Shown here: positions 1 through 64,000 of the stretch, piece after piece
How positions within the stretch are numbered: the stretch's first letter is position 1
How the letters are laid out: each line of letters opens with the position of its first letter
Assembly (NCBI GenBank): GCA_023053545.1
Contig: JAKZAN010000006.1
Span: forward strand, 9,456,351 to 9,520,350
DNA from: Lepidurus packardi
Taxonomy: Eukaryota > Arthropoda > Branchiopoda > Notostraca > Triopsidae
DNA: 64,000 nt
Reading direction: 5' to 3'
The notes under the pieces: generated by a model
What the model saw: only the letters and a program-made list of their open reading frames with translations
What the model was told of the DNA's origin: nothing
Database searches by the model: none
Program-made: the position numbers and the translations under genes

Positions 1-324
1 TACACCACTAATTAAGTCAAAAACCCGTTTATAGTTTTGTAGTTTAATAAAAACTCGATGCCTAAGAACACAATTATTTCAATTTATAGTAATTCTTCTA
101 TTTATAATAATTCTTTAAATTTGCAATAACTATCTAAATTTTATATAATGCACTAAGTATGCAGTGATTATTTAACTTTTCCACGAACCTCAAAACAATA
201 TTGCGACAAATATACCACATCTGTCTGGGGATTTACACCCCAGAAAAAAAAATAAAGAAAATAAATAAATAAATAATAATGGAAAGACGTCCACCAAGTA
301 GCAGAAATATTCTGAAATACAAAA

Positions 325-455
325 AGTAAACTTTATTCTCCGATTAGCCATCCATTTCTTTTCTCACTTTCTTACGCAAGGCTTTCGCAAAACAATAACA
401 AACACCAGCGCCATCTATGACTCTTTCCCATCAATACACTGAGAGCCATATACAT
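325..455 (-). mobile_element. Fragment of TTAA-flanked MITE family A
   Basis: This stretch resembles 1,720-1,831 of the fuller copy at 1317-1831, sharing GCTTTCGCAAAACAA and a block matching GCCATCTRTGACTCTTTCCC. Only one end of the element is present. It lies just upstream of Cdk4/6 exon 2 in intron 2 or flanking sequence. Confidence 0.5.
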
Positions 456-621
456 TAATAATTTAAACAGCAAAAAAAATAGTAGTAGCAGTTTTCAAGT
501 CGTTTAACTAGTAAAGGTAAAAAAAAATAGTTTAAACTTCCCTCCTTTTCGATTAATCCAAGTGTTTTTACCTTTATGAAGTCAGCCAACTTTCTACTCG
601 ACAATTCTAAAGAGCACTTAC

Positions 622-3600
622 CGGACTATATTGGGATGATTAAATTTCTCCATCTGTTTGAGAAGCGAGATTTCGCGGAGAGTAGACATGGGAACACCTT
701 CATCGGTAAGTGGAACCCGTACTTTCTTGAGAGCCACCATTTGTCCTTCGTTGGCTGTGTCCCGAGCCTTGTAAACTGTGCCATACGCTCCTAAAAAAGC
801 AAAAAATAAAATAAAATGAACGCAAGATTTCAGGACTATTTTCTCCTCAATTGCATCTCATTTTCTTTCCTCCCGTCACTGAATCCTAAATTGGACGTCT
901 TTTCAAGTGTCGCGTTTGCCGTTTTCGGTCTCATTGTTAATGTTAAACGAAGTTAGACAAATAAATAAGGGGCCTTTATTTTAGAGACTTTAGAAAACTG
1001 ACACATTATTAGCCAGTTTGTGACGTCACCCCAAGACAACAGACTTATTTGCCGTGTAGAGAAGAGACAAGCAAAAAGATGGCAAAGGCATGTTCTGCAT
1101 AATTATATAGTTGGCTTTGCAAAGATGACTAGTCAGACGCACCAATGAACAAACGAGGAGGGCACAGCTAAACTCTTTTCGAAATCGCTGAACAAGTCTT
1201 TTATGTCATCTCAACTTATACAGGATTCGCTTTTCTTTTTCTCTTCCCGAAACACAAGTTATTCATCAAAAAGCAGAAGAAGAATACCAAATAATAATAA
1301 TATATCGTTGCTCTAAGGCTCAGCTCGGTATATGCGGTCAGCATGGGGAATTTCGGAACAACTTTGTGAGAAAACCAGTGCAATTAACGAAAACATTATT
1401 TGACAGTAATCTCGATCTTGCTAACAGGTAGTGCACAACCAATGCAGTTTGTTCTAATGAGTAATAATTAGCAATAAGCAAATGAATTTTTGGCAACTAT
1501 GAGAAATGGGTTACATAAACATTTGTCCTTTGGTTGTGCACTAGCTGCTAATACAAAAAAACTGTTGGTTTAGTTTGCTTTCAAATCTGACAAGCCGTTT
1601 TCGAGGAATCTTGTTCCGAAAGTTGACGACTTGATTTGGGGCATTGTGCTGCTACAACAAATTGTGGTGACCAATTGTACTTTTCAGAAGCAAAACAAGC
1701 GTAGAAACTTTGCCGGCAATTAGCTAACTATTCTTTCCTTGCCTTCTTAAGAAAAGCTTTCGCAAAACAACAACAAACATCAGTGCCATCTGTGACTCTT
1801 TCCCTTCAAAAAGCTAAGGCACACGCGAACCTTCATGATAATTTTTAGCAATATTGTTGTTGTAAATTATCCAGGTATACACCACAGTTAAAGGTTTAAA
1901 CCTTTAAATCGAGGTGTCCTTATGGTAACTAGAAAACAACTCCCCAAAGTTGCAGCTTGATACTCGTACAAAATTCTCCTAAATGTCGTCAAGCCTGGAT
2001 CAGACGTGTTCATCTAGCGGCCATAATTAGGGTGCACGGGATTGTCAACCAAAGTATACAAGTACAGACAAGAAGTCTAACCGAGTGCTCACTTTCCCCA
2101 ATTCCGTCCGTTACCCGGATTGGCATGTGGGTATTACCCACACCAAATAGGTATACACACGTTCCTTATTATTTACTTGGAAGCCTTCGTACAGTTATCA
2201 TTGATGAGGGGCAGGTGTTCGTTAAAGGCAATAACACGTTTGCTTGACGTACAGCCGGAGCCGCTTTTTTAATCAAGGCCAAAATACGTAATCGAGTCGG
2301 CTAAAAAACTCAACACTTGTTCTGTTCAGCAAGGATTTCTTGTCCATATTTTTTTCTTAAAAAATAAAACACCTTTCGACTCCAAATGCGACGCTTCGTG
2401 AAGCACGTTAAACCGGTGTTCCCTATAATAGTTCACCCCCCCCCCCCCCACCCTTACTACACAACCCGTGGCTATCCTATTAGGGATATAGGGGATATGC
2501 CGATTAACGTTCTAAAGGTTGAAACTCTTAATGTCTGCTGTCGCAGAGGATCGGATACCAATTATAGTCGTTTGGATGCGTTGCAAGAAACCGGTATCTA
2601 TATCTATCTATATATTTTACTTTGTCCTATAAGCTTTTCTTCTGTTTTTTTAACCCTACAAGGATCGTCACCAACAATCGAGCACGTGCTTTCCTTTATT
2701 TCTGTCAAACAATTTGCAATCAAGTATTATTATGCTTCTGCGCTGGATCCCGAGCTATATCCAGTTGAAAGTTGGTAAAAACAGGGTCTGTACCAACTTA
2801 CATCCTATGGGGCAACTTTCTCGCATTTAAACCGAATTGAACGATTTATATAGGTTAGGAGTCTACTTTTGCCACTTTAATAGCGTAACAGCAGTTAAAT
2901 AAGCAATTTCATCAATTGTGTATTAATTTATAGCAACCCCGGACCATTTGGATGCTTAGAAATTTTAAAGGCCGAATTTATCGCAAAATGCACCAAAAAA
3001 TAACCTAAGGTAATAGAAAACTTACATAATTGAAACACCTTACGTCTCACCTATACCTTAGCTCGGTATAGGTCGTTATCATGGGGAATTTTAGATTCGA
3101 TTAGCTTTAGCCAACGTATAATAGCAAATTAATACAATTTATGTAATACAAACATCAGTAATCTAAAAGTAAGGTCAACTCTTTGGTAGTTCAAAATACA
3201 TATTAGCAATAATTTAGCTTAATAGTAATTTTCAAGAATTTACATTAACGGTTCAAAAGCCAAAAAAATGTGACTAAAGCAATTTAGACAATTTCTAAGC
3301 AAACTTTAACAGTTTACACACTGCTTTACAATTCTTCATAGAACAATCTATTTTTTAATGATAAAGTCTATACATTATTTATTTCTAATAGCCTTTTTGA
3401 CATCACACCACGTCATATTGCTTTCTGTCCAGAAGCTTAAACAATATCGTACTAGCCATTTCCCGCTTCCGGAATGGCAATAGGAATGAATGGTAGGCAG
3501 GAAGGAAGCGTTTTGAAAGCAAATAATTTTCCCGTGCGGTTTCACCAGTGGGCAGCTGCAAAGTACAGAACGCACGAGGAGGCAGTACAACTCACCTTGC

Positions 3601-6600
3601 TATTGCTTCAGCGTATTTATAGTTTTAGAAAAGCATACATGGAAATAAAAAGCGTCTATTGTCAACCAGCGACGTAGAAGCCAGGTGTGTGTATAGCTCG
3701 AGCCCTGTTGGACTTACCATTCGAAGTTATACATAACACAAGATACATCCATCGCATAATTGCCAAGCAGCTGCAAACCTTACCCCTCCCTTTCATTTTC
3801 AGGACGATACAATACAATTCTTGTACCAACGCCAGCATGAAGCGAGACGTATGTGGCGTCTTGAATGACGGTTGAATGGCAAAGACGGTGTCTTTGCAAA
3901 CAAGGTGAAGCGTTATAGTACAGCAGCTCTATACCATTGTCATCCATTACAGAGCTGTAACACATTGGGGCGTCCTAAAAAGCCGACGTTTTTCAAAGTC
4001 TTTGGAATTTCATTCGGACTCTTAACTCTCTCCCTCTTCTAAAAGGGCAGATGTTCCTCGCCAGCTCGACCTCTAATAATGACGACATTAAAGGCTCTAT
4101 CCGATCCGCAGCTGTTGTCTTTTTTTAGTTAAAAAGAAGGAATCCGGAGATATGCTTTGCTATACAACTTAGTTGTGTAAGTAACAAGGAAAACTCGTGC
4201 GCTCCCCAGGATGGACGGGGGAAATAAGTTTTATAAAACGAAAGAAGCCCAGGAGCTCCTATGACATTTCTTTGTCAACACCCTTGATGAACTCTGAAAG
4301 ACTCTTAACAACCCAAGACTTCCACGTTTAATGTAGCAATCCAAGAAGCAATCCTTTTACTGTATTATCAATGTCTTTATAACTAAGAAATTGTAGAATT
4401 CCTTCTTTTAACTGAAAAAAGAAGGTCAATGATGAAAAAGCATGCGACGAGTCGAAAATCAATGAATACAATCAATGAATACTTTGGAATCAAAGAAACT
4501 CTATGAATGCAGTGACGCGGGATTCAGCGACACAGCGAATCTCGAATCAATCAACGAAATGAAAGTATAATAAATGAAGGCAATTATTATATACTTAAAG
4601 AATGTATTAATTCTTGGATTAGCGAACACAATGATTCTGGTCAAGTACTTATCAGGACAACTGTACTTTTCGATTTCAATCTAATTTAAAACCGTGCTTA
4701 CGACAGTTTGGATTTGAACACAATGATTCTGGTCAAGTACTTAGCAGGACAACTCTACTTTTCGATTTCAATCTAATTTAAAACCGTGCTTACGACAGTT
4801 TGGATTTATTGGTCAGCAAAATTTCCGTTTCCAAAACTTTGCATCGCCAGAACATTCCCTGTCGGAAAAATTTCCAATGTTCCGCCATACCTAATGACTC
4901 ATTAGGTATGGCGGAACCATACCTAATGGCGGACCATACCTAACTCCTCGATAAGTTAACCATTCCAACATGTCATTGCAATTTGTAGCCCAAATGAAAT
5001 TCCCTTCCGTTTTCCAATGAGCCAACACATAGTTCTTATGTTTACATTATTAATTCTATTTTTTACAGCTTCGATTGTTATTGGCTTAAACAACCTTCCC
5101 TTGAACTGTCTATCAGAACCAGGTTTAGACTTCAAACGATGCAATACTCGTTTTGTTAACAACCTGGAGGACTTTATTAGAACGTACCGCACGACCCCAG
5201 ACAGCTGTGCAGTTGCTGTATACATTCATTGTAGGGGCTTTATAACTAAATATGCTGATATCCCAATAACCACTTCGTCTATCGCTATCGTGCTTGTTCT
5301 ATTTGCCAAAGCGATGGCGACTTGACTGATATTTTTTCCAAGATTAACGCAGCTGCTTGTTTCTTCATTTTTCTTTCATCTTTTTCTTTCCTTAGCTCGG
5401 CATTACTAAAGGGTTTCTTTACTCCGTGCATAAAACTGTAGAGGGTACGTCAAAGGAAAAACGTTCGAAAATGTGAAAGAGTTCCAGTTACCAAGGGATA
5501 AGGCTGGAAGGCTCCCATGGAGTTGAGCTTACCTTTGAGGTAGCCATATGCATTGCCTGTAGAGCCATAGATTATGGGCAGAGAGGTGCTCTTAACGAAG
5601 GGAGCAATTTTGCTTCTCTTGGGGTTTGCTCTCGGATAGCATCAGCTCCAAGTCAGGTGCTTTAAAGAGGGCCGAGAGGAAATGCAACATTCCTGAGCAA
5701 TTGGCCTCTTCCCTTCCAGGACAGGTTTTTTAGCAAAAGTGAAAACCTCATCCCCCAAAGATTGCGCTTTCCCGCAACCAAGTCAGGTACGCACGACGAC
5801 ACAAAGACCCGAGATAAAAGGTTCTTTGCTCTACTTAATGTCTCATTAATGCTTCCTTGAAAGCCACAAAAGCCAATCACCTCGCCTTCAAGTTCCAGGA
5901 AGAAGAAAGAACGAATTTGACTTGAAGAATTCGCTGATAAATTTCTAATATGGAGAAATAAAGCGATTCAAACTTGTCTTTAATTATGGACTTGACCAAT
6001 TTTGATAAGGCGGGCCAAAAATAGCGGATCCTTTGGTTCCAGAAATCGAAAACACGAGGTCAGGGACAAACCTCGCCCTCTTCTCATGCATACCAAAACA
6101 ACGACGTAATCAAGATAAGCGGCCAATCTCGTCGAACTTTCCAAACCATTCACTTAAAACCCAACCGCTTCTTGCAAACAGGCGACTATCATATTCAGTG
6201 CTAATGTTCTTGAGCTCAAATTTGGAGTGGATTTTGTATAGATTGACACCTCAGTGGAAAATTATCCATCACTGAAGACAATCAAACAAACTAAATATAA
6301 AATAGCAAATACATAAAGTTAAGTAATTACAGTTTAAGCATAGGAAATTGTGAAGCTTTTTTAGAAATTATACAATTTAAAAACAAGATAAAGTCCTGTG
6401 GCAGTAATGTAGCTAATATCAATGGTGGGGAGATAGTTAACTTGTTACATTTTAGCCTTGTATAATTCACCGTGATACGAATTAACTCTTTGCCAATGGA
6501 GAACAGTGGCCAAATCACAATTTAACCCTGTTGTACCAAAAATTGCATGCAAATCGGGGGACAGTTTTCGCAGTCTCGTTCGTGTTTTATGCGCAGAAGC

Positions 6601-8771
6601 TATGCGCGTTCATACAGGCGCATGCCTGTGGTTACTTGGGGAGAAACTATAGCTACGCTCCACACGGCGGTAACTATAAGCTCGCAAGTGATCTCGATGT
6701 TCATTTCGAGAGCACAATATTCGGTATCTTTTTCAAACAATAAAAATTTTCAACGCCTATTGTTCTTTCCAGCATCAACTTCGCTGGAATCCCCAGTGAA
6801 GTGTGGCTAATAAAAAAAAATGGCCCCTAACAGAGATTGTTGATCAAAGATTGTTGCTCAGCACTTCGATGAATGAACTGTTCCTCTGTAGGGGTTTATT
6901 CTTTTTTTGTATATACTCGTTCTGAGAAATACGTGGGAGGCTGACAGCTCTTTTGGAAAATCGTAAAAGATCGAGAACAAAAAACGATACTCCCAAGTCT
7001 TGTTTTATCCATGTAATACTCCAAGTGATGCGACTTGCCAACCCGCTACGTTAACTAAGGTTCGTTTGGAAGGATGCAGGACTCGCTTCATGAGAAAAAA
7101 AGAAAGTTAAGTTAAAAAAACATCAAATAAAAAAGAAGAGAGAGAAGCTACGGGGGTGTTATTTGCATCGTAAAAAACGTCTGGGACGAAAGGGAACCCA
7201 AGCTGTGGTCGCTTGATCTTCTAAACCAACCGCCCCCACTCCTCCCCCTGACTGCGGAGACTTCCTTGATAACGAGAGCGATTTTATGAATGGAACTGGT
7301 CCAAAGTGTCCGAACAAGGCAACGTGGGTTGCGAACTGGCGACACATGTCCATGTCAAGGGGTTTAAGCTTCTAAGCCGGAGCCAAAATAGACGACTCCC
7401 TGCTTTATCTGTCGAGCGATAATGACTAGTGTATGGTAAAAAAAATAATTAAAAAAAAATAATAAATAAATAAATATTACCTCTTGAAAAAAAAACACCG
7501 GACGCTGAGATGCCATGATGTCAGAAGCTGTAACACATGCGAAAGCCTGGGACTGTGTTCCAGATTATACTATATGCATGAGCTCTACTCTTGTTTTTAA
7601 TGATTTTTTGTGTCTGATGTCATCGGAAGTGATGCTGACTTACTCAGGCTTCCCAAACTATTTATCATCAAGAGTTCAAGCATCCTCCACTCCTTAGCGC
7701 TCTTTACTCTTCCACTCTATAGCTTCGTTCAGACTGACTTGCCAATTATGTGCTTCAACTACATGAATTTGGGCTTCGGGTTTAACGTTGGTAAAATAAC
7801 GAAAATAAGAATAAGAATAAAAGAAAACTTTTGAAGAAAAGTTTTCTAAGCTTTTTCTCTTATAGCTGCGATAGTAAGAACGCGTGAAGTTTATAAGTAT
7901 AAGTGAATTATTGTTAAGTTTATGAGTGAATAAGGGAAGTTTTGGTTTGGGGAAAAGATGAAGGAGTTTTTCCAGCAACGTTCGTTCTTTTATTGATAAG
8001 TTTTCCTTAATCATAAATCCCATTGTCGAGTGACAGAAAATCTTACAGAAATGTTCGTCATTGCCCAATAACAATGCCCGTTTTTGGTCTGGGCCAACAA
8101 AGGGTTATTACAGGTTTTTGAGGGATTCTATATTGGCTAACTAAATGTTTTAAAATTCGAAAGAGGGTCCTATCCTCATTCTTGGTTGATTCTTGCCTGA
8201 CGAAAGGAAGTACAACTGTTTTGAGAGGTTTTGAGAACTTTTTTTGTTGGCCAACACCTGATTTGTATCATATCGCTTTTATTTTCATTACCGACGTTCT
8301 TTTTGTTGAAGTTTAGATTGTTCTTGGTTTTAAGTGAACTTTTCTTGTACCGCTGGGAGACAGCATTCTTTCAAATCCTAAACAAAAATCCTTAACGTAG
8401 TTAACCATTTTCAGATCAATAGTCAGAATTGGTTAATGAGTCTATACGTGTTAAGCGAGAGACAATCCAAGACATGAAAACGTTGAAGTAAACAAATTCC
8501 AGTTACTAAGAACGTACCACAACGCTGAATTTGCAATTTCCAGCGAAAGAGCTGACAAAGTATATAGAGAAAGAATAATGAGTACTAAGTACTACGTACC
8601 ATTTCCAATGACTGCAATTTCCTCATAATGACTGGAATCGCCCAAGAGTTCTCCGTCTCGTGGCCGGGGCAGCATAGGCAACAAGGGTGGCCTGTTGCTA
8701 TTGCTAGTGCTGTTGCTTCGTTGGTACGCGCGTAGGACAGGCTTGGGCGAAGAAGCAGCCGACCCCGGCAT
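622..8771 (-). CDS. Cdk4: Cyclin-dependent kinase 4/6, N-terminal part (2 exons, gene continues off left edge)
   Basis: Serine/threonine kinase that pairs with D-type cyclins and phosphorylates Rb proteins at G1/S. Coding exons read on the minus strand are 8771-8600 (172 nt) and 790-622 (169 nt), giving 113 codons plus 2 nt. Exon 1 begins [12 protein letters not shown], a Ser/Pro-rich extension of about 48 residues, and ends in YEEIAVIGN. The exon 1 donor is G|GTACGT and the exon 2 acceptor TTTTTTAG|GAGC, restoring the glycine loop [14 protein letters not shown]. Exon 2 has the ATP-binding lysine in VALKKVRVP and the cyclin-binding helix [14 protein letters not shown], the CDK4/6 version of PSTAIRE. 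It ends NHPNIV plus CG|GTAAGT. The ATG at 8771 is the first after an in-frame TAG at 8819-8817 and has a good context (GACCATGC). The C-lobe is outside the window. The 7.8 kb intron 1 is full of repeats. Seen: motifs and splice sites. Inferred: Cdk4/6 rather than another CDK, with high confidence. Confidence 0.9.
1317..1831 (-). mobile_element. MITE family A, near full-length copy in Cdk4/6 intron 1
   Basis: About 515 bp, in opposite orientation to the copies at 15635-16517 and 56894-57424 and alignable to them along its length. Shared blocks include GGGAATTTCGGAACAACTT, AGCTGCTAATA and GCAAAACAAGCGTAGAAACT. Ends are degenerate forms of the family terminal inverted repeat. The flanks CTAA and TTCA look like decayed TTAA. 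There is no coding capacity, so it is non-autonomous. Confidence 0.7.
3048..3095 (-). mobile_element. Terminal fragment of MITE family A
   Basis: Contains TATACCTTAGCTCGGTATAG followed by CATGGGGAATTT. This matches one terminus of family A (compare 1317-1365 and the reverse complement of 57,380-57,424). The rest of the element is not recognisable next to it. Confidence 0.45.
4624..4807. repeat. Tandem duplication, 2 x 92 bp
   Basis: Two adjacent copies (4624-4715 and 4716-4807), each starting GAACACAATGATTCTGGTC and ending CGACAGTTTGGATTT. They differ at only a few positions, so the duplication is recent. It lies in Cdk4/6 intron 1. Confidence 0.9.
4880..4916. repeat. Perfect inverted repeat, 18 bp arms with 1 nt centre
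   Basis: The left arm TTCCGCCATACCTAATGA (4880-4897) and right arm TCATTAGGTATGGCGGAA (4899-4916) are exact reverse complements around a single C. Two further partial copies of the arm (CCATACCTAATGGCGGA and CCATACCTAAC) follow directly to 4942. It lies in an intron with no gene nearby. It could be a very short foldback transposon. Confidence 0.9.
6560..6660 (-). mobile_element. Fragment of repeat family B
   Basis: Shares the block TTTATGCGCAGAAGC and TATGCGCGTTCATA, and the end TATAGCTACGCTCC, with copies near 11.0, 19.0, 40.5, 51.0 and 60.6 kb. It lies in Cdk4/6 intron 1. Low-copy decay makes the exact borders uncertain. Confidence 0.5.
7822..7847. repeat. Hairpin, 11 bp arms with 4 nt loop
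   Basis: AGAAAACTTTT (7822-7832), loop GAAG, AAAAGTTTTCT (7837-7847): a perfect stem in an A-rich part of Cdk4/6 intron 1. No poly-T Pol III context or gene is attached to it, so its role is unknown. Confidence 0.7.
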
Positions 8772-10058
8772 GGTCACTTTGCCCCTTGAACCCTTTGTGT
8801 TTTCCCGGAACGTAGGCTACTTCCAAGCTCTTGAACCAGCTGGGGCAACTCGGCACACAAATCTTAGGGTCCACTGGTGGGCAACCCTAGGTCATGTGCG
8901 GGCATACAGCATTATAGTTGATCCCTGAAGATGGCCACTATGTTGTCCATCAATTCCATTTCTGCTCTAAAAAATAAAACCAACAGGAATGGTCCAAAAT
9001 TAATAACCAACCTCACTTAAAGACGTTCAAAATAAATCTAGAATTTTCAGCATTAAATGAAGAAACTACACAATACGACTAAGATTAACACTTTATACTG
9101 TGGATTAACAGACATAATCCACCAAAGAGCAAAACATGATGAAGAAAAGACATTGCAAGAACAACAATTGCTCAAATAAAGACGGAAAAAGATCAAAGCC
9201 ATGTTGAAAATGAGGAAGGACATGCAAAGGTCACGCAAAGGGATAACAAAAGGGCGAAACAAATGAAATTACACATAACGTTGTACAACCAAGCAAGTTG
9301 CACCGATGTACCTAATCCAACCTTATCCGAACACATCATTGCTAAGACAGCTAAAGAAATTAGGAGACACAAACATTCAAGGAAACTGTTATTAAGCCTA
9401 AAAAACGCAAGCGAGGAGAGTAAATCAAGGTTGGTTTCCATCATGTCTTCCAATCAGACATGCAGAGTATTCCAGGTGGTCTTTTTTTAAAAAAAAAAAA
9501 CTATCTTAGCAGCTTGCACGACACCTTGAAGAGCTATAGCTCCCTTTTCTCCAGGTTGTCCAACCCTATGACTCTTTGCCCGGCAGCAGTTCATTCGGTT
9601 TTCTTTTTTGAAAAGAAAATTCCACCCTCTTAATGCCACGACCTAAACCCTCTTCTATATAGAGCTTATTCCCTTACTCCTTTGCCAGCCGCAAAAGGCT
9701 TCTCAAACGCGCGTATCTAGTATTTCCTGTCTTTCACACCTTCTGTCCTAATTTATAAGCTTCAGATTCCAACTTCCGACGAAGTTAAAACTAAAAGGTA
9801 CACCTACTCAAACGGAAACAACAAAAACAGAAAAGACCAGAGAAGATTAAAAAGGTATGTGCTGCAAAATAATTCTTGGTGATTGTGTGGTATACGTAAA
9901 TATCGCTCATTCGTTATGACGTTTGATATGGTGTCTTTTAAGTAAAATAGAATTAAAATAAGGCAGTACAGCTGAGCTTTCTATGGCACGACAGCACTCG
10001 AAACGCAGAGCCAATCGTACATGAGATAATTTAACACTTCTGGGCAGCAACGTTGGTA

Positions 10059-10846
10059 CAGTAGATACCGCTTATTATGATCTCTGGTTATTAGAATCAG
10101 ACGCTTTATGGTATCAAATTTTTAAAGGACCGATCCAAAATTATAAAATTCATAGCATTTTAATGGGTATTAAAATCACACTTTCGGATATTAGAATCAA
10201 TTTCAAAAGAATCTTCATACGGTCAGTAACCCAGCTACGATAGTGACTGCTACATGGACTTGGCATATTGACCAATGACATTGCTTTTACGTGGTTTGAA
10301 CCAATCCTGTCATTTCCAGCTTACTACTTCGCTTAGGGAAAAATCCCTTCTCAACTCCCCAATCAATTAAATGAGCAGTTTATTGAATTGAATGACTAGT
10401 TCCTTTAATTGATTGATTGTTGAGAACCCTACCTAAGCGTAGGAGTAGGCTTCAAAGACTCAGTGTTAGTTGTGTTTTAGACGTGTGGTTGTATAAAAAT
10501 GACGATGAACAAGAAAAGATGTGATTTAAATGTAAAAGAGAAGTTGCGGCTCATTGAAACTTATGACAAGCTAAATTTAAAAGATTTTGCCACAAAGCGA
10601 AGCGGCCATTAAACTAGGAATTCCTCTATCACCTCTATAAAAATTGTTGAAAAATCGTTACGAAATAAACAAGACTGGGTCCGATGAATTTATAAAAAGT
10701 AAAGGTGTGGGAAAGTGTCAAAAAGCAGACGATGCTTTGTTTTAGGTTTCTTTGGTACATATTTCCGATTTTCGGCTATTAGAATCTCCGCTTAATAGAA
10801 TCAATATTTACTTTACAAACTTGATCAAAATAAGCGGCATCTACTG
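10059..10846 (+). mobile_element. pogo/Tigger-like DNA transposon, decayed, with transposase N-terminus remnant
   Basis: Ends are inverted repeats: CAGTAGATACCGCTTATTAT at the left and, on the other strand, CAGTAGATGCCGCTTATTTT at the right. TA precedes the left end, consistent with a Tc1/mariner-pogo TA target. The interior at 10501-10600 reads MTMNKKRCDLNVKEKLRLIE and continues TYDKLNLKDF before stops. This resembles the N-terminal psq/CENP-B helix-turn-helix of Tigger transposases. The DDE catalytic part is missing and the frame is broken, so it is inactive. Length is 788 bp, well below an intact element of over 2 kb. Confidence 0.75.
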
Positions 10847-10984
10847 GAATATCTATACGGAGGGCAGTACACTTTCCTTTCCGTATTTTTAACCTTCGCT
10901 AGTTCGAAATAATGGAATATATTTTTCACCTAGAAGTGAAAAAGGGCAAAATTGAGAATTTAGGAACGGTCTTTCCTAGACTTA

Positions 10985-11145
10985 ATTTTAGTGTATTTTT
11001 AAGAAAAGCCTTGACGCAAATTGAACACGTGGTTGTAAATATATCCTACGTGGCGGTTATTGCGCAGAAGTTCAACGTGCGTTCATATACACTCACTGCG
11101 CGCCCCCTTGCAATAGTTCGGGTGTAATAAGCAAAGCTAGGGGAC
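10985..11145 (-). mobile_element. Fragment of repeat family B
   Basis: Aligns with the copy at 18905-19055: CGCAAATTGAACACGTGGTT, TGCGCAGAAG, GCGTTCATATACAC, then GTAATAAGCAAAGCT. The shared end GTAATAAGCTAAGCT is the complement of AGCTTAGCTTGTTAC seen at 51,013 and 60,587. Confidence 0.55.
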
Positions 11146-13146
11146 CTCAACTACAGAATTTCGAGGCAACAGATTTGTTAAACTAACAAAAAATATTGCA
11201 AAGGTCTTTTACTAATAGATGTTGTGTGCCCTTTCCGGCACTCAAATATAATAATATTAGAGCTATTTTTAGTAGTGTGATGCACCATTCCAGCACACCA
11301 GATGTAAACTCGTCCTATAAATCCATTTCCGGCAAAAAAAAAGTTTATGGATGAACAATTTAAAGTGTAAAAATACTATTAATGCTTGTTTAAACAAAAT
11401 TAATAGATAAACACACAACAAAGAATGAAAATTCGCTATGTGTCGCCATTTTGTGGTGCTTTCTTTGCAGTATAGCAAGTTTAGGTGTTCTGTTTGTTGT
11501 TGGTACAATATAATCCTTGCCTGTGTTGTGTTGGCTATGGCAATGATAATGGAATGGCATATAATGCTTGAAACAGGGGGGGAGGGAAAAAAGAAACAAA
11601 AATAAAACAGAATGCATAAAGACACTTTTTTTTTTTGTCTTTACATTTTACTTTACGGTCTTCGTTCCACACAGCATGAAATGCACAATAATTCCAAACC
11701 TGGACTTCTTCAACTGGTTTGGAAAAGCTGTTCTGCCTTCTGGGTGCGTGCAAGGACCTTTGGAAGGCCGCGCAGGTTCTTGCAAGAGAGGATAAAGCAT
11801 CCCAACTAACGTCAATGGCAGCGAAAGATGTAGGAAAGTAACAGGTAAAAAGGTAACGGTCGCTGACGGTGACCAGCGCGAATGAAAAACTTGTAAAACA
11901 AGAGTAAAAACGTTTATACGGTCCAAAAAAATAAATAAAAATAGCAGCTACAGTATGCATGTTATGTTTTCTTTTTCAGCATCCCTTAGCATCCGCCTTT
12001 CGTTCTAGCATCCTACAGTCGTCCGCTGATGCTGGACCAACTCAGCGCATCGTTGCCATCCAGTCCGGAGGACTCAGACTCCGACATCTTCCCTATGAGA
12101 TTTTTTTGCCCATAACGGTGAATGAAAACCCAAAGTCACAAACTATCACGTCAGTGGCATCTAAATATGTATGATCCCAGAGGAGACAAAAAACCTGCTC
12201 GGGCCTCTTTTTCTTCTCTTTCTTTCTCTCACAACAATGAAAATAACAAGTTCTGCTCCAGCATCCCTCGAGAACCCCATTATAAAACAGCTGACTCTCA
12301 AGCCGACGAAGTTAACAAGTAGAACCTGGAAATGAAGAACACTCCCCGCTCCTCAGAAAAAAAAAGACGGTGTGTATTTCCTTACTTTTAGCGCTTCCAA
12401 ATCTTTTCGTTATACCCCAAAAGATAAGGAGTAATTGGTATATAATGTTGGTATGAAAAAGAAATGACTATAGGCTTTTTCTCTTACGAAAGTCGTTCGG
12501 AAGATTTCAGTCGGTAAACGAGATGGTCAAACGGCCAAAGCAGCAAGGTTTTTCGATGTTACTACCACTTCATATACTATAACAGCTAGCGCAAAACTGA
12601 GGGGCTACGTGTGCCTTTCGAACGTTCCCAACTCTCCTTCGCTCCCGCATTCCAGGCCGGCCACTGTACCATTACTTTACGATCAACTCCGACCAAAAGA
12701 CGAACACAAAGAGTCCAGGGCCCCCACAAGACACCTCAAAACCCACCTAAAAGAGGTCCATGCTTGCCTGAACACAAAACTCATCACCATAATTGACAAG
12801 CGATATATTGTATTATCAGAAACAGTATACACCATCCCCTTATTTTCTAGACTATACGCATTTTATTGTTTACGTAGATTATTTGCCTTTAATCAGCCTT
12901 ATGAATAACTGCAAAAGAAGCTAATAACGCGACATTAAGTGACAGGAATGTCTTTTTAACAGCTTGTTCGCTGCAAAATTGCTCTCCTTTTACATTATTA
13001 TATTACATTTCTGGTTCCGTTTGGAAAAAATAGTGGATATTTTTCTGGCAATCTTCTAGATTGATCTTACACTGTGCAACTTTCTAATAATGGCTCCGAT
13101 GTACTTTTAAAATTCGCAACTTGGTCCAACTGGCTTACACCTCTTG

Positions 13147-13184
13147 TATACATATCTAATCTTGTACAAGATTAGATATGTATA
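13147..13184. repeat. Perfect 38 bp palindrome
   Basis: Two 19 bp arms without a spacer; the left arm is TATACATATCTAATCTTGT and the right arm its exact complement. The outer flanks CTTACAC (13135-13141) and GTGTAAG (13204-13210) are also inverted, so the whole 76 bp block is a nested foldback structure. No gene is attached. Confidence 0.9.
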
Positions 13185-15634
13185 AAAGAGATATGTAGAA
13201 CAAGTGTAAGAAACTGACTTCTTGCACCTAAATTTGAACGTAAGGAGCAAATATAAAATTGCAACAAAATGCCAAAGAGAACTGTGTAATTTTCGTACGA
13301 TTTTGATGCTATTTGAGCTTAAATTGGGTATTCGTTCTTTTCAATTGATACAGTAGACTCTTTATTATACCAATTTGTATAACAAACTCATCGCAATTTA
13401 CCACGAATTTTCTCTAACTTGCGTTTAACTTGTAACAAAATTTCCTTATAAATTTCCCATAATATTTGATGCCAATTTGTATAATTGTCCTAGTTTTACC
13501 TTAAATATCTTGCAACTATTACCTTACCGTTTTTGTAGAATCCCCAATCTGTTTTAGTTTTCAGTACATTCATTGCAAGTTCAACATTATAACAATTTCT
13601 GATTTTGTATTTGCATCTTTTTTTTGGGTGCATCTTTGGTTTGCATCTTTTTTTTAGTGTTCTTGTCTTCAACTAGACTTGTGTGAATCGGCAACTGTAA
13701 ATACATTCTGCATTCTTTCGGAAGCAAAAGATGGAGGATACCCCAGGAGCATAACTTGGCAATTGTTGCGCGTTTAAAATATGGTGTCGTTGCAGCCTCC
13801 TTGCTGAGGTCGGCTCTTTTGCATTTTGCAGCTTTAGAGTTTATACACATTCCCGTTCTATAGCTCATTAGTTCAAAGAGGCCTCAAAACCTCACGCAGC
13901 CCACACAGCATTGCTATAACCACGTCTACAATCTCATCTTGGACCTGAAACGTAACCAACAACCACACATTCCGGCTTTGATTAGACGACTAGGAATACT
14001 TGAAAAAAAATCACTTCTCTTAAAGAGGGTGTTCAGCGAGTCCTGAACTCCGCAGGCATCTTCATCGTCATTCAAAAACATAACCAATTAATTATTATGT
14101 CACGGATTTCCTTTCCTTTTTTCTTCTTCGTATGTAACCCCCCTTCGTTGCATTCTTCTTTGGTTCCCTTTCCCCACTCAAGTGTAGTGGCTCCCCCAAA
14201 AAAGTCTTGGAATGCCTATGGTAAATACCCCGAATCCTGGACGACCCACAAAAGTCCCGGAATGCTGTCCCAGCCAAACCCAAGTATATAGCAGCAGCAC
14301 CTACTATTTCTACTTGCACGAAACCCCGAAGAAAAAGGTTCATCCCAGCGATATAGTCTCTACCCCCAGTCAAATTTCTTACTGTCAATTTCCCAGGCAG
14401 ACTAGAGTTAGCCTAGGAAAATAAAGAGTGGGACAAAACGTAGTGCAAGGCAACTAATCGAATTGTCTTATTTGGGAGGCCAATCCAATTGTCCAGGACT
14501 AATTTGCGAAGCCAACAGCACCTGGCCTGGATACTATATACACAGAGAGCAATTTCCTAGTTGACTATAAAGTACAGAAGTATTAAGAAAACGGTCTTCT
14601 TTTATTTTCGAACTTTTTCGTCGATTCTTTTCTAACACGTCCAACTTGGTGTGGAATTTTTTTTACCTTATCTTCTGCATTTCATGCTTTTTCAGGTGCC
14701 CCAAAACCCACGCGAATCTATTGAAAGTATAAAATACAATGCAAATGCCATTCCAAACCGGGAATAAGAGCCAATTAAAGAAAAAATAAATTTAAACACA
14801 AAAATAAATGTAAAAAAATGGGGTTCATTGTTTAAATTCATTTTTTTTTGCTACAGTTTCGGATGTTGAAATTGGTTGTGGCTCGTTTAACACTTGGGAC
14901 TTGATCAAATCCCTTTGACTAACTCGAACTCGTGCGTTTATATACAATTAAGCAGTCACTTAGGGTATGATTCACGTGGTACCGGATTTGCATGCTGATT
15001 TTCGTCTGCCATTTGCACAACGGCATTTCACGCCTATTCCTCCTACGCAGTTTCCCACGCCTTCTACAATACAAAGTCCACAGCATTCCAATGTATTTTA
15101 TCCTATCCAGTATGTCTTTCAGAAAGCATAACCTGCTCTCCTGCTGATCTCACGTTTGGAAAACGGAACTTCTCGGATCACAACTGTCGCCCTAATAACG
15201 TTTGCAGGATTTTCCAGCAAAACACAAGGAAGACTTGCGATAAATCTTTCTTTCATTTAAAAAAGAATAGATAAATGAAACTATACTTGAGAAACTTTCA
15301 CTAGTTGGTTAGTTAAATGGCTTTCTATAAGAAAGAGGAAAGCTAAAAGGACCAAAAATCTCGGCAAAATTCCTCCTGTATACCTGCCGCGGTCTTCTCA
15401 GTGGTGCCCTGCCTCGTTTGCCTGTGTGTATGCCCTTACTTGGTGATGGCCATCACATAAGCATACAATACAATACTCCAGCACGAATGTCGGCAATAGA
15501 GTCTAATCCACAAGACTTGTTCCTCTCCAAAGGTAAAACATGAACTGACCAATAGTTTATCCCGAAGTACATTTTTCGGACTATTTTTTTGCGCGTGTTT
15601 TGTTTCCTTCGACCTATTTCCTCTCAAATCTTAA

Positions 15635-16517
15635 GGCTCCCGTATGCCTTAGTTTATTTACGGGAAAGAGTCACAGATGGCACTGCTGTCTGTTATTGTT
15701 TTGCGAAAGCCTTCCGTAAGAAAGTAAGAAAAAGAAATAGCTAGCTAATTACCAGCAAAGTTTCTACGCTTGTTTTGCTTCTGAAAAGTACTATGGCGTC
15801 CAGAAAAAATCTACCCGAAAGATACCCTAGAGATCGCTAATCCAATTCTTTTTTCTTGGCTTTAACTGGCCAGCGGGTTTGAACTTCTCTTGCATTCCCC
15901 TCTTTTGTGTCCAAACCAAACCGAACTCCTAAAGCGTGTTTAGACTAGGTCAAAATGGTTCTTTCACTTTATAGAAAATTGCGTGAAAGTAAGGGGAAAT
16001 TTCGGCTTAATCTGAACACGATTTAAGAGTTCGGTTTGGTTTGGAAATGAAAGAAAGGGAACGAAAGGAGTTTAAACCTGCTGGCCAGTAAAAGTCAAGA
16101 AAAAGAATTGGATAAGCGATCTCTGGGGTAGATTTTTTTTTGGATATCACAGTACAATTTGTCACCACAGTTTTGCTGTGCAATGTCCCAAACCAAGTCT
16201 TTGAACTTTCGGAACAAGATTTGTCAAAAACGGCTTGTCAGACTTAAAAGCAAACTAAAATAAAAGTTGTATTTTATTAACAGCTAGTGCACAAGCAAAG
16301 GACAGATTTTTAGGTAGCGTATTTCTCAAAGTTTATTAACATATTGTTAACTTATTACTCACTGGGAAAAATTTGCACTGATTGATTGCATTGATCTATT
16401 AGGAAGCTCAAGATTACTATCAAAGATTGTTTTCATTAAATGTACTGGTTTCCTCCAAAAGTTGTTCCGAAATTCCCCATGCTAACGGCCTACAACGAAC
16501 TAAGGTATACGGGAGCC
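15635..16517 (+). mobile_element. MITE family A copy flanked by TTAA, interrupted by a foldback element
   Basis: Both ends read GGCTCCCGTAT then RCCTTAGTT in inverted orientation, and both are flanked by TTAA (15631-15634 and 16518-16521). A TTAA target duplication with short inverted ends is the hallmark of piggyBac-type elements. Removing the foldback at 15792-16150 plus one AGTAC leaves about 519 bp, equal to the copies at 1317-1831 and 56894-57424. No transposase is encoded. Confidence 0.8.
15792..16150. mobile_element. Foldback element nested in family A MITE
   Basis: About 359 bp with long inverted arms of roughly 150 bp each. Shared between arms are GAGATCGCT, ATCCAATTCTTTTTCTTG, ACTGGCCAGC and CCAAACCAAACCGAACTC. 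It is flanked on both sides by AGTAC (15787-15791 and 16151-16155). The uninterrupted copy at 57,046 has a single AGTAC at this point, so the empty site is visible within the same window. Non-coding. Confidence 0.85.
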
Positions 16518-18904
16518 TTAAGGAAAATAACACGAACGGTCGTCAACTAAGAACTAGTTAAGGTTATTTTTCTCCTGCTGTTCGAGCCAGCAAGGACAAA
16601 ATGTAACATAACAGGACTCAAAAATGAACATTTTACTGACTTCTTAAAGGAGATTTCATTGTTAACTAATTTTAAGGCAATCTTAAGCTAATCTTTAAGG
16701 TAATTTTAAAAGCAATCTTACGTAAAGTAAAGAGATTGTTACAAAGCTCTCGACAGTAATGTAGGTAATTCTAATATGGAGGGCAATACATTGTTACGTC
16801 CTATGATGTTTGCCTTCAGAAATCTAAGAAAGCAAGCTTTAAATGGTTCCCGTTATTTCTTGCTAAGAAATACCTTCAAAACGCTTAATAATACCATTCC
16901 AATCTCCAGAAAATAACAGAAATTGGATCTGATATGGTAAAGGAATGAAAAAATTGTAAGAAATAATAGGACACGGGTAAGCAAACGGTGTCATTTTTGG
17001 ATCCAAGGCAGTAAAACTTGCGCTGCATCAGGATTTCGTTCTGGGATTGGATTCTTTCGCCTCGTTTTCTGTCTGTAGACAGACGACCTCGGCATTCCCC
17101 ACTGCCTACGCAAGAAAGGACGTTGGCTTTTTCCTCCTCCGAGAGCTCACAGGTTTGCGGAATGACCAAGCATAAAAACCGCTTGGCAAAAAACATTAAG
17201 GATCTTACTTAATCCGGTCCTGGTTCTTCTTCTTATACACTGCTTTGTTCCCCCTACGCTTTGACTTCCAAGTCTATACAGCTCAAACATAATTTTATAG
17301 AACAGACGCCTCCAACATGTTCAGCAATTTAACCTTGTTGTTAAAAGTAACTGCGCCATTTTCGGCACCGACACACAATCAGCAATTCTACCTTTACTAC
17401 CCCAAACCAGCTTCAAATCCTTCTCTTTTCTTATAATCGTATTCCGTTTACCTTACAGATTTCTAAATCCTTAGTCTTAAGCTCATTACAAAGAATCGCC
17501 AGATCCAAATTATACAAGGATTCAATGCTCTGTATCTGAACACTAGTTCAAGATTAACTACACGATTCTATTATGGGAGTTTATCTTGAATAAGATCAAG
17601 TTAATTTTGAATTTGTTTTAAATATATCTTGAAACATCTGAAAAATTAATCTTAAAACGTGAGATTGAAAATCGCAACTACCGCGAAAAAAGTGGATGGA
17701 GACAACCTCAGCTGATACGCTCCCAGAACTGGAGGTGCAAGCAAGATGGCGGTCAAGTTGGAATTGCGCAAAGAACAAAAAGCTTCCTTTAGTGACTTAA
17801 CAAGCTTTTCATCTGCATATCGGTTAAAACATTCTTGCAGACACGTAAATAAACCGAAACATTTCTGCCAGGATAAGAAAAACTCCCTGTCGTGTGTCAA
17901 TCCCCCCCCCCCCCTTTTTTTCTCTTTGTCCTTGTTACTTCTTGCCCTTCTTCTTTACTCCTTAGAGCAATACTTAAACGGTGCTGAGTTCTTAAGAAGG
18001 GAAAAACTGTCGTGAAACGTAAGCTAAAACGCTATATAGCCCTCCGCGATAACAATGATGTTATTTTACTAAAGGCACACACACACACATATGTGAGGTT
18101 GGTGGAGCCCGATAACAATCATCTGAGAGCGGGAGAAGTGTATCTGCCACAAAGGGAAATTTCTAAGTATTCTACCCTTTAGCTCTTTTCCGATTCCTCT
18201 CTCTATCTCTCACTCTGCTTTTCTCGCTATGGCTCTGTCCAACTCTCTTTTGCTTTGGAGAAGAAGTTCAAGCGAGATAAGCACTTTTTTACGCCCAGGA
18301 GTGTTGGCCAGCAAGCACTTTCTGAATGAGCCCTCCAGGAAAACGAAAATTGGGCAGTCGTGCACGTTATGTAAATGCGAAACGAATCTTAGGAACTTTA
18401 ATTTGTACAATTACTCACAAAAAGAAGAAGGCAACAAAACACGAATTCTTGCAGCCTCAACTGACAGTAATACACTCAAACTCGCGCATTTTCATTCAAC
18501 ATGACCTCTATACAACGTCTGATTCACGATCTAAACCTAAACGAAGAAACCCTCCACCTGAAGCGTCTTTCCAGTCAGGTCACTTCCAAAGACCTCTTCT
18601 TAAACTGTTCAATTTAACAGCCAAATTCGCATAAAATAAACTATATTCATTCACTATAAAAGACTACAAAAACTTGAACACGTTGGCGTGCAAAATGGTA
18701 GCATTCCAGAGCTAACGATCTCCTTTCCCATTAAATTTGGTCCTTCACTTGTCGGTAAAATACTTGGTAAAATAGTCACTTTTCCTCATTCATAAAACAA
18801 ACAAAAAATACAGGAAATTTTATATGACTACAATTTAATGGACATTATTTAAAAGTGTTATTTTAATTTTAAATTAGTTTTTCGTTATTTTAAATAGACA
18901 CTAT

Positions 18905-19055
18905 TTCAAAATAATCACGCAAATTGAGCACGCGGTACCACACGTTCCTACTTTCACCAGTTTATGCGCAGAAGCCATGCGCGTTCATATACACACAAAC
19001 GAAAACGGCGCGCGACTCCTCGGTTAGGTCGGGCGTAATAAGCTAAGCTCCACAT
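18905..19055 (-). mobile_element. Fragment of repeat family B
   Basis: Contains GCAAATTGAGCACGCGGTAC, TTTATGCGCAGAAGCCATGC and CGTAATAAGCTAAGCTCC, matching the copies at 10985-11145 and, in opposite orientation, 60575-60745. The element end is at the AGCTCC side. Confidence 0.6.
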
Positions 19056-22000
19056 GAGCCTATTTCTTTGGTACCAGCGAAAAAAAATCCTTCAACTTCC
19101 CCTCTGTTGTGACTTGTAACGAAACTTCACCGCATTTCCTACTCAATTAATTGAAATCCTTCACTTTCCGACTGTTCCATTATTCGGATTCCGGAATCCT
19201 TCCTTGATTGCAAAATCGATCCCCAGATCTATTGCATGATCCATTTTCAATTGATCTATTACACGATCAATTGAAAATTGATCAGGCAAAAGATTGCAAT
19301 TAAGAAAATCCGACCAGTACTTCTCAACACAAGCGTGGCAGTTGACGAACCATGGAGTAAGCTAGAGTTTCTAAAGGCGAGAGATCCACTAACAAAGTAA
19401 TTAATAAGCTGCAAAGAGAAGAAGGGTTTTTAAGACGATGCCAACACTACTTCTTGTGCCACGATACCTTTCTGGAACCTAGAGGCTAATGACACGTCTA
19501 TGGTACGGTATGACCACACTTTCGAATTTCCTCCTTATGGCTCGGCCTATTCCATCTCGTCTCGTCGCATTCCAGGCCTTTGAGAACTTGAAAATGACCC
19601 CGAGTGTGAATGCTTTGTTTCTTAATACGTAAGTGCTCCGATATTTCCAGTTAAACCATGTAGGAATTATAACTTACGGGAGCGTTAAGCGCACGAAAAA
19701 TCACACAAAAAGACCCGCTTCCCCTTTCACATCAAGTGGAACACGAGAAATTTGCACAGAGAAAGGTGATAGCATAGCTAGGTTCTTCTGGCTTTCATGG
19801 GGGGGGGGGGGGGGATCAGGACAAGTCTCTTTTTAAGCTCTCGGGGGACAAAATGGCTGCCTCCATTGTATGATGTATTTTCCTAATGTGCCTATTATCA
19901 TAATCCCTCAACTTATTCCGCTGCAATCTAAATCCAAACCTCACAACTAACGTGATGAAGAAAAAAACCTCTTATACTGTTTCTATTTGCCCATTTATTG
20001 GGCGAAACTTTCCCTTAGACAATTCCCCCAAGTTCACACACAGTCAACTACAAATCAATTCCTTTAACACTTGATTGGGAACAGAGAGCCTGCTTAATCT
20101 GTTGCTATGTCTCATAACCGCTTTTTAATGTCAATTTGGAACGTTTCCGGGAACTTTTCCGAACCTTTGGAACGTTTCGGAACCATGCACGAGTAATATT
20201 TACCCAAAGGGGCCCTTTCAATCCTCTGACCTGCTTCGACGATTGGTGTCAATCATGAGAATCACTCACTAATTATCATTCAATCATGCACTACTTTCAC
20301 AAATTACATTCCGATTTTGCCAACGAGATACAATGCGAACAATACCCATCTTTCCATCCAAGCACCGCCCATCCTTTGCAGGACGTTACTTTAAAAAAAA
20401 TGGATGCAGCTTAGGTTTCGCCATTACCAACATAGTTGCACTCTTTCGCCGTTCATTATTGCTTTCATTTTGGCTCTCACCATAGGATAAGACTTACACA
20501 GTAGGATTTCCTTCCCATGCAAACGTTTTCGAACCGAATTTCTCGTTCTCAAGAAGTTGTGCGGGGGCGAAGGAACATGGAGGGGTTCACAGACTTGCCC
20601 ATGCCCCCACAAGGTAGGCATTCCTAATCAGCTGAGAGGTTTGCGAATGTACCCTTTGATATTCTGGCCCTTTCCCTGAATCTACTCTTGAGACTGCCGG
20701 TCGGTCCAAAACAGCTACATTCGAAGATACCCGTGTTATCCTACCGCGTAAACCTGTATATACTGTGGCATCTCACGACCAAACGAATGGAAAGAAGAGC
20801 GCAGTTGGTATGGTCGCGCAAATTCCCAGACACGTGACTTCATGAAATCGCAACTTGCATCTTTTGTAACTTATTTTGTTCCTTGTTCGGACCCTGAAAA
20901 ATTCCCCCTGCAAGATCGATCCACGACATGTATGGAATATACATCCTACGATCAAAGAGCCAAGAAGAAAACCACATCCGCATTCTAGTTGTGGCCACTC
21001 GAAACTGCTCATGTGTTTCATTCATCGGATAAAAAAGAACCCAAACAAATCCCACGACCTTTTGGCTGTAATAATCTTATGCTGATGCTTTTCAACAAGC
21101 AATTTGTATACCCCCAAAAAAACCGACAGCTTTTTTGTCCGACAATGCGACTCACCGCTCACGATGATGGCGACTGTAAGCGTCCAATTGTTTAAAGGCA
21201 GTTTGAATATAAAATGCCACAACATATCGCACGGGTTAGCCGATTCGAGAAGGTTCTTTGGAGGACCTATTTTTGCAAGTCTTCGCACATATATTACCCA
21301 GACTTGCTCGCCGTGTCGCCCCTGTGTATGACGTCAAAGGAAGCCTGTTGGGCTATCGACAACGCAAACCCACGTCAACATAACTGCCGCTTATCCAACA
21401 CATAGACACACACACGACTCCCGCTTTCTAGCCTTGTTCTCTGTCTAGCTCCTTTACAACGGACCAAAAGATATAGCGTTCCCTGACAACGTTAAGAAAC
21501 AAAACGAAAAAAACCGGAGCGCTCTGCGGTTTTTTCCCCAGAAAGCGCCTTAAATGAACTTACGTAATTATTTCGTTCGAACAATTAGACAATGTCTGCA
21601 TGCTTTATACCATAGGTGCGTGAAAAATCTGCTTCCAGTTCTCAGTGTAAAGAGATGCGATAGCCTCGTCCAGACCGGATTATGAGACCGAGTCCGACGT
21701 CGGCGCCCCTCCCTTGTCCGGGGTGCGTCTCACAGAAAGCCCACTACGCGGATTCCCGCTCCCGGACTTAGTCTGCTCCTGAACAAAGGTCAATTTCACC
21801 TTAATATCGGCGAAAAATCTTAACTTTTATGACATTATCGAAGAGGCACACCTCTCCGGCATCTTTTCGTGGTATTTAGATAAATGCCATTCCATAATTA
21901 TCAAACTTTTCTCAACATTCACGTACGCAGCTCCACTTGGATTCAGACCGGATTGCCCTTACATCACAAGACTGCCAAAAGTGAGAGAACCCTTTAGCCT

Positions 22001-25000
22001 TTTATCATTTCAAGTTCCAGGCACTGTGCTTATGCGTTCTATTTACTGCTGAGGGACTGGAAACTTGTGCCAAAAAAAGCATTCCGTCAAAACGTCTACA
22101 GCTTATATCAGAAAAACCACATCCTGTCTTAAAACCATAAAATAGCGCCTTATTCCGCACTTCTAACCTCTTTTTTTATACTAGATTTCACTCCTCGCCA
22201 ATTTCTAAGCACGTTACGAAGAAAAGATTAGAGCCCTATATATTACTCCTTCAATCTTCTGAATCTCATGGAGAAGAACTTGTGAGTGGTTCCAACCCTC
22301 CATTCTTCTGGGCAAAGGGATTCACCTGCGAATCAAGTGCCTTCTTGGACTTTGGTGCTTTCCATCAGAGTTTGACGCCTTCCAAGTTTTTCACTTACAC
22401 GTGTACGTCTAGTTTGTTTTGAAACTTTTAGCAACTGATACGCATCCTTTAAACTGGCGATAGACCACGTTCCTGACTCGCCGGACACTCCAAGTTCCAT
22501 CAGTGTACTTTTCAGCAGAAAGATTCGCCCAGCTTGCGATGGCAATAAGAGGGTAGGGTCTCCGATTCCGAGCTATTCACGGAAGTCATTTACGAAAGTT
22601 TTACTCAAGACATACAACCACGTGCTCCTAGGTGGCATATTTGGTTTTCATTTTCCACGTCCTGTTTATCTGCTTGTGTATGTTTTCAACACATCTCGGT
22701 TTATGGTTAGCCAACAGGCGAGCGTTTTCTCCCCAAATTCCGAGGTAATTTCTAAGAATCGATACACCCTTCTCTCTCGTCCACGTGGATTGACCGCCTC
22801 GCACACAAGTTTAGAATCATAAAGAGATGTTACAGACTGTGCAACCAACAGTCTTACCAACTTACAGAATGTGCAACCAACAGTGCGAGGTCAAGATGAT
22901 GACCAAATTAAACAAAATTCAGGCAATTCTACCTAATTTTCGCTCCGCGTAGTTAATCTCACTTAGCTTCGCAGCCAGTGTTTGGCCTGGTTCTCAACCA
23001 GCTCGACGTTCGCGTGGACCCGAGACAAAAACAGCTGTGCGGAGTGCCAGCACGTGATCCACGTCTTATGCAAAGTAACGGAATCGACTGAAAAACGGTT
23101 CCAAAATTCCCAGTTTATAATAGCTGGGCCTAAATCCAGCTCATTTCCAAAGTTATCCTTCCCACGTCCTCTATATCTCTCTAGACTTGGCGACGTTTGT
23201 TTTTTAATCAAAATTTCCTTACGGAATGTGGAAATCAGATAGGAAGCGAAAATGTCCAATCGTTTTCCTCAACGTTGGATCGTCCAAATGAAGACGTAAG
23301 CCTTGAGTTAAGAAACAAGTTAGAAAAACGTGGAGTAGATGAGCAGGCGGAAGTGCGAATGCGTGAAAGAGGTTGTTTTTCGGACGCACAACATCATCCC
23401 TGAATGTTTTTGCTAATGCTAAAGCGACGATGCACGTCTCGCATTGCGTCTAGACTGGGGAAGCTCTGTATGCTGGGGCACATATGCCAGGCGAAAAAGG
23501 CTTTAAAAGTCATGCGAAGAAGATTGAAAGGTTGCTGATATCGGACTTTTTTTCCTAAACCAGACTTTTGAAAGCGAAAATGCCCAAATAGTGAATAAGA
23601 CTCCCCACGAGTTCTCCAAGTTCTCTCCTTTCCAGTCTCAACCAACTAGTTCAAAGTTACTTAGCTTTTGGGACATTGTCAAACGTTGCACTTGCATTCT
23701 GAGAAAGTAAACCTGACCAAATATGGATGACTTTTTAAACTAATTGTATTACCATTTACTTTACTTTTTCTTTAAGGGTCTGCTCGGCTAAGCCAAACAC
23801 AACATAGCCAACATACCAAAACCCTCCCAAATGGCATACCAACCAAGGTAGACAACAAAGACAAGTTTGGCGAAGGTAAAAAGCGCCTTTTGGTTTTTGG
23901 CTTGCGAAGTTGACCTGCCATGCCAACCTACCTTGGACTACCCACTACTGCCCATTGTGCATATTGGACAAAAACATGTATTCCAAAATGACAAGATACC
24001 AGCTACCAACTATGGATGGAACGGAAGAGAGGGATATTAAGAGAATCAAAGAGACAATTGGAGAATACAGAGGATAAGCAAGAGCGAATAAGAGAATCGG
24101 GGAGGGAACGGGAGAATCAGCGAGGATCAGAGAGGTGGAGAATTGTAGAAGAGGAACCAAGTGATGAGAACGAAGAGAGAGAGACGGACTAAAAACGGGA
24201 CCCCAGACTAAAGGAGCATATAAACAGTCCAGGAAAAAGGCTAAAGCCATCTAAGCAAGCCAAAGCCCACTACGAAGAGAGGCACACAAAAAGGGACGAG
24301 AGGGACCCCCCATGCCTAGCTCTCTCATTGCCCGGCCTAGCAACGGCAGCTGCCCTGTGCTTTTGCTCGCCTTACTCCAACCGCATGATACAGACTCACT
24401 AAGTAACAAACTCGCACCATACGACACATTCTCCAGGGAAGCCTCACGACTATTCATTTCGACAGATATCTTTAGTCTTCGTGCTGCTCTCAGCTCTTCT
24501 CAGCTCTTCCTAAGTAAATTAACCAATTCGTAAACGAAGACAATCAAAAGCTACTTTTTACTCGTTTGGTTGGCTTTTATGCGTCTTCATCGAAGCCACG
24601 AACTGCGCATTCTTGTGTGCTAAAGCCAAGGAAATACCGACGTCATGTCCTGCCATTTGCTAAATCATCCTTGAGAGTATTTACAATAAATGAAAATGCG
24701 TGCTTTTTTCCCCACGGCCACTTCGTCGGGTTATGAACTGCACTTGGGTGGCCGATTTCAGGACTTTTTCTTTATTTTGTCAAAAAACATAAAACACGAA
24801 AGCATGACCACATTGGGAGCAAGTATTTAAATCGAGTAAATCCAGTAAAACTCGCCCCCCTTTTCTGACCTCGTGGTTATCACAAATTTCAGCAGATTCT
24901 TGGACACAAGAGAGAGTAACAGAAAACTTGCACTTACCAAACTTCACAGTCTGGGTTGATGAAATCCTGGGTAGTTAGGAATCGAAGAATCCTCGCCTCC

Positions 25001-25729
25001 CAAAAAATTACAGGATTTTTTTTCTTTTCAAAACAAAAGAGTTTTCGAGAATCCACTTAAAACTAACAAGAATCCCTAAAATAACACCGCACACACCACA
25101 CACACACCACAGTCGACTGCTGCAAGTCCAATCCGGACCCAATGAATGGAGAGCTCACTGTTCAACCTTGCCGCCTCGCTGCCTAAGTTGGCAATCTCGC
25201 TGCCTTGGCTCCCGCAATCCGTTGTCGTGGGCCGAACTGCACTACGCAAAAGACAGATCTGCGCTCTTAGTGGCGCGCTAATTACACTCTTGTTGGACTT
25301 GTGGAGCAGAAGGCATATGGCCCAAGTGAATAAGGTCATAAAAGTTCACTTTTGGTCTTGGATTTGGAGTCTTTAAGCACGAAATTCCCATGTCAACAAA
25401 TAACCTCCATGTTAACACGTCTCGTGCGCCACCTTCGCAGTCTGAGGGCAAGCTAACTCGGTGCCTAGCCTTACCTTCCTGCGGGCTAGCTTGAAACCGC
25501 TTCGCCCGGCATGCGGACAAAGGCCAACCACGTGGCCGTGCTAGTAAAGGGATCAGCTGGTAATCAAAGACGCGAACCGGGCCAATTGGCTCTGCCGAGC
25601 TTGGCTTTCCAAGTTAAAGTAGCCCACCCCTGGTACCGAAATTTATTCTTAACACGCCAAAGTGAAACTCGGCACAGATGGGAAATATATAAAACTTTAA
25701 AAAAACCAAAAAAAAACCCACTAACATGA

Positions 25730-25735
25730 TTTATT
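25730..25735 (-). terminator. Likely poly(A) signal of MARS1
   Basis: AATAAA on the minus strand about 200 nt past the MARS1 stop codon. It is the nearest canonical hexamer downstream in that direction that I found. Confidence 0.5.
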
Positions 25736-25933
25736 TCGGATTAAACAATCTGATGAGAGGTTAGCTTGTCCAGGGTAATATTGTATTCAACACAAACACA
25801 CCACCTCTATACTCCTGTTCGAACGAAACCGGCGCTTAAATATACCCACTTTCCCCCTTAAAATGTAACCGAAATTGATGGCTCTTCCAATACAAACCCC
25901 ACACGCACAAAAGTTCTCGCGGGCATTTGGATC

Positions 25934-33537
<7,604 letters not shown>

Positions 33538-33776
33538 TGCTGGTTTACCGCTAATTTTTAGTTTACTAAGCGCCAAGATCAGACCGGGACCAAAACACAC
33601 GTGCCAGTACTTTGGTTAGCGTTTTATGACACTTCTAAACGCCATCTTGTGACAGAGTAATTTAGTGAAAATACTACGGAACAGTTCTCCTGAGTTGCAG
33701 GAACAATTTGGGTGTGGATAAGTTGCGAAACGCAAAATGGTCACATGTCATTTTCACGCACGCTCGCATTGTACTA

Positions 33777-35035
33777 TAGTGGTGCCTCGCATAACGAACA
33801 CAATCCGTTCCAGGACGGCGTTCGTTAGGCGGACGCCGTTTCCTTTAAGTTACTAAGGGACCAATTGTGATCCGTTCACGAGACCGGTCCAAAATCACGA
33901 AATATCGTAGTTTTACATTACGACAATGTGGATGCCACTTTTCTTAAACCTATGAAACCGCCCCCTACTAGCTATGAACTCATCTTCTAAAGCTTATGAG
34001 CTTGTTCCTGGAGTGGATCTTTTAATACATGACCCCTTGCTTTCCCACAAATTATTTCCTACGTGGTTAGATCTTCTTTCATTCGCCTTTCATTAATCCA
34101 AACTAACAGCAACATCTCAATTTCATCACCAATTGATTTTCTGTGCACCGGCGAACAAACTCTTGAGACTCCTTTGGCCACCTTAGCTTCCATGATTGAT
34201 TCCCTATTGGCTAAAATTGTTCCTATGCAGTGAAAACCGCTTAGCATGAAAAACTTGTTCACACAAAATGGTATTCCGGTCCGGGCAAAATACTATGCAA
34301 TTCCATACATTTATTTCCTTTTAACACGAAACAAAAACCACTTAACACGAAAAAATTTCGCGCCTCGGAAGAACGACAAGATCTCTCTCTCTGCCAATGG
34401 GAAGTGTTGTAGAGCCTTAGCAACATCCCTGACTTAAGTTCAAATTTTTGTCTTTCTCGCCCCCAACAGTCCGTGAGAAGTCAAAACATTTCATTTGTAT
34501 TTACAGTCTGTTAAAATGCTTTTAAGATTTATTGTTTGTGCTTTAAAATGTATAGACTGTCAACGTACGAATATAAACTTAATTATTAACTCTGTTATCC
34601 CGACAGTTTTTTTATGAACTGGGTTTTTTGCATATATATATGTTAGCACGAATACCTTTTAATACGAGAAAATATTCCGGTCCCTCCAGTTTCGTGTTAA
34701 GCTGTTTTCACTGTATGTGGTTGATTTGATCACTCCACAGGCCTGTTCAGCTGCAAGATCCACAATTCTAGCTCCTGAGTCTTTTTTGTCTATGTTTTCT
34801 TGCTTCTTTTCAATAGTAAGAGCTTTTCTACCCTTCCTACTAACGGTCTTCTTAGGTGCCAATTTAACAACACTAAAGAAACCCACTGAACTTTCCACAA
34901 TTTCAAATATAAAAAATACAACAGAGCGCGCGTGCGGTTCATAATGCGGGACCGCGTTATGCGGAGCACTTCCCACTCGCGTTCGTAATGCGGAACGTTC
35001 TTTATGCGAGGCGTTCGTTACACGAGGCGCCACTG
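33777..35035 (-). mobile_element. Tigger/pogo-like transposon with transposase N-terminus remnant
   Basis: The ends are inverted: TAGTGGTGCCTCGCATAACG at the left and, on the minus strand, CAGTGGCGCCTCGTGTAACG at the right. Both are flanked by TA. On the minus strand near 34880-34730 a remnant reads KGRKALTIEKKQENIDKK, then GARIVDLAAEQACGVIKST, which fits a psq/CENP-B helix-turn-helix of Tigger transposases. The reading frame then runs into the nested element at 34228-34713. No DDE domain is left, so it is inactive. It fills most of the MARS1-COG6 intergenic region. Confidence 0.75.
34228..34713 (-). mobile_element. Nested MITE with CAGTGAAAAC ends
   Basis: 486 bp with inverted ends CAGTGAAAACCGCTTAGCAT and CAGTGAAAACAGCTTAACAC. 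It interrupts the Tigger-like element, so it inserted later. A second copy in opposite orientation starts at 63574. Shared interior: TTTAAAATGTATAGACTGTC and CTCTGCCAATGGGAA. Flanks read TATG on both sides. No coding capacity. Confidence 0.8.
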
Positions 35036-36302
35036 TATCTGGTGTGAGATCTGGCAAATTGCCAAAATGCCGAACGGACTATTACGAAGTTTACGACCTC
35101 TAGAATGTTAAGCACAAAAGGTTAATTTCTCATTCATTCCTCGAATAGTTCATTCCCTGAAGGAAATTTCTTCAAGTAATTTCTTCAAGTATTCCTTCAA
35201 GTAAAATCTTCAATTTTATGTATAGGTAAAGCATATAATACCAAATAATACCTAACCTAACAAAGACACAATTAAGGCAGTCATGAAATATTACGAACGT
35301 TATCGAGGTTTGCAAATGTAAGAGTTTTTTCGGGATTAGGTCTTTATTCCATGCGTCCGGTTACGGCCGTTGCTTCGCACTGGAGAAAATTCTGCAGCCC
35401 CTTGCCCAGTTCTTGAGCATCCGGACAGACCGGTGTCCTGGAGTCCAAAATGCTCGGGACGGTAGTCCTTGATCATTAGCATTGGCAAGAATAGGTCATT
35501 CCCTCACTTGGCTTCGTATATAATCGTAGGATTTGGTTTTGCACGAACGGTTTTAGATGTCCCCTACACATGCAATTCAATTACAATGTATTCTAATGAA
35601 ATTGGGCGAGATACAGAATAAGAGGGAAAGCTATTGAAAAGAGATTTAATTGGGGAGGACAATCCCCACAGCGAACTAATTTCGATAAAGGAATTAGTGA
35701 ACTAACACGAGGGGACGTGAATTCACACAGCTTTTGCTTTCCCACGCGCTATTTCAAACTGTCTAACCTCCGGTCGCTCTAGCCCACGAAGTTGTACCTC
35801 ATTCTCTATGATGGAATGAGGACTTAGATGTAATGAATGTATTATCATCCAGGTTAGCTTACTGAACCCTCTTGAAAAGCTTGCAGACAATTCGCTCAAA
35901 TTTCTGCAATCATACATCATGCAGTCATACAATTTGAGTTACAAGAAACAATCAGGACTTCTCGAGTGTTGTCTTTTGAGTTTTCCTCAACGCCGCCCCC
36001 CGCTTTCGTTTGTATGTTTCCTTATGCTAGTAGCATACTTAAATATTGAAGAAATGCTTTGGCAAATTCGCCGAGACCAGACTGAGTATCTTCTCTGCCA
36101 CTTTCTCCGAGATGTCTTTCGAAGATCGGCCGTAGAAAACTTGTTTTTCATTTCGCATTCTGTTTCGCATTTTACCCCATTTCATTCGCATTTCACATTT
36201 TACCCACGCCCCACAAGTTGGAGTTGTTTGTTTACGTGGTGGCAAGCGATGCATGTTTGTTTTAATCCTATCTGTGCGTAGATATCACTTCAACAGTCAA
36301 TA
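35036..36302. other. COG6 upstream region, no gene seen
   Basis: Between the Tigger-like element and the COG6 start codon. An open frame at 35919-36281 has no recognisable content. The COG6 promoter must lie here, but no TATA box with initiator is evident near the ATG; a TATA-less housekeeping promoter is likely. Confidence 0.5.
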
Positions 36303-39300
36303 ATGACCGATTTAAGAACACAAGGTGGGAACTACAATTCCGTCAAATCGAATCCTTTATCGAAGAAATTGCAAAAAAACTTGGAGAGTCATGTTGAAGA
36401 TGATAAGGTACAATAATTAAAACTTTTCTTGGGTTTAATGTTATGTACGATATTCTAATGGATGCGTTATTTGTCCGGGATTGCATACTCCTGAAAAATA
36501 GGCAACTGTAAGCAAGTTGTCATTGGGATAATGACCTGAAGCTAATCTAAACTTGTTCAACAAGACCTAACTTAACCAGTCTAACGAAGTTGAATTATCC
36601 TAATATGACCTAATCTAACTAATATTCATAAATGAACGTAATATAAATGAACCTAATCTAACTTAAACTAACCTAATCCTAGTTAACGTATCTATCCCAA
36701 GCTAACCCGAATAATTTTAATTAATAATTAAATTTAAAGTAATGTGTAACCTTAGTTAACTATTAACTAAGCCCAATTGAAGCTAAATGAAGGTCCTGGG
36801 TCAGGAGCTGCACCTTCCCTGCAGAAAAAGCATCCAATTCTTTTGACCACAGAAAAACGGTCTTACAAATAAACATTATGGTATACCTTCATGTCAATTA
36901 TTAGTATTGTAAGATTACACGTATTTTTTTACATAGTATATTATGTTATGCCTGCATCTCACTCTCCCGGAAAAAAAAACACTGCGATTGGCTTTGTTTT
37001 ACGAACTGCGCTCTTTTGACAGAAACGAATTTATTAATCGCTCTAATGTTTGTTGAAACTCTGCATTTTCTTTTTGTCTTTTAGGAGACTTTAGAAGCCT
37101 TGCGCGAACTGTCGACGTTTTTTAAGGAAAATACGATTAACAGCAGGAGGAATTTGCGAGGGGAAATCGAAAGAAGGAGTTTAACTATAAATCAGGTAAA
37201 GCGCACCGTTTATAAATTATACGAACACCATACAGTAGTTGCGTTTTTTTTTCTTGGACTTAGCGTTTTTTTTAATTAAAAAGCTTTATAAGTGCGATGT
37301 CTGCTCATAATTTAAGCGTGTGCATGAAAGCGTTCTAATTTTAGGTTTTGAACAATTGGATATTTTTTTCTTTTTCTAGGAAGTTTTATCCGCCTTTAAG
37401 AGAGTGAAAGAAGCATTGGATGCAGTACAGAAGGATGCGTTGTCATTGGATCAAACCTGTAAAGAAATGTGTGTTCGATTGCAAGGGACGAAAACACAGA
37501 CTCACCATTTACTGGACCAAATGTCAGAATTCCAAGCAGAAAAGTAATATAGCTATCAATTTTAGCCGCAACACTCAATTTTACTGTTTCGTTTCAAGGC
37601 AAAATTTAAAAGCCCAGCGAGAGATTGCATTTGCTTTGTTATCTCACCTTCAGTTAAAGCCTGAAGAAGTTGCGTTATTGAGAGGCGTTGGTTTGAAACC
37701 AGATCAAGATGATCCCATCTCACTCGAGTTCTTTGCTGCGTTGGAAAAAGCCCAAACCCTCCACAAGAATTGTCGCCTGATCCTGCAAACTGGTCACCAA
37801 GCAACTGCCCTGGAAATTATGGAGCAGATGGCTCTTTATCAAGTATTAATGTTTTGTAGTGGTTCCGGGGTTTGCTCATGTGTCTTTAAGGAATCTGCAT
37901 TGGAAAGACTATATAGATGGACACAGTCTCAATGTAAGAATGTGGAAGCCCCGCAAACGAGTGTCCTACTCACGCAAGCAATGGGATGCTTACAAGACAG
38001 ACCTGTACTATTGAAGTAAGTTGTTTTTTGCCCAATCTCAGCCAGACTGTACTCATCCACAAGCAATATTTTTAACATACTTGGTCCATATACTCCGCAC
38101 AATCTCATTTTTTGCACTAGACGCAAGTGTACTTCTTTTACTTTGACTTTTTTGATACTTACCTACATTTATATAGCAGTAATTACAATTACAATACTTT
38201 ACTTTTCATTTTTACCGAATTCGCTATTAAGTTTATCCAAATTGTGTTTGTATTCTAATAGTTTTACTATGCTATTAACTATAGCGTCCATATTTATTGT
38301 AATTTGAACCTTGTCATGATCCTAAATTGTATGCCAATCTGTTAAGAAGTTTTTGCTAACAAATTGTGACATTATTTTGTAGGTATGTTTTGGAAGAATA
38401 CTGCGCCTCTCGGCGGGCAATGCTAGTGCGAGCTTTTCTAGACGCGTTAACGGTAGGCGGGGCCAATGGGGGCGTTCCTCGACCAATTGAGCTTCAAGCT
38501 CACGACCCCCCTCGTTATGTGGGTGATATGCTAGCGTGGCTGCACCAAATGGCCCCTAATGAGAAAGAGAATATTCAAGCTTTATTAAAAGGCTGTGATC
38601 GTACAGGTCTCTTTTCTTACGTTTTCATCTCTAAAGTTTGTAACTGTCGTAACTTTTTTTTCAAAGATATTTCCGAGACCATGTCTAATGCCTTGGCGAA
38701 TATCACCGAAGGCGTTTGTCGGCCATTGAAATCTCGTATTGAGCAAGTATTGGCTGCAGATCCAGGAGCTGCTATTCTACGAAAATTGAATCAGCTTATG
38801 AAATTCTACCATCAAACCATTGGCCAGGTAAAAGAAGATTTCGATAAATTTCACTTCGGAAATTGGGAAATTCGTTTCATTGTTAGTAACAGTGAAATTT
38901 CCCTTTTGAAAGACACTTTCATTGTTTAGCACTATTTAACATACATGTGTTGCTTGTTGGTTATGTCTAAAAAATTGAAATAGTTCATATTTTCATTGTT
39001 TCAAGTTTTAATGGTTTTGGTACTTGTTTTGGTGTCCTTAAATCCAGCAGGTTTCATTGTTGATTTTCTCTTAAGCTATATTACAAACAGCGAGGTAAAA
39101 AGTAATGTAAAGATATTTGCGTGATTTTGTAGGTTTTGTATGGAAGCCCATTGTTGGCTACGATCGCAGAATTGCAAGACCAGTGCTACAGCGCTTTCTT
39201 GGTTGCTCTGGACAACGCCGTTCATAAAATAGCCGAACGAACGGAAACTCCTACGTCGGATCTAGTTCCAGCCTCGTACGTCCCAAATTTGATGTCCCTT

Positions 39301-40301
39301 CTTAAAGACGTCTTAGCTGGCGGTCGTGTCATTGATAACAACCCCGAAGAGCTTAGTGAAGTAAGAATATCTTTTATTCGTTTATTGTTTTTTATTCTAT
39401 TACCAGAAGAGAAGATTATAAAGTCACGTATTTTTATTTGATTTTTTATTCATTTAGTTTTGTTAATTTTGAATTAAGTGCTAATTTTCTGTTACTTTAT
39501 AAACCTGCTTGTTGATTCGTTAATTATTTTTCTCCTTTTTTAACCTGAATAGTATGTATATTTTCCTTATTGAGTGATGATTCTTTTCAATTCTTCTTAC
39601 TGTCTCAGTCTTACCAATTCGGAATACTGAGTCACTAACTAATTTTGCTGTTTTCTTCGTAATTTTAGGTAGTGTCACGCATAGTGGACCCGCTTCTGAC
39701 ATTGGTACACGAAACGGCGTCTCGTTTGCCATTGATTGACAAAACTGTGTATTCCCTCAATTGCCTGTATCACATTCACTGCACTTTGTCACTTTATGAG
39801 TTTATGGACGCTCGTTTAGAATCTTTGGAAGTAATTATTATTCTTGAAGTTTCCTTCAAGTTCGTTTTGCTTTTTCTTAGCGGAGTTGTATTCATTGTTT
39901 TACTACAGGTTCAGATGGTGACCCAACTAACGACTCTGAGCTCCGAGCAAGCTAGCAGTTTGATTCGTAATTTGGGACTCGGTTCGGTTTGCAGTTTGCT
40001 ACAGGGAAGAAATCCTGCAGACCCTTTGTCTAACATTCCGGGCATGGAACCAGCGAACTTAAAGAACTTTGTAGTCAAGCTAGAAAGCTATTTAGCCAAC
40101 CCGGATTTGTTACCTCTACCCCAATGGCGCTTGCTTTCCAGTGCTGGACACCGGAAACTTGTGCAGAAACGTTCGGTAGACGCCGTCATGTCTATCTACA
40201 GTCAACTGTACGACTCAGTCCATGATCCTACCAGTGGTTATACGAATCCGGGAAGCATTATGTCTTGCACGCCAGAGCAAGTTCAGGTGTTGTTGGTTTG
40301 A
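36303..40301 (+). CDS. COG6: Conserved oligomeric Golgi complex subunit 6
   Basis: Lobe B subunit of the COG tether, which captures retrograde vesicles at the cis-Golgi. Ten exons: 36303-36407, 37085-37195, 37380-37543, 37599-37842, 37891-38015, 38383-38606, 38667-38827, 39133-39360, 39669-39830, 39909-40301; total 1917 nt, 638 residues against about 657 in human. Recognisable blocks in order: NPLSKKLQKNLES, TFFKENTINSRRNLRGEIE, LEIMEQMALYQ, SALERLYRWTQSQC, LTQAMGCLQDRPVL, PRPIELQAHDPPRYVGDMLA, NITEGVCRPLKSRIEQV, LMKFYHQTI, RIVDPLL and the end TPEQVQVLL. The N-terminal third is coiled-coil-like. All introns are GT..AG; four are 48-78 bp, and those at 37843-37890, 38607-38666 and 39831-39908 are multiples of three with no stop. 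The start ATG precedes the conserved N-terminus directly. Very sure of family. Confidence 0.95.
36545..36720. repeat. CCTAA-like degenerate repeat in COG6 intron 1
   Basis: Rich in CCTAAC, CCTAAT and TCTAACT words (for example AACCTAATCTAACTTAAAC). The arthropod telomere unit is TTAGG (complement CCTAA), but no exact tandem run is present. It may be a decayed interstitial tract or simple AT-rich sequence. Confidence 0.3.
39574..39630 (+). ncRNA. Possible C/D box snoRNA in COG6 intron 8
   Basis: Box C GTGATGA (39574-39580) and box D CTGA (39627-39630) are 46 nt apart, with a short flanking inverted TGA/TCA. It lies about 38 nt above the 3' splice site on the sense strand of COG6. The stretch before box D is ACCAATTCGGAATA; I do not recognise an rRNA target. 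The terminal stem is only about 3 bp, so this is weak. Confidence 0.25.
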
Positions 40302-40334
40302 AGTATTGTTAAAGATGTCTTCTAACACACGTTT

Positions 40335-40340
40335 AATAAA
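40335..40340 (+). terminator. COG6 poly(A) signal
   Basis: AATAAA 34 nt after the COG6 stop codon, in the correct orientation, so a very short 3' UTR is expected. Confidence 0.75.
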
Positions 40341-40469
40341 TTTGGGAATGCACAGTTACAGTTTTCTGGTTTATTTTTGAATTTGATAATAGATTTCGGA
40401 GTTCTTAATTGTACATATAATTCGCTTTACTATTCGCCCATTTGAATGTGTATATCAATTTACGTTTCC

Positions 40470-40560
40470 GGTTTACCTTAGCTCATTTGCAAACAAGTGA
40501 CACGTGTTACTTGTACACGCATGGACGCGTTCTGTGTGAATGCGCATGATCCTGGGTGCA
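40470..40560 (+). mobile_element. Fragment of repeat family B
   Basis: Contains TTTACCTTAGCTCATTTGC, CATGGACGCGTTCTGTGTG and GAATGCGCATGATCC, loosely alignable to the copies at 50998-51130 and 60575-60745. It lies in the intergenic stretch between the convergent COG6 and Hsc70 genes. Confidence 0.35.
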
Positions 40561-41020
40561 TAACACTGATCGATAGCTTTTTTTTTTTTACCAATTTGCA
40601 AGATAATGAAAAGCTTTGAGCAGAGAAAAACGTTAGACACAAGTAAAGTAAGATAGTACGAGGAAATGATTGTTGTCAGTTCAGAACTTTTGTGGTATCG
40701 AAAGAGTACAGATTATAAAGACGACGATAATCGTAAAAAAAAGTGACGAAAAATACTGACAAACTCCAAAATAATTTTGAAGCAACTCTATCTAAAGTAG
40801 TAAAAAAAAGGTAAACGAAAATAACAAAAGAAAAAGTAGAAAACAATTATAGATATGACATAAGAGAAAATCCTGGTTACTTGCGTTTACTGGATTACTG
40901 TCAACGAATTGTGTTCTTTTGTTGAATTTCAAATAATTAAGTATTCTCTTCATTGTATTACTTTTTTAAGTTCGCGATTCATTATTTGCTGTTCCTTATT
41001 GAATCGTGGCTAGTTTAAAG

Positions 41021-41120
41021 CAGGGGTTTTCAAACTTTTTCGTTCGCGGCGCACTAACAGTATCCCCAGTTCGTCGCGGCGCCCTTGCAAGCCTACCGCG
41101 GCGCACCTTGAGAAGCGCTG
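41021..41120. mobile_element. hAT-like MITE, 100 bp
   Basis: Ends CAGGGGTTTTCAAACTTTTT and, on the other strand, CAGCGCTTCTCAAGGTGCGC form inverted repeats of the hAT type (CAGSGSTTYTCAA), with GCGGCGCAC repeated inside both arms. Flanking 8 bp are GTTTAAAG and GTTTTACA, five of eight identical, as expected for a decayed 8 bp target duplication. It lies between COG6 and Hsc70. Confidence 0.75.
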
Positions 41121-41519
41121 GTTTTACAGCTTTTAAACCATGTACCTATACCTGAAATGATTCTAAAAATATGGGAGTGTATAGCTTGTCAAAAAGAACT
41201 AAGGTATACGATTTCATGTTTGTATTCGCGTTAACTAAAACCGTAATTTCTTCAACGCGCTTATGAATTTTTGCACTGAGAAAATGACAGTATTATACGA
41301 CGCATTAAAGACATCTCTTACCTCGACGTGATACCGTACACAATGACTTATGGACGAAAGTAACGGAAAATTATCAAACATACAGCTTCTGGAACGCGGA
41401 GATGGAGTAAACAGTGGGGGAAACAGGCTGGTATTAATAAGCTAAAAAATGAACCTATTCTTTCAGTTCCATGGGCATTTTTGTTTCAGTATAGGGACTT
41501 GTTACAGATGAATAAAAGT

Positions 41520-43758
41520 TTAATCCACTTCTTCAATGGTAGGTCCAGAACCTGCTCCTCCCGCACTTGCTCCGCCTGCACCGGGGAAACCACCAGGGGG
41601 TGCGCCGGGTGCACCACCTGCGCTTTGGTACAACTTGGTTACGATAGGATTGCAAATCTTCTCGACTTCCTTCTGCTTGTGTTCAAATTCTTCCTTTTCC
41701 GCCAATTGGTTGGCGTCCAACCACTTAATGATCTCGTTGCATTTGTCCATGATGGCAGTCCTGTCAGCATCAGATAGCTTGTCCTTGAACTTCTCATCTT
41801 CCACTGTGCTCTTCATGTTAAAGCAGTAGGATTCCAAAGAGTTCTTTGCTGCTACGCGGTCCTTCTGCTTCTCATCTTCATTACGGAACTTCTCGGCGTC
41901 AGAAACCTGTAAAACACGAAAAATTATTACTTTCAGTCTACAGCTAAAGAACAATTTTAAGAAAATTTCAAGATGAAGAAACTTACCATGCGCTCAATGT
42001 CTTCTTTAGAAAGACGTCCTTTGTCGTTGGTAATTGTGATCTTGTTTTCTCGGCCAGTAGATTTGTCGGCAGCAGTTACATTCAAGATACCGTTGGCGTC
42101 GATGTCGAAGGTGACTTCAATCTGAGGAACACCTCGTGGAGCGGGAGGAATGCCAGTCAACTCAAACTTGCCTAGCAAGTTGTTGTCTTTGGTCATGGCA
42201 CGCTCGCCTTCGTATACCTGGATCAGTACGCCGGGCTGGTTATCTGAGTAAGTGGTGAAGGTTTGGGTCTGTTTGGTGGGAATGGTCGTATTCCTCTTGA
42301 TCAAGGCCGTCATGACTCCTCCAGCTGTTTCGATACCTAACGACAAGGGGGTGACGTCCAAAAGCAACAAGTCTTGCACAGCTTCGGACTTGTCGCCGTG
42401 CAAAATGGCGGCTTGGACGGCAGCGCCGTAAGCTACAGCCTCATCGGGGTTGATGGATTTGTTGAGCTCTTTGCCGTTGAAGAGGTCCTGCAACATCTTC
42501 TGGACTTTGGGGATGCGAGTGGAGCCTCCCACCAAAACGATATCATGGATGGCCGATTTGTCCATCTTGGCGTCGCGCAAAGACTTTTCGACTGGCTCCA
42601 TGGTGCCACGGAACAGGTCTGCGTTGAGCTCTTCGAAACGGGCGCGAGTGATCGAGGTGTAGAAGTCAATGCCCTCGAACAAAGAGTCAATTTCAATGGA
42701 AGCTTGAGCAGACGAGGACAAGGTTCGCTTTGCGCGTTCGCAAGCAGTGCGCAATCGACGCAGGGCACGTTTGTTGGTAGACAAGTCCTTTTTGTATTTT
42801 CGCTTGAATTCCTGGACAAAGTGGTTGACCATACGATTGTCGAAATCTTCGCCTCCCAAATGGGTGTCACCAGCAGTGGACTTGACTTCAAAAATACCAT
42901 CTTCAATGGTAAGAATGGATACATCGAAGGTACCGCCTCCCAAATCGAAGATGAGCACGTTGCGCTCTCCTCCCACCTAATCAATAAAAAAAAAAACATT
43001 CATAACTAAACACTCAACTTTTCCGAGAACTGGAACTAAAAATATTCGAGTTTTAAAAATCAGACATTGAGCCAATACTACACGCTAATCATTGAGCCGA
43101 AGACCTCTGGTGCGAACCGCGAATGATTCGACTCAAAATTTCATCATAAAAAAGCTCATAAAGAAAAGGCTTAAAAATGGGGTCGGCATTATACCTTTTT
43201 GTCTAAACCATAGGCAATAGCAGCCGCCGTGGGCTCGTTGATGATACGGAGGACGTTCAAGCCAGCAATGGTACCAGCATCTTTGGTAGCCTGACGCTGC
43301 GAATCGTTGAAGTAAGCCGGGACAGTAACGACAGCACTGATGACAGTTTGGCCCAAGTAAGCTTCCGCAGTTTCCTTCATTTTGGTCAGGACCATGGACG
43401 AGATTTCTTCGGGGTAGAAGGTCTTGGTTTCTCCTTTAAAGTCGACTTGGATCTTAGGTTTTCCTCCGTCACTGATGACTTCAAAGGGCCAGTGCTTCAT
43501 GTCGGATTGGACTGTGGCGTCTTCAAATCGTCGACCAATCAAACGCTTTGCATCGAAAACGGTGTTGACGGGGTTCATAGCTACTTGGTTCTTGGCAGCA
43601 TCTCCGATGAGTCGTTCAGTATCGGTGAAACCAACGTAGGAAGGTGTGGTTCGGTTGCCCTGGTCGTTGGCAATGATTTCCACTTTGCCATGCTGGAATA
43701 CACCCACGCAGGAGTAGGTCGTTCCCAAATCAATGCCAATAGCTGGAGCTTTCGCCAT
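41520..43758 (-). CDS. Hsc70: Cytosolic heat shock 70 kDa protein / cognate (Hsc70)
   Basis: ATP-dependent chaperone of cytosol and nucleus. Three coding exons: 43758-43195 (188 codons), 42976-41987 (330 codons), 41906-41520 (128 codons plus stop); 646 residues, usual for HSPA8-type proteins. The N-terminal signature [13 protein letters not shown] opens the ATPase domain; [14 protein letters not shown] (about 197-210) and [14 protein letters not shown] follow. The substrate domain and G/A-rich lid tail end in GPTIEEVD, the cytosolic EEVD motif that binds TPR co-chaperones. Introns are at 42977-43194 and 41907-41986. A CACAG acceptor sits 7 nt above the ATG, so there is also a 5' UTR intron. 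The coding introns suggest a constitutive cognate gene, but two perfect heat-shock elements upstream suggest heat response as well. U14-like snoRNAs lie in the first coding intron and just upstream. ATTAAA overlaps the stop codon; no AATAAA was seen close by. Confidence 0.97.
43048..43157 (-). ncRNA. U14-like C/D box snoRNA, copy 1, in Hsc70 intron 1
   Basis: On the minus strand box C is ATGATGA (43147-43141) and box D CTGA (43063-43060). A terminal stem GAG(C)TTTT (43157-43150) pairs with AAAACTC (43054-43048). Between them is CATTCGCGGTTCGCACCAGA, close to U14 domain A (CATTCGCAGTTT..CACCAGA). It would pair over about 11 nt with an 18S carrying AACCGCGAATG. The stretch before box D (GGCTCAATGT) shares little with the usual U14 guide CCTTGGATGT. 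The 3' end is about 71 nt above the splice acceptor, the distance typical of intron-processed C/D snoRNAs. Identity as snoRNA is good; U14 assignment rests on domain A. Confidence 0.7.
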
Positions 43759-43925
43759 GATTAACCTGTGACAAAGTAGAACACCGGTCAGTTAATCACT
43801 GAGCGTAGAAAGACATACCGAAGACTTAAAGAATCTAAATTACTTCCCCTAATCCAAGCGCTTACCACGTGGTTAGATAGCCTTTGTCACCCTTTCCCAC
43901 TCAACTTCAACGGACAATGGCGGAT

Positions 43926-43941
43926 TTCGAGAATGTTCTCG
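43926..43941 (-). promoter_or_regulatory. Heat-shock element 1
   Basis: TTCGAGAATGTTCTCG contains alternating TTC/GAA/TTC pentamers at exact 5 bp spacing, the HSF1 binding consensus, starting a fourth unit. It lies 168 bp above the Hsc70 ATG, so it is either in the promoter or in a 5' UTR region. Confidence 0.75.
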
Positions 43942-44024
43942 TTGCTGCACCCGCCCATTTACGGCTTTGCATACACGTAACGGACAACCGCGCATTTCTT
44001 TTAGCGTACTAATTACGCATAGGT

Positions 44025-44125
44025 TTTAGCTCAGACGTCGGATCATTACGCACGCTAATCATTAGAAATTAACCTTCTGGCGCGTCCCGCGAATGGTGAA
44101 ATCCGAGTTCTTCATCATAGCCAAA
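44025..44125 (-). ncRNA. U14-like C/D box snoRNA, copy 2, upstream of Hsc70 coding start
   Basis: On the minus strand box C is ATGATGA (44118-44112) and box D CTGA (44034-44031). The terminal stem TTTGGC (44125-44120) pairs with GCTAAA (44030-44025), six pairs including one G-T. The core CCATTCGCGGGACGCGCCAG is again U14 domain A-like. CTAATGATTAGCGTGCG is shared nearly exactly with copy 1 (CAATGATTAGCGTG). It probably sits in a 5' UTR intron: a donor AAAG|GTAAAAAC is at 44208, and acceptors GTGCAG (about 43946, 79 nt below) or CACAG (43766) are available. Domain A has a T to G change relative to copy 1, so it may be the less functional copy. Confidence 0.65.
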
Positions 44126-44381
44126 GCAGAATACACAAATCTAGCCAAGCCGGCTTTCTGGAAGCTTTCACACAAACAAATTGTTGACTGTAAGAGAAAA
44201 GTTTTTACCTTTAATGTTCCGGGGTTTCAATAGTAACTGAAAACTGATCTTGCAAATATTGGCCGAAACACGCGGGTTTCACAGCACGTCCAGTGAGAAG
44301 CCCGTTTACTGCCGGAAAGAACGAACGCTATGCGTGGAGAGACACTTCTCGGCGCTGTCATGTGTTTCATACAGAAAATCC

Positions 44382-44398
44382 TTCTCGAACATTCTCGA
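44382..44398 (-). promoter_or_regulatory. Heat-shock element 2
   Basis: TTCTCGAACATTCTCGA is a run of TTC/GAA/TTC/GA units at exact 5 bp spacing. CCAAT-type sequence (ATTGG on the minus strand) and TGACGT lie just above at about 44409-44418. It is the more likely promoter-proximal element if transcription starts above the 44208 donor. Confidence 0.75.
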
Positions 44399-44930
44399 CG
44401 TATATGCAACCAATGACGTGAGTCTTGCACCAGTAAGCCTGCTCCCTCATTGGTTGAAGCGCCTTACCGACCTGCAAGCCTGCATTCCATTTGCTAGTAT
44501 GCTTCTATCGGACCTTCCATGCGGTTCCACTCTCCCCCCCGTTGGGTATTATATGCCTAATAGGGGAAAACGTGTAGAAAAATGGCGAATAAATTCATTT
44601 TTCGACTCGAAATCCCTACATAATGGTATTTATATAATGGTATCTACCTACATAATGCTTCGGTAAATAACTTATACTTAATTTCGAAATAAATAAATCA
44701 GGCTCAGCGGATGTATTTTAACCTTGAAAACGACATTACAGACAACTTTGATCATTAACCATAATCTCAACAAAAACGACTTGTTCTATCGTTTAAACTA
44801 CAGGGAAGATTCCCAGAAATGTGGAATAAAGTTGAAAATAAACATCCGCTATCAAACAGAAGCAAATGACACGAAACATTCATAAGAAAACCATAGGAAA
44901 TTGAATACCCCAATCAATACGACTGGACGT

Positions 44931-48395
<3,465 letters not shown>

Positions 48396-48462
48396 ATGAG
48401 CTCGAAAAACGAGGGGCGATTCAACATTTTCACGGAGGAATCTATCCGGGAAGAAAATGAAG
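48396..48462 (+). CDS. Probable first coding exon of an unidentified gene
   Basis: ATG followed by 22 codons, MSSKNEGRFNIFTEESIREE then NE, ending at a good donor GAAG|GTACGC in phase 1. The composition is more GC-balanced than its surroundings and the peptide is charged and non-repetitive. An ATG 5 nt upstream in another frame is closed at once (ATGGGATGA). No domain is recognised. One candidate continuation in the right phase is 53222-53301, after a CT-rich tract and CAG acceptor, but its donor (GTCCCA) is poor. The rest of the gene may lie beyond the right edge. Confidence 0.4.
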
Positions 48463-50275
48463 GTACGCCTTCTTAAAAGCCGCTGAGTTACGATTTGACC
48501 TCAACATTCATTTATCGTGTGGACCTATCATGTTTGCTAGACCTCACCTCTAAGGAATTCACAAGCATAAACGAGTGGTATAACGACTCTATGTAAAGCA
48601 GAACCGACCATTGTTATGAAATGAAGTCACGTAATGCGAAACCTATATTTCGTTGAGAGAAAAGGGAAAAAATCGACATAAATTCCTACGTATCCCACCA
48701 AACTTGGGGCAATTTGTAACTTGATAGTCTGTTGTATTTTAATGGTCCCTTGTTCAAAATAAAGCGAAACTTGTATAAAACGCCCACCCATGGATCCTTC
48801 CAAAAGTGGTTTCTTGGACAGATGTATAGTGGAATAAAAAATACAGTAAAATTACAAGTCTTCATACAGGCTTACAGTTTTCATACAGTTCTTATAGTCT
48901 TCTAATAGTACATGGAAAAATTTGAATTATTCAAAACGAATCATTTTCTCTAAATGCATGTGGTGTCATAAACTGAAACCAATTCACATATCCCATCAAA
49001 AATCGTTTGAAGTATTAAGTTACATGTTTAGCCGAATTTGGATATGAGCTAGTTCCAAGATAAATAGGTATAATCGTTATATATAGGATTGATACGATAT
49101 CTCAAAAATTACCTTCATAGACATCAGCTGAGTGTTGTCACTTTTTCTTATTCTATCTTTATGACTATAAGACCAGATTTTTAGCACGGGATTTGAATGA
49201 AAATCATACCAGGAATCAGAACAAGAATTGCCTGATTGTTTGATAGGTTGGGATCTACGTGCACATGTCGGCAAGTTTATTGCGTAGAAAAGGTTTAAAT
49301 AGCTTAAAACTTTTAAAACTACAACAAAGGAACACACGCACAGTTGCGTTTAAAGCATTACTTCATCATAGTTTTTTGGCTGTTTTGAAAGATTTTCGCA
49401 ATTCAAAAGGACCAGATGCTTGTCGATGCCTACTCAGCCGTGTCGTCAATCCTCCGCGATTGTAAAAGCCAAATTGTTACAACAGTAGGCCACAGAGGTG
49501 CTGCCATCATCAACATCAAATTGCCAATATCGGGTATTTCGACATACAATCTCGCAAAAGACAAAATTCAAATGAAATCTCCAAAGCAGAAAGCCGCTAA
49601 TGCTATAGTGCAAAACTGCTTCTGATGGTTGTGAAACTAAGAATCCCTTATAGACCCTGTATGAAAATATGAAAATGTTTAAACAACGGTCTGATAAATG
49701 GTATGGAAGAGGAGAGCTCCGCTGACCCTAAATAGATAATAATTATTGTTATAGCGCAGTAAATTTGTACGATATAAGGAATACTCAAAAGTGTATACTT
49801 GGGTATTACCTCGAAACTGCCGGAGCAAAGTGAATTTTCATTTTTGGAAAACCTTTTGCTGTTATCTAATTTTGCCCTTTCTATGCATGAACGATTATGA
49901 ATCCATATAAATCATGAGACCGCTGACCTAGAAACCTAGCAGACCATTATTGTAAACTTAGTTCTTTGCAAGCAACAAAAGTCGCGAACTGACCTTTTTC
50001 TTTTTTTTTTTTTTTTGGGGGGGGGGGGGGAGTCAGATGAGGCTGACTTTTAGCTGGACAACGATTACCCTGCTGGTCCTTTCAATTGTGTTGGTACATG
50101 TCCTGTTAAGACTTTGTCGTCGTTGAGGAGGTTGTCGTAACTTCTGCTTAGTTTGGATGGGTAATTTTTTGTGTGGTACAAAAGATAGGTTAAGTTAGGG
50201 ATTTCTAATCTGGATGTAGAGTCCCTTAAAACGCATTATTGTCAATATATAGCTTTTCTCAAAGCTATATACTGA

Positions 50276-50304
50276 CATATATATATATATATATATACAT
50301 ATAT
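50276..50304. repeat. TA microsatellite
   Basis: An (AT)n run next to a small hairpin ATATAGCTTT-TCTC-AAAGCTATAT at 50246-50269. Simple repeat. Confidence 0.8.
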
Positions 50305-50997
50305 CCCAAAGCAATACGCGCCACTGTTTTCATCTCACCTATGGGACCGTGGGAATGAGCTATTGGGAAAATGGTATAAGGTATTCCGCTCTTGTGTTGT
50401 CTTTTCAAAGGATCATGAGAGAGAGAGAGTGCAAGAGCAAGAGAGTCCCCAGGACAACTCCCGGATGACGGTGTCTTGCGTAGAAATCTCTCTAGCTCTT
50501 TTTCACGGTGATTTTACATTGTCCTATACCTGTTCCGTCTTAAGACCTATATTGTGTTGCACAGAGTTCTAAGAGACGCTTATTGTCAAACTGTTTAGTC
50601 CCAGGCTCCCAAAGCCGTTAGACGGAGAAATCTAGCCATACCTTGAATCTTCAAAAGTCTCGACAAGTCTTGGGAGTCTTCGAGGTTGACCATAGCAAAT
50701 GCCCTATTTGCTCAGCCGAGAAGAAAAGCCGCCTTTTGGGAAACTAATTCCCTCCTTCGCTAATCCCCTCTATCGTTGATGTTTGTAATGCGTTTGACAT
50801 CTTCTAACGGGACACATTTCCGGAACTTGAATTCGTTACGAAACTATTTCTGCTAACATTCAAATTCTACTAGCTAAGCTAAGAAGACTGTAATTTTATA
50901 TTAAACTTGGATACATTTAACGTGGTAATTTATATGTAAATAAAGTAGTAATTTGTGCGATTAATCAATAAGTAATAAATATACTGACAAATAAATT

Positions 50998-51130
50998 AAG
51001 GCCCCCGTATAGCTTAGCTTGTTACATCCTAGCTGCCGCAAGGTGGCGCGCAGTGTTTGTGTGCAGTGTTTGTGTGCACGCAGGATAACTTTATAACCAT
51101 GTACTCAATGTGCATGAAGTTTGTCTTAAA
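50998..51130 (+). mobile_element. Repeat family B copy with TTAA-type end
   Basis: Starts directly after AAATTAA with GGCCCCCGTATAGCTTAGCT then TGTTAC. This is very like the family A end GGCTCCCGTATACCTTAGCT, so A and B are probably related piggyBac-type families. Contains GTGTTTGTGTGCA twice in tandem, then ACTTTATAACCATGTACTCA. Confidence 0.55.
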
Positions 51131-53158
51131 AATTACGCTAAATAAATAATCTAGGATACAAAGGTTTTCAAGTTCACAATTTTGTTTTTTTCATCTTAAG
51201 TGAAAAATTAATTTGCCTTTTTTAAAATTATCGAAGGAAAGAATACAAAATTAATCTCTCCGTGATCTTTGTTTACCTATTACCTAATGTTTCTGTCAAT
51301 AAGTTTTGTAAAAATGCTGCGTAACTTCTACGTAAGACTTTTATGAATCCATATAAATAATGAGACCTATATAAGCTATACGAGATCCTTTATGAATGAC
51401 AAGTTAATAAATCCGACTGTTTAATTTGTTAATTAATCTTGTAATTTTATTTAATGTTAAGAAAATGTATAATAGACATGTATTATCTTCAAATTTTCTA
51501 TTCACTTTCCGACAATTTACAAACACCAATTACTTTCGCAATTACCTAACTAATTTTCCAATTCCCTTGTTATGCAATAATTTCCTGTGGGTCTAACGCC
51601 GTCGATAGTATTTTAATTGAACGTTTGCGAACTTTTAGTACTAAAGTGCCTCCACTAAATTATACTCTTGAATTAGTCAAACTTCTTTTCAACACTAAAA
51701 TCGATACCAATAAATATTGATGCCAATACATATTCTACCCAATATGAAATTTGTGTTGTACTTCCCCAAATTTTATTATTGGTATGTAATAAATTAATAC
51801 ACTTTTGCAGTAGAAATAAATATAGTGTTTGTATACAAAGCTGTGGCATGTTACGTCCGTCTAATGGACGGGAAAACTTCGTCCTTATAGGTATTCCATT
51901 AAAAACCATGTGTGGGAAAGGAGGATCTTGCTACGAGGCTTGTCTGGATGCTGTAATGAGGTCAGCCATGACCACGGTTAGGGATGATTGTGCACCCCCG
52001 CCATTCACTTTAGGTTTCCCTGAGTATAGAGAAGACCCAATTAGCCTGTCCCCTACACATTTTTTTTACCTTCCAACATGTTAAATGTGAATTATGCACA
52101 GTCCACCACCGACACCCTTCAGTTTCTCTCCCCACAAAACCAAGATCTGATGTCAGCTGGTTGGCAGTAGCCAGACCAGACAGTTTAGTTCCTTGGCCAA
52201 GTTTGTTCACTGCGGCATCCGTAAAATATAAAAAAAAATAACAATAAAATAAAAGCAATAAAAGCAAAAGTTAAAGCAATTTTAAAAGGAGGGGAAGAGG
52301 CAAAAGGGTCGGGTATTCAAAAACGCCGGTGTGGGGAAAGAGAATCCAGAAAAGGGAGTGTGAATTATTTCAGAAGCACAGCCTGGGAAATTTAAACGTT
52401 TTGACTAGCACAATGTGAAGCCAAGGGAAATGAGATGCCTTTCAGTACATCACGAAATTCCCGGATACGAACGTAAAAGATTGAGCGGCACAAAATCCAC
52501 ACCCTTTCATGATCCTGATCTTGACATCAAAACTTTTTTAAAATTTATTTGTTGGTCTAATGGCAGTTTTATTAAAGTTTAAAGAACTATTAATTAGACT
52601 GTTTAATTAACCACAAGACGGGGAATTATTAAATAGTACTTACTAATAATACTATTTATAGTGTTGCATTGGTCACGCTGTGGTGAAATATTATGAATAC
52701 TGTTTAATCAGATTATTTTTGGTGCCCAAAACTAAACTTTGCATGTCTTTGGGCAATCAAAGGTTTAGTGGTGGTTGCTAGTCTATCCTGTCCAACAAGC
52801 GAAATTACAATCTTGGCGGGTGGGACGACATTCAAGAACCATGTTTCTTGGTTAAGTACTTACGGTATGTGTGTTATATTGTAATGGTATGTGGCAGTTC
52901 CTCAGCGGGCGCTAATGTATGATTGTATAGCGCATTTTGGGTGTTCGTGTCAAAGCAAGTTGCTTATCACTCGAATGGATCACGACGACGAAGAGAAGAG
53001 AAGACCGCTGACCGTCTTTTCGATTGAATTGCAAATGAAGAGGGTTTCTGAATTTGTAATTGTAGGGTTTTTATGGAAGGGGACATCAGTAGTTGAAGGC
53101 AAAAGGGACTTGCAACAACTCCGCGCCCTGTCGTTTTTTCTCTCTTATAGCTTGTGCA

Positions 53159-53184
53159 CTCTCTCTCTCTCTCTCTCTCTCTCT
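53159..53184. repeat. CT microsatellite
   Basis: (CT)13 continuing into TTTATTTCTCTCTCTTTCC. It could act as a polypyrimidine tract for the CAG at 53219-53221. Confidence 0.9.
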
Positions 53185-54162
53185 TTATTTCTCTCTCTTT
53201 CCTGGGCCACAACGTCTTCAGAATACAGCCTCTTCACCACAGCCTCCGCTGTCCCCGATGGCTTTTTCTCACGCTCTTCAAAGAAAACTTATCCTCGTCA
53301 GGTCCCATGATATATCCTGCTGCCTTTGCTTTAGTCAAAGAGTAGCTCTCTTCTAATCTTCGAATTATCGCTTTTAAAGCGTTTAAAGACTGTATACATG
53401 TACCGTGTTCTATACAAAATGTTTAAACCTTCTTTCAAATTCCACAATTAACGACTTGGCATATACAACGATCAGTCTAACATATCTGCCTGTAACGTTA
53501 ACCACTATGGCCTGTTTAAACTTGACAATTTGACACTGTGAAAATGTGTTGCCGGAACGCTATACTTTCTGAAATTATTAAGTAAATTCTTAACTAAATT
53601 AGATTATTAGGCAAACATTGAAAATGTTACAAACTGATTGTTCTAGAAAAGACAACTACAAATCTAAATTGCAATTAAAATTTTAAATAACAACAGTTTG
53701 CAGGTTTACAATACAATTTACTTATCAAATCGTAAAAAGGTGCATAAAAGTTTAAGTTACCTTAAAAAAAACTATTTACAATTATAACGGTACGTGACAC
53801 TATACAGGGCATGTAAATGAGTGGTTCAATTGATAAAATTATCATGGACATTTTTAGAGTTATAACATGAATTACTCAATAACAAGGGTAAGTAACTAAA
53901 AAAATATAACTATATCAAATATCCTGACTATTTTCCTTCTTGGTCATTTATTTTTCGTCTTGGTATTTATTTTGCGTCTTTCAATTATCATTTTTGCATT
54001 GGCCGCTGGCGTAAGGTGCATTTAGTATTATATTAAGCAGTCGTAATGATGCAGTTAGGAAAATATGTAAAAAAATGTTTCATTTCATGAAATTACTGGA
54101 GTTTTTTTTGCAGTTATGGAATCCATTGGAACGCACATGTACGTACAGTAAAAAGACGTGTA

Positions 54163-54332
54163 ACGCTGTTTCCGCAAATCACGTGAGAATTATCCTATGA
54201 GAACCATACATGTATCATCTATATGAAAAACCTCTGAACGAAAACTCATGGAAACCTTTCCCATGCTGCCAATAGAAACTGGTGGGTAAATTCTCATAGG
54301 ACACTTCTCGTGTGATTTGCGGGATACAGCGT
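54163..54332. mobile_element. Foldback MITE with 40 bp inverted ends
   Basis: Left arm 54163-54202 starts ACGCTGTTTCCGCAAATCAC and continues to TCCTATGAGAA. The right arm on the other strand starts ACGCTGTATCCCGCAAATCA and also ends TCCTATGAGAA. About 170 bp in total, no coding capacity, no clear target duplication. Confidence 0.8.
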
Positions 54333-56893
54333 GAGATCGCCACGACTCTTCCACATCGAGCTCCAAGAACTGGAAACATGTATGTCGTTAAACAAAATCT
54401 CCCAAGAAAACTTACGTGTCTTACATTTTATGTTGGGGGATAAACGAAAACCCCAAAACCGTGGCTGAATAAGATCACATGGAGGGAAAAAAGGGGTTTG
54501 GGGTTTTGTCGCTCGGCAAAAGCAAGTTGAGATGGTTTCTCACCCCCAAAACGGTCTCAAGTCCAGTCTTGTGACAAAGAAGAATCTTTCTCCCAAAAAG
54601 AGTCTGTTAAATTTAAGATGGCTCAATTGTTGGCTTAGTCGGTGTCTTTTTCTTCTCGAGTACTTTTCTGGGCTAGACAAGCAAAAACCTCAGCATGGGT
54701 TTTTACGGGGGGAGGGGGGGGGCAATATTCCTCCTTTTCTTTCCGCCAGAAGTCCTGGAAACCCCTTAAAAGGGCCCGAAATTGCTGTAGTGATAATCAG
54801 CGGATTAGCGGCTTCAACTTTGATGGTTAAGCATGAATGCCGTGTGAGAAAATGGGATCAAAGGGGGCCAGGCAAGGGAAAAGCTAAAAGAAAACCGAAA
54901 TAAACTAAAAAAAAAATTGAAAAAAGGAAAATATTTTGAATTTCAGCAACTTGACTAAACAGTGCCCTCTTACGCAATTAAAAGGTTTTGTTCTACCTAA
55001 GAAAATAAGTATGGAAACGGACAAAGTCAATTCATTCCAGAAAACCAATTCCGAAACGCCTCTTTTTCATTTAGTTATTTTATTTTTATTTACGAACAGA
55101 ATTGTGGGGACTTTTTTCGTAAGTAATGTAAAGTTTTGGTCATTTTTTGCTTCTGCCTGTGGTTTTTGGAAAAAAGTGGAAAAAAAAAGTTTTGTTCCGC
55201 GGCTGCGGATATACAGAGCACCACTAAAGAAAAGAAAAAATAACCGACACAATCCCCCTCCCCCCCCCCCAATATTTTTGCATGTTTCCCACGATGGGTA
55301 TAAAAGTTCCCTTTTGGGATGCTGTATGGATGTCTAACGGACGGCGAGATGGGGCCAAAGGCCAAACCCTCGTAAATTCACAACCTGCTTTTTTTCACGG
55401 CACTCGCTTTATGACCAGCGTGGATTTTGGTAAAAGCTGATCGTCTTTGGCCGTGCCTTGCAGCCGTGTCCCAGCATCTCGGATAAGTCCGTCTGAGTCT
55501 GGTTTTTCTTGAGCTTTTTTTTTAAAAAAAAAACCACCGCCTTAAAGATCCTCCCCCGTGAAACGATCTACCATAAATCCCCCAACCCGGAAAAGTTGTC
55601 GAAAAGCTCCAAAAGTGGAGCCCCCTCCTCAAATGCTTCACGGACGGTTTTCGCATTTTACGCTTGTGGATACATGCATAGGCTCCCGCATTAAGCTGGC
55701 ATAGGCACAGAAGATAATAGTAATAAAAAATACGAAAAAAACAATAAGAAAACAGAAACGTTTCGTGAGAGCATTTCGAATTTAAAACCAGAAAGCTCTC
55801 TCTAAATGAAAACTGGGTTACATGATATGACCCTTCCTACCCCCCAAAGTGACACAAGATCAATTTTTCCCACAGCTTTTTAGGTTGGTGGGATTTTTTG
55901 AAAGCTTATGTCCAAATGAAATAAAGTTTATTGCAGATGACCACCAGTTGACCTGTTTTTTTTTCCTATTTAGTTACACCTTTTTACGTTCCCAAGTAAA
56001 GTAGTAGGACCTAATGAGCAAATATGTAACAGGAATGGATGCGTCTAACTGCAGATTTGTCTGGGAATTCGCCATAGCTTCAACTTCGCGGAAGCCATCA
56101 CATAAGAATAGCATTGTAATCACAATGATTTGCAATGCTTGACTACACCCTGACATGTTATAAACACTTCCCCGTCTGAAAGTATTTTCCAGTATCTTTC
56201 CTATCTCTTTCCTATCAGAAATCCTTGCAAACGGCAAAAAATTGACGTTTTTGTATGCGCATGGCAAGCCAGTGGTATTGTTTTCAGGAAGAAAGTTTCC
56301 TTCAGCTACTGATCTTGGGCAAAAGATTAGCGAGGAATGGAACAGGCAAATTTATCTCAAGCAATGATACCATCTTTGCTTGCACGTTTGGCCTTGAAAA
56401 CTTTTATTGAAAAAGTATTGTTTTAGAGGGAACATATTGAAGTAATATAGAGAGGATGCGTCTTTTCTATCCAGATCGCTCATTTGTTATATATAAGAAG
56501 AAAGAAAATGATTGAAGGGAAAAGGGATTCTTTCTCTCCTATCCATGTTATTTATTTTCCAAACGTACTGTACCTGGGTAAAACTTTTTCCGCAGTGACG
56601 AATTGTGATTTTTTGTCAACTTGCGCTTAACTTTTTTTTTTCTTTAACTTTACCAGCGTAGGCCGAAGCCTATTGCTGGAACTTTTTATTGGTTGTAACA
56701 AAATATTTTCAAAGTTACTGTTAACTGAGCATGAACATTAGGCAACGTTTGCACCTTGTCCATAGGGCGGGAAAAGAATAGACTGGAATTTTACACTACA
56801 TTGAGACACTGGAGACTCGGGTGATTTTTACGCCATTAGTTACAAATTTTTATAGCTTCGGACATAAAATGGGTTTAACTTAATGAACATTAA

Positions 56894-57424
56894 CGCTCCC
56901 GTATACCTTAGCTTATTGATGGGAAAGATTCACAGATGGCACTGATGTGTATTATTGTTTTGCGAAAGTCTTGCGCAAGAAAGTAAGAAAAGAAATAAAT
57001 AGCTAATTGCCGGCAAAGTTTCTACGCTTGTTCTGCTTATGAGAAGTACAATTCGTCACTAGAATTTGTTATAGCAGCACAATATCCCAAATCAACTCGT
57101 CAAACTTTCGAAACAAGATTTCTCGAAAATGGCTTGTCAGGTTTGACAGCAAATTAAAACAAAAGTTTTCTTTTATTAGCAGCTAGTGCACAACCAAATT
57201 ACAGATTTTTAGATAACGTATTTCTCATGGTATACAAAATTGATTTGCAAATTGCTAATTTATTACTCTTTAGAAAAAATTGTGCATTGGTTGTACACCA
57301 CCTGTTAGCAAGCTCAAGATTACTGTCAAAGAATTTGTTTTTGTTAAATCCTCTGGTTGTCTCAAAAAGTTGTTCCGAATTTCCCATGCTAACCGCCTAT
57401 ACCGAGTTAAGGTGCACGTGAGTC
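56894..57424 (+). mobile_element. MITE family A copy
   Basis: About 531 bp. It begins after TTAA (56890-56893) with CGCTCCCGTATACCTTAGCT and ends GTTAAGGTGCACGTGAGTC before CTAA. Interior blocks match 1317-1831 (opposite strand) and 15635-16517, including the intact AGTACAATT site that is interrupted by the foldback in the 15.6 kb copy. Non-coding. Confidence 0.8.
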
Positions 57425-57979
57425 CTAAGGTGTCTACATGGGACGTTAATTTGAATTAGCTATAACAACTAATAAACTGTAACAAGGTGTAAGAGCTGTA
57501 ACAACGTGATGAATTGGAAAGGTCAACCAACTGTTAATGCTCATTAACCTGAACGGTGTTGTTTCTTGACGGCTTACTTAGGTGGGCTTAACTCAGGTAG
57601 GACGGTAGAAGGAGTTAATTGACATTTGGTCCCGTCTAGCCTAGGTATAACTTAAGTGGGATTAACTCAGGTAATATGGGTTAATGGATGTTAACTTGAG
57701 CCAAATTATGGCGGCTTAGAATTTTTTTCTTTAGGTCTCACAAACATAATGTGGAATACTGACACAAATTTTACTGTCTATAGTTTCATTCTAGACAATT
57801 CAATAAGAGAGTGCGAAGCTATGAAACGGTTTCCTGGGGTAAGATTGTAGTGGATCCCCATTTCAATGACCTGGTTTCTTAGGGCGAAAGTTACCTTGCA
57901 ATCTGTTGAGCAAGTATTAAATATTCAAAATTTGGGGAAATTTCCTTGCGATTTTAGTTCCATCGGGAAAGTTGTTTTG

Positions 57980-58430
57980 GGCCTATGTTGACCTTGTATG
58001 GGAGCTGACCTCATCTTTTAGGAAAGGCGTACGCAAAGGTGAGAGTCTGGGAAAAGTCTCTGAGATTGTCTTTGGGATAAGAAATTTTGAATTTCTTGGG
58101 ACATCTTTTTATTGGAGCCGACCTTATGTGTCATAGCTTGCCTCTAACTTTGCATTTTACACATGTAAAGGTGGGAAAGGTGCGAGGGACTATGCAAGGG
58201 ATTTTTTTTATTTCATTGGAAGGAAGAAAAATTATTAGGGTTGACCTTGTTTTATTAGCTAAGTTATACGCAAAGATGGTGAAAGTTTCTTTGGGTCGTG
58301 ATTTTATGATTTTGTCGCGAAAAATTTTATTGAAGGTGACCTTGGATCCGTTGGACAATTTTGAACGCAGACATGAAGAAAGTTGTAATTTTGCTGGGGA
58401 AAGTTTTATTGAATTTGCCCTTGTCTTGGG
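57980..58430 (+). repeat. Degenerate repeat of a TTGACCTTG-containing unit
   Basis: Related words recur: GTTGACCTTGTATGG (57988), GAGCCGACCTTATG (58113), GGTTGACCTTGTTTT (58237), GGTGACCTTGGATCC (58336) and TTTGCCCTTGTC (58412). Most are preceded by TTTTATTGRA-like text, at roughly 75-125 nt spacing. The open frame across it is likely a by-product. Confidence 0.4.
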
Positions 58431-60574
58431 ATTAACCCGGTTTTTTTACAGGTAAGTTACACGTTCAAAACAATAAAATATTCATTGGAAAGCAGCTTGG
58501 ATTTATAGGTAAAAAAAACAATTTTTGACCTTATTTTACAAGACAAATTGCTTGTTAAAGATATTAGGGAAATATCGTCTTGGAAGACTTCGTTATAGAG
58601 TTAAGCTCCATTTTGCTGTAATAGTTTTGCTTCATTTCACTTTAATATGCAAACTGTAGCTTAACTTAGTTTCATTCGGTTTACCTCAGATTAATTTAGC
58701 TCACCATTCAATTCAATTCAATCGTAATTCAATTATTGTGGTTTATGTTAGATAGCATTATAGTTTGATTTAGTTTACTCCAGTTCACATGAATTATACT
58801 TTAAGCTATAGTTTACTTTAATAGTTAGGTTTACAGAAAACTATATTTTAATTTACTGTAGTTTTCATTTATCTTACGATTAACTTTTACTTAAGTTAAC
58901 CTTATTTTAAGTTTATTGTGGTTACGATTATAAGCTATAGTAACGGTTATCGATAACTACTTTCTTTCTTACTTTTATCCTTAAAGACATATCTATATAT
59001 TGTCCCAAGTGAACTTTTGGACAAAATTATAAGATTTACATATCGCTTTTGCAAATGAGAGGACATTTTACCTTCAATTTTAGGCTTTCAAGTAAGAGTT
59101 TATTATCTTCTACATATATCAGATTCCCATGTCTAAGAAAGCCACGTGTGTGAATAACCTCTTACGGTTTTAATTGTTTGAGAAGGTTAGCTTCTATAAT
59201 TTGGTAGTCTGTCGTTGATCGTGCCGTTTTTTTCCACGTGGTTTCCGCTTTTCATTACCCTTCATGAGAAGTTTCCCCAGTGTAAGAAATGAAGTCTGCA
59301 AAATGAAAACAAAAAATCTCACCAAAACTTTTCCCTACCCACAGCCACAGCCCCATCAAACTTTTTTAGGTTTATCACAAAACAATGCAACAGCCTATAG
59401 TCAATTTAACCAAGTGAATCCCTGTTGTGCAACTTTTGGGTAAGCTTTTAGGCATGTCGGTTTACCAAAACAAAAGCAATAAAACTCAAACTGCATAGAA
59501 AGCAAAAAGCCTGTGTAGATATACCTTTTCCAATAACGCGACATAACGATTGTAAGGCCAAACATACAAGAAATTCTAAGACAAGCATTAAGGCTGTATA
59601 TTGAAGCCCGGAAACTTCGAAACTCCCAAAATCGCAGATGGGACTTTTTGGTATACAGTTCCCACATGATGCCAAGACGGTATCATACCGTTTTTCCCAT
59701 CACACGTCGTTCTCATTCTCACACATATACTCTCATACACACACAGAACACCGGTCCCAAGACGAAAAGCAGAAAAAAAATCCAAAACTTCCTTGGCGTT
59801 TTAATAAGATGCCTATTGAAATCCCTCCACCGAGCTTTATACACTTCGGTTGTGTGTATGTACCATTAGGCAATCCAACGGAGTGCAAACCAGCCGAATG
59901 TTCTTCATAAAAAAAAGGTGCTCTTGAAGCTCTTGTGAACCAAACTTTTTTTCTCGCTATCCTGGGAGGCCCCCTTCGTAAGTCCTCTAATATATTCTCT
60001 TCAAGACATCGTGGACGTCTCCGCATATAATTCCTTGGTCGGTTCACACAAACTTTTTTTTTCATTTTTTTTTAAATGGCCAACTTTCTGTACCCTTGAT
60101 TTCGTTTGTGAATGCGAAACGTATGACGAGTTTTACTTCCCCAGGGAAGTAAAAGTGAAAAAGGCCTGGGAGATGAGCCCATGTTATAGACATGACAATA
60201 GCCCATGGTGAGAACAGAAACTATAAGACTGACCTGCCGCACATCGATAAAGGTAACCCTGGACTTTTCGGTTTCTGGGGTGCTTGCGTTGTGCTATACC
60301 CCCTTAAAATGGGAAGCTTGGGAAAATGACAATCTTTTCCCAAAAACTTGGAGGGGAAAAATAAGTTATATAACGTCTTCGGACCTGGGGACCGATGTTC
60401 CACCCATAACTAATTCCTTAACTGCCAATCGAGAAACCCCCGATTTTCACGACACTATACAGCTAACTGTAGACAAGGGTGTTCCCATGATTATTTAAAC
60501 GGCAGTCCAAACGAAACACAATCTTTCGTCCTATTCTGCTTCTTCATTTTCTTCTTCCCTTGAAGTCTGGATTA

Positions 60575-60745
60575 TTAAGACTAATAGCTAAGCTTGTTAC
60601 ACCCAATATACCTCGAGATGTCGCGCAGTGCTTTGCATGGGTGTTTATGAACGCGCATTACTTCTGCGCATACGTCGAGCGTAACAACTTTACAACCACC
60701 TGCTCAGTTTGCGTTATGATTGTCTTTTCTTTTCTTTTTTAACAA
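60575..60745 (+). mobile_element. Repeat family B copy
   Basis: After ATTATTAA comes GACTAATAGCTAAGCTTGTT, then GTCGCGCAGTG, GAACGCGCATTACTTCTGCG, GTAACAACTTTACAACCACC and TGCTCAGTTTGCGTTATG. It is the best preserved family B copy and the complement of 10985-11145 and 18905-19055. Confidence 0.6.
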
Positions 60746-63573
60746 AATACACTATAAAAATGTCTAGTGTAGGGCATGGCAGTTCTCAGATTACAGATTT
60801 TGCTTTATTTCACGATGGAAAATGATTTGCATTTGTAGATGAAAAATTCATTCGCGTTTTTTAAATTGCTGAAAGCAAAACTGTACAAGTCTTGTACCAG
60901 TTCAAGACATGTGTGTATTAGTAAAAGTATTTGTCTTTTTCTATTAATTTATTAATAATTTTTTTATTTATTTGTTTTTCTATCCTCACTGGAACTGAAT
61001 CTGTTTACCTTATTTTATTGTAATTACTTGCATTTATTGTTTTTTTTTAATTTACAGATAATATGTTTTTGGATAGTTGCGTTTGCAATCATTAATAAGA
61101 TTTTGTTTAATTCCATATTTATTTTTCAAGTATTGTAAGTTTGTATGCATAGTAACTTCAAAATCTTTATTGGCATTTAAGTGTACACAACTTCATTACA
61201 GAATGTAAAGTTATTAAATACTTTTGTTGTTATATAGGCGTCCTAGCTTTTTTCAACATAGTGACTAATTACCAATAATGACATTACGTAAAGACATTAA
61301 TATGGCTTATGAAAAGCGGTAAGAGAAATTGGGATTTCAGTTTAGAAAATGTATACCCTCTGTACACTGCCTATTTAGTTTGCCCCGTCCTCGTGTTGGG
61401 TCCCGCGTCCAAGTAACACGATGTGTTAACAGTTAAAGCCGAGACTTCTAGTTTTCTCATGTGTGTAGCGTCCCATGAAAATCGTGATCCTTATTGCCTG
61501 CTGTTTATTCTCCGATAGTTGAGTGAAAATTCCATCCTTTGCGGGAAAATTTCTGCGGGCAATTTTTTTGCTTGAAATTTTTTTACTAGAAAAATCATAT
61601 ATACCTTGCTGTGCTAAAAGTATCCCAGATTCTTCTCCAAAAGGTATGATATTGCCAAAAGTTTCTTAATAGTTTTACAAATTAGATACATTGTTACCTT
61701 TTATGTTAAGAAAATCTTTTAAGAAATATTTGTGCAAGAACAGTAAAAGTATTGTATTTGTAAAGTTCATAAATCACTAAGTTCGTAAATCACTATTTTG
61801 TTTACAGTATCTTGCGCAATCATTTAGAATGTGAGTCGGCAGTCTTGGTCGTGAATATATGGAATTAAGATATTAAATCTTTATTCAGTAGTCAGTATTA
61901 TACAGCGACAAAGTAGAGAAGTTTAAGGATGTGAGATAAATGGTTATATGTCCTTATTCAATCCAGGAACTCATCCGTACTGAGTTTAAGCCCACAACAA
62001 GCCCGGATTTTATGTCCCTGAGAACAATTCCACAGGTCGCGTCCATAAACTGTGTATCGTTTGCTCAATAAGCCAGCGGTTAATTTATGTGACCAAGAAA
62101 AACTGTCAGGAAAAGAAAAGCAGCTGTGTTGCGTAAAAATTCGAGGTTTATGTCGATTGCAGTCTCAATGTGCGGTAAGGGAAAATAGATTTATTGAAGG
62201 TTTTGAAATAGAATGTGCATTTATTCTGGACATTTACATTTATTCTGGACACTATACACGGCGTGTAACACAGTGTAGTATGTTTTCACCTGCTGAACGT
62301 TCCAAGGCTAGAATTTGACTTTCAATTTTACGCAATCCTCGCAATGTAGGATTTAGCCTGAGTCAATACGTATTTTCTTACGCTCTCTAGGAATGAGGGG
62401 TGGAAAAAGTAAATGTAAACCACAGGGAAGCCTTTTCGGGTTTTTGTTCTCAGTACAAAACTTTACTTTTGGGAATATTATAGTAAATGAAGACATTGTT
62501 GTGAAGTTTAGGTTTTAGTTTTCCGTAAAATGTCAGACGCATGGGGCTTGAAATTGTTCTCCTCAGCAGTTGGTTTCTGTGTCTGTAAAAAAATGGATAA
62601 TTACAATTCTTTATTACCATAACGGCGTGACAAAAATATTTAATGGCTATAGGCAGCTTCAGTATTTCTAGTATGATTGTACGAAGTTTCGTAGTAAAGC
62701 GCCTCAAAAATTTTGTCCTAAGTGTAATCTTCCAAGTTCTATTTTCATTATTTTTAAAAGGCATTACAATATGTAATGGTAAGAATGACGTTTTTTTTGT
62801 TGGTACTGTATATTTGTCTATTACGAGTTTCATTAGGCGTAGCGAAATACTTAGTTTTCGATGACAAAGATTGGGGCTGCGCTGTATCTCTCTGTCCTTT
62901 ATTAGGGTGCTAACGAGTCCGGGTTTTTGTTTCTCACGGATTCTGGCGGCCGTTTAACATAGCATTGCGAGACTCCGCAGCAAACTCAAGACTCCCAAGA
63001 GTTCTAAAAGGGAGCGAGGCTCACATTCATTTGCCTGATGTTCTTACACATGGAGGATAAGAAATAGAAGACAAGCGTGGAACATTTCCCATCGGAAATT
63101 CGGAAAAAAAATTACACCGTTCTGTTTTCTTTTTCTTTCCCAGAAAGTGGCGAACCGAAACATACCCAGCACCATTACGGAATTGATAAGAGATACGGGT
63201 ACTGTATAGTAGAGCATGGGAGCCTGTACAGTATAGAAACTCATCCTTAATAGCAGAATTACTTATAGGATAAGAACTCTTGCCGAGAAAGCCAGTAAAA
63301 GGTATACTAATTTAACTTCTTTATAGGACAAATTTAGTATTACCTTTTGTTTGTGCCGAAGCTTGTGTAGATTTCTTGTTTATATTCTTTATATTACGTC
63401 CTCAATCGAACTGTTAAGACAATTTAAAACTTCACTAAACACAACAAAATTGTCTCGCAGACTAGACACCGTATAACTAATTTAGGCCTTCCTATTACCA
63501 AAAACAGTTTGTTTTCTGTAACGTATGAGTTGAAAGATGGAAGAAACTTGAAAAAGGTTTTAGTTCGAAGTAC

Positions 63574-64000
63574 AGTGAAATCCGCTTAAAATGCAACCGA
63601 AGGGACCGAAATATTTCTTCGTGCTAAAAGGAATTAGTGCTAACAGATATATGCAAAAAACCTAGTTAATCCCAAAACTGTCGTGATAACAGAGTTAATA
63701 TTCAAGTTTATATTCGTACATTGACAGTCTATACATTTTAAAGCACAAATAATCCGTTTTAAGGCATTTTAAGACACTGTAAATACAAATTAAATGTTTG
63801 GACTGCCCACGGACTTTTGGGGCGAGAAAGACACAAGTTTGAACTTAAGTCTGGGATGTTGATAAAGCTCTACAACCTTTCCCATTGGCAGAGGGAGACG
63901 GTTGGTAAGTAGACAAAAGTATTCTGTTTTCCAAAATATTTTTTCTTAACAAAACTATCTTGTCGTTCTTACCAGACGCGACATTTTTTCGTGTTAAGTG
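63574..64000 (+). mobile_element. CAGTGAAA-type MITE, second copy, cut by window end
   Basis: Preceded by TA and starting CAGTGAAATCCGCTTAAAAT, it runs as the reverse complement of 34228-34713 to the last base. There TTTCGTGTTAAGTG corresponds to all but about the last 10 nt of the element. Non-coding. It shows that the family moves independently of the Tigger-like host at 33.8 kb. Confidence 0.8.

Follow-up and report, generated by a model that had tools for sequence, protein, structure and literature searches.

The Hsc70 gene of Lepidurus packardi probably hosts two related U14-like box C/D snoRNAs that carry domain A only and serve 18S processing, with the methylation guide of U14 placed separately, on a C/D snoRNA in an intron of RpL15. 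The evidence set out below comprises the anatomy of the two Hsc70 units, the complementarity of their domain A to the 18S rRNA of the same genome, the absence of domain B from both units, and the presence of an intact domain B guide in RpL15.

Results

Two U14-like units in introns of Hsc70

Hsc70 lies on the minus strand of the window (the whole stretch of DNA that was analysed, 64 000 nt), with its start codon at 43758 and a translated protein that ends in GPTIEEVD. A sequence-only reading of the window had proposed two C/D units with the boxes ATGATGA and CTGA in sense orientation to Hsc70, one in the first coding intron and the other in a probable 5'UTR intron. Both units were found where they had been placed, on the minus strand and sense to Hsc70, and their boxes and the splice signals of the host introns were read directly from the sequence (Table 1); the 5'UTR intron is a prediction from its splice signals.

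Table 1. Features of the Hsc70 locus and of the RpL15 unit (window positions unless a contig is named; – denotes the minus strand)
Feature	Position	Strand	Details
Hsc70 coding region	41520..43758	–	Three coding exons, 43758-43195, 42976-41987 and 41906-41520; from translation and splice signals
Hsc70 coding intron 1	42977..43194	–	Contains unit 1; AAAAAG/gtataa...gattag/GTGGGAGG
Hsc70 intron 2	41986-41907	–	80 nt
Hsc70 predicted 5'UTR intron	43766..44208	–	Contains unit 2; ATTAAAG/gtaaaa...gtcacag/GTTAATCATGG; from splice signals only
Unit 1, candidate domain-A-only U14-like box C/D snoRNA	43060..43147	–	ATGATGA 43147-43141; CATTCGCGG from 43125; CTGA 43063-43060
Unit 2, candidate domain-A-only U14-like box C/D snoRNA	44031..44118	–	ATGATGA 44118-44112; CATTCGCGG from 44095; CTGA 44034-44031
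Unit 2 with 7-bp terminal stem	44025..44125	–	TTTGGCT with AGCTAAA; 44125-44119 pairs with 44031-44025; also in the predicted fold
Domain A of unit 1, CATTCGCGGTT	43115..43125	–	Complementary to 18S nt 83-93 (11 Watson-Crick pairs)
Domain A of unit 2, CCATTCGCGG	44087..44096	–	Complementary to 18S nt 85-94 (10 Watson-Crick pairs)
Proposed helix, 5' arm, unit 1	43128..43136	–	9 pairs with 43067-43075
Proposed helix, 3' arm, unit 1	43067..43075	–	At the expected place of domain B, 3 nt before box D
Proposed helix, 5' arm, unit 2	44100..44106	–	7 pairs with 44038-44044
Proposed helix, 3' arm, unit 2	44038..44044	–	3 nt before box D
RpL15-intron C/D unit with U14 domain B guide	C5:6449008-6449078 (L047:5009-5079)	–	Same contig as Hsc70

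The two units measure 88 nt each from box C to box D. The end of box D lies 83 nt from the last base of coding intron 1 in unit 1; in unit 2 the corresponding distance, to the last base of the predicted 5'UTR intron, is 265 nt. Both contain a C'-like TGATTA and a CCAGA stretch, and the blocks that they have in common are box C, domain A, most of CGCRCCAGA, AATGATTAGCGTG and box D, the sequence between these having diverged. Terminal stems had also been reported for both. The stem of unit 2 is 7 bp long; that of unit 1 is weak and was read by eye (GAG-C-UUUU with AAAACUC, with a U-rich loop between the stem and the boxes), and it does not appear in the predicted fold, for which the folded stretch truncated the stem.

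Two observations concern the host gene. Of the four perfect heat-shock-element motifs (TTCNNGAANNTTC) in the entire window, one lies in the 5'UTR intron near unit 2 (43926-43938) and one upstream (44382-44394), and Hsc70, hence its snoRNAs, may be heat-inducible. A second Hsp70 copy, on contig C4, is a single open frame of 671 aa with 94% identity to Hsc70 over the exon that was searched.

The specificity of the units was assessed by pattern searches of the genome (108.6 Mb, 344 contigs), the counts from which are lower bounds. Box C, CATTCGCGG and box D occur together at snoRNA spacing in at least three places in the 108.6 Mb, two of which are the Hsc70 units, and the reversed-pattern control gave none; the third place (C5:2294729) has no CCAGA in the letters shown. 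The pattern CATTCGCGGNNCGCRCCAGA, which was derived from units 1 and 2 themselves, has at least two exact places, both in the Hsc70 gene of the window. Outside that gene, the genome search found no exact or one-mismatch place for it, the next best having two mismatches, and with up to three mismatches there were at least 53 places versus 36 for the reversed control. Box C with CATTCGC alone was found at 80 or more places, versus 30 for its reversed control; the two Hsc70 units and one unit on contig C267 were recognised among them, and none of the 25 inspected of the other 77 has CCAGA within 20 bases.

Domain A is complementary to 18S rRNA

As in U14, both units carry a domain A whose bases can pair with 18S in the region of nt 83-95. 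The complementarities were read directly against the 18S copy L075, which retains a stretch missing from other copies, and the match of unit 1 extends to 12 pairs if one G-U is counted. Shuffled 18-mers, built from the D-side letters of unit 1 and with one G-U allowed, gave a mean of 8.1 pairs against 18S and a maximum of 11. Because shuffles reach 11, the 10-pair match of unit 2 is informative only by virtue of falling on the known site.

At the position where the units have CATTCGCGG, the Rfam consensus has CAUUCGCAGUU. The 18S of this genome reads AACCGCGAATG at the domain A target, and the snoRNAs read CGCGG. The Rfam consensus suits AACUGCGAAUG, as the 18S of yeast and of vertebrates reads. 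At the level of the letters, the differing snoRNA base fits the local 18S, the change being matched on both partners. Unit 1 also contains GGCTCAATG twice, resembling the 18S bases beside the domain A target; the motif is absent from unit 2, and the 5' arm of unit 1 can pair with either copy of it or with 18S.

Domain B is missing from the Hsc70 units

The domain B methylation guide that would precede box D is absent from both Hsc70 units, as seen directly in the bases at that place: neither TTGGCTCAATGT nor ATGATCCGACGT is complementary to ACATCCAAGGAAG of 18S. Comparison of the D-side stretches of both units with rRNA, in which 28S was covered over Rfam model positions up to 2345 (of 3401), gave nothing above shuffles. 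Unit 1 forms 11 pairs (one G-U) with a stretch upstream of 18S and 10 (one G-U) inside 18S, and unit 2 forms nine with the 3' end of 18S. A longer pairing of unit 1 upstream of 18S (13 nt, two G-U) was taken as chance; unit 2 has no counterpart.

These D-side pairings, together with the intact boxes C and D and the C'-like TGATTA, are what would be expected if the units were ordinary or orphan box C/D guides that recognise some other target through the bases before D or D', with CATTCGCGG as a chance or relic match. However, the D-side rRNA matches do not reach box D and are no longer than those attained by shuffled 18-mers, and the block that the units have in common with Rfam U14 consists of domain A and the stretch that follows it, and fits the local 18S. 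We therefore consider it unlikely that these are guides of the ordinary kind.

The place of domain B may be taken by an internal helix, which in both units would join the bases just past box C with bases before box D. The helix stands at an equal distance from box D in the two units and is offset by 1 nt on the other side. By a hand count, all seven alignable pairs are pairs in both units: two are unchanged, three differ on both sides and two differ on one side. With the flanks shuffled, helices this long arose in both units in 8 of 100 000 trials when the same place was required and in 0.26% when any place was allowed; relaxing the limits to 7 and 6 pairs raised the same-place figure to 0.27%. 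The length limits had been set after the helices had been seen. The lowest-energy fold of unit 1 contains a rival 10-pair hairpin and not the proposed helix. Folding relative to shuffles gave z values of -0.42 for unit 1, -1.81 (a mild effect) for unit 2 and +1.06 for the RpL15 unit, a gain in stability that is small in unit 2 and nil in the other two. The comparison of the two sequences suggests that an internal helix replaces domain B.

Covariance scoring and the search for other copies

A covariance search with the Rfam U14 model had been proposed as a check on the units. SNORD14 (RF00016) was the best Rfam family for both, with 21.8 bits for unit 1 (43056-43152) and 24.4 bits for unit 2 (44027-44123), and both scores fall below the gathering cut-off of 64. 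The E values for the full window against 4227 Rfam families were 1.6 (24.4 bits) and 8.4 (21.8 bits), or approximately 4e-4 and 2e-3 for SNORD14 alone after division by the family count. At curated cut-offs, Rfam found one tRNA across the window and nothing else.

Scanned over the genome at the default E, the SNORD14 model found no match, nor did any of the 14 control genomes give one. With the limit on E raised to 10 and 99 of 1839 candidates scored, at least six matches appeared: the unit on C267 (32.7 bits), the RpL15 unit (25.4), L081 (24.6), L082 (21.8), unit 1 (21.8) and L084 (20.5). Unit 2 was absent from the matches listed among those 99 scored candidates, and at this setting 9 of the 14 prokaryote control genomes were positive. 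L081, L082 and L084 were rejected as U14 and taken as chance, since they have no TGATGA in the match or within 15 bases of it. The Rfam score alone is weak proof, because matches of equal height in the genome are without box C, unit 2 was missed and 9 of 14 controls were positive. The anatomy of the units as read from the sequence (box C, CATTCGCGG, the CCAGA stretch, the C'-like TGATTA and box D) is a stronger case for U14 than the score.

Low Rfam scores and the loss of domain B in both units could also indicate that one or both are decayed U14 pseudogenes, the working U14 lying elsewhere or being absent from the assembly, and the distance of unit 2 from its 3' splice site (265 nt) and its shorter domain A match point the same way. 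Against such decay, the boxes, the 88-nt length, domain A and the possible helix have been kept despite the divergence between the units. Searches of the genome that need CATTCGCGG-type spelling found no other unit combining box C, CATTCGCGG, the CCAGA stretch and box D, and the sole U14 noticed with both A-like and B-like domains is the one on C267, probably from a ciliate contaminant. We judge it quite improbable that the units are relics.

The domain B guide lies in an intron of RpL15

The domain B pattern CCTTGGATGTCTGA has at least two exact places in the genome and at least 34 at up to one mismatch, versus 11 for the reversed control. Among the 20 of these 34 places that were inspected, box C at snoRNA spacing and an intact box D occur together in one only, which lies in an intron of RpL15. 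Of the other inspected places only L039 has a TGATGA, 27 bases before the pattern, but its box D reads CTGT; L022, the second exact place, is without TGATGA. A place on contig C267 is also among the 34.

From box C to box D the RpL15 unit spans 62 nt; it lies in an intron of 178 nt, its end 75 nt from the 3' splice site, approximately 3 Mb from the Hsc70 units on contig C5. Its guide, CTTCCTTGGATGT, seen directly in the sequence, forms 13 perfect pairs with 18S, in which C418 stands opposite the base five positions from box D, so that the unit is predicted to guide Cm418. We take C418 to be the U14-guided C462 of human and C414 of yeast. The unit also weakly matches SNORD53/SNORD92 (24.7 bits, cut-off 46). 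The guide is on the RpL15 unit and domain A on the Hsc70 units; the two halves of U14 are therefore on two genes.

The reading of the Hsc70 units as canonical bifunctional U14, combining domain A processing with a guide before box D for the usual 18S cytosine, draws on a host gene shared with vertebrates and on SNORD14 as the best family for both, but is barely tenable given that neither TTGGCTCAATGT nor ATGATCCGACGT pairs with ACATCCAAGGAAG and that an intact guide is present in the RpL15 intron. Of the first interpretation of the units, what stands is that they are U14-like, intronic, in sense, present in two copies and hosted by Hsc70, as in vertebrates; an identity with U14 in the vertebrate sense is not supported, as they have no domain B and score under the Rfam cut-off, and the guide is on the RpL15 unit.

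Discussion

A model for a divided U14

We propose a model of a divided U14 in which expression, processing, rRNA binding, the helix and methylation are all predicted from the features described above. The Hsc70 units would be released by splicing with their introns and then trimmed to the C/D core. U14 domain A assists 18S processing in yeast and vertebrates, and in L. packardi it would pair with the pre-rRNA within the 18S region, near nt 83-94, and so aid early 18S processing. The Hsc70 units would not guide the usual methylation of U14, their guide position instead forming one arm of a helix that closes the domain A loop, and the methylation of C418 would be guided by the separate C/D snoRNA in the RpL15 intron.

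Comparison with known U14 systems

For fly U14, the available text of PMC6315972, citing Yuan et al. 2003, describes a snoRNA that has no domain B; the nucleotide concerned is predicted to be guided by an unrelated C/D snoRNA. A divided U14 is therefore known. The L. packardi units resemble Drosophila U14 in the missing domain B and in the separate C/D guide, and they fit the fly-type definition given in the same text, with domain A present, domain B absent and the guide on a separate C/D snoRNA (PMC6315972). Tetrahymena TtnuCD25 and TtnuCD32 are also described there as U14-like, with domain A and without a canonical domain B. They differ in that TtnuCD32 is reported to have its own upstream promoter element and in that the Tetrahymena rRNA is not conserved where domain B would pair (PMC6315972, available text), whereas in L. 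packardi that site is intact and has a guide.

That vertebrate U14 resides in Hsc70 introns, as the sequence-only reading had stated, is borne out by the available text of two papers, which place copies in introns of hsc70 in human, mouse and rat (PMC7277114) and in introns 5, 6 and 8 of chicken HSPA8 (PMC2653536). Vertebrate U14 (SNORD14, RF00016) is like the L. packardi pair in its box C/D structure, its domain A and its several copies in Hsc70/HSPA8 introns (PMC7277114), but it carries domain B, which the Hsc70 units here do not, and the chicken copies occupy introns 5, 6 and 8 (PMC2653536). Among the matches listed from the open-licence literature, we found no report of U14 in an invertebrate Hsc70: the available text of PMC13228274, on fly snoRNAs in S2 cells, mentions neither U14 nor Hsc70, and in PMC10228655 and PMC8942280 the terms U14/Hsc70 appear in the reference lists only. 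The split itself being known, what we did not find in print among those matches is the Hsc70 host outside vertebrates.

Age of the link between Hsc70 and U14

The pairing of Hsc70 with U14 is possibly older than the split between arthropods and vertebrates, although we lean slightly against such an age. In its favour are the identity of the host gene and the presence of multiple copies in both groups. Coding intron 1 of L. packardi Hsc70, which falls after codon 188 in phase 0 with 564 coding bases preceding it, may coincide with intron 4 of vertebrate HSPA8. Against an old link, the fly U14 locus is at 30E and its host is not known to be Hsc70, whereas Hsc70 is the host in this genome. The chicken copies also lie in other introns (PMC2653536, available text), and the argument that intronic snoRNAs are mobile between broadly expressed hosts (PMC3511168, available text) counts in the same direction. 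We offer as a tentative proposal, about which we are somewhat doubtful, that an old link was followed by a division of the jobs of U14, in which domain A was kept in Hsc70, the guide site became a helix arm and the guide came to lie in RpL15.

The arthropod pair of U14 and Hsc70 offers a test case of whether a link between host and guest has been kept for a very long time or was chosen twice. As both halves of the divided U14 and their rRNA targets are in one genome, the two functions would be separately removable.

Other loci

Several further loci were noticed. The U14 on contig C267 (25483-25569, minus strand; L073, L079) combines domain A with a domain B-like stretch, and besides SNORD14 at 32.7 bits it gives 28.7 bits (cut-off 85) with TtnuCD25, a Tetrahymena family; the contig is probably a ciliate contaminant. 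Contig C6 carries an exact match to mature miR-276, a microRNA not known outside arthropods, which together with the Hsc70 sequence suggests an arthropod genome, perhaps that of a crustacean. Two 18S copies, L044 on C1 and L045 on C16, are without the stretch around the widely kept CAGGTCTGTGATGCCC, which other C16 copies have. Measured against L075, the stretch missing from L044 is 56 nt, and the 28S of L044 matches Rfam only at model positions 24-358. A 55-kb contig, C329 (L046), carries a different type of 18S rDNA, perhaps from another organism. Finally, on the plus strand of the window, positions 31944-32408 contain three successive microRNA-like Rfam matches, all below cut-off, to mir-318 (24.4 bits), mir-9/mir-79 (30.6 bits) and mir-36 (27.2 bits).
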